This document shows positions 1-64,000 of a stretch of 64,000 nucleotides of DNA, one piece after another. Each line of letters opens with the position of its first letter. The first letter of the stretch is position 1. The notes beneath the pieces are model-generated. The model saw nothing but the letters and a program-made list of their open reading frames with translations, was not told the origin of the DNA and did no database searches. Source of the DNA: Tubulanus polymorphus (lineage: Eukaryota > Nemertea > Palaeonemertea > Tubulaniformes > Tubulanidae); assembly GCF_964204645.1 (NCBI RefSeq), contig NC_134027.1:24788485-24852484 (forward strand), in the 5' to 3' direction. A program made the position numbers and the translations under genes.

Positions 1-783
1 ACGTGAACCAGTATAACCCGTAGCCCGGAGGGTTCACACGAACCTGTATAACCCGTAGCCTGGGAGGGTTCACACGAACCTGTATAACCCGTAGTGAGGA
101 GGGTTCACACGTGAATCAGTATAACCCGTAGCCCGGAGGGTTCACACGAACCAGTATAACTCGTAGCCTGGAGGGTTCACACGAACCAGTATAACTCGTA
201 GCCTGGAGGGTTCACACGTGAATCAGTATAACCCGTAGCCTGGAGGGTTCACACGAACCAGCATAACCCGTAGCCTGGAGGGTTCACACGAACCAGTATA
301 ACTCGTAGCCTGGAGGGTTCACACGTGAATCAGTATAACCCGTAGCCTGGAGGGTTCACACGAACCAGCATAACCCGTAGCCTGGAGGGTTCACACGTGA
401 ATCAGTAAAACCCGTAGTGAGGAGGGTTCACACACGAACCTGTATAACTCGTAGCCTGGAGGGTTCACACACGAACCAGTATAACCCGTAGCCTGGAGAG
501 TTCACACGAACCAGTATAACCCGTAGTGAGGAGGGTTCACACGTGAATCAGTAAAACCCGTAGTGAGGAGGGTTCACACGAACCTGTATAACCCGTAGCC
601 TGTAGGGTTCACACGAACCTGTATAACCCATAGTGAGGAGGGTTCACACGTGAACCAGTATAACCCGTAGCCCGGAGGGTTCACACGAACCAGTATAACC
701 CGTAGCCTGGAGAGTTCACACGAACCTGTATAACCCGTAGCCTGGAGGGTTCACACGTGAATCAGTATAACCCGTAGTGAGAA
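1..783. repeat. 36-bp minisatellite (left window edge)
   Basis: About 20 tandem copies of a roughly 36-bp unit. The core reads CAGTATAACCCGTAG followed by a CCTGGAGGGTTCACACG-type half. Two unit variants alternate (CCTGGAGGG or GTGAGGAGGG after the core) and some units carry an extra GTG after ACAC. The array runs off the left edge, so its full size is unknown. No reading frame is maintained. Confidence 0.95.
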
Positions 784-1342
784 GGAACCTTAAAAGCTTT
801 GCAAGGCCTTCTTTGTTGAATACGTGTAAGAAATGACCATCACTACAGAAAGGTGCAGATAAAAAGGGCACGACACTGAAATATGTGTCATCAATCCTGC
901 GTGATATTGCCCTTTTGGATTTACCCTTAAAAGCATCTGGCTACGTGCCAAATGTTTGAGGCTAAAAATCATTGATACCTTTTTTCTCATCTCTGCATAG
1001 ATGACCCGGTAAGTATCTAGCATTACTTTTCAAAAATTCACGATCGAGCTAAATAACATACCCAGCACTTATAGAAGTTAACTGATTGCAAATGTGATTG
1101 CACATTATCTCGTCCGAGGAGGAAGGTTGATGTGGAATGATCTGCTGGAACCTTGGACCCTTAGACAAATATTTAAGGGCGAAGATTTTGAGTCCATATC
1201 TGAACACAACAGTGGAAAACAACTCGGATACACTAGATTATCGTTTACTGCAAACATAGAATTTCATCTTGAATACGTAAATTCTAATTTCATACTGAAT
1301 ACTGAGGACTATCAGTTATAACGAACAGATTTTCTGGTCTCC
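784..1342. other. No gene seen; degenerate MITE-G end
   Basis: Short open frames here have no recognisable domain or splice context. A fragment near 955-990 (GATACC followed by TTTCTC) resembles the terminal repeat of the MITE-G family seen intact at 33661-33889. Confidence 0.5.
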
Positions 1343-1484
1343 AGGGGCCAGTTGCACAGTCGTGACTTAAGTCCACAAGTGGTCTTAAAACTTAAGACTG
1401 GTCTTAAGTTGTTAGATTGTCTATAGAACTAAGTTGGTCTTAGACTGGTCTTATGTCTAAGCTATGACTATGCAACCGGCCCCT
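1343..1484. mobile_element. MITE-A, copy 1
   Basis: A 142-bp element with imperfect terminal inverted repeats: the left end starts AGGGGCCAGTTGCACAGTC and the right end is the reverse complement of AGGGGCCGGTTGCATAGTC. The interior carries the phrase GACTGGTCTTAAGTTGTTAG, which also forms tandem arrays at 11.9, 26.1 and 27.2 kb. No transposase is encoded. Confidence 0.75.
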
Positions 1485-2319
1485 GAAGTTCGTTTTAATG
1501 AGGTTCCACTGTAGTTTCATACTGGATATAACAGTGAACTATCAACAGATTTTCTGGTGTGTGACGTCAATAGTTTTAGTCGTGCCCAATCAATCCTTCA
1601 TTGAAATATAGTAATCCATATACACGTTTAGTAATCTACCGGGTGCTATAGAAATTAAATCAGTGTTACATGCACTATTACTACTTCAATACAAAAAGTT
1701 CGTCGCCCCCTTTACATTCGATTGATCATAAATAACGTCGGGTCTTAGATTTGAACAAAAACAAAAGCTCTAATCCGTCATACGAAAAGCTGTATCAATA
1801 CAATAAGATCTCAAGGGTTTATTATCAAACAAAACATTATATAGGTCAATATCCGCGCGTATAAACGCGTCTGTTCTAGACTGCCATGGAAAAAATGAAA
1901 AAATCTATCACCGGAAAAAAAAAACAACTACGTAACAACTATATGAACTGGCTTATACAGAACAATCATATATTTATTCATCGCACGTGCCACATACAAC
2001 GCGCCTGAATACTCCAGACGTTCGTCTGAATAGAGATTTATTTATATTTTGTATAATATGTTACATTATTATTAAAGATTATCTCGATTACTCGGGACCC
2101 GTCAAACTCGGGAAAAACCGGGGCCGACAAAATCCGAGCGAGGCATTTTATTGTTTCGTCTACGCGAAACGATAAAAACGAAAACGATAACAATCGTCGA
2201 CCATTTTCTTTCGGTGCGAATATCTTCTAGTTTGCAGAGAAGTTTGTATGGGAATCAATCCCGACTAATAAAAGAATCTTACTTGAAAGTTTACTGAAAA
2301 TTACCGACAATATATATTG
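1485..2319. other. No gene seen
   Basis: AT-rich single-copy sequence up to the foldback element. I see no exon-like frame with splice sites and no known repeat, apart from the ATATTG at 2314-2319 that is the left target duplication of the next element. Confidence 0.5.
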
Positions 2320-5300
2320 TATGGTGGCTGATAAGGGCCATAGCGTAAAATTCCTGGTATGTAAATGAGGGCGCCAGAACGCCAGAACGCCAAAACGAAA
2401 AAAAACGTCCAATTTTCTCTAAAAGTTCGTTTTGGCGCGCCAAAACAAAGAAAATTCCGTTTTGGCGCCCCCGCCAAAACGAACTTTCATTTTGGCGCCC
2501 CCGCCAAAACGAACTTTCGTTTTGGCGCCCCCGCCAAAACAACGAAAAACGTCCAATTTTCTCTAAAAGTTCGTTTTGGCGCGCCAAAACAAAGAAAATT
2601 CCGTTTTGGCGCCCCCGCCAAAACGAACTTTCATTTTGGCGCCCCCGCCAAAACGAACTTTCGTTTTGGCGCCCCCGCCAAAACAACGAAAAACGTCCAA
2701 TTTTCTCTAAAAGTTCGTTTTGGCGCGCCAAAACAAAGAAAATTCCGTTTTGGCGCCCCCGCCAAAACGAACTTTCATTTTGGCGCCCCCGCCAAAACGA
2801 ACTTTCGTTTTGGCGCCCCCGCCAAAACAACGAAAAACGTCGAAATTTCTCTAAAAGTTCGTTTTGGCGCGCCAAAACGGAGAATATTCCGTTTTGGCGC
2901 CCCCGCCAAAACGAACTTTCATTTTGGCGCCCCCGCCAAAACGAACTTTCGTTTTGGCGCCCCCGCCAAAACAACGAAAAACGTCGAAATTTCTCTGAAA
3001 GTTCGTTTTGGCGCGCCAAAACAAAGAAAAGTTCGTTTTGGCGCGGTTATTTCCGTTTTGGCGCCCCCGCCAAAACAAGCATTCAACCACTGTAAAATTA
3101 TTTTTCAAATTGGCGCGTTGATCTTGTGTGTAATTTGCATAAATTTGCATAAATGAAAATATTTTACGTATATATAGAATTATTTTACGTGGTTTAAAGT
3201 TCGTATTGGCGGGGGCGCCAAAACGAAAGTTCGTTTTGGCGGGGGCGCCAAAACGGAATATTCGTTGTTTTGGCGCGCCAAAACGAACTTTCGTTTTGGC
3301 GCCCCCGCCAAAACAACGAAAAACGTCCAATTTTCTCTAAAAGTTCGTTTTGGCGCGCCAAAACAAAGAAAATTCCGTTTTGGCGCCCCCGCCAAAACGA
3401 ACTTTCATTTTGGCGCCCCCGCCAAAACGAACTTTCGTTTTGGCGCCCCCGCCAAAACAACGAAAAACGTCCAATTTTCTCTAAAAGTTCGTTTTGGCGC
3501 GCCAAAACAAAGAAAATTCCGTTTTGGCGCCCCCGCCAAAACGAACTTTCATTTTGGCGCCCCCGCCAAAACGAACTTTCGTTTTGGCGCCCCCGCCAAA
3601 ACAACGAAAAACGTCGAAATTTCTCTAAAAGTTCGTTTTGGCGCGCCAAAACGGAGAATATTCCGTTTTGGCGCCCCCGCCAAAACGAACTTTCATTTTG
3701 GCGCCCCCGCCAAAACGAACTTTCGTTTTGGCGCCCCCGCCAAAACAACGAAAAACGTCGAAATTTCTCTGAAAGTTCGTTTTGGCGCGCCAAAACAAAG
3801 AAAAGTTCGTTTTGGCGCGGTTATTTCCGTTTTGGCGCCCCCGCCAAAACAAGCATTCAACCACTGTAAAATTATTTTTCAAATTGGCGCGTTGATCTTG
3901 TGTGTAATTTGCATAAATTTGCATAAATGAAAATATTTTACGTATATATAGAATTATTTTACGTGGTTTAAAGTTCGTATTGGCGGGGGCGCCAAAACGA
4001 AAGTTCGTTTTGGCGGGGGCGCCAAAACGGAATATTCGTTGTTTTGGCGCGCCAAAACGAACTTTCAGAGAAAATTGGACGTTTTTCGTTGTTTTGGCGG
4101 GGGCGCCAAAACCAAAGTTCGTTTTGGCGGGGGCGCCAAAATGAAAGTTCGTTTTGGCGGGGGCGCCAAAACGGAATTTTCTTTGTTTTGGCGCGCCAAA
4201 ACGAACTTTTAGAGAAAATTGGACGTTTTTCGTTGTTTTGGCGGGGGCGCCAAAACCAAAGTTCGTTTTGGCGGGGGCGCCAAAATGAAAGTTCGTTTTG
4301 GCGGGGGCGCCAAAACGGAATTTTCTTTGTTTTGGCGCGCCAAAACGAACTTTTAGAGAAAATTGGACGTTTTTCGTTGTTTTGGCGGGGGCGCCAAAAC
4401 CAAAGTTCGTTTTGGCGGGGGCGCCAAAATGAAAGTTCGTTTTGGCGGGGGCGCCATAACGGAATTTTCTTTGTTTTGGCGCGCCAAAACGAACTTTTAG
4501 AGAAAATTGGACGTTTTTCGTTGTTTTGGCGGGGGCGCCAAAACCAAAGTTCGTTTTGGCGGGGGCGCCAAAATGAAAGTTCGTTTTGGCGGGGGCGCCA
4601 AAACGGAATTTTCTTTGTTTTGGCGCGCCAAAACGAACTTTTAGAGAAAATTGGACGTTTTTCGTTGTTTTGGCGGGGGCGCCAAAACGAAAGTTCGTTT
4701 TGGCGGGGGCGCCAAAATGAAAGTTCGTTTTGGCGGGGGCGCCAAAACGGAATATTCTCCGTTTTGGCGCGCCAAAACGAACTTTTAGAGAAAATTGGAC
4801 GTTTTTCGTTGTTTTGGCGGGGGCGCCAAAACGAAAGTTCGTTTTGGCGGGGGCGCCAAAATGAAAGTTCGTTTTGGCGGGGGCGCCAAAACGGAATATT
4901 CTCCGTTTTGGCGCGCCAAAACGAACTTTTAGAGAAAATTGGACGTTTTTCGTTGTTTTGGCGGGGGCGCCAAAACCAAAGTTCGTTTTGGCGGGGGCGC
5001 CAAAATGAAAGTTCGTTTTGGCGGGGGCGCCAAAACGGAATTTTCTTTGTTTTGGCGCGCCAAAACGAACTTTTAGAGAAAATTGGACGTTTTTCGTTGT
5101 TTTGGCGGGGGCGCCAAAACCAAAGTTCGTTTTGGCGGGGGCGCCAAAATGAAAGTTCGTTTTGGCGGGGGCGCCAAAACGGAATTTTCTTTGTTTTGGC
5201 GCGCCAAAACGAACTTTTAGAGAAAATTGGACGTTTTTCGTTGTTTTGGCGGGGGCGCCAAAACCAAAGTTCGTTTTGGCGGGGGCGCCAAAATGAAAGT

Positions 5301-5895
5301 TCGTTTTGGCGGGGGCGCCAAAACGGAATTTTCTTTGTTTTGGCGCGCCAAAAAGAACTTTTAGAGAAAATTGGACGTTTTTCGTTGTTTTGGCGGGGGC
5401 GCCAAAACGAAAGTTCGTTTTGGCGGGGGCGCCAAAATGAAAGTTCGTTTTGGCGGGGGCGCCAAAACGGAATATTCTCCGTTTTGGCGCGCCAAAACGA
5501 ACTTTTAGAGAAAATTGGACGTTTTTCGTTGTTTTGGCGGGGGCGCCAAAACGAAAGTTCGTTTTGGCGGGGGCGCCAAAATGAAAGTTCGTTTTGGCGG
5601 GGGCGCCAAAACGGAATATTCTCCGTTTTGGCGCGCCAAAACGAACTTTTAGAGAAAATTGGACGTTTTTCGTTGTTTTGGCGGGGGCGCCAAAACGAAA
5701 GTTCGTTTTGGCGGGGGCGCCAAAATGAAAGTTCGTTTTGGCGGGGGCGCCAAAACGGAATATTCTCCGTTTTGGCGCGCCAAAACGAACTTTTAGAGAA
5801 AATTGGACGTTTTTTTTCGTTATGGCGTTCTGGCGTTCTGGCGCCCTCATTTACATACCAGGAATTTTACGCTATGGCCCTTATCAGCCACCATA
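2320..5895. mobile_element. Giant foldback element of 144-bp palindromic units
   Basis: The two ends are near-perfect inverted repeats. About 127 bp starting TATGGTGGCTGATAAGGGCC at 2320 match the complement of the end at 5895, with one difference seen. ATATTG (2314-2319 and 5896-5901) flanks both sides as a 6-bp target duplication. Between the ends are more than 20 copies of a 144-bp unit. Each unit contains one TTTTGGCGCGCCAAAA palindrome and three TTTTGGCGGGGGCGCCAAAA near-palindromes. Units point one way in 2368-3080 and 3270-3860 and the opposite way in 3980-5820, so the element can fold into one very large hairpin. 144 is divisible by 3, so long open frames appear on both strands (up to 741 codons); they are low-complexity and not credible genes. 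No transposase is present, so it would be non-autonomous. Collapse or expansion during assembly cannot be excluded. Confidence 0.85.
3048..4054. repeat. 774-bp internal direct duplication inside the foldback element
   Basis: The only non-palindromic spacer of the element occurs twice, at about 3081-3205 and 3855-3979, exactly 774 bp apart, with the same flanking half-units. After the first spacer the array flips orientation at about 3205 and flips back near 3275. After the second it stays flipped to the right end. Unequal exchange or replication slippage between units would produce this. Confidence 0.85.
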
Positions 5896-5901
5896 ATATT
5901 G

Positions 5902-6611
5902 CTTTAAAAATTGGCAATAACTCGATATGAGAATAACATGGAAATTCAAACGGATCGCGGGACTGCCGGTGGTGCATGGCGTACCACTGTAAGCACCGCG
6001 ATGACACTCAAATCTCGCTGGTAATCCGAAGATTGATGAATCAAATACTAGCAATTGTGTAGAGCACATCCACCACACACTATCCCACACATTGCCTTCA
6101 AAAAGAAAACTATATCTTGAAAGTTTATTGACGCCTTGAAAAATAACACATTCTTGCTTGATATCATCGAAGATAAAAACGATGGTATAATATGGAAGAT
6201 ATATAAACTTATTTAGACTTTGAATATTCGATAATTGACCGGCAACCAGTCTAGCGCCGATATATTGCTGACGTAGTGCACATCTTCTCAAAAATTATTA
6301 TCAAAATTCATCAAATGTAAAATAAGAGTTGGGAACTATAGCTAGTCGGTTCGAAATCATAGTTCTTATATAAATGTTTGCTCGTCTATACTTAAGGAGT
6401 CTTCAAACCCGGCCACACGGAGACGAAATCGTACTTAACAACATAAGTTCCGTCACGAAACGAAGTTCTGTTCTCGAAGCGAAACGTACTTTGATGGCGC
6501 GTTGCTGTCCCGTTGTACTTTTCGTCATGCGTGTCAGTGACCGCGTAAACTTTGAATGATGTAGAGAAATAGAAAAACAAATCTCCCAGAAAAATATGCG
6601 GTGAAAAATTG
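5902..6611. other. No gene seen
   Basis: Single-copy sequence with short open frames lacking domains. A small piece around 6237-6260 (GGCAACCAGTCTAG) matches the ends of the MITE-H family described at 10.1 kb. Confidence 0.5.
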
Positions 6612-6765
<154 letters not shown>

Positions 6766-7138
6766 CTTGTGCCCTTGGTAGCATGAAATCATATCATGTC
6801 AAGACATATTTTTATTGTCTGCTTGACATTTAAAAAGAACTGTAATATCTGCAATCTGATTCGTCTCCGTTTCATTTCTCACAAGTTTATGTAAATTGTT
6901 TTCATTCGCGTCTGTCCGGAGTGTGGCTCGTGTTACCTGTAGTATCAAAAATACGTATTTTTAGTAGTATCGATATACAAAACCTCCAACCTTGAGCTGT
7001 TTCTTTTTAAAGCCGTTTAAAAGCCAGATAGTCTCAAGTGATTCTGACTTTTAACCAATTGCTCGGAGGGATGAAGTTCTCTTGTGCGAAAGAGCTTTGC
7101 AAAACTCTTTTCCTCGATTAGTTGCTGTTAATAATTCA

Positions 7139-7232
7139 ATTCAATTTAAAATACTTTATCGCTCTTTAATGTAGCGATACATTATTAGATTATGTACAAT
7201 AAGAAAAGGATAAATTGAATTTTCTTTTAAAG
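7139..7232 (-). mobile_element. Non-LTR retroelement 3' tail (degenerate)
   Basis: Reading the minus strand, it resembles the tail at 31688-31800: TTGTACATAATCTAATAATG, then a CTTTAATG-like phrase, then AT-rich repeats. Only the 3' end is left and no coding part was found. The rest of 6762-7344 shows no gene. Confidence 0.4.
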
Positions 7233-7352
7233 AAAATAATCATACTGAATAGAACTATATCGTTGTATTATTCCACGTGGAACCTCGTTATAACGAACTT
7301 CAGAAGACCAAAATTTCGATTTGTTATAATACATAGCGTGGTCGAACTTTAG

Positions 7353-7679
7353 CATCCTCGCTTGCCAGGGGTCCGGTATCACTCCCGAACTCGCTTCCAC
7401 CAGCCCCCTGGCCTCACGAAGCGTGATTTCATTACTGGCGCTGTTGCGCGTGACGTCATATATAGATTTGCGAAATACTTCCTTGTTCGGTAAAACGTTC
7501 GCTGATTGGTCAATTTAACGGGAAAACCAACAGAAGTCTACTGACGGTTTGTTACAAGCGCTGTGATTGGTACGACCGGATTCTGGTCGGCTAGTAACGA
7601 CTCCAACGACTCGTGAGGTCAAGGGGTTTGGCGAACAGCTTTAGCGTAGTGGGTTCGAATCCCTTGACGGGTGAAGATG
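7353..7679. mobile_element. MITE-B, full-length copy 1 (327 bp)
   Basis: Starts CATCCTCGCTTGCC and ends GGGTGAAGATG, a short imperfect terminal inverted repeat. It is flanked by AACTTTAG at 7345-7352 and 7680-7687, an 8-bp target duplication (9 if the terminal G is counted). Near the 3' end is GTGGGTTCGAATCCC, which fits a tRNA B-box. A copy of identical length lies at 62929-63255 and an internally deleted one at 10224-10327. It encodes nothing. The 8-9 bp duplication would suit a Mutator-like or related DNA transposase supplied in trans. Confidence 0.85.
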
Positions 7680-7689
7680 AACTTTAGGC

Positions 7690-7950
7690 GCATTTGTTTG
7701 AAATCGGTTTCTATAAAACTATTTATATCGGTTAATTGCGTCATAAACCGGTTTGCCGTAGAGTGAACAAATGCGACAGAACGAAGAAAAGTCGGAAATT
7801 TCCTTATTAGGCCATGTTGAAAAGTCGGTTTGATGTTGCAAACAGCTCGCAAAGCAGTTTAGTCGGTTTACGAGAACCGTTTAGGTTTACGCTGAACAAA
7901 GATGCCGGTTTTTCCAAACCGGTTTGTAAACCGGTTTGGAAACCGGTATG
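7690..7950. promoter_or_regulatory. Cluster of AACCGGTT-type palindromes
   Basis: CCGGTTT or its complement recurs several times between 7697 and 7945. The tightest part (about 7911-7942) is an inverted repeat with 12-bp arms, TTTCCAAACCGG and its complement, around an 8-bp loop, followed at once by another AACCGG. AACCGGTT is the known Grainyhead/CP2-type half-site pair. Whether it works as an enhancer is an inference; it could also be the core of a small MITE. Confidence 0.3.
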
Positions 7951-8859
7951 AGCAAAGACGATTTTCCTTCAAACCAAACAAATGCAGACCAATGCTCGGT
8001 CAGATAGAACGGCAACCAGTCTACCTGACTAACCTGGTTCTAACCGACTGTAGGCTTTCCGCTATAAAATTGATTAGATTTTTCTTTTCTTTTGAGATGA
8101 AATCCTATCTACTATCTAATAAACCCCATATGGTAGCTCAAAAGTTGGTAGAATGATAGGCGGATAAATACCATAGTAACAATGAGCTTTTACCCTGATG
8201 CCGAAACATACTTCTCGGCAGTAGGGCATACCCCATATTTATTTTTTCCAGTTCATTTGGATCCCCTATGACAAATCAATATCAGTTTTGGATATATTTT
8301 CACATTAACATGTTTTTTGGAAGGAGTCACATGACCCCCAAGCTGCTTCATTATTAGTTTAGAGTACCTAAATATTTTTAGAGAAACTTCATAATATACA
8401 AAAAGGGCATCCTTTAATGCCCAATATTCCATATATGACCCCAATTTGTTGATTAAAAACGTACAAGCTACGTTCTGGCTATGGGTCATTACGGCCCCTT
8501 GGGTTAAAGTGGTAAATTTGATTTTATGGAGCGCCACCTGGTGAGTTTTCTACTAACCGATAAGGCTCATATGTAAAATTGGGCTTTTTAGGTAGCACAA
8601 GTGCTCTTAAACACATCGAAGAACTCCGGAAACACACCATCAGCAGTTCTGAAATTGATGACCGGCTAAATAGGTGGGGTCATATATGACCCGCAGGGCG
8701 TCCCAGGGTTAATTGACACTACGTCAACTATCCACTGGTTAACTGTAACCAACTCAGTGTTGAGCACCTGCAGCCCTAGTTCTTCATTGCGAACCTGCGA
8801 CAACCCTTTATATCATACGTATACCAATTGGGTTCCAACCTGTTACAACCCGGTTCATA
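7951..8859. other. No gene seen
   Basis: Short open frames on both strands, including a minus-strand one of 94 codons at 8253-8537, have no recognisable domain. A GGCAACCAGTCTACC piece near 8010 matches the MITE-H end. Confidence 0.45.
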
Positions 8860-8952
8860 CTGGGATTAGTTTTATAGACTGGTATTAACTTTAATCCGGG
8901 GTGGGGGGCTAACTCTGAGTTAAAATTAATACCAGCATAAAGGCAGACCCAG
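8860..8952. mobile_element. MITE-E, copy 1
   Basis: A 93-bp element whose ends (CTGGGATTAGTTTTATAGAC, and the complement of CTGGGTCTGCCTTTATGCTG) are imperfect inverted repeats. A closer-to-intact relative is at 58677-58786. Confidence 0.6.
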
Positions 8953-9118
8953 ATTTCTCAGGTTTATAAAGTTCTAAGGAATTACACTAGATGGCGTGCT
9001 AGTTTTAGAAACTCTGTCAACTAAACCATTTTGTCCAATTTACTTTGAGAATCGAGAAAAACGGTCGTTTCAATTTAAGTTCAGTAAATAACTACATTGC
9101 CTAATTAACTAATTTACG

Positions 9119-9400
9119 AGGCTGAAAAAATGATACCTTGTTTCTCCCGTTTGCTTAGATTTAAAGCAACCCGGCCGGCTGGCCGCCAATCTAACCGGTA
9201 CATAGCATTTTTTCAAAAAAATCATGATAAATTTTACCATAACAAGACCCGGCAGCGTTAGAAATGAAATGGATTACAAATTCTATTCCGGATACGGACA
9301 TCTCCAAATAGGCTGTATTCACGTACCTATGAGACCTGAACAATACCTTGTTTTTCGAAGATAGGTTTTTGATCGATTGTACATACAAAAATAATATACT
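9119..9400. mobile_element. MITE-G, partial
   Basis: Begins AGGCTGAAAAAATGATACC and TTGTTTCTC, the terminal repeat of the family that is intact at 33661-33889. It shares further interior words (CTGGCCG, AGACCCGGCAG-like) but lacks the matching right end. Confidence 0.5.
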
Positions 9401-10103
9401 ACAGACTTCTCATCGAAATCCAGAAGAACAATATGAGCTTCTGAGCTTCATACGAGAATTCTTACCTCGATATATTCTGAGAATGCGCTCTGGGTAATTA
9501 GAACGTTATTCAAAACTGTATGGATTGGAATATTCACGCGATGAAATCATCACAATGATGATATCAGATTTCAGCTGGTGGGAGAGCGGAGCTGTGTTTG
9601 GGCGTGGACCCACGGGTCTTGTTACATCACCATCAGATGTTCAGCGTTACCCCTGAATGAACTCTTTTAAATTTCTGCTTTTTACCGGCATTTTTTGCAA
9701 TCCTTTTAAACTTGGACACTTAGATATGCTGTTTAAGGCATCTCACCCATCCACGGTGTACAAAAATGCCATTGAATGCGTCACAGGACCTCCAAACCTT
9801 GGATCTGCACGTAAATGCGCTCCTCCCGTCTTCGACGCGGGATATAATGACAAAAACACGAAAATAAAAACTCAAATATCTAAAATAGCAGTGACGAGTA
9901 ATTAAGAAACAGTTTTAGGTGCCGTGTCGGAGGCACTATAGCTATTGTCATTTTGTGTTTTTAGTAATCAGTTTGGCTTTATAGAGGTCCATATCGGACT
10001 GATCCTACAGTTGTATCGTTCATATTGAATTCCTGACTGTCGTAAACATTTTAGTCCATTCTCAAGTCTAATCTTTCTATCAACATGCTTTTGAAGAATC
10101 AAT
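9401..10103. other. No gene seen
   Basis: Single-copy sequence. An 82-codon open frame at 9657-9905 (+) has no recognisable domain or splice context. Confidence 0.45.
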
Positions 10104-10365
10104 AGACTGGTTACCGGTCTCTATCTTCGATTAGAATGGGACAGGCAACCAGTCAGAAAGAATCATCACAACTTGTAGACTGGTTGCCGGTCTCTACCTT
10201 CAGATTCTGACTGCGAATGAAGGCATCTTCACCCGTCAAGGGATTCGAACCCACTACGCTAAAGCTGTTCTCCGAACTGGTGGAAGCGAGTTCGGGAGTG
10301 ATACTCGTCTCCTGGCAAGCGAGGATGGAATGAAGGTGGCGAAGAATTGGACAGGCGACCAGTCT
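10104..10365. mobile_element. Two MITE-H copies, the second interrupted
   Basis: Copy one (10104-10154) and copy two (10177-10365) both begin AGACTGGTT and end with its complement (AACCAGTC or GACCAGTCT). Copy two is split by the 104-bp MITE-B derivative at 10224-10327, so MITE-H is the older insertion. Confidence 0.65.
10224..10327. mobile_element. MITE-B, internally deleted copy (104 bp)
   Basis: Inverted relative to the copies at 7353 and 62929. It keeps both ends (CATCTTCACCCGTC and AAGCGAGGATG) and the tRNA-like B-box but has lost about 220 bp of interior. GAATGAAGG flanks it at 10215-10223 and 10328-10336, a perfect 9-bp target duplication, so the deleted form itself transposed. Confidence 0.9.
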
Positions 10366-10904
10366 AGGTTGTTTGCGCAAATTATTCAAAACTTAGTTGG
10401 GACATAAGTCACGAGATGGCGGGCGTCTCATCGTGGTGTGGGCAGTTCGATGTTAATAAAACTCTCGTACACTACTGCAAATCTCTTGTACCCAATAAGG
10501 TCCGGAATAGGGTTCGAGTTGAAGATCCACTAAAATTCTGTCTCCGAAAAGAAAATAGTTCACATTCCGGCACTGAATCAAACAAATTTAAGACAAAGAC
10601 AACTGAATCAAACAGATTTAAGACAAAGACAAGGATCTTAAACTAATAATCGTTTATTATAAAATTCCGTATGAAAAAAACCTTGACAATGAATGAAGTA
10701 TGACGACTTAATACTGAAAAGGCCAAATCTTGCACAAATAAATGAATCGGACCGGGTATGATTTATACATTTCCAGTTAACTTTTCCACATAATTCTTCT
10801 CCACATTGGACAGAAAGACATTTGATTCAGTGAATTTATATTCGGAAATTTGTAAAACTTCAAATGCAATAATAAAGCAAATTTTTAAGTCTTATAAAGC
10901 CTGG
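10366..10904. other. No gene seen
   Basis: AT-rich, with a short two-copy repeat (GAATCAAACAGATTTAAGAC) at about 10578-10632. This may include 3' flanking sequence of the Tudor gene, which ends at 11447 on the minus strand. Confidence 0.4.
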
Positions 10905-11165
10905 GTTGGTTCAACAGGTGTGGGTTTAATTTGAAATGGATCCAGAGTAAAATTAAACCCACACAACTGTGGATCTGGAGACAGAGACAAACTAAACCCA
11001 CACACGACTGTGGAACTGGATCCAGAGACCAACTAAACTCATACAACTGTAAAACTGGATCCAGAGACATCATACCAACAATTACTGTAATACTGAATCC
11101 AATCACATTAAACCCACAACTGTCTGTGGAACTGGATCCAGAATCAAATAAAACCCCCAAATTGA
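10905..11165. repeat. Minisatellite satB, array 1
   Basis: About six degenerate copies of a 38-42 bp unit with the phrase AACTGTGGAACTGGATCCAG. The same unit forms arrays at 16.2, 17.15 and 49.4 kb. The array lies just downstream of the Tudor gene stop codon, possibly in its 3' UTR. Confidence 0.85.
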
Positions 11166-11446
11166 AAAACATATTTGTTTACAACATAATATACAGTCAT
11201 CTATAATATCCATAAAAATTCAGATACGTATGGCGCTGAAACTTTCGCCCCCCCAAAAAAAACAGTTGTCAACGGTTTGCTAACCAGTACAAAGGTAAAA
11301 ATTACAACTTATCAATCAATATATACACAATCTTTAAAGAGTTTGGGAAATGCAGATTTTTTGGGGGATGAATAAACCTGAGACAAATAGTTAAATGAAC
11401 ACGCGTTAAGTCATCCGTAAACCGAGCGAGTCTTAAGGCAGTTTTT

Positions 11447-11681
11447 TTAACCCGGTCTAAACACTATTTCCATTTTCTGATCGTTCAGTTTTTTCGACTG
11501 CGCCGCCGCCGCCGCCGACGGATTATTCTTCGTGATCATCGACAATTCTTGATCGATCGGAATTTTGCTGCATTTCGCGAAACCTAACTCGACGAGAATC
11601 TCGTTGATGAAAATATCGTTGTTGTCGCCGGCGCTGTTCTCCGTGTCGTAAACATCGACCATCAAAACACCTTTATTCATC
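11447..11681 (-). CDS. Tudor gene, last exon with stop
   Basis: Acceptor TTTTTTGATCGCAG, phase 2 in, ending in TAA at 11447-11449. It encodes MNKGVLMVDVYDTENSAGDN, then INEILVELGFAKCS, the final strand and helix of extended Tudor 3, then a tail with five consecutive alanines and KKLNDQKMEIVFRPG. The INEILVELGFAK motif is the usual end of such domains. Confidence 0.88.
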
Positions 11682-14600
11682 CTGCGATCAAAAAAGAAGA
11701 AATTGTACAAAGTTTAAAATCATTCTACCTGTTTTAACCGTTTCAGTGCGATGTGCAGTGTATAAATCGATAAGGACTTTGCTAGTATATCGCACTGCGG
11801 CGTATTGAAGTTATTAGTGAAATATCAGAAACTAACGATACACCGAAAGCACTGAAAGCGTTTTTCTCATTAGATTGGTTATAGAAGCAACATGAGCTTC
11901 GACTGGTCTTAAGTGTTGTGAGATAGGCTATAAAAACGAAATGAGCTTGGACCGGTCTGTTATTAGATTGGTTAGACAAGCAAAATGAGCTTAGACTTAA
12001 TCTTAAGTTGTTAGATTGGCTATAGAAACAAAATGAGCTTAGACTGGTTTTATGTGTTGTTAGATTGGCTATAGACCCAAAACGAGCTTAGACTGGTCTT
12101 AAGTTGTTAGATTGGTTGGAGAAGCAAAATGAGCTTACACTAATCTTAAGTGTTGTTAGATTGGCTATAGAACCAAGACGAGCTTAGACTGGTCTTACGT
12201 TGTTAGATTGGTTATAGAACCAAAATAAGCTTAGACTGGTCTTAAGTTGTTAGAACTGAAATCAGCATTAATTTGGTCGAAATTCTTACTTGTCTCTGAC
12301 TTGTAAGAACATATTCTTGCCGTCCGTCGCCTTCTGGAACCATTTCCTTTCGACGATAAAACGAAACATTGATAAATTACAACTAAAAACAAATACAGTA
12401 GAACTCGCTTGATTGGGATTCTTCAATCCGGATTTTCATTTAATTCGGATGAAATATTAGGTCCATTTTACCAGGTACCATGTAAACTATAATTCATAAC
12501 TCGGACCTTAGTTAATTAGAAGAAATCTGGGCACAGTGGGAATTAAGCGAGTTCTACCGCACATTCCAAAAATAAATGACAACATTCACGAATCGAAACG
12601 ATCTTTCAGCCAACGATCCTGTGCTGCAGGTCGTAACCGCAGGTTATTTTCTACTAATTTTACTAATCTAACGACGTACTTTGATTCGTGCGACCATTGA
12701 TTGTTTTTCACCGGTTCGACAGCGTACAGGAAACATTCGACGGCCTGAAACGGCAAATGCAAAAACTCGGGCTGTATACGTCGAATCGACGATTCGTCCA
12801 ACGTCTCTTGATTCCCGTAATCGACGTAAAATACCTGCAATCATAAAAACAACGCGCGGCGATAAAAAGAAAGGCGCACAGAAAGGGCAAGGTCATTATC
12901 GCGACGCATAGTTAGTGCAGAAAGGGCAAGGTTATCATTGATCAAGATTATAATGATGACCAATTTTATCACTGGTGATTGATGCGTAGCGGATTCTGAC
13001 ATTTTTTACTTAATTCACATTTTTTCATCGTAAAAAGAGCATTTGGATTTTTTTTCAAACGATCTTTTCACATTGAAATTTTCAATATATAGATTTTCTC
13101 TACACGAAGTAATTGCAATAAAAAAACAAACGGAAAACTGTAGCTTAGGCTCATATGATGACAAGAAGCTAAGGCATCGCCGTCTAAAACTGACGGATCT
13201 AAGTTCCGAAATCATGAAAAATGAAAAGGAGCACAAAAGATGCATGTGTGCTTCTGAAAGGTAAAACAGTAAGAAAATTCATCATTGCAGGAAAGAAAAT
13301 TAAATTTTGCACGTTTTAACAAATTTTCATTTTTCTTCACTTTCTTCGATACGGATTCCAATTTTTTCGCATTTCAACACAGCGTAGCGCGAATAGTCAG
13401 TATAATTGCGGTAAACAATTCATCTATTCTCGAGGCGCGAATGATTCTTTACCGTCACTAGTTCGGAGTCGAGGTCGCTGTCGATGACTTTCGCTCGATA
13501 CCAGCAGCCGTTCTGCGAATACTGCGCAGCGACGATTTCACCGTCGGCGAAACCGGTCAGATCTCGATCGCGGTGAACGATCTTCGAGTAGTGATTACTG
13601 AAAAACAGATAGATTGACATTTAACATGAGAAATGAATTTCAGCAGTAAAAAGTCAGCACTTTTTTAAAAACAGAAGTCAACGCTTTTTCTGTCAAGAGT
13701 CGGCAATTTAGCACTTCACAAGTCGAAGTCAGCACTTCTAAAGTTGCAAGTCAGCACTTTTTATGAGTCAAAAGTCAGAATTTTTTCATTAGTCAAAAGT
13801 CAGCACTTTTTATAGGTCAAAAGTCAGCATATTTTATGGATCAAAAGTCGGCATTTTTTAAAGCCAAGAGTCAGTAATTCTTAAAATAGAAAGGCAGCAA
13901 TGTTAAAGTAAAAAGTCAGCACTTTTCAGCCCTTCATAAAAGTAAAGCCAGCACTTTTTCCTTAAAACAAAGACGACGTTCCCGACATTTTCCTGTATCA
14001 ATGATTAAGCCACGAAACCGGAAAATTCATTTACGATCAAATCTAAATTCTATTTCAATCATAAGTTACTGAACAGATTTAATTCAATTCAAATTTACTA
14101 AGCAGTTTTTGACTTAAACAGTTTTTTGATTGAAAATCTACTTTTCTCACTGTATCGTATAATCATTCAATTCTCACGATAGATGGCTCATCGGATAATG
14201 ACATTTCGCAGTCGAGCAAATATCGTACAAAATTGCGCAATAGCCGTTCTTCGAGATCGAGTGTAGATAAGGCGGGAGCACGCGTAGGGCGGAGGTAGAG
14301 AGGGGGAGAGACGTCTTATCTGGAGAGCGGATCGAAAATAAATAAACTGACAAACTGTTGACGCAGTGCGCACGGACCCCGGTTGTGTCTGATGAATTAA
14401 CAATGTCTTTTATAGGAAATGAAACACCGGCGCAAACATTTGACGACAAACACTCAGAAAATACGGCCGAAAATAATGGCAAGCATTAACCGAGCGTAAA
14501 ACGTTTTTATATATCGGCTAGGGCTTACGCACAGTTATATCTTTCCGTATAATCTAGCAACGAACTAATTCAAAATCTACAGTCCAACTGAATTCTGATA

Positions 14601-17600
14601 TGAGAAATCGGCTGACTAATGTTGTGTGAAATGTGGCTGGTCATTTTTTGAAAGTATGCTGATTACTCTGGTGTCTGTGGGTAGTTCATCTTCAATCTCG
14701 GCTGAAGTACTGAACACAATTTAAGTGTTGATGATCACTTTTTGAAAGTGTGCTGATAAAATGTCTGATGTTTTTTAATCCATTTTCAACTAAAACCTGA
14801 AACGACAGGGACATTGGACATCGTTGTCTTACACGATCGATTTATGAAAGTGTGTTGATGAAATGTCTAATGTCTGGTGTTTGTAGTTTATTTTCAATTA
14901 AAAATGTCTCTAGTGAAGTTCTGAACGCATGTGAAGTGTGGCCGATTAGTTTATGAAAGTGTACTGATAAAATGTCCAATGTCTGGTGTTCGTACATTTC
15001 CAATTAAAAATGTCTCAGGTGAAGCACTGAACACATGTGAAGTGTGGACGATCAGTTTATGAAAGTGTCCTGATAAAATGTCTAATGTCTGGTGTTTGTA
15101 GTTCATTTTCAATCAAAAATGTCTCAGGTGAAGCACTGAAGACATGTGAAGTGTGGACGATTAGTTTTCGGAAGTGTGCTGATAAAATGTCTAATAGCTG
15201 GTGTTTGTAGTTCATTTCTAATTAACAACATCTCAGGTAAAGTTCTGAATATGCCCAAAGCCTGGACGATTAGAAGAATGGCGATTGAGTGCGTGGGAGC
15301 GCAGGCTACAGATTGATACCAGCACTAAACCACACATTCTGTAATCACTGATATCAATACATTTATAACATAGACAACAGTGAATCTATTTACATAATTG
15401 ATATTCCAACCACAATTCACCAGATGTAATCTTCAATATTTAACGAACTGATCATAAAATCAGGGGTAGTTATTATTATAGGTGTACATACTGAAAACAC
15501 ATTGGAATATATAGGAGAATAATATTATTCATTATTCACGAAACCCGACCGCGGCCGGGGGCAAAATCTGAGCAGCTCACCATATTTCCAGGGCATAACA
15601 GTAAAGGGCTGGTATTCTGGTATTACGGTTTTTAAAAATGTCCAGATCATATTTTCATATCGAGGATCGAGAATAAACGTTGAACAGAAATAAATTGCCC
15701 ATGGTGGTTTACCTTGAAAACGGAGCTTGTTTTTGCAAAGGGCGTTGCCTCTTTTAAAACCAGAAAAAAGTGAACTTTACAGTTACAGTTCAGAAAAGGA
15801 CAACTTGCAATATGTCGAAATTCGATATTCGATATAAAGGGCATTCGTCATTTTTAGCAATTAAGTGCGGCGTGAAGTGCGCACTTTTCGAACAAACCGA
15901 TTGATAAGTACATCGTCATCGCCGGATATTCGTTTACCTAAGCTGCTCGTTCAAAAGCGGCAGAGTCTCGTATTCTGTATAACTGCCGGCGTATCCCTCT
16001 GAAAAAAAAAAACAAGAAAAATGAGGCGATTTATAAAACACGAGACGCTATCGGAAATCGTACGTGTTGTGTTGGGGCGTTTAATTTCACTCGCTTGAAA
16101 AATGAGCATTATCGATTACCGCCGGTTTCACGGCGCGTATGTTCATTTAACTTTGACTGAGTGGATCGAGTCAAAAATAAGTACAATGAATTGACTGTAA
16201 ACTGGCTCGCCAGAACCAGTGCCACAGTTTTGTGGGTTTAATTTGACTACATGGATCCCACTCCAAAATGTTGTATGTTTTATTTTACTTTGATCCAGTT
16301 TCACAGTTGTATAGGTTCAAATTGACACTGGCTCAAGTTCCACAGTTGAGTGGATTTGAATTAAGTCAAGATCCAGTTCCACAGTTGGGTGGCTTTGATT
16401 TGACTCTGGATCCAGTTCCACAGTTGTATGGGGGTTTAATTTGACTCTGGATCCAGTTCCCCAGTTGTGAAGGTTTGATTTGACACTGGATCCAGTTCCA
16501 CAGTTGTGTGTGTTTAATCTGACTCTAGGCCCAGTTCCACAGTTGTATGGGTGCAATTTGACTCTGGATCCAGTTCCACAGTTGTATGGGTCTAATTTGA
16601 CTCTGGTTCCACTTCTGCAGTCAATTTGATTCTGGAGTCAATCACAAGCCATTGCCAACGGTGTAAGTCAATATGCTCATGGATGAAAATGAATTTATTC
16701 TAACTACATAACTGTGGAACTGGATCCTGTTGATTAGACAGAGTAGGGGTAGCGTTAACAGTCTGTGAATGGGGTTATGTAGCTTCAATAGATGTTCTGC
16801 GTCAAGGTAACTGGTATTTCTATCTAGACACATGATACTATGAGAAATCCCGACATTGACGGCAAGCACGCGCGTGACATTTAAAAACCGACGTAAAATC
16901 TCGAACTGAAGCGAAAGAATAACAAGTCGTTACAGAGAAATATGACATGTTCATTCAGAACTGACTATAATCCATCTTCATTTCCCGCGCACGGAAATAA
17001 AGATTTCGTGATGAAGTAACGTCCAATAACATCCAATTAACCGGTTTACTGACAAGTCATGAGCGGTGGATAAACAGCGTTTCATTCGATTCATATCAGA
17101 AAATATCAATCAACAAAAAAAAATAGGATACAATCGCTAACCAGTGAACCAAATAACAGTTGCACAGTTGTGTGGGTTTGATTAGACACTGGATCCAGTT
17201 CTACAGTTGAGTGGGTTTTATTTGACTCTGGATCCAGTTCTACTGTTGTGTGGGTTTGATTCGACTCTGGATCCAGTTCCACAGTTGAGTGGGTTTTATT
17301 TGACACTGGATCCAGTTCCACAGTTGTTTGGGTTTTATTTGACACTGGATCCAGTTCCACAGTTGTGTAGGTTTAATTTGACTCTAGATCCAGTTCCACA
17401 GTTGTGTAGGTTTAATTTGACACTGGATCCAGTTCCACAGTTGTGTGGGTTTTATTCGACTCTGGATCCAGTTCCACAGTTGTGTGAGATCAATTTGACT
17501 CTAAACCCAGTACCACAGTTGTGTAGGTATAATTTGTCTCTGAACCCAGTACCACACTTGTGGATTCAGTTCTATTGTTGAGTGGGTTTATTTCACTGTG

Positions 17601-20600
17601 GAGCCAGTTCCCGAGTTGCGAGGGTTTATTTCACTGTGGAGCCAGTTCCCGAGTTGCGAGGGTTTATTTCACTGTGGAGCCAGTTCCCGAGTTGCGAGGG
17701 TTTATTTCACTGTGGAGCCAGTTCCCGAGTTGCGAGGGTTTATTTCACTGTGGAGCCAGTTCCCGAGTTGCGAGAGTTTATTTCACTGTGGAGCCAGTTC
17801 CCGAGTTGCGAGGATTTATTTCACTGTGGACCCAGTTGCCGAGTTGCGAGGATTTATTTCACTGTGGACCCAGTTGCCGTGTTGCGAGGATTTATTTCAC
17901 TGTGGACCCAGTTCCCGAGTTGCGAGGATTTATTTCACTCACCGTCTCGTTGCTGTTCGTCGTTGGCAGGTTGTAGAGCGCTGACTCCGAACGGGAAGAT
18001 CACGTAGAATCTACCGGGATGGTAGATCGCCGTTAATTGCGCGACGATCCACGATCCAGATTTCGGAGACTGCACCATATCGACGTCGTCAAAACAGAAC
18101 ACAGCTTCTTTATCAGTGGTGATATCTAAAAATAGACGAAACAATTACCATTATTGAATAGCAAGCAATAACCGGAAACAAAGTTCCCATGAAACCAAGT
18201 CCACCCAGCTTTGAAAGTCGTGACTTGGATATAATTGGAGTCACCCCTCTGTGATATACAAATACGCATGGAAACCATGCTATGATCCATTTGAAAGACA
18301 CTGCACCGATCCATTTGAAAGACACTGCACCGATCCATTTAAAAGACACTGCACCGATGATACTGTGTAACTATCATGCTTCAATGCAATATGATCACAT
18401 CGTACTGTGAAGTCTGAAGACGATATGTGTATAGAGAAAGTGCTAAGCTATTGAGACCTAAGGGAACCAGCTATCACTGTCAGGTTGGGACCTAGGGCAA
18501 CCTAATATCCTGTCAGGTGCTAAGCTATTGAGAACTTCGGCAGCCAGCTATCCCTGTCAAGTTGGGACCTAGGGCAACCTACTATCCCGTCAGGTGCTAA
18601 GCTATAGGAACCCAGGGCAGTCAGCTATCAGTGCTAAGCTGTTGGAACCTAGGGCAGCCAGTTATCCTCAGAACTCTGGAGTAATCAAGCAGACCAGGCT
18701 CTGGGCCAGGGCGGTAAATTTCTAGTCTATATCTAAAACTGCGCATCAGTCATCTCTCAATGGAGAAATGACACGAAGACCTTCAGTCCTCGGCACATCA
18801 GGAGTCATCTTATATCAGGATCCACAGTTGTGAGTTTTGACTAATTGAAAATGAACTAATTGAATCTGAAGAGTTAACTCCAACTCATAACTGAGGAACT
18901 GGATATATCTGTCCTGCAGGGTTCGAACCAACGACTTCATATTCCAAATGCTCCAACCACTCACCCACTCAAAAAAGGAACTTATATGTACAAACTATTG
19001 TATTTTATTTCTTTTTTCATCGTCATAAAAGAATATCAGCATTTTAGTACAAAATGACTAAGTAGATATGTATGAAAAATAATGAAGAAGGCATAAATTC
19101 ATGATTTTTGTATAAATGCACCCAACCGTGGGCAAAAATCAAAATCATGATCACAATATTCCAATTTGTTATTGATTTCATCTCACGGGGTTTTTTCAAA
19201 TCAAATCATCTATACACAACTTAACCAAGTCCTTAAACCTAACCACAACTTCGTCCAAATTAATACTGTTGACATTTTAGCTAAGCATCGACCATAAATT
19301 CATCGAAATCTTTTCTGTTCGTAAAATTCGTCATTACTTTAATGAAACAAAAGCCTTCAGAAAATTAACAAGTTTTTGCTTAAAAGCAAAAAGTAAACTT
19401 CATAAAGAAAATTCTGTTAAATGCACTAATCTGGTGTAGTAAAAACTAGAACTGAAAACTAAATATATTGTATATCTAATACTTTCAAAAAATAGATTCA
19501 TTTTCTATAAACAAAATACTAGAAATTTGCAATCAGGCAATTAAATACTTATAGAAATACTTATACAAAGGACAATGGGCCCAGTAGGATCAACTGAGTA
19601 CAGTTTACCTTTGAGCATAGTTCAACCTTGATGATGTACGTGATAATGGGTTTTCTCACTACTATTACCCAGCATCTTACTACTACTATTATCAATACTA
19701 TTACAAACTACCATTACCCAGCAGTACTTTTAATACTTTGTTCTATATGTATTTCTTGATAATGATGTCACTGGAAAAGCCCTTCGGCATCCAAGTTCAA
19801 TATTGGGTGCTGAAGGGCTTTCCCGGTGATGTCATTATCAGGAAACAAGGTCACGCATCGATAAGAAGAATGGGAAAAAATTCATTGAAATTTTGCACGT
19901 TTTCTCCCAGTAAAACAGCTTACAGCTGATGGACGAAACTTTCCATATTAATTCCAACACCTTTTCCACTCCTAATGACAAAATATCAGCTGTTTATATC
20001 CAGCGGTTACAATTTGTGCCACCAAGAGCAAAACAGAAAGTTATCCTCAGGACCATTCTATAAGGAACAACACAGTTGATCCTAAAAAGCCTAGTACGTC
20101 CAGCAAGACAAACCAAAATTATGAAAACGAATGGTTTTCCAGTTTGTTTCCTGACTACGTGCATTGCTGCTAAACATAAAGCCGTTTTTGCAGCAAAGCC
20201 CTGTTCCGTGAAACACTGGTTTTGACTGCTATGTGCTATGTCGAAGAAACTTAACAAGACACACCAACACGCTGTGATGTGATCATCACTAGATGGTGCT
20301 GTAGGTATGTTTCTTGTTACGCCATATGCGCGACAGTGTGCTGACCGAATCTCTGAAACGCGGCAATGCAAAATCAGTTTTGTATTTCGGGTTTGTTTCT
20401 TGCTGTAAGCGTGCTAGGATTAAACCTTTTAGTGTGTTGTCTACACCGCAGTGCTGCGTATAAATCGGTGATGGATTTTGCTAGTACACTGCATTGCGGT
20501 TTATTGATGTTACTCGTAATTAGTTTTTATCTCTATTGAAAGATGGCAGCACCTGTCAAACATAGTGAAATATATTAGTAATGAACGACACACCGTACCA

Positions 20601-23600
20601 CAGTGTAGACGCACTATAGCCGTATGTGCGTTATTCAACAATGGGGTGGAATCTTTTTAAAATTTTCAAACATCTCCAGCACTTTCGGGTATCAATTAGT
20701 CAGCACTGAAAGGGTTTTATATCGTAAATACATGGTGAAATCTTGATCCGCGCTTTTATAGATATTCATTGCGGCTAAACCAAAGTAAACATTCGGCCAT
20801 GTCTGAGAGCTGGATCAGCTGCGCTGAGTAGAGGATATAGCTGCGTAGGAAGCCATGTTGGATGTAGAGCTGGGAAGAGTCTCATTTTAGCCACGTAATG
20901 TGATATCGTTAGATCCCAATCTGAAAAATTTCAAGATATTAGTATCTCAAATGAATTAGTATCTCAAACTGGTGTGATTAGTTACGAAATATTACGAGAG
21001 TAAATTTGAGGTGCTTTTCACATTAATTCCAACCTGCTGACTGCCCTAGGATAGCTGACTGCCCTAGTTCCTAATAGTTTACCACCTGACAGGGATAGCC
21101 GACTGCCCTAGTTCCTAATAGCTTACCACCTGACAGGGATAGCAGACTGCCTTAGTTCCCGATAGCTTACCACGTGACAGGGATAGCTGACTGCCCTAGT
21201 TCCTAATAGTTTACCACCTGGTAGGGTTAGCTCACTGCCCTAGTTCCCGATAGCTTACCACGTGACAGGGATAGCTGACTGCCCTAGTTCCCGATAGCTT
21301 ACCACGTGACAGGGATAGCTGACTGCCCTAGTTCCTAATAGCTCACCACCTGACAGGGATAGCAGACTGCCTTAGTTCCCGATAGCTTACCACTTACCAC
21401 ATGACAAGGATAGCTAGCAGACTGCCTTAGTTCCCAATAGTTTACCACCTGATAGTGTGGGCGAGTGGTTCAAACTTTATATTTTTTCAATATGATTAAT
21501 CCAAGGTCAGCCTGCCCCTGTATATGATTTTTACTACTTTACGAATGTCACTTAATCATTATCAATACAACTGAGCGCATATGTCACTACTTCATGTACT
21601 TAATCGATATTCTAATTTTTATTTATGCACCTGATTCCGGTGATAGAGAATACCGAATATATCTATAAACACAATTAATTCAATAAAGCACAATTATGTA
21701 TATTTGGTTTCAACAAATTTTCTCCTCGAATCCACGATGAGAAATGCTTACATTATTTGCTCGCGTACGATAAACGCACGCGATTGTATTTTATTTACTT
21801 TCCGTTCGTATTTGTTCAGCTTTCAGGCACCAGAGATAGAGACGCAGTTTTAAGCGGCGTTCACGCGAGGATTTCTGTAACGGGACGCAGGCAAACACGG
21901 AAACAGGGGACAGAAACATGTTTCTATGCGTTTCCCTGTATCGTTTACGCGTATGAGAAACAAGAAACATGGTTTTGGGAAGCAACGTCTCCGAGATCGA
22001 ACGTGTTTGTTTCCGTGTTTCCGTGCGTCGTGTGCGTAAAGCCCGACGCATACGGCGCAGGGAAACGGCTGAAACAGAGACATGTTTCCGAGCGTTTACT
22101 CGTGTTGCGCGCGAGAAACATGGTTTCGGGAAAGACGTTTCCAAGATTTTTTATTCTGTGTTTCCACGTTTCCCGTCGGGTGGCGATCTTCGTCAATCAA
22201 TATCAACCAAGAACTAACAGTCAGCTTCAATTTTCAAGGCCCTTCATAAAAACATACCGGTACGCGAGATCTTAAAAAACATTTCTCTCTATTCCCTATT
22301 TCTATAGCGGAACCTCGGATAACGCCCAGTAACGACAGCTTTAATCAATAGTAATATCTACATCTGATGACAACTGATTGCCGCGCTTGTGTCGAGAGCA
22401 TGTTATCGTTCGCCTGATAAAATCCGAAGCGATTGTTAGAAGTGTTGTAGGGATTTAGAAAACCACTAGACAATCGTACACACTTTTCGCGTTGGTTAGT
22501 AAATTACGCGGTATATGTACGTACAGCAGACGCAGCTTGGAATTAATCTTCGAGCCCTTAACGACGAGAATATGTGTGTACATGTCGACCCCAAAAAAAA
22601 CTTTGAGGCCAATTTATTGAAACATGCTCGATTCTGATTACTCCACTCGTTCATCCGAGGGTATACTCAACTTCGAGTAGGCCTACCGTACTTAAACCAC
22701 GCTCGAGAGCGCGGTAACCCCGAGTGTACCCGAGAAAAAAAATGGCTTCCACTCGTACACACTTCGGGCATATTTGTTGCGACGAAAGCAAACATAAATC
22801 ATTTATCGAAGGATACTCGAGATTGAGTACCCGATACTCCTCGTCGAGTACTGTTCCCCGGAATTCCGCTAAACTCGTCTTTAAAAATACGGCGGATTCA
22901 TTACTTCTGGATCTTCTGCATCCTCGCTTGCCAGGGTTTGGTTGGCAAACCCTGGCCGCAAACCTTTCACTGGTCTATTACACCGCACAAGATTTCTTCG
23001 GTGGACGGGTTACCACTCAGCGGCCACCAGTCTATATATCTAGCCAATCAATGCGTGGTACTTCGAATGTGAGTGGTGTTGAAGCTCAGAAAACCCGTTA
23101 TCGCTGCTTTGCAGCTATATTTCATAATCATTTTCCCAGGATTTCCTTCCCGGAAATCTGCCAGTCCCCCGAGATCCGAGGCTAGCGCGAGTCTCACGAT
23201 CAAATAAAAAAACGAATCAAAAATTTTCACCAACCCAGAAACAGGTGTGACGATTAAACAGGCTTTCCATTTATTATAAATCTCAAAATTTATTCAAAAA
23301 TCCATTTTTTTTAGCCGCTGACATAAACAACCTGCGTGCAGTCGATCCCCAGACAGAATAATTCATAAGCTCTGCTATGATAACTATAACACTACTAGCG
23401 ATTGTTTGAAACAATACAATTCTATAGCTTTATTGAGTGAATTGCATTAGATTCATAAATAGAGAATCCCGCACTGGAGAAAGATGAAGTCCGTAAAGTT
23501 TCCTTAACCCTTTCAGTGCTGACTAGTTAATACCCTATAGTGCTGGAGATAATTTGAAAATTTCTATTATTTCCACCCTAGTGTGTTTAACAACTGGAAT

Positions 23601-26600
23601 ACCACTATAGTGTGTCTACACCGCGGCGCGGTGTATTGTTAGTTACTAATATTTCACTATGTTTGACAGGTGCCGTCATTTTTCAAGAGAGATAATTACT
23701 AATTACATCAATACACTGCAGTGCAGTGTACTAGCAAAATCTATCACTAAATTTATACACCGCACTACGGTGTAGACGCACTGAAAGGGTTAAAGCTAAT
23801 AGTTCATTGATTAGTCATTTCGACTATTACCGCGTAGTCATCTTCAGGAATACTGAATCCGGCATTAGATTTATTTTTTTTGGTGATGGGCAGGAGAGGA
23901 AAATGGTGTCTAGAAACACGATACACCGCTGACACATAGGATCAATAGGGCTGGAGTTACAAGCCGCGATCTCGGGAGCATTTCTGGCGCGGGCGAACAA
24001 TTCACGCGAGTTACAATCGGACAAGGCCCGTGCACGGTGTCGAATGATTGCGCGTGAATTGCAACTGGTTCCGGAGTTGACTCACTTTCCTTTGTTTAAG
24101 CATTGTTTAGAGCCTAGTGAGTGGTTTACGTGTGAACGCATTCTCAAATTGGGCATGGGCCAAATTTTTCCCGGGTCAAACAGACTGTTTGATGGTGCCG
24201 ACTATCGTGGTGATGCGCCTGATGCGATATCGAACGCTAAAGTGCGAGCACTTAACCGAGATCTCGGTTCTCCGTCTCTTTCATCTCTCACCCCTCTCGC
24301 CTATCAGTCCTAACTCTCACTCAATCTCTACTGCACTAACGACTGAGGACTAATGATGAGGAAATCAGTTCGCCCTGTGTCTATAAAAACAACGATGAAA
24401 AACATATTTTCCACCGCACCGCGACGTGGTAACGGTAATGCATATTTTCTCAGTTGTTTGTGATGAACGGCGAGCGACACTGTCGTCAGCGTCGACCGTC
24501 TATTTGACTGTCGACAGTTTTTCCTGTCATTCGATCGTTTAATGAACCGTTTTATATATAACGACATCGTCGTGCGAAATAAAAACCGAACCGTCATCCT
24601 ATCTGTCGGCATAACGAAATTATACACGCAGATTGAATTCGATTCTGCAGCTGTGAGTTTATAAATCACGCCAGCGCCGGGTTTTCTATTAGTTTAACCT
24701 GTTATACGGTGGCCACTTTTATAGGACTTGCTTTTCCCCAACTATTCCCTGACATGCGCCTTGTTTTCCCTTGATCTTGATCTGCTAAGAATTCGATCAA
24801 TTATCACAGTCAAATACATAAGACATTGACGGAAACTGTTTTTATACGAGATCAATCTCAACAAACTTCCCAGATTTTTATCTTTTTTACTAAATTTCAT
24901 GACTATTCCTTAACTTTTTTAAGAATATCAAAAAATTCCACGACGTTTGCCTGATTTCCAGATAAGTGTCCGTCCTGATTGCAAGTGAGGCGAATCACTT
25001 CCACAACCGGTTAACCCTTTCTGTGCGTCTACACCGCAGTGCGGTGTATAAATCAGTGATAACCTTTGCTAGTACACCGCACGGCAGAGTATGAATGTCA
25101 TTAGTAATTATCTTTTTTCTCTAACGAAAGGTGGCAGCACCTGTCAAACACAGGTGAAATATTAGTATACTAAGGATACACCGCACCACGGTGTAGACGC
25201 ACTACAGCGGTAAACCTGTTATTCAACATATTAGGATGGAATTTTCAAAAACTTTCAAATTATCTCCAGCACTTTCGGGTATTCAGTCAGCACAAAAAGG
25301 GTTAACATTCACACACAATAATTAGGAAATGACCCATTGGGCGAAGGACCCGTTTAGCACATGATTAGCCGGGTTCATATGATCGCGGCTTTCCTGTAGA
25401 CTAATGTCTATTTATTAATTGATGAGACCTGTTTTTCTGGGATATTTTGCTTACTTTTTGGGGTACATACCTCATTTATGTCTTAACAGAATGCCAAAAA
25501 TCGTGGACAACAACTGAATATCCGATATATTTCCAGTTTTGTACCAATTAGATGGATTGGCAAAAAGACTCCTTAAGTCCAGTTGAATGAGAGAGAAAAT
25601 CCTCCATTTTGTCAAATTTCTTGGATTTGAACATTGTTACCATGCCTACGCCACCCTGATTTAGTTGTTGAGACCCCACAAGAAAAATAACTTCATTTCG
25701 TAGGCATGGTGACAATGTTAAAATTCAAGAAATTTAAGGCAAAGACCCATTGGGCGAAGGACCCGTTTAACACCAGTTAGAATGATTAGCCGGGTTCATA
25801 TTATCGCCGATAAGATTATGATGTTAAAACATTTTTTTACCCGATTTATTGATGACGTGTTCGTAGATGCAGCGTTCTCCTTTCCAACAACCTGATCGCG
25901 TATTGTAAAACTTGCAGACGCGCTTCTCATCTTGCGGATCTAAAAATATAATCAAAACGAATAATTAAACAATTGAAGGAACGACGACTATTGAAATGTT
26001 ATCTCCGTTGAGAGAGAGAGAGAGAGAGAGTCATTTTCGAACAACGAATAGAAACTACCGATTTAGACAGCATATGAAAATATGAGATGTTAGGCATTTG
26101 AAAAAATAGAAATTCCAGTGAAATTGCAGACTGAACTCAAATGAGTTTAGACTGGTCTGAAATTGTCAAGTTGGCTATAGAATCAAAATGAGCTTAGACT
26201 GGTTTTAAGTTGTTAGAAAATAAGCTCACACTGGTCTTAAGTTGTTAGATTGGCTATAGAACCAAAATGAGCTCACACTGGTCTTAAGTTGTTAGATTGG
26301 CTATAGAACCATAATGAGCTCACACTGGTCTTAAGTTGTCAGATTGGCTATAGAATCAAAATGAGCTTAGACTGGTTTTAAGTTGTTAGAAAATAAGCTC
26401 ACACTGGTCTTAAGTTGTTAGATTGGCTATAGAACCAAAATGAGCTCACACTGGTCTTAAGTTGTTAGATTGGTTATAGAACCAAAATGATCTTAGCCTG
26501 GTCTTAAGTAGTTAGATTGGTTATAATACCAAATGAGCTTTTGGTAGCAACTGGCACCCTGATCGAATTTCAAGGTTCTAAAATGTTTCTTTAAAAAGAT

Positions 26601-29600
26601 TTCACGGTAATGCTCGTTTGAGGCTTAATTGATAATGATGTCATTGGGGGAACTTCATCGAGTGCATCCATGTGTTTTTAAGCCTATCGCCGAAACCTTT
26701 TTGCGAACGGCAAACATTCTTGTCGCGGTAAAAGCTATTTCTATTCATAACAACGTGTCAGTTACAGGAAATCCCGATTCACGACGCTAGATCCTAATCA
26801 ACATTCCCGGAAGCTTAGCGAGATTGAGTTTTAATTTCGACGTTCATAAAATTCAGGCTGTAGGGCGGCGATACGTTTTTCGCTACACGCGTTAAGTAAT
26901 AATACACTATTTACACGTGTATCTACGTGTGATACTTAACTCCACAAATAGTAACAATAAAATACAGTATTTTGCAGTCGTAATCGGCGTCAAGTGTCAA
27001 CTTTTACATTATTTTATGGCGAAATTGCCACCGAATTTACTGGGTAGCGATTATCAATGAAACGACCGCACCCTTTTCCCTGTGTGTGTGTGTGACATCA
27101 CTAATTTCCTTGGCGATATCCGACCACTAGCATTTTGATTTTTAAATTAAGACAATTTAGATCAAAAAATGGTCTGAAATCTCAACACTAGTCTAAAGTT
27201 GTTAGATTAGCTATAGAATCAAAATGAGCTTAGAGTGATCTTAAGTTGTTAAATTGAATATAGGAACTAAATGAGCTTAGACTGATCTGCGTCAGTAAGT
27301 TCATCAGTCTACCTGAGTCAGTAAGTCCATCAGTCTACCTGGGTCAGTAAGTCCATCAGTCTACCTGGGTCAGTAAGTCTGTCAGTCTACCTGCGTCAGT
27401 AAGTCCATCAGTCTACCTGCGTCAGTATGTCCATCAGTCTACCTGGGTCAGTAAGTCCATCAGTCTACCTGCATCAGTAAGTCCATCAGTCTACCTGGGT
27501 CAGTAAGTCCATCAGTCTACCTGGGTCAGTAAGTCCATCAGTCTACCTGCGTCAGTAAGTCCATCAGTCTACCTGGGTCAGTAAGTCCATCAGTCTACCT
27601 GGGTCAGTAAGTCCATCAGTCTACCTGGGTCAGTAAGTCTGTCAGTCCATCGGTCTGTATACATAAGTCTGATGATCAATATCCGTATATCCGACAGACT
27701 ATATACACAAGTCCTTCAGTGTATATCCATAAGTCAGTGGGTCTATATCCAAAAGGCTGACAGGCGACTATATCCAGAAATCAGAGCGTTGTTGAGTGAG
27801 AGTTATTTTCTTCAGAAACTACCCTCGCGTACGAACAGGAAATCGACCGGGAATTCGAGAAGTTTGAATGATTATTGGGCGTCAATCTCCCTGCAGTGTT
27901 TATTTGAAGGGGACTCTTCGAGCGGTTCATCGCGCCGTGAAATCCAATATTAGCTTCAATTCGTATCGGATAATTCCCTCAGCAGCCGTTCGCTCGGTGC
28001 CGCTATTGGTGTCTCTGTTTACTGTCGGTTTCGTTTGTTTTCTTTTTGCTCCATCGATTTCGTCCCCAATTACGGCGACAACCGTCGTCAAACCTCCGGC
28101 CGTAAATCAATTCAAAAAGCCGCCGATAATTATCAACAAGTGGGTAGAGGTAGAATCTGCATCGTCAAAGACATTCAAAGGGCTGCCGACCCCAGAAGAA
28201 TCGAAGTGCTATCCGGTTACGAGTCAACAATTATCAGTTTCATAACGTATATGAATTGAATACTCATTGAAAGGCGAAAAACATTAAGTAATACGTTTCA
28301 CATTTCACTTAATACCGAGAACATGTTACAGAACCTGCCTGGTAATGGTTTACATGGATGGAAGAAGTTTAACAGCCAGTTAAGGGGATTGAAAGGGTTA
28401 ACCCACCAGGTAACAGGGTATGTGGGATAGAACGGGTTAAACAGCCAGGCAGGGGGTGTGCAGGATGGAAAGGATAAGAGAACGCATGTAGGATGGGAAC
28501 CATTAAAGGAGTGTGTAAGATGGAAAGGGTTAAAGGAGCATGTGGATGAAAATGGTTAAAGGAGTGTGTGGATGGAAAGGGTTAAAGGAGCGTGTAGGAT
28601 GGAAAGGGTTAAAGGAGCATGTCGATGAAAATGGTTAAAGGAGTGTGTGGATGGAAAGGGTTAAAGGAGCGTGTAGGATGGAAAGGGTTAAAGGAGCGTG
28701 TAGGATGGAAAGGGTTAAAGGAGCGTGTAGGATGGAAAGGGTTAAAGGAGCGTGTGGATGGAAAGGGTTAAAGGAGCATGAAGGATGATAAGGGTTAAAC
28801 AAACCGGGTAAGGAGTGTATGGATGGAAAGGGTTAAAGGAGCGTGTAGGACTAAATGGGTTAACCAGACAAGTGAGGAGCCGGTGGGTTGGAAAGAGCCG
28901 AGTAAGGAGCAGGTAGGAGTGAAAGGGTTAAATAGCCAGGTGAGGCGCGTGAATGATGTTAAGGGTTAAACTGTGAACTATCTTTTTTTAGAGAATCTGC
29001 ACCAGTAAAAGGACCGTGTGGATTTTAGCACCTGCGCGCGCGCTGTAAAAGCCCAACTAAAAATCATCTCGCGTGAAGTGTTTATATGCGGCAGGAAACT
29101 CGATGAATCTTAAATATGACAAGCAAAAAACCCGAGCCGCGATGAAAATTGGCAATTCACGAACACGGTTTTACTGATGACGAATATTTCCAGCGCGAAT
29201 CGAAACTGATAAAGACACGTCGTCCCGAAATTGAAAACCTAGTCGTGGGCTCGATTCTAAATTAATTTAACCTTATACCGTCAATGGTTCAACCATCTAT
29301 ACCGGTGCAGCCTAGCCTGTTTACCCAGCAGGCATAAACCTCGAAACAAGAACCGATTTTTGCGATGAATTGGCCCCGATCAGACCCGAATTAAATTAGG
29401 CCCGCGCCTAATTAGAGAGCGCGTTCACACATAAACCACTCACTGAGTGAGACACATCCCGAACCAGTTGCAATTCACATGCAACAACTTGTGCTCAAAT
29501 TTGGCTCGGGTCTGGAACAACGTTTTTGGTAGGGTCCAATAGGCACGGGCCTATTTGGCACCTGTGCGAACAGTTGTTCCGGGCATAATTTGGCACGGGC

Positions 29601-32600
29601 CATAAACGCTCGCGTGATCGCGGCTACGATCTCATTTTACTAAAGTACATAAAACTGGCCACGTCACGAGATCAATTAAGAATGTGATGATAACCAATTC
29701 ACGCTGTGATAATTTAGAGCAGTAATAATATCACCACCACCACCACCACCGCCACGGGTCTGTGGGTGTTATTATGAAATGGCTATAATTAGTAACTCTG
29801 ACATCATCGCGCATACCCATTATAACCACCGTTTGATAGAAGTGAATCAACAATTGATCATATATTAGCTGTGATATCACACATGCTTTTTGGCTCTCGC
29901 CTGTTTGGCTCCGGCCAAAAATGTTGGACCGGGCCCCAAGCCAAATTTTAGCACGGGTCAAATTATCGCGTTTGAATTACAACTAGTTCCGGAAGCGACC
30001 CACTTGTTTTAAACATTGTTTAGTATCGAGTGAGTCGTTTATGCGTGAACGCGCGCTCTCTAATTAGACTAGGGCCAAATTTGACTCGGGGCCTGATCCG
30101 TGCCAATTTGGCCCTTTGGAAATCATCCCCGTGTGATCACGTTACAGGGTTTTAACTAAGCCTCATCATCAGAGAAATGACAAAAAAATCTATTCAAACA
30201 TCGTCAATTGTGGATTCGTCTATCGACGTTGAAATAACTGAGATGATACTAGTCTACCGGTTACGAACCAGCGTTTCTTGTTTCGGAGCAACACGTGAAA
30301 CAATCCGCCGGAACATCGTTTCTGTTTCATACCGATTTCATACCCCAAACGTGCTAGCTAGGTTTCAGTAAGAGGGCCCGCTCCGTAGGCGTAATCATTT
30401 GAACGCGGTTTGACGTTGCTCTAGCGCAACAACAACAGGTCAAACACGATGAGTTATAGTGAACAGTGAATGCAGGTGTGAGTAACGTCCATTTGTAATG
30501 ACGTTTTATTAATTAATGCGAACGACACCCATTAACGCATGTTATAAATGGTAAATCGCGCGTATTAATATCCGGTCCAGATTTGATTTAACGCCCGACG
30601 ATAACAATATCGAACACGATATCGAAGTTGATACGCTATTATCATACACGGTAAACCTCGTCAAACTCGGGCGGGCAAAATTGGGAGTTAAGGGTAGAAC
30701 AATGAGTCGGGGAAAACGTTACGATGATTTTGCAGTTGGTCACGAATTAGTCGAGCTTCACTCTTCAAAAACTGTCCTGTCTCCATGGCTTCTGTGGATG
30801 AGGTGTTTGACTCACGACCGCGAGGTTGTGGGTTGGAATCCCGGTTAAACCGTGCTATCCGGGCAGGACATATTTGCCGACTGACTCTGACCTAACGACG
30901 AAGGTCGTTCAGTTCCGAGAATCTTCAATACGATGAAGGAATAGAACTTAATCAAAGGAAGATGACAAACTTGCTGAAGTCATCTCTATCATCGGCTACT
31001 GGTTTGTATTTTCAATTCTATTTACTAGATATTAGTCATCATTTGGGACGTCATGAGGGTCCTCACTACGGCCAGTCTCCGCCAATTCACAAATTCCCTC
31101 CACACGTAGACGATATGGCCGGTCTTAACTATGGAAGAAGCGCCAGAAACGTACGTGCAGGTCGTGAAGTTTTATATTGTACGAGTTCAAATACCCATTC
31201 CAATCAATGAACTACCAACTCACTCGATCGATGACAACCAAAGCACAATTATTTCTTCATTCTTTTCATTAGCGTTTCTCTCTCTCTCTCTCTCTCGTGC
31301 TCTCCAGGGCGCGTAGCCGCGATCCATTCTCGATTTTCCGATATTTTCTATTTTTTGTCCGTCGAGGTGAAAAAACACGACGACGACGTCTACGCTCGTG
31401 AATAAAATAATCGTAATTGATTCGCGTCGGTTTGGACAAATATTACAACATCGAAACCATTTAGGAATAATACCCGAACTGTCACGCGTTGTCACGGAGG
31501 ACTTCGAAAGATTTAAGGTATTAGCACTTGGAAATAATTCAAACTGCGTGGCACGTAAAACGGTAAGTGGCGTTGGAAGAGCAGTGGTAAAGCCGCAGCC
31601 ATAATTGACTGAATGACGTCTTTTTTCCCCGCTACGCTACGTTTTTGACGAAATCGAAGTAAATTCGCAATATTAGAACTTGCAAAAATCTTCTATGAAT
31701 ACAATACAATATACAATACAATACAATAAACTTTATTGCTCCTTAATGAACATAACATTATCGGATTGTTTACAATAAAGATACAAACAGAAAGAAAATG
31801 TGATATGAAGGTACAAAAATAGTTACTAAACAATCAAAAATACAGAGAAATTATGGTATCATTTCGGTAGACCAAACAATTTCAAATTCCTTATACAAAA
31901 ACAGTCAGAAATAAACTGCTGAATATATGAATAATTGCTTCCGAACGCGCGCTCGACGATGAGGTTGACGTTAGAAACGAGAACCTCAGTGTCCGACGTT
32001 ACCACAGGCGCCAACACACGAACGACTTTACTTTTAAATTACCGTGACTTTAGACCAACAGAAATCCAGTTTCACCAAACCGATTGTGAAACATAAACTA
32101 TCATTTCAAAACCTCACATATTCTTTTTTTGATCCTCATTATTTCCAATCAAAGGAACTTTGATCATGGTCAGCGCATAGTGATTTGAGTGTACGCCTCT
32201 GGGTGTGGGTGGTTTAGGTATATGAGTATTGCGTAGTTAACGCATACCCAACTCACTGCGGGTAAAGGTAAACGCAATAACCATAGAAGATGACCTTTAC
32301 GATTGTGATTCTTAGTAGCGCCACAGAATAAGACAGAATTTCGCGGGCCTTCTTCGGGAAATCAATCTACGGAAATGTAGGGATGGTTAACTGAAGAGCA
32401 AAGCATAACTCCCGAATTGGACTAAGACGGCGATATAAACAGTGAAATAGAAGTGGGAGGCATGTAAAAAATGAACCCCGGAGAGATATGAGGAAGCTAA
32501 CATCGACGCCATCGGAGACTGGGAATAGGCGCTGAAAAGCCTGACGTTAAGAATATGTATCAACCAAACGACGTCAACGCCAAGTGAAACATCGAGTGAC

Positions 32601-35600
32601 TGTCTGATTTTAGAGTTCTAATGCTGCCATCGACACCCCGGTGAAATCCGGGAAACTTACAAGTGCGCAAAAGTGCATATAGAAAGGGCAGCGATATTCT
32701 TTCAACAAGAGAAAAATATTTCACAGATACTTTTAGACACAACCATACATAAACAAGAGACGAAATACGACTTTTATGGCAGCACCAATAAAAACGACAA
32801 TATCAGACAGCAAACAAGTTTCATCTTTGGTGAATTTAATGTCAAACGTTTTCTGGGTAAACACATACCCCCTCTTCATGACGAGTTACAAATGATGACC
32901 CAGTTCCACAGTTGCGAGTTAGAGTTAACTCAGAGTTAAAGTTAGTTCATTTTCCACAGTTGTGAGTTAGAGTTAACTCAGAGTTAAAGTTAGTTCATTT
33001 TTGATGAGTTAATTCAGAGTCAAATCTTAACACCTAACCGTGGAACTGGAACATGGACACAGCAGGGTTGACCACACGAAAGACATTTCAAATGAATGAG
33101 GATCCATTCTGAAACAGTCATAAGTATAAAGTCCCTTATAATGCCACGGTTGGGACGATTGGTAACATAGCGTTATAATGAAATTGGCAGTGTCGTAAAG
33201 AACGGCATTTTCGAATTTCCAAATATGTACTTCGATCTAATTTTTAAAAGAATTCTGTTAACTTGACCGCCGATCACACAACTATATTTGTACTTCGATT
33301 GCCGATTTCAAAATCAAACCCCCTGTTTCGCTCCCGGCAGGTGTGGTGGGTCTGTACGGGACACTCAATCAAAAAATCAAACGAAATTTACCAGCCAAAT
33401 AAATAACAGGGAAATTCCCTATTTTAAGATCAAAAGAATGGCATTTTCATTGAATTTGAGTTAGATTGGGCGAATTTTCTCTCAGAAAATGTTGGCGTTA
33501 AGCGAGCAGTGGAATTAAAAATAACGGCGCTACGACGGACTTTGACTGCAATCCAGATTCTCGGAGCGTAATTCGAAAATGCTTTGCCGCCGAAGGTATC
33601 CAAGACGTAGCCCAGTTCATTTAGGCCGATGATACGATTCCCGTACCCCAATCGTCGATAAGGCTTAACAAAAATGATACCTTGTTTCTCCGCAGCAGCA
33701 AGGACAATTTTTGTAAAATATAACAAAATTTATAATCAGTTCATTTCTATAACTGCTGGGTCTGTTACGGTAAAATTGATGACGATTTTGATAAAAGGAA
33801 TGTACAGGGTAGATAGGAGATTGGCGGCTGGCCGGGTCAACTTTAAAGCTAAGCAGAGCTGAGAAACAAGGTATCGATTTTTTCAGCCTAAGTCTTTCTT
33901 TTTCCCCGATCTCGTCAACGTCGTCGGATTATGGTAGTTTCTAATCGCTTTCATCGGCAACAACGAGACCCGAACGAACGAACGACCGACCGAATATTGA
34001 AACAGATTCCGTTTCGCTAATTGAAGCGTTGATTAGAGACTGTAAGAGGATTAGTCGCCCGACTTTACGAATACAATACGTATTTAGCGAGGGTTTTTTT
34101 CTCGTAGGCATCAGCAGGGAAACGTAGATTCATCGGCGCCGGCGCAAGAATTAAAACTGTCGCTTAATTCTAATAAAGAAACCGACCGACCGTGTTGTTT
34201 TTGCGTAACTCTTGTTTCTTGTTTTTCTTGTTTCATGTTTTTGATAGTATAATTTACAGCTTCATGTAAAACTTGCGGAATCAATCCAGTCCAACAGGGT
34301 GGCCACATTTATTTGACTTGCTTTATATTTTCTCTGACTGATCATTCCGAGACATGTACAATGTTTTTCTCTTATCTACGTATGTCGATTTAGAATTGTC
34401 TCAAGCCGAAAAATTCTGATCGACAACGATGAACTATCGGGGTGGCCACTTTTATTCGACTTGCTTTGCCCCAGAAATTGCTCCGACTATTTCCTGACAC
34501 GCGCGTTGTTTTCACTGACTAGATCGTCTGCTAAGAATCAAATCAATTAACACAATCAAATACGTAAGACACAAACAGAGTGTTTGATTTTACGCGCGAT
34601 CTAGCAAAAAATTTCCACGACTTTCCCCAGATTTTTGGCTCTTTTAAAAAAGTTGACTTTCCCTGATTTCCGATAAGTGGCCACCCAGTCCAAGTTAAAG
34701 CTTGTCCGCTTATCCTAATTACCTGTTCTGCAATTTATGGATGCGGTCCTCTGCTGCGTTGTGCGCGCAGTCATGAAACAAGGAAAAAGCCGTGTTCGCA
34801 CTACATTATCTAGAATGCGAATTGGTCCCGATTTTTTTTTTGAATGGAAAAGAAAATCTAAATTAACCAAAAAAAATCAATCTGGGTGTATATTTCAAAA
34901 CTGCATTGTTCGGTTTGTAAATAGAAACTTTAATTGCCTGTCAATCACAGTGTCGCTCGCATGTAGCTGAACTAGCAGAACCGCTGATCTAAAAAAACGT
35001 ATGGGAATATGCAGCACTCGTTTGGTCAGTTATGAATTGGTCCGCTCCAGGTACGGGTCAAATTAGAACAAACTCACTCAGCGAACATGGATCCGAAGGC
35101 TAGAACGCTGCTTTGAGTACAACAAGCGAGGATGGACGAATGGACTATGAGTTAATTTCGTGCGATTAACACACGATATGTTTGCGCAGTTTTAAGCCAT
35201 TAACGGACACGACGTACTGTCATCAGCCGTGAGACCAATGAGAGCAGTGAGACCAGTGAGAGTACTAAACGACAGATTCTACTGAACAATTCGATCGCCC
35301 TTAACACTCAACCAACAATAACTGATTGCCAGCGTCTGTATGGAAGCACATGTAGCATTAATGTTTATATAAAAATGGCAGCAGAGACTGTTTACTGACT
35401 GGGTTCTCTTACACGGTGGCTGTTTACTGACTGGGCTCTCTTACAGTCTGGGGCCGTTTATTGACAGGGTTCTCTATTGCAGGGCCGTTTATTGACAGGG
35501 TTCTCTATTGCAGGGCCGTTTATTGACAGGGTTCTCTATTGCAGGGCCGTTTATTGACAGGGTTCTCTATTGCAGGGCTGTTTATTGCCAGGGTTCTCTG

Positions 35601-38600
35601 CTGCAGTGCTGTTTATTGACAGGGTTCTCTACTGCAGGGCTGTTTATTGCCAGGGTTCTCTGCTCCAGGGCTGTTCATTGACAGGGTTCTCTGCTGCAGG
35701 GCTGTTTATCGACAGGGTTCTCTACCGGTTCTCTATACCCATGAGTAATGGTATTATACACGCACAATAGTAATAGTTAATTTGCGCCGATATTTGTGCG
35801 CTATTGATGCCATTAGCGAAATTTCAATAGCATTGAAATAAGATTGTTACGGAGGAAGTGCAATAAGTGATTCATTAATAGTTAACGCGAATTATCGGTG
35901 TTTTGAAAATAAATATTCTACAAGCTCCGGTGCTAGGTATGAAATTATAAAACCTCTTATACACAGTATACATATCGATAGATCGTAAGGACCAGGCAAA
36001 GGCGGAAAAGTTGAAAATATTGTTCCGTTTGAAAAGAAATCCCGAGTTGATATTCGAGCTTAGAGCTTACATCCGAGAGGTTTCAAATTATGCCCCTTTT
36101 CTTGGAGGGTATATTATTGATGTTTTAATGGGTATAGTAAAACCAATAGAACGATCAATAAGTTCTCTATGCTAGCACTACAGCGTTAGCCCGCTCGAAT
36201 ACCAATATTTGTGGCACTAATTTCGTCCAGGGATTGAAAAGAAATTTGCATATTAATTCGCATATCAATTTGCATATTGATGACAACAATTCGACCGTCC
36301 ATTCACGGAGTAGGTCGGATGCGTGACGTGAATGCTGGAAGAACTTGTGAAAATTTGATGATTTGAATATCGAGTTAAATTCTAAATTGCTTTGGGTGAT
36401 TGCAGCTAATAATGGTCAGAGTGTGGGGGGGGGGAGAAGTGGCTCAAAAATTGGATAAAAACTATAGTTAACAACAAATTTTCAACTGACACTATGTCAT
36501 CCACAGGTTAACTGCAACTTTTGAGCAGCCCCAGGATGTCAATGTCAGCTAGGTTGATTAGTTCACTCAAGACGGCTTAGTAAGGTAACAATTAACCCAA
36601 CAGCACTAAAGTCGCCCGTATCCGCCCTGACTATTACTCCTCAAGCCGCCTGTATCCACCCTGACTATTACTCCTCAAGCCGCCCGTATCCACCCTGACT
36701 ATGACTCCTCAAGCCGCCCGAATCCGCCCTGACTATTACTCCTCAAGCCGCCCGTATCCACCCTGACTATTACTCCTCAATCCGCCCGAATCCGCCCTGA
36801 CTATTACTCCTCAAGCCGCCCGAATCCGCCCCGGCACTTCTTCCATATGCTGCACAAAAACGGTTATAGTGGGATTCGAACCCAACAGCTTATGATAAAC
36901 TAGACATCTAAGTCCTCGAAAATACCGAACAGAAATCAACATCCTCCTATTTCAATTTCTCGAGTATTTCGAGTTCGAACATGACACATCTGAGCGCTCA
37001 TTTCAAATCAAAGTAAATTTGGATGAATTTTGGGGGGGCCAAAAGGGCACGATTTTTGATGGCCCACCTCATCAACTTGGATGAACTTGGATTTTACCTT
37101 GAATGCTTAAACAAAGCGAAGTGAGTCGCTTCCGGAACCGGTTGCAATTCAGACGAAATGATTTGACCGGTGCTGAAATTTGTGCTGAACTCTTTCTTTA
37201 AAAATTCACTTAAAAACAGACCGATGTCAACATTATTTCCATCCTCTGGATCAGACTTCCATGGATCACAAAAAAAAAAACAATCGAATTCTCAAACGAC
37301 TGCGTTTTAAAAAATTCGTATTTTATTACATATATTTCGGACGTATGAGAAAAAAAAAAACGTTTCGAAAAAATGTTTCGATGCACATCAATTCAACCGA
37401 TCAAATACATACGGTCGCGCGATAAAATTAAAACCCGCTACGTGTAGAAAATTTAAAAGATTAAGAATTCAAAACGAAATCTGGAAAAAATATTCTAAAT
37501 CTAAAAAAGCAATGCTTCTGATTCAATCTAGAGAACATCATTAGGCGTAAGAGGGGGGGGGGGGGGTTATATATGCGCAGTCCGACCCACGGAAAAGAAC
37601 AGGAACTGAATTTCCCTTCGATATAAACGAAAAATTCTGTAAATTCGACCGCCGATCACTTTATCTGTACTATATCTATAAAATAAATAACAGGGTCAAT
37701 CCTCATTTTAGGAGCAAAAAAAACCTCGTATCATGATTTCTATGTAGGCTTTACATTATTTGTTTGTTTGTTTGGCTTTACGTCGTTTGGATCTTGGTTT
37801 CCCAAGACTAACCCTATTGGATTATTACCAAAAAATGTGCAGCAAAATTTTTTCCCTACCTATTTACACTAATTAATTGTGGAAAAAATTTGACTGGAAG
37901 CAAACACACTGGCCAAGGTAATAATTAATTAGTTGTTGGTTATTTCTTCGTAGCTGATGACGGTCCCTTCAGAAGGAATGTCGTTTAACTTACGATCTTC
38001 GTTCTAAATATGGATCTAATTTTCATCTTTTGAATTTCTATTCATGCTGTCACCATCAATTCAATGGGGGAAATTCTACGCATACGCGCGCGCTTTATTT
38101 GATCATTTCAACTGAAGCGACTTATGAGTCTAACTTACGGCCAGATACGACTAGTTTCTTTAATTTCTATTCATAATTCATTATGTAATGGGTATGTCAA
38201 TACATGCAAAATGATAAATAAATTGGTAAACGCCATCATTTTCATATCCCAATTACAGTATACTCAACTCCGTTTCTGAATTCGGTAAACGCCTAATTGG
38301 GTAAAAAAAAAATCTTGGTCCCAACTGTACTGATTTAGGCGTAGTCTGATGTACAACTAACAAGGTGTTTCTCAAAAAAAGAGCGACTTTTAAAAGAGTT
38401 TCTGACATTTCGCTCAAATTAAAGGAGTTTCAAGCATTTTCTGTTTTGACGGAGTTTTTAAGGAATCAAAGAGACGTATGGACCCTGTAAAATGAATAAA
38501 AAGAGAGGCATATAGTGGGTTTTAAATCTTAATAGCTTCTACGGGCTGTTCAAGTATTTAAGGAGAATTTCAATATATACAATGACCCACAAGTCGATGA

Positions 38601-41600
38601 TTTGATGAAAACTTCAAGTACCGACGAAAAAATAAACCAATTTCGTGTATGGACTCGGTAAAATGAATAAAAAGAGAGGTATACAGTGGGTTTTAATCTT
38701 ATCAGCTTCTACGGGCTATTCAAGTATTTACGGAGAATTTCAATATATACAATGACCCACAAGATTTGATGATTTGATGAAAGCATCAAGTACCGACTAA
38801 AAAATAAAACATTTTGAGTATGGACTCGGTAAAATGAATAAAAAGAGAGGTATACAGTAGGTTTTAATCTTATTAGCTTCTACGGGCTATTCATTTACAG
38901 AAAATTTCAATATATACAATGACCCATAAGTCGATGAAAGCATCAAGTACCGACGAAAAATTTCATATGAACCCTGTGTCCTCGCTAAAATGCTCGGCGC
39001 GTTTCACCGAAATTCTCCGAGTCTCAGCAGCTGCGCGATTTTCCACGGACGGACTGACATCCAGACGGACGGTCGACCCGAGGGGGGGAGAGAACGTAAT
39101 CTAGTATTTATGACGGAAGCGAGCAAACGTTTATATCGCCGTGTTTACAGTAATAACCAGCCGGCAAATGCCATGACTACACCGGCGAAATCACTCCAAA
39201 TTGTCAACGATTAATCGTTATTCAAACAATTCGAATTCATATAAACGCACACACGCACTCGCACGCAAACACACGTCAACGCGAATGGACGGTTAGCAAA
39301 CGAAGCATCGCCGTTATTATATAAATTACCTCTTCTATAGTGTTGATGATAATTCATCATCGGCGTGGAGCTATTTTCCACTCACCCCACCCCCATCAAG
39401 AAGGAGTTACCCCCTTTTCTATCCCGCCAGAATCAAAGCTAACCACCTTTCTATCCCACAATGGAGCTATCCACCCCTTTCGATCACACCATGGAGCTAT
39501 CCTTCCTTTCCCTTTTCTAACCCATCTTTCATGCCATATAGCTATCCCCTCTCTTTATTATCATGTAGCTATCCTATCCTATCTCTCCCACGCTATGGAA
39601 CTATCCCCCTTATTTTCTTATCATTCATTCATCATGGAACTAACCCATCTCACCCATACTACGGAGCTATCCCCTTTTTTCCATTTCACTGAGCTATCAT
39701 CTATCTACCCTGCCACGGAGCTATTCCCTTTCTCCCTTATCACGGAGCTATCCTCTCTCCCCTGCCATGAAGCTATCCCCTTCCCTCCCTTATGATGGAG
39801 CCGTACATCCTTTCATTTAACATTTCCTTCAGTCAATGGCTGATTCATCTAGTTCGACGACAAGTGAACTTATTTTGTATGAATTCAGTGGTGAAGATCA
39901 ACTATCGATACAAAAAAAATTACACAGCCACTTATCACCTGATGATTGATCGACGTTCGAAATTACCGAGAAAATGAGTCGAATTTGTCTCGATCACGTT
40001 CAAAGACACGTTATTTCGTCGTCGATCGCAACAATGGATGGGTTTCTGTATGCATAGGTATGAGGTATCCGCGACGAGGTGTCGGTCAAGGTCGGGTGGT
40101 CCGCAATAACATCCGACTCCGAGGTAAAATCGTTTTCGAATTTCAAGCGTTTTTGCGCGACGGATCCGGCCGACGACGACGACGCTTTCAAAATCGACTG
40201 CGGCCGGAGAATTCTCGACCGATCGACGGAATCCGTTTGCGCGGTCGACGGCGATTCCTCGACGACCGTTTGAGCGCCGTCTAGCGACAGCGTCGAGTTG
40301 ACGGTGCTGACGGACGGAAGACGCGAACACGATTGACGCGCGTGTCGGTCGCTCGCCGCGGTGGCGCGATCTTTCAACGATCCCGAAATCGAAGCCAGTC
40401 GTCCGCGATGCGTCCGCGCGCGACTCGTTTCGGCAGACGTCGACGCGTCGTCGTCGTCGCGATGTATACAACGCCCGAGGCACGTGACGTAAAAAAAGTC
40501 GCTGAACACGCGTCGGAATTGACCGGTGCGAAAACCGTGCATCGCCGCGTTCAACAACGACTTCGACAGAATCCACGCGAAGAAGAACAGGTAGTAGGTG
40601 TTCGCGGACGTCCGCTCGTCGGCGTAGACGCAGACGCCGCAGTGCAGGAACAAATACACGAAAAACGGCAGGTAGAACACGACGACGGCGACCATATCGG
40701 CTTGAGTCAGACGGACGACCGTCACGATGGCGCCGAAGTCGTGTCGCGTCATGTTTCGCACGATCGACGTCGTGCGCAGCTTCGCGCGAATACGCGCCGA
40801 AACGCGGTGTATCTTGACGTGCAGTAAACACGCGCCGACGAACGCCGCGCCGCAAATCGCGAAAACGACGACGAAATACGCCGTCGGGTAATAATCGAAA
40901 AATCGACACGTCAACGAAAACATGTCCGACCAGCGGTGGCCGTAACGAACGAAGTCGTAGTTCGGCGGGTATTTCACGTCGTTGTTGAAGCCCATGATCG
41001 GCACGAAGCCGACGACAAACGCCAGATTCCACGCGAGCACCAACGCCATCGCGACCAGTTTCTTGTCGATGTACGCGCGGTACGCGGTCGGAAAGACGAG
41101 CCGCGCGAAACAATCCGCGCTGAGCGCGAGCAGCGTCAACGACGACACGATCATCGACGTGAAGAAAAGGCTCTCGCCGAGGAAACAGTTGACGCCGTTC
41201 GCGCCGTACGCGCGCAACGACGCGTAGATCGGTAGCCGCGCGACGCCGTAGAAACCGGCGACCGTGTCGGCGACGCACAAGCTGCGCACGTAGATCAGCG
41301 TCGGGTCTTTGTCGCCGGCGCGCGCGAATTTCGACGCCAGCAAGATCACGGCGTTCGCCGCGATCACCATCACGCCGATTATCACGGCGAGGATCAACGC
41401 CAGAAAGTCCAAATTGTTCACGCGAAACGGCGACGGCGAATCGGCAGTCGCGGCGATTAACGGGAGACTCGTCGCCGCGAGTGACGTCGAGTTTCGCGCG
41501 CTTTTATCGACGTCGTCGAAATTCGATAGCGACAAATTTTCCGCGGCGAGCGTCGAATTTAAGAAGATCGTCGACACAATTTCAGAAGGTATGGATGTGG

Positions 41601-44600
41601 ATTGTTGAAGCGTCGAACTCGTCAAGTTCGGAAAGTATCCTGTAAGCGTGGAAGGTGTTGAACTAGTCGAATTCTGAAAGTATCCGACAAGTGTCGAAGG
41701 TGTTGAATTGGTCGAATTCTGGGGATGCGTCCGCGTCCAAGTTTGCGAACTTCTATCGTCGTTCTCATCAGCGGAGAAATACTCAGTAATATTTAACGAG
41801 GACGGTGTTGCTAGCTCGAGGCGATCGCGCGGTGACCGAGTGGAATTACGGCCGGTCGTGTGATTCGACATCGAGGAACGCTAAACGTAGTATCATCGCG
41901 CAGTCCGACGACATTGTGGGTCCGTGCGCGATCTAAAACCGGAATCGCCAGTGGTATGAAAGTGTAATCCAGTTACTATTAGCCAGTGGTATGAAAGTGT
42001 AATCCTGTTACTGTTAGCCAGTGGTGTGGAAGTGTAATCCTGTTACAAGGAGCCACTGCTATTGAAGTGTAATCCTATTACTAGTAGCCAGTGGTATGAA
42101 AGTGTAATCCTGTTACTGTTAGCCAGTGGTATGGAAGTGTAATCCTGTTACAAGGAGCCACTGCTATTGAAGTGTAATCCTATTACTAGTAGCCAGTGGT
42201 ATGAAAGTGTAATCCTGTTACTGTTAGCCAGTGGTATGGAAGTGTAATCCTGTTACTGTTAGCCAGTGGTATGAAAGTGTAATCCTGTTACTGTTAGCCA
42301 GTGGTATGAAAGTGTAATCCTGTTACTGTTAGCCAGTGGTATGAAAGTGTTATCCTGTTACTGTTAGCCAGTGGCATGGAAGTGTAATCCTGTTACTGTT
42401 AGCCAGTGGTATCGAAGTGTAATCCTGTTACTGTTAGCCAGTGGTATCGAAGTGTAATCCTGTTACTGTTAGCCAGTGGTATGGAAGTGTAATCCTGTTA
42501 CTATTAGCCAGTGGTGTGGAAGTGTAATCCTGTTACTGTTAGCCAGTGGTATGGAAGTGTAATCCTGTTACTGTTAGCCGGCGATATGAAATACAACGTG
42601 AACAATGTGTAATCCCATTATGACAACTGTTGTTCATTTGGTTGATGGAAATAAAAACACCACAGCTGAAACTCACTACAGAAAACTCAAACAGCAGCAG
42701 TAGCAGCATCAGCAGCAGCAGTAGCAGCAGCAGCAGGTGACAACAGACTGAAATTATTTAGTCCATCACGAATGTTTCCACATTCTTACACCAATTATCA
42801 GAAGAGAATTTCTGACATTTCAATCAGTCACACGTCTGTGTTTTTCACTTATTTCGCAAAATGTTTTTTGTTGAAACTATCATCGCAGCTGGTTCCCGAT
42901 GCTGCTATATCCGTTTTTGAACCGGTTCGAAACACGTCAAATTTCAAAAGTAAATTCGTACGAAATTAGTTTTTACTTCCTTTCATATTTATCCTCGTTG
43001 AGTCACAAACATAGAATTTATAACGCTGAATTCCCAAAACCGGGTAATTACGGTAAATAGTAAAACCATTGAACTATTGTAACAGTTACGTTAGAAACAC
43101 TGAACTGACTGTCGGCGTAATTACTGTAAAAACTACCTAATCACTGTAAATAGTTAGAACTGCTGAGTTAACCACCAGAAATTACTGTAAACAGTAACAA
43201 CCACTGAATTCAACGCTCGAAATTACTGTAAATAGTTACAATCACTGAATTCACCACCAGAAACTACTGCAAATAGTCACAACCACTGAATTCACTGCCA
43301 AAAAAATTACCGTAAACAATTACAACTACTGAATTCATTGTATTTAGTTCGCGTAAATATTTACAACACGACAGAACTTAAATTGCCGCAAATTCATCCG
43401 TTCACGAAAACGAACTTCCATCACAAAATTTACAAAATAACTTTAATTTTGAACCTTGGAACGTAAACACTGGCGGCGGCGACGGTTATTGTAAACGTAA
43501 ATCCGATAGATCCGACTGCTATCGACGATCGAGCACCGTAACTGCGAATGCTCGTGTGCGTTATCTCGACATGCATGAAATAATAATCAGCAGATATCGC
43601 CGGCGCTACGCGGTATGTCGCGTCGTCATCGCCGTACCGCTACCAGGTGTTGATGCATCGAACCCGCCGATATCCGCTAAAAACTAAACGGCTCTCATTA
43701 AATATTCCATTTGTCGGCGCGAACGCTTTTTTCTCTACTTTTTTTTTTTAAAGAAAAATAAATTTTTCGGCGAATTTCCGAACAGCCGGTGCGGACGGCG
43801 CGAACGAGTTCTCTAGATACGGAGTTAATTTCGTAGCAGGTGTATTTAATGTCGCCGGTCGGGTATTATTAGCCGAGTGCGCGCGTGCGTGCGCGGCACG
43901 AGTGCGACGACAATGAATTAGTAATGAGAATAACGGCGAGTTCAGATGAAATTGGCAAAACGACTCAATTAACAATTAATTAAACCGCTCGATTCGCAAT
44001 ACAAACACACCAGTTAACGCTTCATTTACCGCGGAGATCGGCGCAAACTTCGTAAATCCCCCCAATGACATCATCCAGGGTCTCTACAAAATCAGTCGTT
44101 CTCGGATATAAGGAGTTCGGAAGGAGATGATTTCGAAATGACACCGACAGAAACGTTTTTGAGGAATCGTTTACAATGTTGTTATAGAATATGATAGGGT
44201 AATTCAGGGGAGGGGGAGGCGCACTTTTATGTAAATGGGGACACCTCCATAAAATAATCATCATCTAAAGACCCTCCTACATAAGATGGCAGCTTACATT
44301 AATCTCCCAATGACATCATCAAATTGCGTAATAATTTCTTGCTCTGTAGGCCTCCTACCTAAGATGGCAACTTTATAATTATCCCAATGACATCATTTAT
44401 TAATTTGGATCCTACTAAAATAATGATGGTTGCTTCAATTATTATTCCCCCAATGACATCATCAAATTGTGTAGTAATTGTTTGATCTATAGACCGTCTG
44501 ATGCAAGATTCCTCACAAGACATAATTCCCCCAATGACATCATCAAATTGTGTAGTAATTGTTTGATCTATAGACCGTCTGATGCAAGATTCCTCACAAG

Positions 44601-47600
44601 ACATAATTCCCCCCAATGACATCATCAAATTGTGTAGTAATTGTTTGATCTATAGACCGTCTGATGCAAGATTCCTCACAAGACATAATTCCCCCAATGA
44701 CATCATCAAATTGTGTAGTAATTGTTTGATCTATAGACCGTCTGATGCAAGATTCCTCACAAGACATAATTCCCCCAATGACATCATCAAATTGTGTAGT
44801 AATTGTTTGATCTATAGACCGTCTGATGCAAGATTCCTCACAAGACATAATTCCCCCAATGACATCATCGAATTGCTGAGTAATTTGTTCGGTAGACTTT
44901 TACTCACTCGCTGATTTATTCATTGATCGAGTAACTCTGCGTCTGCCTGCGTTCAGTTAACACAGATACAGAAATAACTCAGGCACGAGAATGACGGAGA
45001 TGATGTAATGCGCGGATGCAGAGAGACAGACAGACGCAGAGAGACAGCCGACGCTGACAGACAGCGAACGTCAACGCGATAACGAATCTACGACGCATTA
45101 TATTTCCGGTTTAATAGAGAATTACGGAGCACGCGAACGAAAAAAAAAGAAGAAACGTCACCGTTATCACGCGTGCGCTGACTAACAGCCGAGCAGACGG
45201 GTCTAATGGGTTTTTAAATCGTCGTGTTTCGAATACGACAGACATGTCTTGACTGTAGTCACGCCCAATCACTACAGACTTTCTCATTCACCTCGACGAA
45301 CGGGTAAAGTCGCGTAAAAGTCGCACCGAGGCGAAAGTCGGCACTAATCAGAACATTCAGCGAGTCAAAAGCCTTTTTCGTAAATCCAGAATTCCAGGGG
45401 CGTGGTTTCATAAACCGGTATCGAAGTTATCCGTAGGGATAACTCTTAAATCTGGGTAACAACCACCGTAGTAACGACGAGAAACCACGGTTATAGCTGA
45501 TGAATTTCGAAATGTTCCCCGGGACTATTTTTTGCTTCCACATCTACGAAACCCGGTCATGGTATTTTCCTAATAAACGAAAAGCCATGAAAATACACGA
45601 TCCCAACTTGAATTTGCGCGTAAAGACACCAGATCGCGATAAAATTTGTCAATGCTGCCACTTTCCCGAAAAACCTACTGTCGAGGAGGATACAGGAATG
45701 AATAACGCCTCAATTAAAATACGTAAAAGTTGACACTTTTTAAATGTCATTCAATACACAACTAATTTAGGAACTAAACCGAAAATCTGACTTTTCCGAA
45801 AAACTCAGTCGAGAACGCAAGAATAACGATATAATTGAAATACGCTGCTTTTTACGCCACTGTGTCACCGGACGACAAAATGCTAATCATTTTCCCAGTC
45901 TAATCAAGACGATGATCACCTCGCGTCGCTTTGACTGCCCTGGAATCGACTTGCCTCGGAGCGGAATATTAATTGCTTCCGCGAAAGCCGAGGCCAGCGC
46001 AGTGTTTTTAAGGTTTTTGATTTTCGATGAAATCGGGCCTCGGGCTTTGCGTTCATTATAGACGAAATAATAGATACTGTCGCTGTATGTGTATCATTGA
46101 AATCATTCTAACTATATTTAAAACTATAGAAAAAGAAGAGAAAATTCTTTTGTTTCAGAACTTGAAGATCTAAAATTCTTAGAAAACACCTTAAGCCATT
46201 CGAAATCTACAAAAATCTCAGCGGTATATTTCAGACAAGCTGCTTTGTTTTTTTTCAAATACGACGTCCCCAGTGACTGGACTTGTCGCAGAAAGAGAAC
46301 AAGGTATCAAGGCAAATCACAATGCGCCATCTATACCGCTTACAAGTTACAACGCAGACTGGCTGAAATTTTATTACTGAATAGGACCATTTTCTTCTCC
46401 TCAGAAATAAGAACACTTTCTCCTATCAAATAGTATCATGTTCTACTGAGAAATAGGGACATTTTCTACGACAAAATAGGGCAATCTTCTTTTCAGAACT
46501 AGGAACACTTTCCACTACAAAATAGGACCATTCTCTACTCAGGAATCTGAACACTTTCCACTACAAAATAGGATCAATTTCTACTCAGGAACAATTCTCC
46601 TCAGAAATAAGAACACTTTCTCCTATCAAATAGTATCATGTTCTACTGAGAAATAGGGACATTTTCTACGACAAAATAGGGCAATTTTCTTTTCAGAACT
46701 AGGAATAATTTCCACTACAAAATAGGACCATTCTCTACTCAGGAATAGGAACACTTCCACTACAAATCCTTCAAAATAAGAACAGATCCTATGAAATCGG
46801 CACACACGCTTTAAAATTGGAACGGATCCTTCATAACAGGAACAGACCAGTCAAAAGAGGAACACTGGTCTAAAGATAGGAACACATCCTTTGAAATGGG
46901 AACCCGCCCTAAAAATAATCGAATGTATAAGTGAACAACTTACTGTATCCAGTAATGGCGACAACGGCGTTATCAGTATCGACGTGATAACTATTCCTCT
47001 GAGATAGATACTCCTCTTCCATCGGGTTCCACGATTCTAAAGCAGCTGAAATCACGAAATTCAATCGATTAAAACTACAGGACAGCTTTCACAAATTTAA
47101 ACAGGGGCCGACGAAGAACGAAAACGATTCTATGACACTTGGTAACATCGAACGTGGATTAACCCTTTCAGTGCAGACTAATTAATACATGAAAGCGCTG
47201 GAGATGATTTGAAAATTTAAAATAAGTCCACTCCAGAGTGTAGAATAATGAAAGTACCGCTTCATTGCGTCTACACCGTGGTGCGGTGTATTTACTAATA
47301 TTTCACTATGTTTGACAGATGCTGCCATCTTTCAATAGAGATAATAACATCAATACACCGGGATGCAGTGTACTAGCTAAGACTGTCACCGATTTATACA
47401 CTGCACCGCAGTGTAGACGCACTAAAAGGGTTAAAGAGTTCAAATCGCAACCATCATAATCTCCCAAAAAGTATAGAAAACCAAACGTATAATTACCGAG
47501 TTCAGGGTCGTGTGGAGAATTGTTGTTATCCCCTCGATCGGCGTCGGTGGTCGTCGCGATCGTCAATTTCGCCAGTCCGAGTTTAACAAGTTCCGCGTTG

Positions 47601-50600
47601 ATGAAAACATTTCGATTCGGTTCGAACAACGCGACACTCAACGGCTCGTGAACGATCGCGTCCTCGCCGGCGCCATCTTCCATCAACTGCATTAACAAAC
47701 AATCGTTATAACCGGTCAACGCTTCGAATTTCGCGACAGCGTCCGACGACCACTGCCCGGGCGCGGCGGTCGACGGCCGCACGTCCGACAGTCGACAGCG
47801 CACGGCCTGCGGCGACAAACGTAAAAACGCCGGACTCAACGGGAAAACGCGTTTCAGCGGCAGAGTCTCGCGATTGCCGTAATCGACGTAAAAAACATCG
47901 ACGCGCGACCGATCTACGTCGATCGCCTCGACGACCGCGCGGTAGAACCCCTCGTCCAATGCGTACCACGCGCAGCAGACATCGCCGACGCCCGGCGCGT
48001 AGTCGGCCATGAATCGACCCATCATGTTCTCAACGTAGCGTTTGTAATATTTGTTGAGTTCTCGCTCGAGACGCGTCAGAACATGCGACGTATCCTTCTC
48101 GACGAGGTGTACGTAGAACTCCGACGGGTCGTAGATAAACGCCATCATTACCTGCGTCGCCGAATCACGCGCCAACGCCAGGTCTCGTTTTTCCAGATTC
48201 GCGAATCGCGCGCCGATTCGTACGATCTGGGTATCCTCGGCTGCGATGACGGGATTCGGGGCATCTTCGCTCGGAGTTTCGTCCGTTTCTCGCGTGTCGT
48301 TCATCGACGATTCTTTCGTCGTCAACATCATGTCGATCGTTCCGCCGAAGCTGCTTAAACTCATCGCGTCGTCTGCGCCGGACAGGTGATCGTTCTCGTC
48401 GACAGCAGCAGACGGACAAGATTTATTGACAGCGGATGAACTGGCAGACGGACCAGATTTGTTGAAAGCAGACAGATTAGTTTCATTGAAAGCAGACGGA
48501 CTGGTTTCGTTGACAGCAGACGGACTGGTTTCGTCGACAGCAGACGTCTGTCCGTTCACGTCAACTGCAGACGGCTCCATCATGTCCGTGATTGTATCGA
48601 CGCTCGTGTCGAAATCCCCGTTAAAGTAGGCCCGAATTTCCGTATTCGAAGCTCGACGTGCCAAACCGTGCTGCACCAACACGTCGGCGATGCGTACGCG
48701 CGTGCCACTTCGATCGGTCGAGAACAGATCCAAGAAGATCGCGTGGCAGTTTTCGATCGTCGACAGCGTCGCTTGCAGAAATCGATCGGGGTCGTTGACG
48801 ATCGTGTGAACTAGGAATAAACTCGCAGGTGTCCAGTCTCCTTCATCGGCGGGTAGGGCCTGAAAATTTAAGAGGTAAACGAACATGTTCGAAATTATCA
48901 TTTTTTGAGGTGACTAAGACAAAACAAAAATTTGCTTACTTAAAGACCATCATTTCAAGTCATTTTTCATCATTATTCAAAATTATTGCATTCCATACAA
49001 TATTTTGACTTTCCAGCTGGAACCTCGTATGGGGGGGGGGGGTAATTAGCAAAGTACTTGCACTAATAGCGATTGTAGGATCATGAGCCATGAAAAATGA
49101 AGTTTTTACAGGGCAGGCACTTTTATTTGACTTTTCCCCGACTATTCCCTGACATGTTGTTTTGAGTTAACTCTGAGTTAAAATTAGTTCATTTCCAATG
49201 AGTTAACTCCGAGTCAAATCTTAATTCACAACTGTTGAACTGGAGCCAGGAGATACTTTTTTTAACACTTACACCGTCAAGAACGCAGAAGAACGCCTGA
49301 CATGGCAACGATGCGAACTGAGATTCTAACGGACGCAGACGACTGCTGGGAATACGTTCGCTATTACCGAAATCGACGTACAATACGTCTGCTTCCAACT
49401 GACCTTTCTCTGTAAAACAAGGTGATAACAAAATATTATCACAAACACATAATCATACAGCTAAGGAACTATGATTCAGAATCAAATTTAACCCACAAAA
49501 CTGTGGATCTGGATCCAGAGTCAAATTAAACCCACACAACTGCGGAACAGGATCCAGAGTAAAATAAAAACCCACAGAACTGTGGAACTGGATCCAGAGT
49601 CAACTGAACCCATACAACTGCGGAACTATGATTCAGAATCAAATTAAACTCACAAAACTGATGAACTGGATCCAGTCAAATTCAACCCACAAAACTGCGG
49701 AACAGGATCCAGAGTCAAATAAAAACCCACACAACTGTGGAACTGGACCCATAGTCAAATAAAACTTACACAACTGTGGAACTAGATCCAGAGTCAAATA
49801 AAAACCCACACAACTGTGGAACTGGACCCATAGTCAAATAAAACCCACACAACTGTGGAACTAGATCCAGAGTCAAATTTAACCAGCACAACTGTGGAAC
49901 TGGATCCAGAGTCAAATGAAACACTCATAACTGTAGAACTGGATACAAAGTCAAAATCTAACTGATAAAATTGTGGAACTGGCTGCAGAATAAAATCATT
50001 CCCACAAATGAAAATTTACCTTCCACAACGTTTTCAACTCGTGCCCGATACCAAGCGTTGTCGGCAGTGAAACATCCACTCACAACCATACCAACCTTCG
50101 GTGGAAATGGTAAACCTCCTTTGGCACCTATTTTCCCGTAGTGGTAACTGAAAATAAAATCATTTTATTAAATTTCTAAACATTTTTTAGGAATATTTTT
50201 CCATATCATGGATTTCAGGAATGTGACCGAACTTGCTAACTATGAAAGGTTTTACTATTTAGGAGTTTTTAACGAATCGAGGAGTCACAGGGACTACGTG
50301 ACTACGTACCACATAGCCTCCTGTAACTTAGTCACTTTCAATTCGTCGGCTTGAATCCAGAACGACGACAACGTGTGCAGTATCGTAATCTTCACGTTAA
50401 TCAGAGTGCCGTGAGTAAAACTGAGATTCTGAATCACCGGTCCGAGTCCGTAACTTTCCGCCGACAACGGAACCGACGACGCCTGGCTCGACGCTCCGCC
50501 GCTGCTGCACCGACTCGTGCCCGGTTTTTTTCGACGGCTTTTCGGCGCGGGCGGGTACCGCGGTCTCGTCGGCACGGCGGAGATTTTGTTTTCATCCTGG

Positions 50601-53449
50601 GTCGGCGGTTGGGTATCGGCTGCTGATGTCGAGACCTGCTGCGATGCGACCTGTTTTGACGCAACTTGTGGAGCTGCCACCTGTTTTGGAGCAGCCGGTG
50701 GTGTTGCTACCTTTTTTGACGCAATTGGTGGTGTTGCGACCTGTTTCGGTGGTGCAACTGGTGGCCTCCAATTGTCATCGACTAATTCGTGATTCGAATC
50801 GTCGATGACCAGCATTTCGCAATCGTTAAACTCTGTTTCGAGCTCGACGGAGCGACGCGATGCCGCGTTCGTCGCTCCCGGGTCGCAGGTTTTTTTCGTA
50901 AATGAATCGATCGAATCTCCCGCGCTCTCGACGACCACCGACGAATCGTCCAATAATGTCGACGACGCAATCGGGGTCGCCGACATCGGAGACATGACGG
51001 GATTCGTTTTTTCCACGCTGCGGATTCCTAAACTGGAACGGATGATACGATCGGCGGCGCTCACGTCGGTCAACGGTCGATGATGCTGAACACCATCCGA
51101 CGAATTCCACGCATCCCAAACTTCAGGCGCTGGTCGTAAGTTATTGCGTGTGCATGATTTTCGCTCAGTCGATTTCTTATAGTTTTCAGCGCTCATCACC
51201 GATTCGGCGATATCCATTTTTTCATTTCGATTCTCCACCGATTCATTCACGGATTCAACCATCTTGAAATCTTTGCCAATTCTGTCCACTCTCCTTGGTT
51301 TGTCGACTGATCTTGATTCATCGACTGATCTTGATTCAATGGCTGATCTCGATTCATTGACTGATCTTGACTCATTGACTGATTTTGATTCATCGACTGA
51401 TCTCGATTCATCGACTGGTCTTGATTCATTCATTGAGCTTGATTCATTAACTGGTCTTGTTTCGTTCATTGATCTTGATTCATTGACTTGTCCCAAACCA
51501 TCGACTGATCTCGAATAATTGACCTGTCCTGATTCATTGAATGATCTTGATTTATCGACTGATCTCAATTCATTGACTGATCTTGATTCATCAACTGGTC
51601 TCGATTCATTGACTGATCTTGATTCATCAACTGGTTTTGATTCATGGACTCGATTTGATTCATCGACTGGTCTCGATTCATCTACGGCTTCATTTTCCTG
51701 TTGTTTGCTGAAATCATCTGCAGTTTTCGAATTTGATTCACCGACGAATTTCATCGGCTGAATCTGCGAACCGGCCGTTACGTTTGAATCATTGCTTACA
51801 ACCGACGATATCGACTGACTCTCTGTAGTGTAGTTCGTTTCCTTCGAATAATTCGAATCCGTTCGTTGTATTTTCGGCGTAGATTTCTGATCGTTCCTAT
51901 CGTCGTCATCATCGTCTTCTCCATCTTCGTTTTCATCCTCGCTTGAATCATCGCTCGAATCTAAAATTGGGACGAACAAAAACCAGATTTGAAACGGAGA
52001 ATTTCAACGAATAAAATCTACACGAGCCGCGACAACATGCACAGCCACGCATTGCTTATAGACCACGCAAATCCAGAATTATGAAGACGTCCTTTGCTCT
52101 ATATCAGGGTTCATCGTTCCCATGACCAATTTCATTTAAAGACTTGCAAGGATGTACAGTAAGTCGTGAGCTAGCGTACATCGACACATTCGAGCAACTT
52201 CATTGATGTACACTAGGCTTTAAAAGGTGAACAGAAAGTTGACGCCTCACTCAGTGGGGTCGGTTCCATATTCAGGGCTTAGACTTAAGACCGTTCAAAG
52301 AACAACTTAATTCTATAGCCAATCTTAAAACTTAAGACCAGTCTTTAGATTTACGACCAAATTTGGTCTTAAGTCTCGACTATGGAACCGGCCCCAGAAT
52401 ATGAAGTGGAAGGCCGATGCGCAACAATAACATTTTGCTGACCAGTGATTACATGGTGTTACACATTCTTTCTAATGTCAACCCCTAGAACTCCAACTCC
52501 CAATGTTAGCTTATTGATATTTTAGCAGATTTCTTCGTTTTTCAAAATTACTCGCCATAGAATCATATAATCCTACGCGTCGAATGATTTTATTCGCAAT
52601 AGATTCTCGTGTTCATACCTCCATATCCCGGCAACTCGGCTTTAAACAGTATCAACATGTTCAAACATTTTTCTAACGTCTGCATGACGTCGCCGTACTT
52701 GTGAAGGAATTTCGAGCGATCTTGTACGGACAGGAGTCCGTCAGCCGCTTCTTCAGCCTGAAATAAACAAAATATAAAGCGTTCCTCTATAGAGGGAGAG
52801 TCATCTCATATCTGAGACTTACACTAACTTGCGCGCTTCACAGGGATTCAAAGCTGATGACATCGCGTGACTATGCCACATTCCCCCTAACTGGGATCTG
52901 AACATTCATTTTGAATCCCCGAGAAAAATATCAAAATAACTGACATGATTTCTAGTAATCTCAGGCATTCTCAGAGCATGAATTTTGTGGAATTAAAGCC
53001 TGTTCGGATATGGGTATATTTTTGAGACCCCCCCAAAGAAATCATGGAAAATAAGCAATCATTTTTATTACTGTAACCGCTAACACTAGGCAACAGTGAA
53101 ATGCCACCAATCATCAACAATAATGGTAACATGAATGAAGGTTTTACGAATATTCCGCGATCTTAGAAATTCATGGAAAAGAAGCAACTGTAAAGAGTAA
53201 AATCATCTGCTTGTTGGGATTTTCTATAGGTTCAGAATAGTTTTGCCCGTGTCCTGTGGCATGGTTGACGTGTTCTGTATCCACCCCTGTCCACTTAAGC
53301 TAAGAAGTGTCGCATTAAGCCAGCGATTACTTACATCGGACGTGATGTTATCCATAACATTCTGAATGGCATTTTTCTCTTCTCGGATGTTTTTGATTTT
53401 GTCCTGAACTCGTTGCCGGCAATCCAAAACTAATTTCTTCTTCGACGAC
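11447..53449 (-). CDS. Multi-Tudor protein with CCCH zinc finger (gene level, 5' end missing)
   Basis: Fourteen exons with consensus GT-AG sites and compatible phases join into 1522 codons plus stop. In order: a Lys/Glu-rich helical segment (residues 1-85), a long acidic and Ser-rich linker (86-590), extended Tudor 1 (about 595-800), a Ser/Asn linker (820-925), extended Tudor 2 (about 945-1170), a CCCH finger (C1220-x8-C1229-x5-C1235-x3-H1239), extended Tudor 3 (about 1265-1490) and a tail with five alanines. Each Tudor core keeps the [FL]YVD[YF]GN strand and a preceding F/W-Y-R-A, consistent with an intact aromatic cage for symmetric dimethyl-arginine. Such proteins scaffold Piwi-piRNA particles in germline nuage; that role is inferred from the family. 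The helical N-terminus could follow a RING/B-box as in RNF17/Qin, but no RING was found. I cannot name the ortholog. The first visible exon starts in mid-codon, so upstream exons must exist. Confidence 0.85.
11734..11865. mobile_element. piggyBac-like MITE (pB), deleted copy
   Basis: Left end TTAACCGTTTCAGTGC and right end GCACTGAAAGCG match the pB family TIR, but only about 130 bp remain. It lies in the last intron of the Tudor gene. The right TTAA is lost. Confidence 0.65.
11868..12256. repeat. satA tandem array 1 (MITE-A interior)
   Basis: About eight copies of a 47-49 bp unit including TTAGATTGGCTATAGAAC and GAGCTTAGACTGGTCTTAAG. The same words occur once in the interior of MITE-A (1343-1484). 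It fills most of the last intron. Confidence 0.85.
12290..12346 (-). CDS. Tudor gene, visible exon 13 (57 bp)
   Basis: Acceptor at TCGAAAG, donor GTAAGA, phase 2 in and phase 2 out. It encodes KWFQKATDGKNMFLQVRD, the SN-like strand that follows the Tudor core (compare KFEALTGYNDCLLMQL in Tudor 2). The acceptor has a weak pyrimidine tract. A CAG 19 bp further in is an alternative but breaks the phase. Confidence 0.7.
12680..12834 (-). CDS. Tudor gene, visible exon 12 (Tudor 3 core, second half)
   Basis: Acceptor TTATGATTGCAG, donor GTACGT, phase 0 in and phase 2 out. It encodes VFYVDYGNQETLDESSIRRI then LHLPFQAVECFLYAVEP. The open frame runs on past the donor to 12586, but the continuation has no Tudor character. 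The chosen donor joins in frame to the next exon and restores the expected W-x-x-E...W-F helix. Confidence 0.8.
12835..13452. other. Tudor gene intron, nothing recognised
   Basis: AT-rich intron between visible exons 12 and 11. Two overlapping short frames at 13015-13264 on opposite strands have no domain. Confidence 0.5.
13453..13597 (-). CDS. Tudor gene, visible exon 11 (Tudor 3 core, first half)
   Basis: Acceptor CTGTTTTTCAG, donor GTAAAG, phase 2 in and phase 0 out. It encodes FADGEIVAAQYSQNGCWYRA then KVIDSDLDSELVT, the first half of the Tudor barrel with the W-Y-R-A cage motif. Confidence 0.88.
13655..13970. repeat. Degenerate minisatellite, AAAAGTCAGCACTTTT unit
   Basis: About ten imperfect copies of a 26-32 bp unit carrying AAGTCAGCACTTTTT, near-palindromic (AAAGT...ACTTT). 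Intron between visible exons 11 and 10. Confidence 0.8.
14600..15260. repeat. About 110-bp tandem repeat
   Basis: Five to six copies of a unit containing GTGTGCTGATAAAATGTCTA, ATGTCTGGTGTTTGTAGTTC and CTCAGGTGAAGCACTGAA. Divergence rises toward the left end. Same intron as the previous array. Confidence 0.85.
15938..15998 (-). CDS. Tudor gene, visible exon 10 (microexon-size)
   Basis: 61 bp, acceptor with a long poly-T tract ending CAG, donor GTAAAC, phase 1 in and phase 2 out. It encodes EGYAGSYTEYETLPLLNEQL, the helix that precedes the Tudor core (compare ELNKYY in Tudor 2). It is supported by phase and splice sites rather than by length. Confidence 0.75.
16195..16640. repeat. satB minisatellite, array 2
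   Basis: About eleven copies of a 38-41 bp unit with GATCCAGTTCCACAGTTGTG and TTTAATTTGACTCTG. Opposite orientation to arrays 1 and 4. Intron between visible exons 10 and 9. Confidence 0.9.
17150..17560. repeat. satB minisatellite, array 3
   Basis: About ten copies of the satB unit, same orientation as array 2, running directly into the next array. Confidence 0.9.
17561..17941. repeat. 38-bp minisatellite ending at a splice donor
   Basis: About ten near-identical copies of a 38-bp unit (TTTATTTCACTGTGGAGCCA then GTTCCCGAGTTGCGAGGG), probably a satB derivative because it keeps the GTGG-CCAGTT phrase and spacing. On the minus strand the last copy begins at +5 of the intron after visible exon 9. 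The open frames across it in three phases are artefacts. Confidence 0.9.
17943..18125 (-). CDS. Tudor gene, visible exon 9 (start of Tudor 3)
   Basis: Acceptor CTATTTTTAG, donor GTGAGTG, phase 1 in and phase 1 out. It encodes SWIVAQLTAIYHPGRFYVIF, the opening strands of an extended Tudor domain, with a P-x-R-F-Y-V motif. The splice donor touches a minisatellite: from base +5 of the intron the sequence is the repeat unit GTGAAATAAA. Confidence 0.85.
18285..18355. repeat. 24-bp triplicate
   Basis: Three copies of GATCCATTTGAAAGACACTG plus CACC. Confidence 0.9.
18440..18690. repeat. sat44 minisatellite, array 1
   Basis: Units of about 38-46 bp with GTGCTAAGCTATTGAGA, CCAGCTATC and CTGTCAGGTTGGGACCTAGG. 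Its reverse complement matches the array at 21030-21460, so the two form a large inverted pair about 2.4 kb apart. Confidence 0.8.
18818..18970. mobile_element. satB-ancestor MITE and adjoining tRNA-like fragment
   Basis: 18820-18903 has terminal inverted repeats ATCCACAGTTGTGAGTT and AACTGAGGAACTGGAT, the ends repeated in satB. Next to it, on the minus strand (about 18968-18908), GTGAGTGGTTGGAGCATTTG and GGTTCGAACCC fit the A- and B-box of a tRNA-derived SINE head. Confidence 0.5.
19752..19845 (+). ncRNA. Long RNA hairpin candidate
   Basis: Arms 19757-19794 and 19803-19840 are 38 nt each around an 8-nt loop. On the plus strand 37 of 38 positions can pair, counting five G-U pairs, and about five more pairs extend the base outward. 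The outer arm (TGATAATGATGTCACTGG) resembles the end of the repeat at 26630 (TGATAATGATGTCATTGG), so it may be a tiny MITE rather than a miRNA precursor. Confidence 0.35.
20420..20718. mobile_element. pB MITE, copy 2
   Basis: About 299 bp. The left TTAAACCTTTTAGTG and right CAGCACTGAAAGGGTTTTA are degraded pB ends; the interior TCTACACCGCAGTGCTGCGT and CACCTGTCAAACATAGTGAA are shared with the other copies. Confidence 0.8.
21030..21460. repeat. sat44 minisatellite, array 2
   Basis: About ten copies of a 44-bp unit, CCTGACAGGGATAGCTGACT then GCCCTAGTTCCTAATAGC. Inverted relative to 18440-18690. Confidence 0.92.
21830..22180. repeat. Dimeric GAAACATGTTTC-rich repeat
   Basis: Two diverged copies of about 150 bp, each with AGAGACATGTTTC- or GAAACATGTTTC-like palindromes, then GAGAAACAAGAAACATGG or GCGAGAAACATGG and AAGACGTTTCC/AACGTCTCC. 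Open frames of 80-170 codons on both strands are by-products of the repeat. Confidence 0.6.
22919..22960. mobile_element. MITE-B end fragment with hairpin
   Basis: CATCCTCGCTTGCCAGGG is the MITE-B left end. It then folds back: GCCAGGGTTTG and its complement form an 11-bp stem. Confidence 0.55.
23504..23793. mobile_element. pB MITE, copy 3 (best preserved)
   Basis: 290 bp bounded by TTAA on both sides, with perfect ends TTAACCCTTTCAGTGC and GCACTGAAAGGGTTAA. TTAA target and CCC-initial ends are the hallmark of piggyBac transposition. The interior has short palindromes such as ACACTGCAGTGCAGTGT. Non-coding. Confidence 0.9.
23995..24240. mobile_element. MITE-C, copy 1
   Basis: Carries GAATTGCAACTGGTTCCGGA, GACTCACTTTC and TTTAAGCATTGTTTAG, shared with 29395-29600, 29890-30130 and 37035-37190. 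The ends (GGCCCGTGC / GGGCC-type) are short and diverged. Confidence 0.55.
24709..24975. mobile_element. MITE-D, diverged copy
   Basis: Starts GGTGGCCACTTTTATAGGAC and ends GATTTCCAGATAAGTGTCC; the interior (ACTATTCCCTGACATGCGC, GACTTTCCC-like words) matches the copy at 34439-34686. Confidence 0.7.
25011..25305. mobile_element. pB MITE, copy 4
   Basis: 295 bp between TTAA at 25011-25014 and 25302-25305; ends CCCTTTCTGTGCG and TCAGCACAAAAAGGG; opposite orientation to copy 3. Confidence 0.88.
25331..25808. repeat. Direct repeats around a foldback, next to the CCCH exon
   Basis: GACCCATTGGGCGAAGGACC followed by GATTAGCCGGGTTCATAT occurs at 25331-25385 and 25744-25805. Between them a 38-bp inverted repeat (25613-25650 and 25699-25737, centred on GAACATTGTTACCATGCCTA) forms a hairpin. 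The block lies just downstream of the donor of the CCCH exon. Confidence 0.7.
25841..25939 (-). CDS. Tudor gene, visible exon 8 (CCCH zinc finger)
   Basis: Acceptor ATATTTTTAG, donor GTAAAA, phase 1 in and phase 1 out. It encodes a complete CCCH finger, VCKFYNTRSGCWKGERCIYE then H: C-x8-C-x5-C-x3-H, with the usual aromatic and Gly positions (KFY, G before the second C, KG before the third). CCCH fingers of this spacing commonly bind RNA. It sits alone between two very large introns (21 kb upstream, 7.7 kb downstream). Confidence 0.88.
26010..26030. repeat. GA microsatellite
   Basis: Ten GA dinucleotides. Confidence 0.95.
26125..26541. repeat. satA tandem array 2
   Basis: About nine copies of the 47-bp satA unit; pairs of units recur as a higher-order block (26190-26230 and 26380-26420 share a truncated unit, AGAAAATAAGCTCACACTGG). 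Confidence 0.85.
27170..27660. repeat. satA remnant followed by 26-bp minisatellite
   Basis: 27170-27285 holds two satA units. It passes without a gap into about fourteen copies of GTCAGTAAGTCCATCAGTCT plus ACCTGG. The junction word GACTGATCTGCGTCAGTAAG suggests that the second array nucleated at the end of the first. Confidence 0.9.
27868..28245 (+). other. Unsupported open frame, 125 codons
   Basis: Starts at an ATG and contains one hydrophobic stretch (SVPLLVSLFTVGFVCFLFAP) followed by a Pro/Lys-rich region. No family is recognised, no splice sites fit, and it lies between minisatellites inside the 21-kb intron of the Tudor gene on the opposite strand. Listed because a membrane-anchored microprotein cannot be excluded. 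Confidence 0.12.
28360..28975. repeat. 27-bp minisatellite
   Basis: About twenty copies of GGATGGAAAGGGTTAAAGGA plus GCGTGTA, degenerating at both ends. Units of 25-28 bp. Confidence 0.9.
29395..30130. mobile_element. Two MITE-C copies in inverted orientation
   Basis: 29395-29600 and 29890-30130 share, in opposite orientation, the MITE-C words (GAACCAGTTGCAATTCACAT versus GAATTACAACTAGTTCCGGA; CACGGGCC ends). A CAC/CACC microsatellite (29729-29754) lies between them. Confidence 0.55.
30131..30774. other. Intronic sequence, nothing recognised
   Basis: Mixed single-copy sequence inside the 21-kb intron; a 64-codon plus-strand frame at 30177-30371 has no domain. Confidence 0.4.
30775..30960 (+). 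mobile_element. tRNA-derived SINE-like element
   Basis: GGATGAGGTGTTTGACTCAC followed about 25 bp later by GTGGGTTGGAATCCC has the order and spacing of A- and B-box promoters. A non-tRNA body follows, with the small hairpin CGACGAAGGTCG. No tail or second copy was found in the window. Confidence 0.4.
31269..31298. repeat. TC microsatellite
   Basis: TCTCTCTCTCTCTCTC run with one interruption. No gene is seen from 30961 to 31687. Confidence 0.9.
31688..31800 (-). mobile_element. Non-LTR retroelement 3' tail
   Basis: On the minus strand: TTTATTGTAAACAATCCGAT, then GGAGCAATAAAGTTTATTG, then a TATTG pentanucleotide tail. A tail-end polyadenylation word plus a simple repeat is typical of CR1/RTE-type LINEs or their SINEs. 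A diverged copy is at 7139-7232. Confidence 0.55.
31801..32899. other. Intronic sequence, nothing recognised
   Basis: Single-copy DNA inside the 21-kb intron. Short frames at 32560-32939 have no domain. Confidence 0.45.
32900..33049. mobile_element. satB-ancestor MITE
   Basis: Ends CCAGTTCCACAGTTGCGAG and AACCGTGGAACTGG are inverted repeats. The interior is rich in GAGTTAACTCAGAGTTAAA, present here as a 1.5-fold tandem. These ends are the satB unit. Confidence 0.65.
33661..33889. mobile_element. MITE-G, intact copy (229 bp)
   Basis: Inverted ends of about 28 bp: AGGCTTAACAAAAATGATAC then CTTGTTTCTC on the left; GAGAAACAAGGTATCGATTT then TTTCAGCCT on the right. Relatives at about 955 and 9119. 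Non-coding. Confidence 0.75.
34301..34686. mobile_element. MITE-D, partial plus complete copy
   Basis: 34439-34686 is complete: inverted ends GGGTGGCCACTT and its complement, 248 bp. Directly upstream, 34301-34430 repeats only the left half (GGGTGGCCACATTTATTTGA), as if a tandem or an abortive copy. Confidence 0.75.
34687..35394. other. Intronic sequence, nothing recognised
   Basis: AAGCGAGGATG near 35125 matches a MITE-B end but without a partner. Other sequence is unremarkable. Confidence 0.4.
35395..35725. repeat. 31-bp minisatellite
   Basis: About ten copies of GGGCCGTTTATTGACAGGGT plus TCTCTATTGCA. Left units are variant (TTACTGACTGGGTTCTC). Confidence 0.92.
35726..36599. other. Intronic sequence, nothing recognised
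   Basis: AT-rich single-copy DNA. A run of G at about 36423-36435 is the only feature noticed. Confidence 0.45.
36600..36850. repeat. 34-bp minisatellite
   Basis: About seven copies of CCTGACTATTACTCCTCAAG plus CCGCCCGTATCCAC. Confidence 0.92.
36862..36915 (-). mobile_element. tRNA-like SINE head fragment
   Basis: On the minus strand GTTGGGTTCGAATCCCACTA is a good B-box, preceded by GAGGACTTAGATGTCTAG, an A-box-like stretch. It lacks a paired acceptor stem. Confidence 0.35.
37035..37190. mobile_element. MITE-C, copy 4
   Basis: Contains TGCTTAAACAAAGCGAAGTG and TCCGGAACCGGTTGCAATTC, in the reverse orientation to copy 1. Confidence 0.5.
37757..37830 (-). mobile_element. SINE 3' body and tail
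   Basis: On the minus strand, AATCCAATAGGGTTAGTCTT, then AAGATCCAAACGACGTAAA, then a CAAA tetranucleotide tail. The same body follows a tRNA-like head at 54034-54242, so this is a 5'-truncated copy. Confidence 0.7.
37831..38469. other. Intronic sequence, nothing recognised
   Basis: Single-copy, AT-rich. No exon-like frame with splice sites. Confidence 0.45.
38470..38960. repeat. About 172-bp tandem triplicate
   Basis: Three copies start near 38479, 38652 and 38822 at GTATGGACTCGGTAAAATGA. Each contains ATGAATAAAAAGAGAGG, GGGTTTTAATCTTA and TTTCAATATATACAATGACC. Confidence 0.9.
39370..39800. repeat. Degenerate GGAGCTATCC minisatellite
   Basis: About fifteen diverged units of 26-32 bp with GGAGCTATCCCC and CTTTC. 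Located just downstream of the nested GPCR stop codon (GPCR on the minus strand). Confidence 0.8.
40000..41871 (-). CDS. Orphan class A GPCR, single exon, nested in Tudor gene intron
   Basis: 623 codons, ATG at 41871, stop at 40000. A 150-residue N-terminus is Ser/Thr-rich, with many N-x-[ST] sites and an internal repeat (TPSTLVGYFQNSTSS / TPSTLTGYFPNLTSS). Seven hydrophobic segments follow at about 154-180, 192-216, 229-259, 271-294, 330-352, 385-410 and 425-447. D202 in TM2, C229 before TM3 and C322 in loop 2 fit class A. The DRY motif reads D253-C-F. TM6 has F-Y-L-P instead of C-W-x-P. TM7 has N441-A-A-M-H in place of NPxxY. The loop-2 phrase FPTAYRAYIDKK loosely recalls lipid and cannabinoid-type receptors; the ligand is unknown. 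The tail is 170 residues and Ser-rich. It is CpG-rich, lacks introns, and lies in the 21-kb Tudor intron on the same strand. An antisense frame of 447 codons is a shadow. Confidence 0.88.
   Translation of the reverse strand: MSNHTTGRNSTRSPRDRLELATPSSLNITEYFSADENDDRSSQTWTRTHPQNSTNSTPSTLVGYFQNSTSSTPSTLTGYFPNLTSSTLQQSTSIPSEIVSTIFLNSTLAAENLSLSNFDDVDKSARNSTSLAATSLPLIAATADSPSPFRVNNLDFLALILAVIIGVMVIAANAVILLASKFARAGDKDPTLIYVRSLCVADTVAGFYGVARLPIYASLRAYGANGVNCFLGESLFFTSMIVSSLTLLALSADCFARLVFPTAYRAYIDKKLVAMALVLAWNLAFVVGFVPIMGFNNDVKYPPNYDFVRYGHRWSDMFSLTCRFFDYYPTAYFVVVFAICGAAFVGACLLHVKIHRVSARIRAKLRTTSIVRNMTRHDFGAIVTVVRLTQADMVAVVVFYLPFFVYLFLHCGVCVYADERTSANTYYLFFFAWILSKSLLNAAMHGFRTGQFRRVFSDFFYVTCLGRCIHRDDDDASTSAETSRARTHRGRLASISGSLKDRATAASDRHARQSCSRLPSVSTVNSTLSLDGAQTVVEESPSTAQTDSVDRSRILRPQSILKASSSSAGSVAQKRLKFENDFTSESDVIADHPTLTDTSSRIPHTYAYRNPSIVAIDDEITCL
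41945..42590. repeat. 35-bp minisatellite upstream of the nested GPCR
   Basis: About eighteen copies of GCCAGTGGTATGAAAGTGTA plus ATCCTGTTACTGTTA. It begins about 75 bp upstream of the GPCR ATG, so it lies in its promoter or 5' UTR. A two-unit higher-order block (with GTTACAAGGAGCCACTGC) recurs at about 42035-42075 and 42140-42190. Confidence 0.95.
42690..42736. repeat. CAG/TAG trinucleotide repeat
   Basis: Imperfect CAGCAGCAGTAGCAGCATCA series, about 15 triplets. No frame suggests a coding polyglutamine. Confidence 0.9.
42737..43019. other. Intronic sequence, nothing recognised
   Basis: A 65-codon plus-strand frame has no domain. Confidence 0.4.
43020..43350. repeat. Degenerate AATTACTGTAAATAGT repeat
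   Basis: About six units of 40-60 bp with AATTACTGTAAATAGTTACA and ACCACTGAATTCA. Confidence 0.7.
43351..44379. other. Intronic sequence, nothing certain
   Basis: Single-copy DNA. From about 44050 scattered CAATGACATCATC words foreshadow the 81-bp array that follows. Confidence 0.4.
44380..44880. repeat. 81-bp tandem repeat
   Basis: Five to six near-identical copies of an 81-bp unit (CCCCCAATGACATCATCAAA; TTGTTTGATCTATAGACCGT; GATGCAAGATTCCTCACAAG). 81 is divisible by 3, so open frames of 84-110 codons appear on both strands and are not genes. Confidence 0.95.
45396..45490. mobile_element. MITE-F, short
   Basis: 95 bp with inverted ends CGTGGTTTC and GAAACCACG; the interior GGTTTCATAAACCGG and GTTATCCGTAGGGATAAC is itself palindromic. 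Confidence 0.5.
45491..46379. other. Intronic sequence, nothing recognised
   Basis: Open frames at 45500-45733 and 46245-46433 have no domain or splice context. Confidence 0.4.
46380..46910. repeat. Degenerate minisatellite with higher-order duplication
   Basis: Units of about 20-40 bp (GAACACTTTCCACTACAAAA, TAGGACCATTCTCTACTCAG). A block of about 200 bp (46390-46590) is repeated at 46590-46760. It ends about 35 bp from the donor side of visible exon 7. Confidence 0.8.
46944..47045 (-). CDS. Tudor gene, visible exon 7
   Basis: Acceptor CGTGATTTCAG, donor GTAAGT, phase 1 in and phase 1 out. It encodes 33 complete codons starting ALESWNPMEEEYLSQRNSYH, a W-N-P-M-E-E-E-Y segment of the kind that follows extended Tudor domains. 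A 21-kb intron follows; the next exon (25841-25939) has the phase needed. Confidence 0.8.
47159..47434. mobile_element. pB MITE, copy 5
   Basis: 276 bp bounded by TTAA at 47159-47162 and 47431-47434, ends CCCTTTCAGTGCAG and GACGCACTAAAAGGG. It lies between visible exons 7 and 6. Confidence 0.9.
47497..48859 (-). CDS. Tudor gene, visible exon 6 (end of Tudor 1, linker, complete Tudor 2)
   Basis: A 1363-bp exon with acceptor AAATTTTCAG and donor GTAATT, phase 0 in and phase 1 out. The first 80 residues finish the SN-like part of Tudor 1 (ADVLVQHGLARRAS). A linker repeats the motif SAVNETSP/SAFNETN. Extended Tudor 2 then runs uninterrupted: PSEFYVHL, GFYRAVVEAIDVDRS, VFYVDYGNRETL and a C-terminal INAELVKLGLAKL. 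Tudor 1 and Tudor 3 are split by an intron inside the core, and Tudor 2 is not. Codon use is markedly CpG-rich compared with the flanking introns. Confidence 0.92.
49107..49250. mobile_element. MITE-D fragment joined to satB-ancestor MITE
   Basis: 49107-49155 has GGCACTTTTATTTGACTTTT and ATTCCCTGACATG from MITE-D. 49158-49250 has GAGTTAACTCTGAGTTAAAA and ends CACAACTGTTGAACTGGAGC, the satB-type element. In the intron between visible exons 6 and 5. Confidence 0.55.
49273..49409 (-). CDS. Tudor gene, visible exon 5 (Tudor 1 core, second half)
   Basis: Acceptor TTTTACAG, donor GTAAGTG, phase 1 in and phase 0 out. It encodes EKGQLEADVLYVDFGNSERI followed by SRLRPLESQFASLPCQAF, the YVDFGN strand and the linker helix into the SN-like half of extended Tudor 1. 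Confidence 0.88.
49440..49985. repeat. satB minisatellite, array 4
   Basis: About thirteen copies of AACTGTGGAACTGGATCCAG plus AGTCAAATAAAACCCACAC, same orientation as array 1. It fills nearly the whole intron between visible exons 5 and 4. Confidence 0.92.
50020..50147 (-). CDS. Tudor gene, visible exon 4 (Tudor 1 core, first half)
   Basis: Acceptor TTTTCAG, donor GTAAAT, phase 2 in and phase 1 out. It encodes YHYGKIGAKGGLPFPPKVG and then CFTADNAWYRARVENVVE, the first half of a Tudor barrel with the cage-forming W-Y next to R-A-R-V. The intron after it falls between the two halves of the core, as in Tudor 3. Confidence 0.85.
50310..51960 (-). CDS. Tudor gene, visible exon 3 (acidic/repeat linker, start of Tudor 1)
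   Basis: A 1651-bp exon with acceptor CCAATTTTAG and donor GTACGT, phase 1 in and phase 2 out. It opens with an Asp/Glu run (DSSDDSSEDENEDGEDDDDD). Then, roughly 51264-51761, come many copies of a six-residue repeat of the form S-R-[SP]-V-[DN]-E, an 18-bp coding minisatellite. A Thr/Pro/Ala-rich stretch with a basic PKSRRKKPG motif follows. The last 40 residues (GTLINVKITILHTLSSFW onward) are the first strands of extended Tudor 1. The linker is probably disordered. Confidence 0.85.
52256..52396. mobile_element. MITE-A, copy 2
   Basis: Ends GGGGTCGGTTCCATATTC and, inverted, GGGGCCGGTTCCATAGTC; the interior GACTTAAGACC / GGTCTTAAGTC is palindromic. In the intron between visible exons 3 and 2. 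Confidence 0.75.
52619..52757 (-). CDS. Tudor gene, visible exon 2
   Basis: Acceptor TTTATTTCAG, donor GTATGA. It enters in phase 0 and ends in phase 1. It encodes 46 residues (AEEAADGLLSVQDRSKFL onward) predicted to be helical, ending in a Gly-Tyr-Gly turn. It continues the coiled-coil-like N-terminus of exon 1. Confidence 0.75.
53335..53449 (-). CDS. Tudor gene, visible exon 1 (helical segment)
   Basis: The acceptor TTTATTCGCAG lies at the high-coordinate side and the donor GTAAGT follows at 53334-53329. It enters with one base of a split codon and ends in phase 0. It encodes 38 residues starting SSKKKLVLDCRQ, charged and heptad-like, so probably a coiled coil. A preceding exon ending in phase 2 is required; none was identified up to 64000. 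Confidence 0.75.
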
Positions 53450-53568
53450 CTGCGAATAAACATGACGGGATAAGGGTTACAACGATGATGAAGTAAATTT
53501 TCGTCCGGTGGAGGGCGACGCTTGTCTCCTAGTAATGATGGCTTTTCATTTTAGCACAGGCATAAGAA

Positions 53569-53860
53569 TTAACCCTTTAAGTGCTGACTAATTAATACCC
53601 TATAGTGCTGGAGATAATTTGAAATTTAAAAAAAAATTCCACCCTAGTGTGTTGAATATCGGGAATACCACTGTAGAGCATCTACACCGCAGTGCGGTGT
53701 ATCGTTAGTTACTAGTATTTCACTATGTTTGACAGGTGGTGCCATTTTTCAAGAGAGATAATTACTAATTACTAATTACATCAATGCAGTGCGGTGTACT
53801 AGCAAAATCTATCACTAATTTATACACCGCACTGCGATGTAGATGCACTGAAAGGGTTAA
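53569..53860. mobile_element. pB MITE, copy 6
   Basis: 292 bp between TTAA at 53569-53572 and 53857-53860, ends CCCTTTAAGTGCTG and GATGCACTGAAAGGG. Same orientation as copy 3, just upstream of visible exon 1 of the Tudor gene. Confidence 0.9.
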
Positions 53861-54033
53861 CAGGGTTCATATTCATAGAAACTACGGTTAAAGCTGGAAT
53901 TGAACATACTGAGAAAACCCACTTTCAGCTGGTCCTTCTATGAAATAATCACTTGATTCCTACAAAACACTTAACGCCTTGATACTTAATACCAGCTATC
54001 CCACCAGATGGCGTGACGAGCACTGAGTTTCCA

Positions 54034-54242
54034 CAGTAGCTCAGTGAAATACTGTTGCATTCGCTTTCAGTACTGGATGACTAGTGGTTCAAGTCCTGCT
54101 GGCTGCTTACAGTCAGTGTGCGGGCCGAGAACACTTCAAGGGTCTTTGATCCTGTCTTGAGGTTAAATGAATAATCCAATAGGGGTAGTCTCAGGAAAAC
54201 AAGATCCAAACGACGTAAAACAAAAACAGGCAAAAAAACAAA
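54034..54242 (+). mobile_element. tRNA-derived SINE, near full length
   Basis: Head: CAGTAGCTCAGTGAAATACT (A-box) and AGTGGTTCAAGTCCTGC (B-box). Body ends AATCCAATAGGGGTAGTCTC, then AAGATCCAAACGACGTAAA and a CAAA-type tail. The 37757-37830 sequence is a truncated second copy. Confidence 0.7.
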
Positions 54243-54517
54243 CTTGCCACAGTAGCATTTGAGGTTCCCAATTCAATATAGGTCATTTTTCGTGCAGCAG
54301 TGGTTTGCCGGTACAGGTGAACGATTTTTTCAACCGCCCACAGTAACCCGCAAGTAGTACCAGAATATAATCAAAATGGCGGCTTTTTGAATTGCAGGAT
54401 TACGGTATAGGGTTTACGGTCTACTGGGCCCAAAGGGTTAGGGTGAGGTTATGCATTATAATATGGTAGAGTTATGATAAGGGAATAAGTATTGAAAATG
54501 ACCGTGTTCTGCCAGTT

Positions 54518-54600
54518 GGCCTGTTAGCTCAGTCAGTACAGTAGGGTGTTGTTACGCTATAGGCCTAATAGTGCTCCGGTGCTAGCGTGTTCGAGTCTCA
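54518..54600 (+). mobile_element. tRNA-like sequence (SINE head or tRNA pseudogene)
   Basis: GGCCTGTTAGCTCAGTCAGT fits an A-box and GTGTTCGAGTCTC a B-box, about 50 bp apart. The 5' seven bases have no pairing partner at the 3' end, so a functional tRNA is unlikely. Confidence 0.45.
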
Positions 54601-56699
54601 ATTTTCGCAATACGATCGAAGTCCAGCGATTTTGCGTATGCGCATTGGGGAACCTAACCCTGAGCGGTAGAAAAAATCGCTTACCCAGAGGAGGTACTGC
54701 GATGGAAGAGGAGGAGGGAAAACTGATCTGAAATTTTCACGGTCAGCTTAAACCGTTTTAGTTCACTTGTCATCTAATGACAAGCACCGCATTTACTACA
54801 AACTATTCCCTCAAAATCATCTAACGCTGAATGAAATTACGTACATTTAGATTTTATGCGTTTTTCGATTTTAGAAAGAATTTCAAGCTAACTTCATTTG
54901 ACATCATTCAGCCGGAAACACGATTTAGCTCCACTTATAACGCGTGTATCGCGTATTCAGGTTGCGCGCTAATCGCCGGTCGTTGGACTCACTAATCGAC
55001 GGTTATTGCCTCGGACTCGGCGATCGTCTGTGGATAGTAAATCGTGCCCCCGTTAATGGCTCAGTCATCGCCGGACATAACGAACACAGGCGGCGTTGTT
55101 CGTTGAATGAAATTTAGGGCGAAATTTCAGAACTTGTTCCTGAATCTGCTGACTGGGAGTAAACAACCCTTTCTTGAATTTTACCAACCCAAGATCACTG
55201 GTATGCCTCAGTGGGCGCCGCGCCTCCCGGGGTTTCCGGTACTTAGATATATGGATGTTAATGATGAAAAAATGGATCTCCAGGGACGAAAGGAAGATCA
55301 GATTTGATGAGGATAACTTTTTCAGATATTTTCGGTTTCTGCTAGGAATCAATTGTCGCGTACAAGAGCGGCGTACCGGCAAACTCGGCATCCCGTACTG
55401 AACCAGACGATAGTACGGTTTCAACTACGAGCATCAACGCGGTGTCTAGACTAACAACGAGGGTGTTGGAAATCTAGCGAGAGTTGTAAGTGGTCCTGAA
55501 TCAGAGGAATTTCGACTGAATAATTAACAAATTCAGTTTGAATTGGACCACTATCGTTGCGACTCAAAGAGGATTCAGATACCGCTTTCGAGATGCAAAT
55601 TTATACATCTTTCCGATTGCAAAACATTTCATTTGAATGACACCTTTTACCAGATCAGAAAATGGCAAGGACGGATTTAGGAGGTGATCTCGGGGTCCAG
55701 ACCCCTCCTCTCCACAGAGGTTGCCTTTCCATCACGATAAAGATGGATTAAACCCACAAATCTGAGATTCAACCTCTCGGAATTCTTACGTATCTTGTAT
55801 GTATTTGTTTATACCGAGCTTGGGACCCGGGAAAGTCCTTATTTCACATGACTGCTTTTTTTTCTCAAAAAATACGTTTTACTCACTTCTATAGACACCA
55901 GCGCCTACCATCCTAGGTCCGCCAACCTCGGCTGGGTCGGAAAAGTTTTGCCGTTGGTGATTCTACACGAACAACTCGAGTAGTATCTAGGCTAGAGAAA
56001 TCCATCTCCGTCGTCAGGGATTTTGTCGGTTAGACTCAGACCCTATTTCGCTGTGTCAACTGGTCCCACGGTGTTAACCATTTTAACTGTTGTGATCAGA
56101 TTAGAAGTGATGACCATTCACTGATTACGGCCTGTCATTCTCTATTTCTTTTAAGGCCATCACAAACAAAATAAAAACAGATCCGAGAATTGAAAACCAT
56201 ATAAAGCATTGAAGAAGAATGCAGGGTAATTAATATGTGAAATTTTGAATAACCATATTTCCGATATCCCCTATGTGTCCTTGTAATTGAAAACGTTATT
56301 GGTTTTTTCGTGGGTTTGGAGATGTCAATGAAAGTGCTTTTATTGACGAGACCAACTTAAACACAATCGTTAACATATGAATTATTAAATAGAAAATGAT
56401 GCCATTGGATAATCTTGCTGCGCAAAAGTTTCAAAAGTTTAAGTTCAGCAAGGTCTATGATGTAGAGGTTTCAACTTGACTTCAGAGCACATCAGGTGGC
56501 CTAGCTCAGTCAGTCAAATCATGGAGTCTCTTTTCTCTCATGAACCCCTTTCAATGAAGACTTTTTGCCATCCCTCAATACAGCGAATAATGAATCAGAA
56601 AACGATGCTTCAGGTCAACTGCCAGTCCCTTCTGGTCCTGATGAGACTTTCATCAGGTAATGCACTACCAAAAATGTGCGAGCTATGCTAGTTGAAATA
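54601..56699. other. No gene recognised
   Basis: Minus-strand frame 55065-55424 (119 codons) and plus-strand frames here lack domains. GGCCTAGCTCAGTCAGT near 56498 is another A-box-like word without a B-box. Missing 5' exons of the Tudor gene could lie here but none could be proven. Confidence 0.4.
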
Positions 56700-57000
56700 G
56701 ACATTAGGTCTGCCAGCAACTCACTGTGACGTCATGCTCCGATCCGCGAGACGAGTGACGCTAGCTGTCTAAACAATCGCTGGCAGTTGCTGATCCTACT
56801 TTCCGTGATGTGACCGTCTCTCGCAGTCGCAACCGACCTACGCGCTCAGAACGCTACTATTTTCGGGGTCCCGGGCCTTCACATAATGAAGCTCATGCTA
56901 GCTACCGGTAAGTGTCGATCGCGTCACGGTCGACCTATGCGACCAGTTGCGGCCGATCGCGTCGCGTTGCAAGCAGTTGCGAGTCGACCTACATCCACCG
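56700..57000. mobile_element. Probable MITE (GTCGACCTA/CAGTTGC-rich)
   Basis: GC-rich block with repeated CAGTTGC, GTCGACCTA and GATCGCGTC words and AGTCGACCTACATCCACC at its right end. Its composition recalls the element at 59370-59710. Clear ends were not resolved. Confidence 0.3.
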
Positions 57001-57326
57001 GACTAGATTTAGCTTAATTTGATAAAGTTAATATTAACACCTTATGGTCGAATAAACCCACTACTCCATCAGGAACCATGGATGGCCCGGTGTAACTCCC
57101 GGAAACCGGCCCGGTGTAACTCCCGGAATCCACGCACGGGTGTAAACATTGAACACATATGTGTCGAATTAAATATTAAAACCATACAGTTTGTTTTTGT
57201 ATTTGAACGCGCGACGAAATACGAATATTTAAACAGCCACAGAAAATTGACATTATGCGGAAAATTTTAGACTGGATTCAGCGGTATTGATTCCAGTTGT
57301 GAGTTTTATTCAAACCACTACACACG

Positions 57327-57390
57327 ATGAACTTCATAATCACTAGAATCTCAATTATTGCATTTTACAGTTTCATATTCAATATTTCAG
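57327..57390 (+). CDS. F-type lectin gene, exon 1 (signal peptide)
   Basis: ATG at 57327 opens MNFIITRISIIAFYSFIFNI then S, a hydrophobic signal peptide, and stops at donor GTATTT in phase 1, exactly the phase needed by exon 2. A competing start with donor GTAAGTG at 56886 (MKLMLAT) lies in repeat DNA and gives no hydrophobic core. Confidence 0.65.
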
Positions 57391-60300
57391 GTATTTATGC
57401 ATTTGTATTTTTGTTTTGTTACCGTATTTTTGGACGCCATAAAAATATTTCATATGAATTCCTACTCAGCATTATCTAAGGGGTACTGCGCGAGTCGATG
57501 TGCACTACATCATCGAAATTGACGTTTAAGAATAATGATTACAAGTCTTGGCACTAAATTGGCTCTAATTTAGTGATAAGATATATATTCCACGATTCTC
57601 TTTTTTCTATGTAATTGATGAATGATATTATAAATTGTGGTAAAATTTCGTCTGATAAAGGGTGGCGACGGTTTTGTACGAAAACGTATCGAGCCGATAC
57701 AATATTTAAATCATATGTTTTATATTAAGAAATTTATTCTTTGAATAATCAAGACTAAAAGACAGCCGAATAAACGTTATTGAATATTTCAATCAAGGAT
57801 AATAAAATAATTCGACTTGGGATTGCCATAGCTTAACTTATATAACGGAAATTCTCCGAGACTTGGCCCTTACAAAATGACAAGTCGTCTTTTACAAGAT
57901 GGGATTAAGGTAAATTGGTTCGTCGGGGCAAACCGAACTGCTTTGCATTATACGGTACAATATAATTTAAAATAATTTAACGAAATGGAAACCTCGACAT
58001 CTCCAGCTAAGCGGTTTTCGTAGTGATAATAATGATAATGATTATGATAATGTTTATTTTTGTATAAGTGTCAAGGTTCTTTTCGCCGACTCGCAATGCA
58101 TAATACAGAGTAACAATAAGATTACAAGCATACGAAAATATACTGAACCATTACAACATTTTAATGATAAGTTTAATTTAAAAAAGAATATTCCCGAGCG
58201 CCTCTAGTAGTTGCTCGGATGTTACTTTTCAGGGAGAGATGACTGATACACGAAATAGAGTTATAGGCTGGGGTATTAATAAAACCAGATTTGGAGCGCA
58301 TTTGAACTGGACTGCATTTACGATACCTGCACTACATAAATGACTTTTATTATCACTGTTACTAAACTTTAAGCCTTTTCTTAAAAAGCTTGTAGAAAAC
58401 TTTACTATATTTCCAGCAACTAGCGCACGACAGAATTTAGCTTTAGGCAGACCTACTGAGCAATGCAGCACGAATAATGACGCATCTTCATCGCGAGCTG
58501 TCGATGGAAAAACAGGGTCAGTTTGCGCGACGACAAGTCATTTCTGGGAAGGACCGGATCCTCACTGGTGGAAAGTGAGCCTAGATCGCGTGTATACTGT
58601 CACTAGTGTTATACTAATTAATGGCGCGGCGACTATGCGGGGTAATTAATTATTCATGTACCGTAAATGAATACCCCTGGGTCCAGTTTTATAGACTGGT
58701 ATGAACTTTAACCCCGGGGATAACTCAACGGAAAATGAATTAAGTTAGCCCCCGGGTAAATACCAGTCTATGAAACCGGCCCCAGGTTGTTACCGCTGTA
58801 TCTAAGCTCTAAGTGCTTCAGTGAGTATGTATTGTGATTTCTATATTGTAGCGAGTAAACATTTGAAAGAATTCAAGATTCTGGTCACCACGGACGAGTC
58901 TCCACCAGCTATGAGCTTAACGAATATACCGCAGAATCTAATTTGTGCGGAACAGCAAACCCTTATGGGCCAATCGGAGGCGAAAGAATTCTTCTGTCCC
59001 AGTCACATGACCGGAAATACTGTTATTGTCACTAGACTGTTAGCACCATTTAGCGCTTTAGGCTTGTGTGAAGTGGAGGTTTACGGTAAGGAAAACTATA
59101 TTCTGTATAAGCATGGACGTATAATCTAGTTTATACGTCCATGGTATAAGCACGGCGTTTTTGCACAGTCGGGTGGTCTTAAAGTCTTAATCCTTTCTCG
59201 GGTCACCCCTACGACGAGTCGGAACATTCGTCAGCGACCGATTAGTCATGATATGGATGACCTTCATTTGGTCAAGCGGGGTATTAGTCTGCTCGAGTCC
59301 CGCCTTAAGACTGATTTTGAGTTGTTACATCGACTGTAGAATTGAGACGACGATTTTGGACTATATCTTACGCACATCGACACTGCGATTGGAGACAACT
59401 AGTTGCAAGGCAGTTTTCGGCGCATGAGAGGAACTGGCTGGATACGATCAGTTGCTTGAACGTGTCGATGTGAGCGAGCTTACGATTGGTAAGCGTCGAT
59501 CTATCTCCAGTTCCAGCCAGTTGCCCATGTTCTACTTTTGAGCAACTGGTTATCGCAGTCATATCCGTCGATGTGCGCGCTCTGGATCTCGACGATCGAC
59601 ACGCGCCATGCAGTTGCTGCAACTGACCGGTTGTAATTAGATTTCGATGTGCGCGGGGTAATCGTTCGGTAGCAACTAGTTGTCTCCAATCGCAGTGTCG
59701 ATGTGCGCTAGGCTTAAGCCATGGCTATGCATCTGACACGAGGACTTCTTTAAACAGAACCTTTTATAGAAAACTGAATTGATTTTCAGGATATACATTG
59801 ACAACTACCACACTTCAACCAACCACTGTATCAAGTACCGCAGTACCCTCTACCACAGAGACTAGCACCAGTACCTCCGCACCTACGACCATACCCTCTA
59901 CCACAGAGACTAGCACCAGTACCTCCGCACCTACGACCATACCCTCTACCACAGAGACTAGCACCAGTACCACCGCACCTACGACCGTACCCGCCACTAC
60001 CACACAGACTAGCACCAGTACCACCGCACCTACGACCGTACCCGCCACAACCACACAGACTAGCACCAGTACCACCGCACCTACGACCGTACCCTCTACC
60101 ACACAGACTAGCACCAGTACCACTGTAAGTACCACAGTACCTTCTACTACAGAGACCAGCACCAGTACCACTGCAGGTACCACAGTGCCAAGAAACACTG
60201 CTGCCAAGACACCTACCACCGTAACCTTTACCAGGACCGCTGCAGGAACCACATTGCCAAGAAACACTGCTGCCAAGACACCTATCACCGTACCCTTTAC

Positions 60301-60763
60301 CAGTACCACTGCAGGTACCACAGTACCAAGAAACACGGCTACTAAGACACCTACCACCGTACCCTTAACCAGTACCGCTGCAGGTACCACCATACCCTCT
60401 ACCACAGAGGCCAGCACCAGTACATCTTCTAAACCTACTACAGCGACACCTACACCAACTAGCTGCGTTGCACCTGGAGCGGGAAGTAACGTCACCAGCC
60501 GATATGGACGTCATTCAGACTGGAGTAACAAACACTTACTGGAATCATTGAATACAGTGAGATCTTGTGTGGAATGCGGCGTTAAATGTAATCTGAAAAC
60601 TGACTGTATCGGGGTCACGTGTAACCGTGCCACTACCGGTCAATTACTGTGCCAACTATTTACATCAGTTACAACAGCACCAGCAGCAGCACCAGCACCA
60701 GCACCAGCAAGAAGTAATGATCAAACTGATCTTAGATCTTACAAGAAAATACAACTGTGTTAA
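57327..60763 (+). CDS. Secreted F-type lectin / mucin / PAN-like protein (gene level)
   Basis: Four exons join in frame into 498 codons plus stop. Residues 1-22 are a signal peptide. About 26-174 is an F-type lectin (fucolectin) domain with the family hallmarks NLALGRPTEQCST, SRAVDGKT, HWWKVSLD and a closing LCEVEVYG. About 178-385 is a Thr/Ser/Pro mucin stalk with a 16-residue repeat (TSTSTSAPTTIPSTTE). About 400-470 is a cysteine-rich domain (SCVECGVKCNLKTDCIGVTC, then GQLLCQLF) like PAN/Apple folds. The end is Ala-Pro-rich. F-type lectins bind fucosylated glycans in invertebrate immunity and gamete recognition. Here the N-R-x-D segment of the sugar site reads NGAATMR, so fucose binding may be lost. 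It is probably secreted into mucus or haemolymph. Confidence 0.82.
58015..58230 (-). mobile_element. Retroelement-like 3' tail in lectin gene intron 1
   Basis: On the minus strand the sequence ends in CAAAAATAAACATTATCATA and an ATTATC-type simple repeat, the shape of a LINE/SINE 3' end. No coding part was recognised. The rest of this intron (57391-58014) shows nothing. Confidence 0.4.
58417..58641 (+). CDS. F-type lectin gene, exon 2 (lectin first half)
   Basis: Acceptor TTTACTATATTTCCAG, donor GTAATT, phase 1 in and out. It encodes ARQNLALGRPTEQCST, SSSRAVDGKTGSVC, then HWWKVSLDRVYTVTSVILIN. These are the conserved first strands of F-type lectins, including the WW-x-V-x-L motif. Confidence 0.85.
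58677..58786. mobile_element. MITE-E, copy 2
   Basis: 110 bp in lectin gene intron 2. Inverted ends CCTGGGTCCAGTTTTATAGA and CCTGGGGCCGGTTTCATAGA; palindromic centre around CCCCGGGG. Confidence 0.75.
58852..59085 (+). CDS. F-type lectin gene, exon 3 (lectin second half)
   Basis: Acceptor TCTATATTGTAG, donor GTAAGG, phase 1 in and out. It encodes HLKEFKILVTTDESPPAMSL, NLICAEQQTLMG, KEFFCPSHMTGNTVIV and ALGLCEVEVYG, matching the C-terminal half of the domain with its cysteine pairs. The open frame continues a few codons past the donor. Confidence 0.85.
59160..59740. mobile_element. MITE-A relative interrupted by MITE-J
   Basis: Outer words TGCACAGTCGGGTGGTCTTA on the left and CTTAAGCCATGGCTATGCAT on the right are MITE-A-type ends. 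Inside, about 59371-59710, is a second element whose ends are perfect 35-bp inverted repeats starting GCACATCGACACTGCGATTG. Both sit in lectin gene intron 3. Confidence 0.75.
59790..60763 (+). CDS. F-type lectin gene, exon 4 (mucin stalk and PAN-like end)
   Basis: Acceptor TTGATTTTCAG, phase 1 in, stop TAA at 60761-60763. A 48-bp coding repeat yields the Thr-rich stalk, with a later diverged set (NTAAKTPTTVTFTR). Six cysteines follow in the PAN-like domain and a last one is the final residue. The antisense frame over the stalk is a shadow. Confidence 0.85.
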
Positions 60764-60814
60764 TCAGTGTTAACCCCTAATAATCTCTGTTAATCCCTGT
60801 TTAACCGATGTAAG

Positions 60815-61055
60815 CTTCTTGAATGGAGGGTTTGGGGGAGGTATGTCTCTGAATGGTGGGTTTGGGGAGGTGTGTCTCTGAATGGAAGGTTTGGGGAGGT
60901 GTGTCTCTGAAAGGAGGGTTTGGGGAGGTGTGCCTCTGAAAGGAGGGTTTGGGGAGGTATGTTTCTGAATGGAAGGTTTGGGGAGGTGTGTCTCTGAAAG
61001 GAGGGTTTGGGGAGGTGTGTCTCTGAATGGAGGGTTTGGGGAGCTGTTTCTCTGA
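60815..61055. repeat. 30-bp minisatellite in the likely lectin 3' UTR
   Basis: Eight copies of GGAGGGTTTGGGGAGGTGTG plus TCTCTGAAT, starting about 50 bp after the stop codon. G-rich on the plus strand (runs of three and four G), so G-quadruplex formation in the RNA is conceivable. Confidence 0.92.
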
Positions 61056-61153
61056 AGCTAGAATTTACGTGTATTTTTCAATTCATTCCTAGTCTTATTT
61101 TTCTCAAAGAGTATTTGTTGATTTTTGCGTGGATACCGTATAACGTCGTACTT

Positions 61154-61159
61154 AATAAA
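61154..61159 (+). terminator. Candidate polyadenylation signal, lectin gene
   Basis: AATAAA about 390 bp after the stop codon, beyond the G-rich minisatellite. First canonical signal seen downstream. Confidence 0.4.
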
Positions 61160-61585
61160 TTCCTATCGATCGTAGATTAAGAGTCTTATGAGTTTGGAAG
61201 GAATCTGGTTGCTGAAACATAGATTGTAATAAGTCGTAATGGAACAAGTAAAATTAGTAATATGTTGGTAGAAGTAACGACAAGATTTGAAGAAAGCATC
61301 AAGATTATTCGGTGCAGCTTTTGGAATGTTATAAAAACAAGCATGTGACAAATCAACGAAAGGTATAACCAATATATTATATTTCCTTTTCCAGAATCTA
61401 TGTATTGAATAATCTATTAATTGATGATATCGAATTACTCGATATTTGATATTTGAAGACTCGATCGTTACATGTGTGTTAAGTTACAAATTAGCGATTG
61501 AATTACATTCGATGAGTTAACTCCAGGAGTCAATTTGTCGACATTAGGCTGATGTAGACAATCAATACTTCAAACGCGTTTCAAG
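61160..61585. other. Intergenic, nothing recognised
   Basis: AT-rich gap between the lectin gene and the next GPCR. The minus-strand frame 61163-61372 vaguely resembles a LINE C-terminus but not enough to call. Confidence 0.4.
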
Positions 61586-62545
61586 ATGAACGATTCAGCT
61601 ATCGGTAGCTATGGGGCGACTTTCTACGCGTCGATCGTGGTCAACGCGCCTCGCGTGACCAGTCCGGCCATTCGTCGATTCCAGACGATCTTTATACCGG
61701 TGATCATTGTACCGGGCGTATTCGGTAACATCGCCAGTTTTCTTGTGATGACAAGTCGAAAGTTTCGCGTTTCCTCTTGCTCGCAGTACCTGGCCGCGCT
61801 GGCCGTATTCGATACTTTCACGTTGGTCGTATATTCGCTCCCGTTTATAAACCAGGCCTTCTACCCGTACAGTTTAGTGACTTTTGAAAACAGTTTGTCC
61901 TGTAAGATCTATGAATATTTATCTTCCATAAACGACGCCGCCAGTTCGTGGATGGTAGTGATTCTTACCATGGAACGTTTGGTGATAGTGGTTTGGCCGT
62001 TTGCAGCTAGAACGGTGGCCACTCCGGCGTTTTCCAGAAAAGTCATTCTAATCATGTCAATATTTTGGAGCGTGTCGTGCATATACATATTCATAGCTAC
62101 CAAATTCGATATTAATCTGCAAAGTTGCGTGATGACTTCATTTTGGTATAACATATACTTCAGCGTTAGTCCCGTAACCATAGTCTATATTCCAACCGTT
62201 TCAGTTCTTATATGCAACGCATTGTTGATCATCTTACTTCGTCGAAGTAACGGATTCGGTCAGTCGTCGGGTAAATCAGCTTCGGCCACGAAAGCGACGG
62301 TCATGGTGCTGATGGTATCGCTTCTGTTTACTGTGTGCACCTTGCCGAACACCGTGTTCGCGTTCATACTGCCGTACGTAAGTTTGAGCCCGCAAACGGT
62401 GATCGATATTTCGTCGATCACCAGCGCCATCTACGGCATGAACAGCGCGATCAATTTTTACGTATATCTGCTCTCCGGGGACGAAGTTCGTAACTTCGTC
62501 GTTCTTCGTCTGAAATGTGGCCGAATTCCCAAGTCTACTACATAA
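61586..62545 (+). CDS. Class A peptide-type GPCR, single exon
   Basis: 319 codons from ATG to TAA, the compact length usual for such receptors. Seven membrane segments at about 34-56, 67-90, 104-134, 152-171, 192-218, 236-260 and 273-295. G-N48 in TM1, D76 in TM2, and the C106-C181 disulfide pair are present. DRY reads E130-R-L. TM6 has C251-T-L-P254. TM7 has NSAINFYVY instead of NPxxY, followed by SGDEVRNF for helix 8. This N-S-x-x-N-F-Y pattern is common in the expanded, FMRFamide/TRH-like orphan receptors of lophotrochozoans; the ligand cannot be told. The C-terminal tail is very short and holds C311, a possible palmitoylation site. No introns; it lies head-to-tail with the lectin gene. 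Confidence 0.92.
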   Translation: MNDSAIGSYGATFYASIVVNAPRVTSPAIRRFQTIFIPVIIVPGVFGNIASFLVMTSRKFRVSSCSQYLAALAVFDTFTLVVYSLPFINQAFYPYSLVTFENSLSCKIYEYLSSINDAASSWMVVILTMERLVIVVWPFAARTVATPAFSRKVILIMSIFWSVSCIYIFIATKFDINLQSCVMTSFWYNIYFSVSPVTIVYIPTVSVLICNALLIILLRRSNGFGQSSGKSASATKATVMVLMVSLLFTVCTLPNTVFAFILPYVSLSPQTVIDISSITSAIYGMNSAINFYVYLLSGDEVRNFVVLRLKCGRIPKSTT

Positions 62546-62919
62546 AATTCATTGATGAGAATATTAGAAGAGTGCTGGAGTTTGCTATATATATGTCGAA
62601 CATAATAACCCCCAAAAGGAAATGAAATATATATCTGCTATAAACACCTTTTCAAAATGGTGACCTTTAGGTCATATAAGTGAATGTTCTATAGCAGAAA
62701 AACGGATAAATCGATGTACTAAACCGCGTTCTTCCCAATTTTATCTTATAACGTGGCTTAACTTTTTACAGAACATTCTTTTAAGAAACAACAAAAAAGT
62801 AACTAACTTTCATATATCTTGTTCTAGTTGATATCACGGTTTTACCTGATAATGTATGGATGTACATGTAGAGGTATGAAATGTGCTAGTCAGGTAGATG
62901 GGCGTTGTGTTGTCATTCC
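62546..62919. other. Intergenic, nothing recognised
   Basis: AT-rich 3' flank of the GPCR. No clear AATAAA was found in the first 250 bp. Confidence 0.4.
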
Positions 62920-62928
62920 GACTTCACT

Positions 62929-63255
62929 CATCCTCGCTTGCCAGGGGTCCAGTATCACTCCCGAACTCCCTTCCACCAGCCCCCTGGCCTCACGAAGCGT
63001 GATTTCATTACTGGCGCTGTTGCACATGACGTCATATATCGATTTGCGAAATACTTCCTTGTTCGGTAAAACGTTCGCTGATTGGTCCATTTAACGGGAA
63101 AACCAACAGAAGTCTACTGTCGGTTTGTTACAAGCGCTGTGATTGGTACGACCGGATTCTGGTCGGCTAGTAACGACTCCAACGACTCGTGAGGTCAAGG
63201 GGTTCGGGGAACAGCTTTAGCGTAGTGGGTTCGAATCTCTTGACGGGTGAAGATG
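62929..63255. mobile_element. MITE-B, full-length copy 2 (327 bp)
   Basis: Same length as copy 1 at 7353-7679 and differs at only about a dozen positions. Flanked by GACTTCACT at 62920-62928 and 63256-63264, a perfect 9-bp target duplication. Includes the tRNA-like B-box GTGGGTTCGAATCTC. Confidence 0.92.
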
Positions 63256-63332
63256 GACTTCACTCAGTTTTGAAAATTATTTTCCTCTAAGAAATCAAAT
63301 TCACAGCCGCTTAACCAGAAATCGTAACGACA

Positions 63333-63479
63333 TATTTCAAGGGACAATTAAAGAAACACTCATTAAAAGTTATAGGCCCCCAATTTTGGAACAAATTAAA
63401 TACGGATATAAAAAAATCAAAAAGTTTATTCGTTTTTAAAAAAAGGCTCAAACATTCCCTTGTTGAGCGATATTCGTAA
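63333..63479 (+). pseudogene. LINE ORF2 C-terminal remnant
   Basis: 48 codons and a stop ending in the non-LTR retrotransposon signature: VIGPQFWNKLNTDIKKSKSL then FVFKKRLKHSLVERYS. The G-P-x-F/L-W-N-x-L ... F-K-K-x-L-K pattern marks the last residues of the reverse transcriptase ORF of CR1/Jockey-like elements. The upstream part is missing or frameshifted. Confidence 0.75.
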
Positions 63480-63752
63480 TTTATTATGTCAATCAGTGTA
63501 TGTATGTCATTGTTCAGTCAGTATATGTATATATATGTCAATACGTTGTATTATGATCGGTATTATGTCGTTTTTCTACTCAATTTCATTTCATTTTATA
63601 TATTTTCTTTTCTAGGGCTGTTTTCTTGTATAAGCTAACTGTTGCTTCAAAGCAGTCCCTCATCTAATATTATTACAATTTTAATGTATTTGTTTATCCA
63701 TTAATTCTGTAAAAATTTTTACATGAAAATAAATCATATCATATCATATCAT
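63480..63752 (+). mobile_element. LINE 3' UTR with ATCAT tail
   Basis: AT-rich UTR after the ORF2 stop, ending GTAAAAATTTTTACATGAAA then AATAAATCATATCATATCAT, an AATAAA-type signal followed by a CATAT pentanucleotide tail. Confidence 0.7.
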
Positions 63753-63758
63753 ACTTAC

Positions 63759-63913
63759 CAATTCGTGTTTGCAACTGCAAAAAGTTATTTGGGAGGTCCA
63801 TACAGTAGTAACGTACATCTTGATGATGGGCTCTATCAGTTCTAACACATGCCTCGTTAGAAGGTCTGTTGAAGCAATTAGGTAATGGTTAGTTGAATGC
63901 TGAAGGGCACCAT
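63759..63913 (-). CDS. Orphan exon-like segment
   Basis: Acceptor TTTTATTTTCAG and donor GTAAGTATG bound 155 bp open in phase 1 in, phase 0 out. It encodes DGALQHSTNHYLIASTDLLT then RHVLELIEPIIKMYVTTVW and FCSCKHEL. No family is recognised. It is on the Tudor gene strand and could be an upstream exon of it, but its exit phase does not match visible exon 1, so at least one more exon would be needed. The acceptor tract partly overlaps LINE-tail sequence. Confidence 0.3.
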
Positions 63914-63924
63914 CTGAAAATAAA

Positions 63925-64000
63925 ACCCTCATCTAATATTATTACAATTTTAATGTATTTGTTTATCCATTAATTCTGTAAAATTTTTACATGAAAATAA
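63925..64000 (+). mobile_element. Second copy of the LINE 3' UTR, cut by the window edge
   Basis: CCCTCATCTAATATTATTAC to the window end repeats 63656-63731 almost exactly (one A fewer in the AAAAATTTTT run), so a second, strongly 5'-truncated insertion or a local duplication. Confidence 0.8.

Follow-up and report, generated by a model that had tools for sequence, protein, structure and literature searches.

A foldback element with dyad arrays in Tubulanus polymorphus: very probably a non-autonomous IS3EU/GingerRoot-type DNA transposon carrying putative docking sites

Why should an element of 3,576 bp, its ends inverted copies of each other, be filled with apparent binding sites for a host transcription factor? 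TTTSGCGCS is the E2F/DP consensus, and E2F/DP is present in animals. The window, that is, the whole 64,000-nucleotide stretch of Tubulanus polymorphus DNA that was analysed, carries at positions 2320–5895 an element in which 111 matches to TTTSGCGCS were counted on both strands. In 200 first-order Markov resamplings the count averaged 2.7 and never exceeded 8, and the remaining 60,424 bases of the window held 2 matches. TTTSGCGGG occurred 62 times in the same element. The initial annotation had estimated about five consensus sites per unit and of the order of 100 in the element, and had suggested a comparison with shuffled sequence; the estimate was borne out, and the matches far exceed chance.

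The anatomy of the element was also as first described, with near-perfect inverted ends, an ATATTG duplication, and more than 20 units of 144 bp. The outermost 73 bp from position 2320 are exactly complementary to the end at 5895, and the arms (2320–3044 and 5171–5895) showed 97% complementarity across 725 nt, with the 6-bp ATATTG on either flank. The 144-bp arrays amounted to 4.6 + 3.8 + 12.8 copies by TRF (about 21 units), and script matching found 20 whole units. Two features had escaped the initial annotation. Inside the element lies a direct duplication of 791 bp, which explains the alternation of arrays in both orientations. A 120-bp middle module is present twice, 774 bp apart; this module was also found in other short copies (e.g., L020, L017, and L011), whereas L009, the 9.9-kb copy, gave no match to it. 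The features, in window coordinates, are as follows.

2314–2319, no strand: left target-site duplication (TSD), ATATTG
5896–5901, no strand: right target-site duplication, ATATTG
2320–5895, no strand: complete non-autonomous element of 3,576 bp, belonging to family 1 of what is almost certainly an IS3EU-type transposon
2320–2392, plus strand: left outer terminal inverted repeat (TIR), exact over 73 bp, starting TATGGTGGCTGAT
5823–5895, minus strand: right outer terminal inverted repeat
2388–3044, plus strand: 144-bp array, 4.6 copies (TRF), with GTTTTGGCG dyads at spacers 0 and CCCC
3276–3818, plus strand: 144-bp array, 3.8 copies (TRF), within the duplicated segment
3970–5814, minus strand: inverted 144-bp array, 12.8 copies (TRF)
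2502–3292, plus strand: 791-bp direct duplication, copy 1, perfect
3276–4066, plus strand: 791-bp direct duplication, copy 2, 0 mismatches to copy 1
3076–3195, plus strand: middle module without arrays, copy 1
3850–3969, plus strand: middle module, copy 2, inside the zero-mismatch duplication

Other sequences were noted elsewhere in the window. Minisatellites whose 38–40-bp units are centred on GGATCC (CAGTTCCACAGTTGTGTGGGTTTAATTTGACTCTGGATC or the complementary sequence) lie at 10933–11160, 16212–16615, 17157–17562, and 49465–49955, and these may also be part of transposon ends. Long frames at 40000–41880 and 61553–62545 resemble seven-helix receptor genes, as judged by eye.

Genome-wide searches, which covered the 268-Mb eukaryotic genome, revealed that the end of the element is not unique. 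At least 35 identical ends were found for its outer 127 bp, and the terminal 20-mer, when as many as 3 mismatches were allowed, was present at 717 + 712 places (1,429 in total), compared with 5 + 5 = 10 for the reversed control; this count spans two families, since the termini of the second differ by only 2 bases. The TATGGTGG...CCACCATA termini (TA..TA) were present in all 21 excised family-1 copies. Among 24 simple end pairs, 19 were flanked by a perfect 6-bp duplication, and when lengths of 3 to 10 were checked, 6 was the sole perfect repeat length in each of the 19. The initial proposal of a foldback transposon was right, and the 6-bp duplication noted there is one that recurs in these pairs. 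The other five pairs were without a 6-bp TSD: three (C5:10061784, C5:10339071, and C6:10715857) lie within, or abut, further ends or clusters, one (C5:10039312) has flanks that are mutually reverse complementary, and one (C1:26354947) is solitary. The pair with complementary flanks (L014, C5:10039312–10040355) sits inside a multi-copy cluster, and its outer flanks, CGGTGTTT and AAACACCG, may reflect an inverted duplication at the insertion site.

An empty site lacking one ATATTG, which the initial annotation had named as a check, was not found for the window copy when its joined flanks were searched in the genome, because the joined flank matches its own locus only. An equivalent was obtained at L018, where one copy is nested in the end of an older copy: joining its flanks over one CAAAAC restored the older end (89% over 195 alignment columns, gaps included). 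As a separate observation, the same transposon fragment was found three times at steps of about 23 kb (G000:C12:6502737, 6525770, and 6548867; L035–L037), a spacing that suggests tandem segmental duplication.

Long two-ended copies of 9,888 (L009), 9,165, 8,831, 8,593, and 8,229 bp share these ends. In L009, which has the TSD AATATG, terminal arrays of 8.0 units on one side and 9.2 on the other enclose a 7-kb middle, and the whole middle gave five genome matches at a listed 100% identity, L009 itself counted. The left gene of L009 is a spliced transposase with nine exons and GT-AG introns. Its model of 374 amino acids, without the first coding exon, matched the Pfam integrase core rva_4 with an E value of 7.3e-40, and its catalytic residues, chosen by motif, are D-57-D-36-E. 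The nine exons were free of internal stops in four of six copies (L009, L028, L029, and L031), and those of L030 and L032 contained one internal stop each. Helix-turn-helix (HTH) matches of the family-1 transposase were below the Pfam cut-offs (HTH_33, E = 0.032; HTH_21, E = 0.14), and the relative L047 showed a clear HTH_21 (E = 5.2e-10). In IS3EU/GingerRoot no HHCC zinc domain precedes the integrase core; no zinc-domain Pfam match was seen in the 374-residue L009 model, which lacks the first exon, and a PDB sequence search gave 0 matches at E values up to 0.1.

The L047 transposase is an intronless rva_4 protein of 395 translated amino acids with the residues D-58-D-40-E. Just before it, at L047:779–1142, lie repeats with CAAGTCG/CGACTTG motifs in pairs of about 250 bp; they were considered as a third case of dyad arrays and rejected, as they belong to a widespread short inverted-repeat family.

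The right gene of L009 is a 632-residue frame (L009:5219–7117, minus strand) opposite in direction to the transposase, and it matched the HECT domain over the C-terminal part only (E = 7.9e-9). The frame was whole in L009 and in all five of five further copies, and it was broken or shorter in L033, L034, and L038, of which L034 may be cut by the stretch examined. A SAM-like segment before the HECT frame was weak (E = 0.055, under the cut-off) and is not claimed.

IS3EU elements have TA..TA termini and usually 6-bp TSDs, and they have been joined with GingerRoot, according to one published account (PMC10045372). TA..TA termini, a 6-bp TSD, and an integrase-like DDE transposase were all found here, the window copy being tied to the DDE transposase only via the shared ends. 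Thus, by its anatomy and its relatives, window 2320–5895 is a non-autonomous, internally duplicated copy of a cut-and-paste DNA transposon, and its assignment to the IS3EU/GingerRoot type is close to certain. Judging from the shared ends and TSD, the most likely agent of the window copy's mobilisation is the integrase-core transposase that the 8–10-kb relatives encode. The Tubulanus elements resemble IS3EU/GingerRoot in termini, TSD length, integrase-core DDE transposase, and animal host, and they differ from the available description of that group in adding foldback dyad arrays, a nine-exon transposase gene, and a HECT-domain gene (PMC10045372).

The 144-bp units themselves are arrays of dyads, each consisting of two inverted 9-bp half-sites, GTTTTGGCG, with a spacer of 0 or 4 bp. 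Exact GTTTTGGCG..CGCCAAAAC pairs numbered 496 at spacer 0 and 689 at spacer 4 genome-wide, compared with 23 at spacers of 1–3 bp (22 of them at 3) and 3 at spacers of 5–12 bp (reversed control, 21). Spacers of 0 or 4 bp accounted for 1,185 of the 1,211 family-1 dyads with spacers of 0–12 bp in the genome; the dyad copies are related by amplification, and these counts are of non-independent events. Among 39 distinct units, variation per site was 0.030 in half-sites versus 0.076 in spacers, a non-significant difference (p = 0.06 and 0.13). About 1,200 dyads stand against about 1,400 termini in the genome. The short copies vary widely in length, from 233 to 3,576 bp, and dyads are scarce or missing in many of them, with 1 of 21 family-1 copies having none; a long array was therefore not needed for past mobility. 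No arrays were found in the stretch examined of the older copy L038/L044.

A sister family (family 2, represented by L049 and L050) was compared with family 1. The transposase blocks of the two families are 40–67% identical by tblastn and up to 69% identical in the genome search, and the family-2 termini, TATGGTGGCTGATTCGGGCC, differ from those of family 1 at 2 of 20 bases. With a 23-mer and up to 1 mismatch, family-2 termini alone were found at 165 + 165 places genome-wide (control, 0). Family 2 also carries a HECT frame (L049:5899–6180, minus strand), which matched the C-terminal part of the domain with an E value of 1.1e-13. Its arrays again consist of inverted 9-bp half-sites, and the spacer was 4 bp in 17 of 17 dyads (9+4+9). 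The half-site, however, is GTTTTTGCG, with T at one switched position in 64 of 64 cases from two ends, whereas the 21 two-ended copies of family 1 carried G there in all but three of 1,001 half-sites (998 G, 2 T, 1 A), by a count that permits variation at the switched position alone. The older copy L046 had T in 1 of 13 half-sites. The change is present in both orientations and is family-wide.

A stretch of 53 bp is alike at 81% between the L009 and L049 arrays, and on this alignment part of the array is older than the split between the families. The uniform half-site of family 2 could come in part from array growth out of one 53-bp seed that had already changed, in which case the family-wide switch would be a single event.

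The E2F-like motif did not follow the shared architecture. Two family-2 arrays (688 and 609 bp) contained 0 TTTSGCGCS, 0 TTTSSCGC, and 0 TTTSGCGGG; the chance expectation for TTTSGCGCS or TTTSSCGC in these arrays is only about 1 to 2.5, so the zeros mean no enrichment and not depletion. Consensus sites kept across relatives, as expected of an E2F/DP-bound group, were not seen (111 in the window copy versus 0 in the two family-2 arrays). As far as these sequences go, enrichment of the E2F consensus is confined to one family, while the array architecture is common to both.

The design has partial counterparts among known foldback elements, here compared on the available portions of the cited papers. 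Long TIRs, internal tandem repeats, and a middle domain place the window element in the foldback structural class. Most foldback elements have been assigned to Mutator (PMC4079207); the 8–10-bp TSD of Mutator-type foldbacks was not observed, the length here being 6 bp. Tetris, FB, TU, and Tm1 are like the window element in their outer domain, TIR tandem repeats, and middle domain, and Tetris and other foldbacks include rearranged non-autonomous copies with repeats able to spread, but Tetris has 8–10-bp TSDs and repeats of about 220 bp, in contrast to the 6-bp TSD and integrase-core relatives of the window element (PMC4079207). Galileo, a foldback-like element of the P superfamily in Drosophila, encodes a P-type transposase with a THAP domain; the footprint of this domain covers +63 to +80, near the end, and two additional sites for it fall within the TIR repeats, beyond a conserved terminus of roughly 40 bp (PMC3688188). 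Like the Tubulanus element, Galileo has long TIRs with internal tandem repeats, and its repeats hold extra transposase binding sites; its terminus is conserved between subfamilies while the binding sites differ, which can be compared with families 1 and 2 (PMC3688188). It differs in its P-type THAP transposase, its few sites versus scores of dyads, and its unrelated sequence (PMC3688188). The oyster satellites CgiSat35 and CgiSat47, labelled DNA/IS3EU, tie tandem repeats to IS3EU in another invertebrate, but their units are 690 bp and 129 bp, and the available text describes no dyad arrays for them (PMC8268682).

The initial statement that no family with this design had been described therefore held in part. 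Foldbacks whose TIRs contain tandem repeats have been reported (Tetris and Galileo; PMC4079207 and PMC3688188), but in the open-licence part of PubMed Central the exact combination of two-spacing dyad arrays, a family-wide half-site switch, and a HECT-carrying IS3EU element was not found, nor was a paper linking IS3EU with HECT. Comparable elements may be listed in Repbase without comment.

Inverted half-sites at fixed spacings, at both ends, with a family-specific half-site and near-constant termini, form the pattern expected of docking sites for an element-encoded dimeric protein. We consider that the locus as a whole is probably best explained as an IS3EU-type non-autonomous copy whose dyad arrays are putative docking sites. 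By analogy with Galileo, the dyads would rather probably be repeated sites at which a DNA-binding protein encoded by the transposon itself docks in many copies; that the HTH region of the transposase is the actual dyad binder has slightly less than an even chance. In the proposed mechanism, a dimeric transposon-encoded protein, most likely through the HTH region of the transposase, would dock on the repeated dyads, and the loading of many protein copies per end would provide end specificity and synapsis. Cleavage and strand transfer would take place at the terminal 20-odd bp, which are nearly constant between the families, and unequal exchange and duplication in the tandem repeats would give rise to the foldback shape and the variable array number. 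Weighing against this explanation are the sub-threshold HTH matches of family 1, the non-significant difference between half-sites and spacers, the possible growth of the family-2 array from one altered seed, the scarcity of dyads in many short copies, and the five end pairs that lack a 6-bp TSD.

The arrays could instead lack any binding role and be minisatellites, selfish or neutral, that expanded within the TIR via slippage and unequal exchange. The perfect internal duplication of the window copy, the very variable length of the short copies, the absence of a significant excess of half-site conservation over spacers, and the many further minisatellites in the window all fit such growth, and since the copies are non-independent, tandem amplification alone could yield both the spacing bias and the half-site switch. 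Set against this are the concentration of dyads genome-wide at spacers 0 and 4, with the odd cases at 1–3 nearly all a 3-base run, and a half-site switch that is family-wide and in both orientations. We regard this by-product reading as unlikely.

Far less probable is that the arrays have been retained for binding host E2F/DP, thereby titrating it, which the initial annotation had listed among several options, or timing transposon activity to S phase. The count of 111 consensus matches versus 2.7 expected and the 62 TTTSGCGGG do speak for it, and TTTTTGCGC was judged against E2F by consensus alone. However, family 2 has near-identical termini and the dyad plan of family 1, and two of its arrays contained none of the consensus forms tested, the switched base sits where the E2F consensus allows only C or G, and the termini, TSD, transposase, and spacing rule require no host factor. 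E2F titration was therefore rejected as the main reading, on account of family 2. A replication or chromatin element, with the G+C-rich palindromes serving as an origin or a boundary or forming structures, would suit the long inverted repeats and CpG-rich palindromes, but nothing specific to it was found, and every long copy of the transposon has these arrays in its two arms, where they track transposon ends; we give it very little credence. Misassembly of the palindrome or duplication, conceivable in view of the perfect 791-bp duplication and the difficulty of assembling long inverted repeats, is extremely improbable, as the same ends and arrays recur at numerous loci that differ in flanks and TSDs, and the window copy's internal duplication is the most that could be artefactual.

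Returning to the docking reading, one extension of it is offered tentatively, as it is more doubtful than the docking itself. In this dyad-recognised lineage, the transposase and hundreds of half-sites would have switched specificity jointly, from G to T at position 6, when the sister families separated, with dyad spacings confined to 0 or 4 bp, with the families kept from cross-mobilising, and with a HECT protein in both that is possibly regulatory.

These results recast what looked like a store of about 100 E2F sites as a testable case of co-evolution between a transposase and its sites, and they illustrate that consensus matches inside repeats can mimic host regulatory sites. They also link a HECT-domain gene to IS3EU-type elements in two families. 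With two sister families in one genome that have near-identical termini and half-sites one base apart, exchange of protein and DNA between them could reveal a change in recognition code, and the half-site switch, if the joint change is true, would record how a protein and its DNA sites co-evolved naturally within a single genome.
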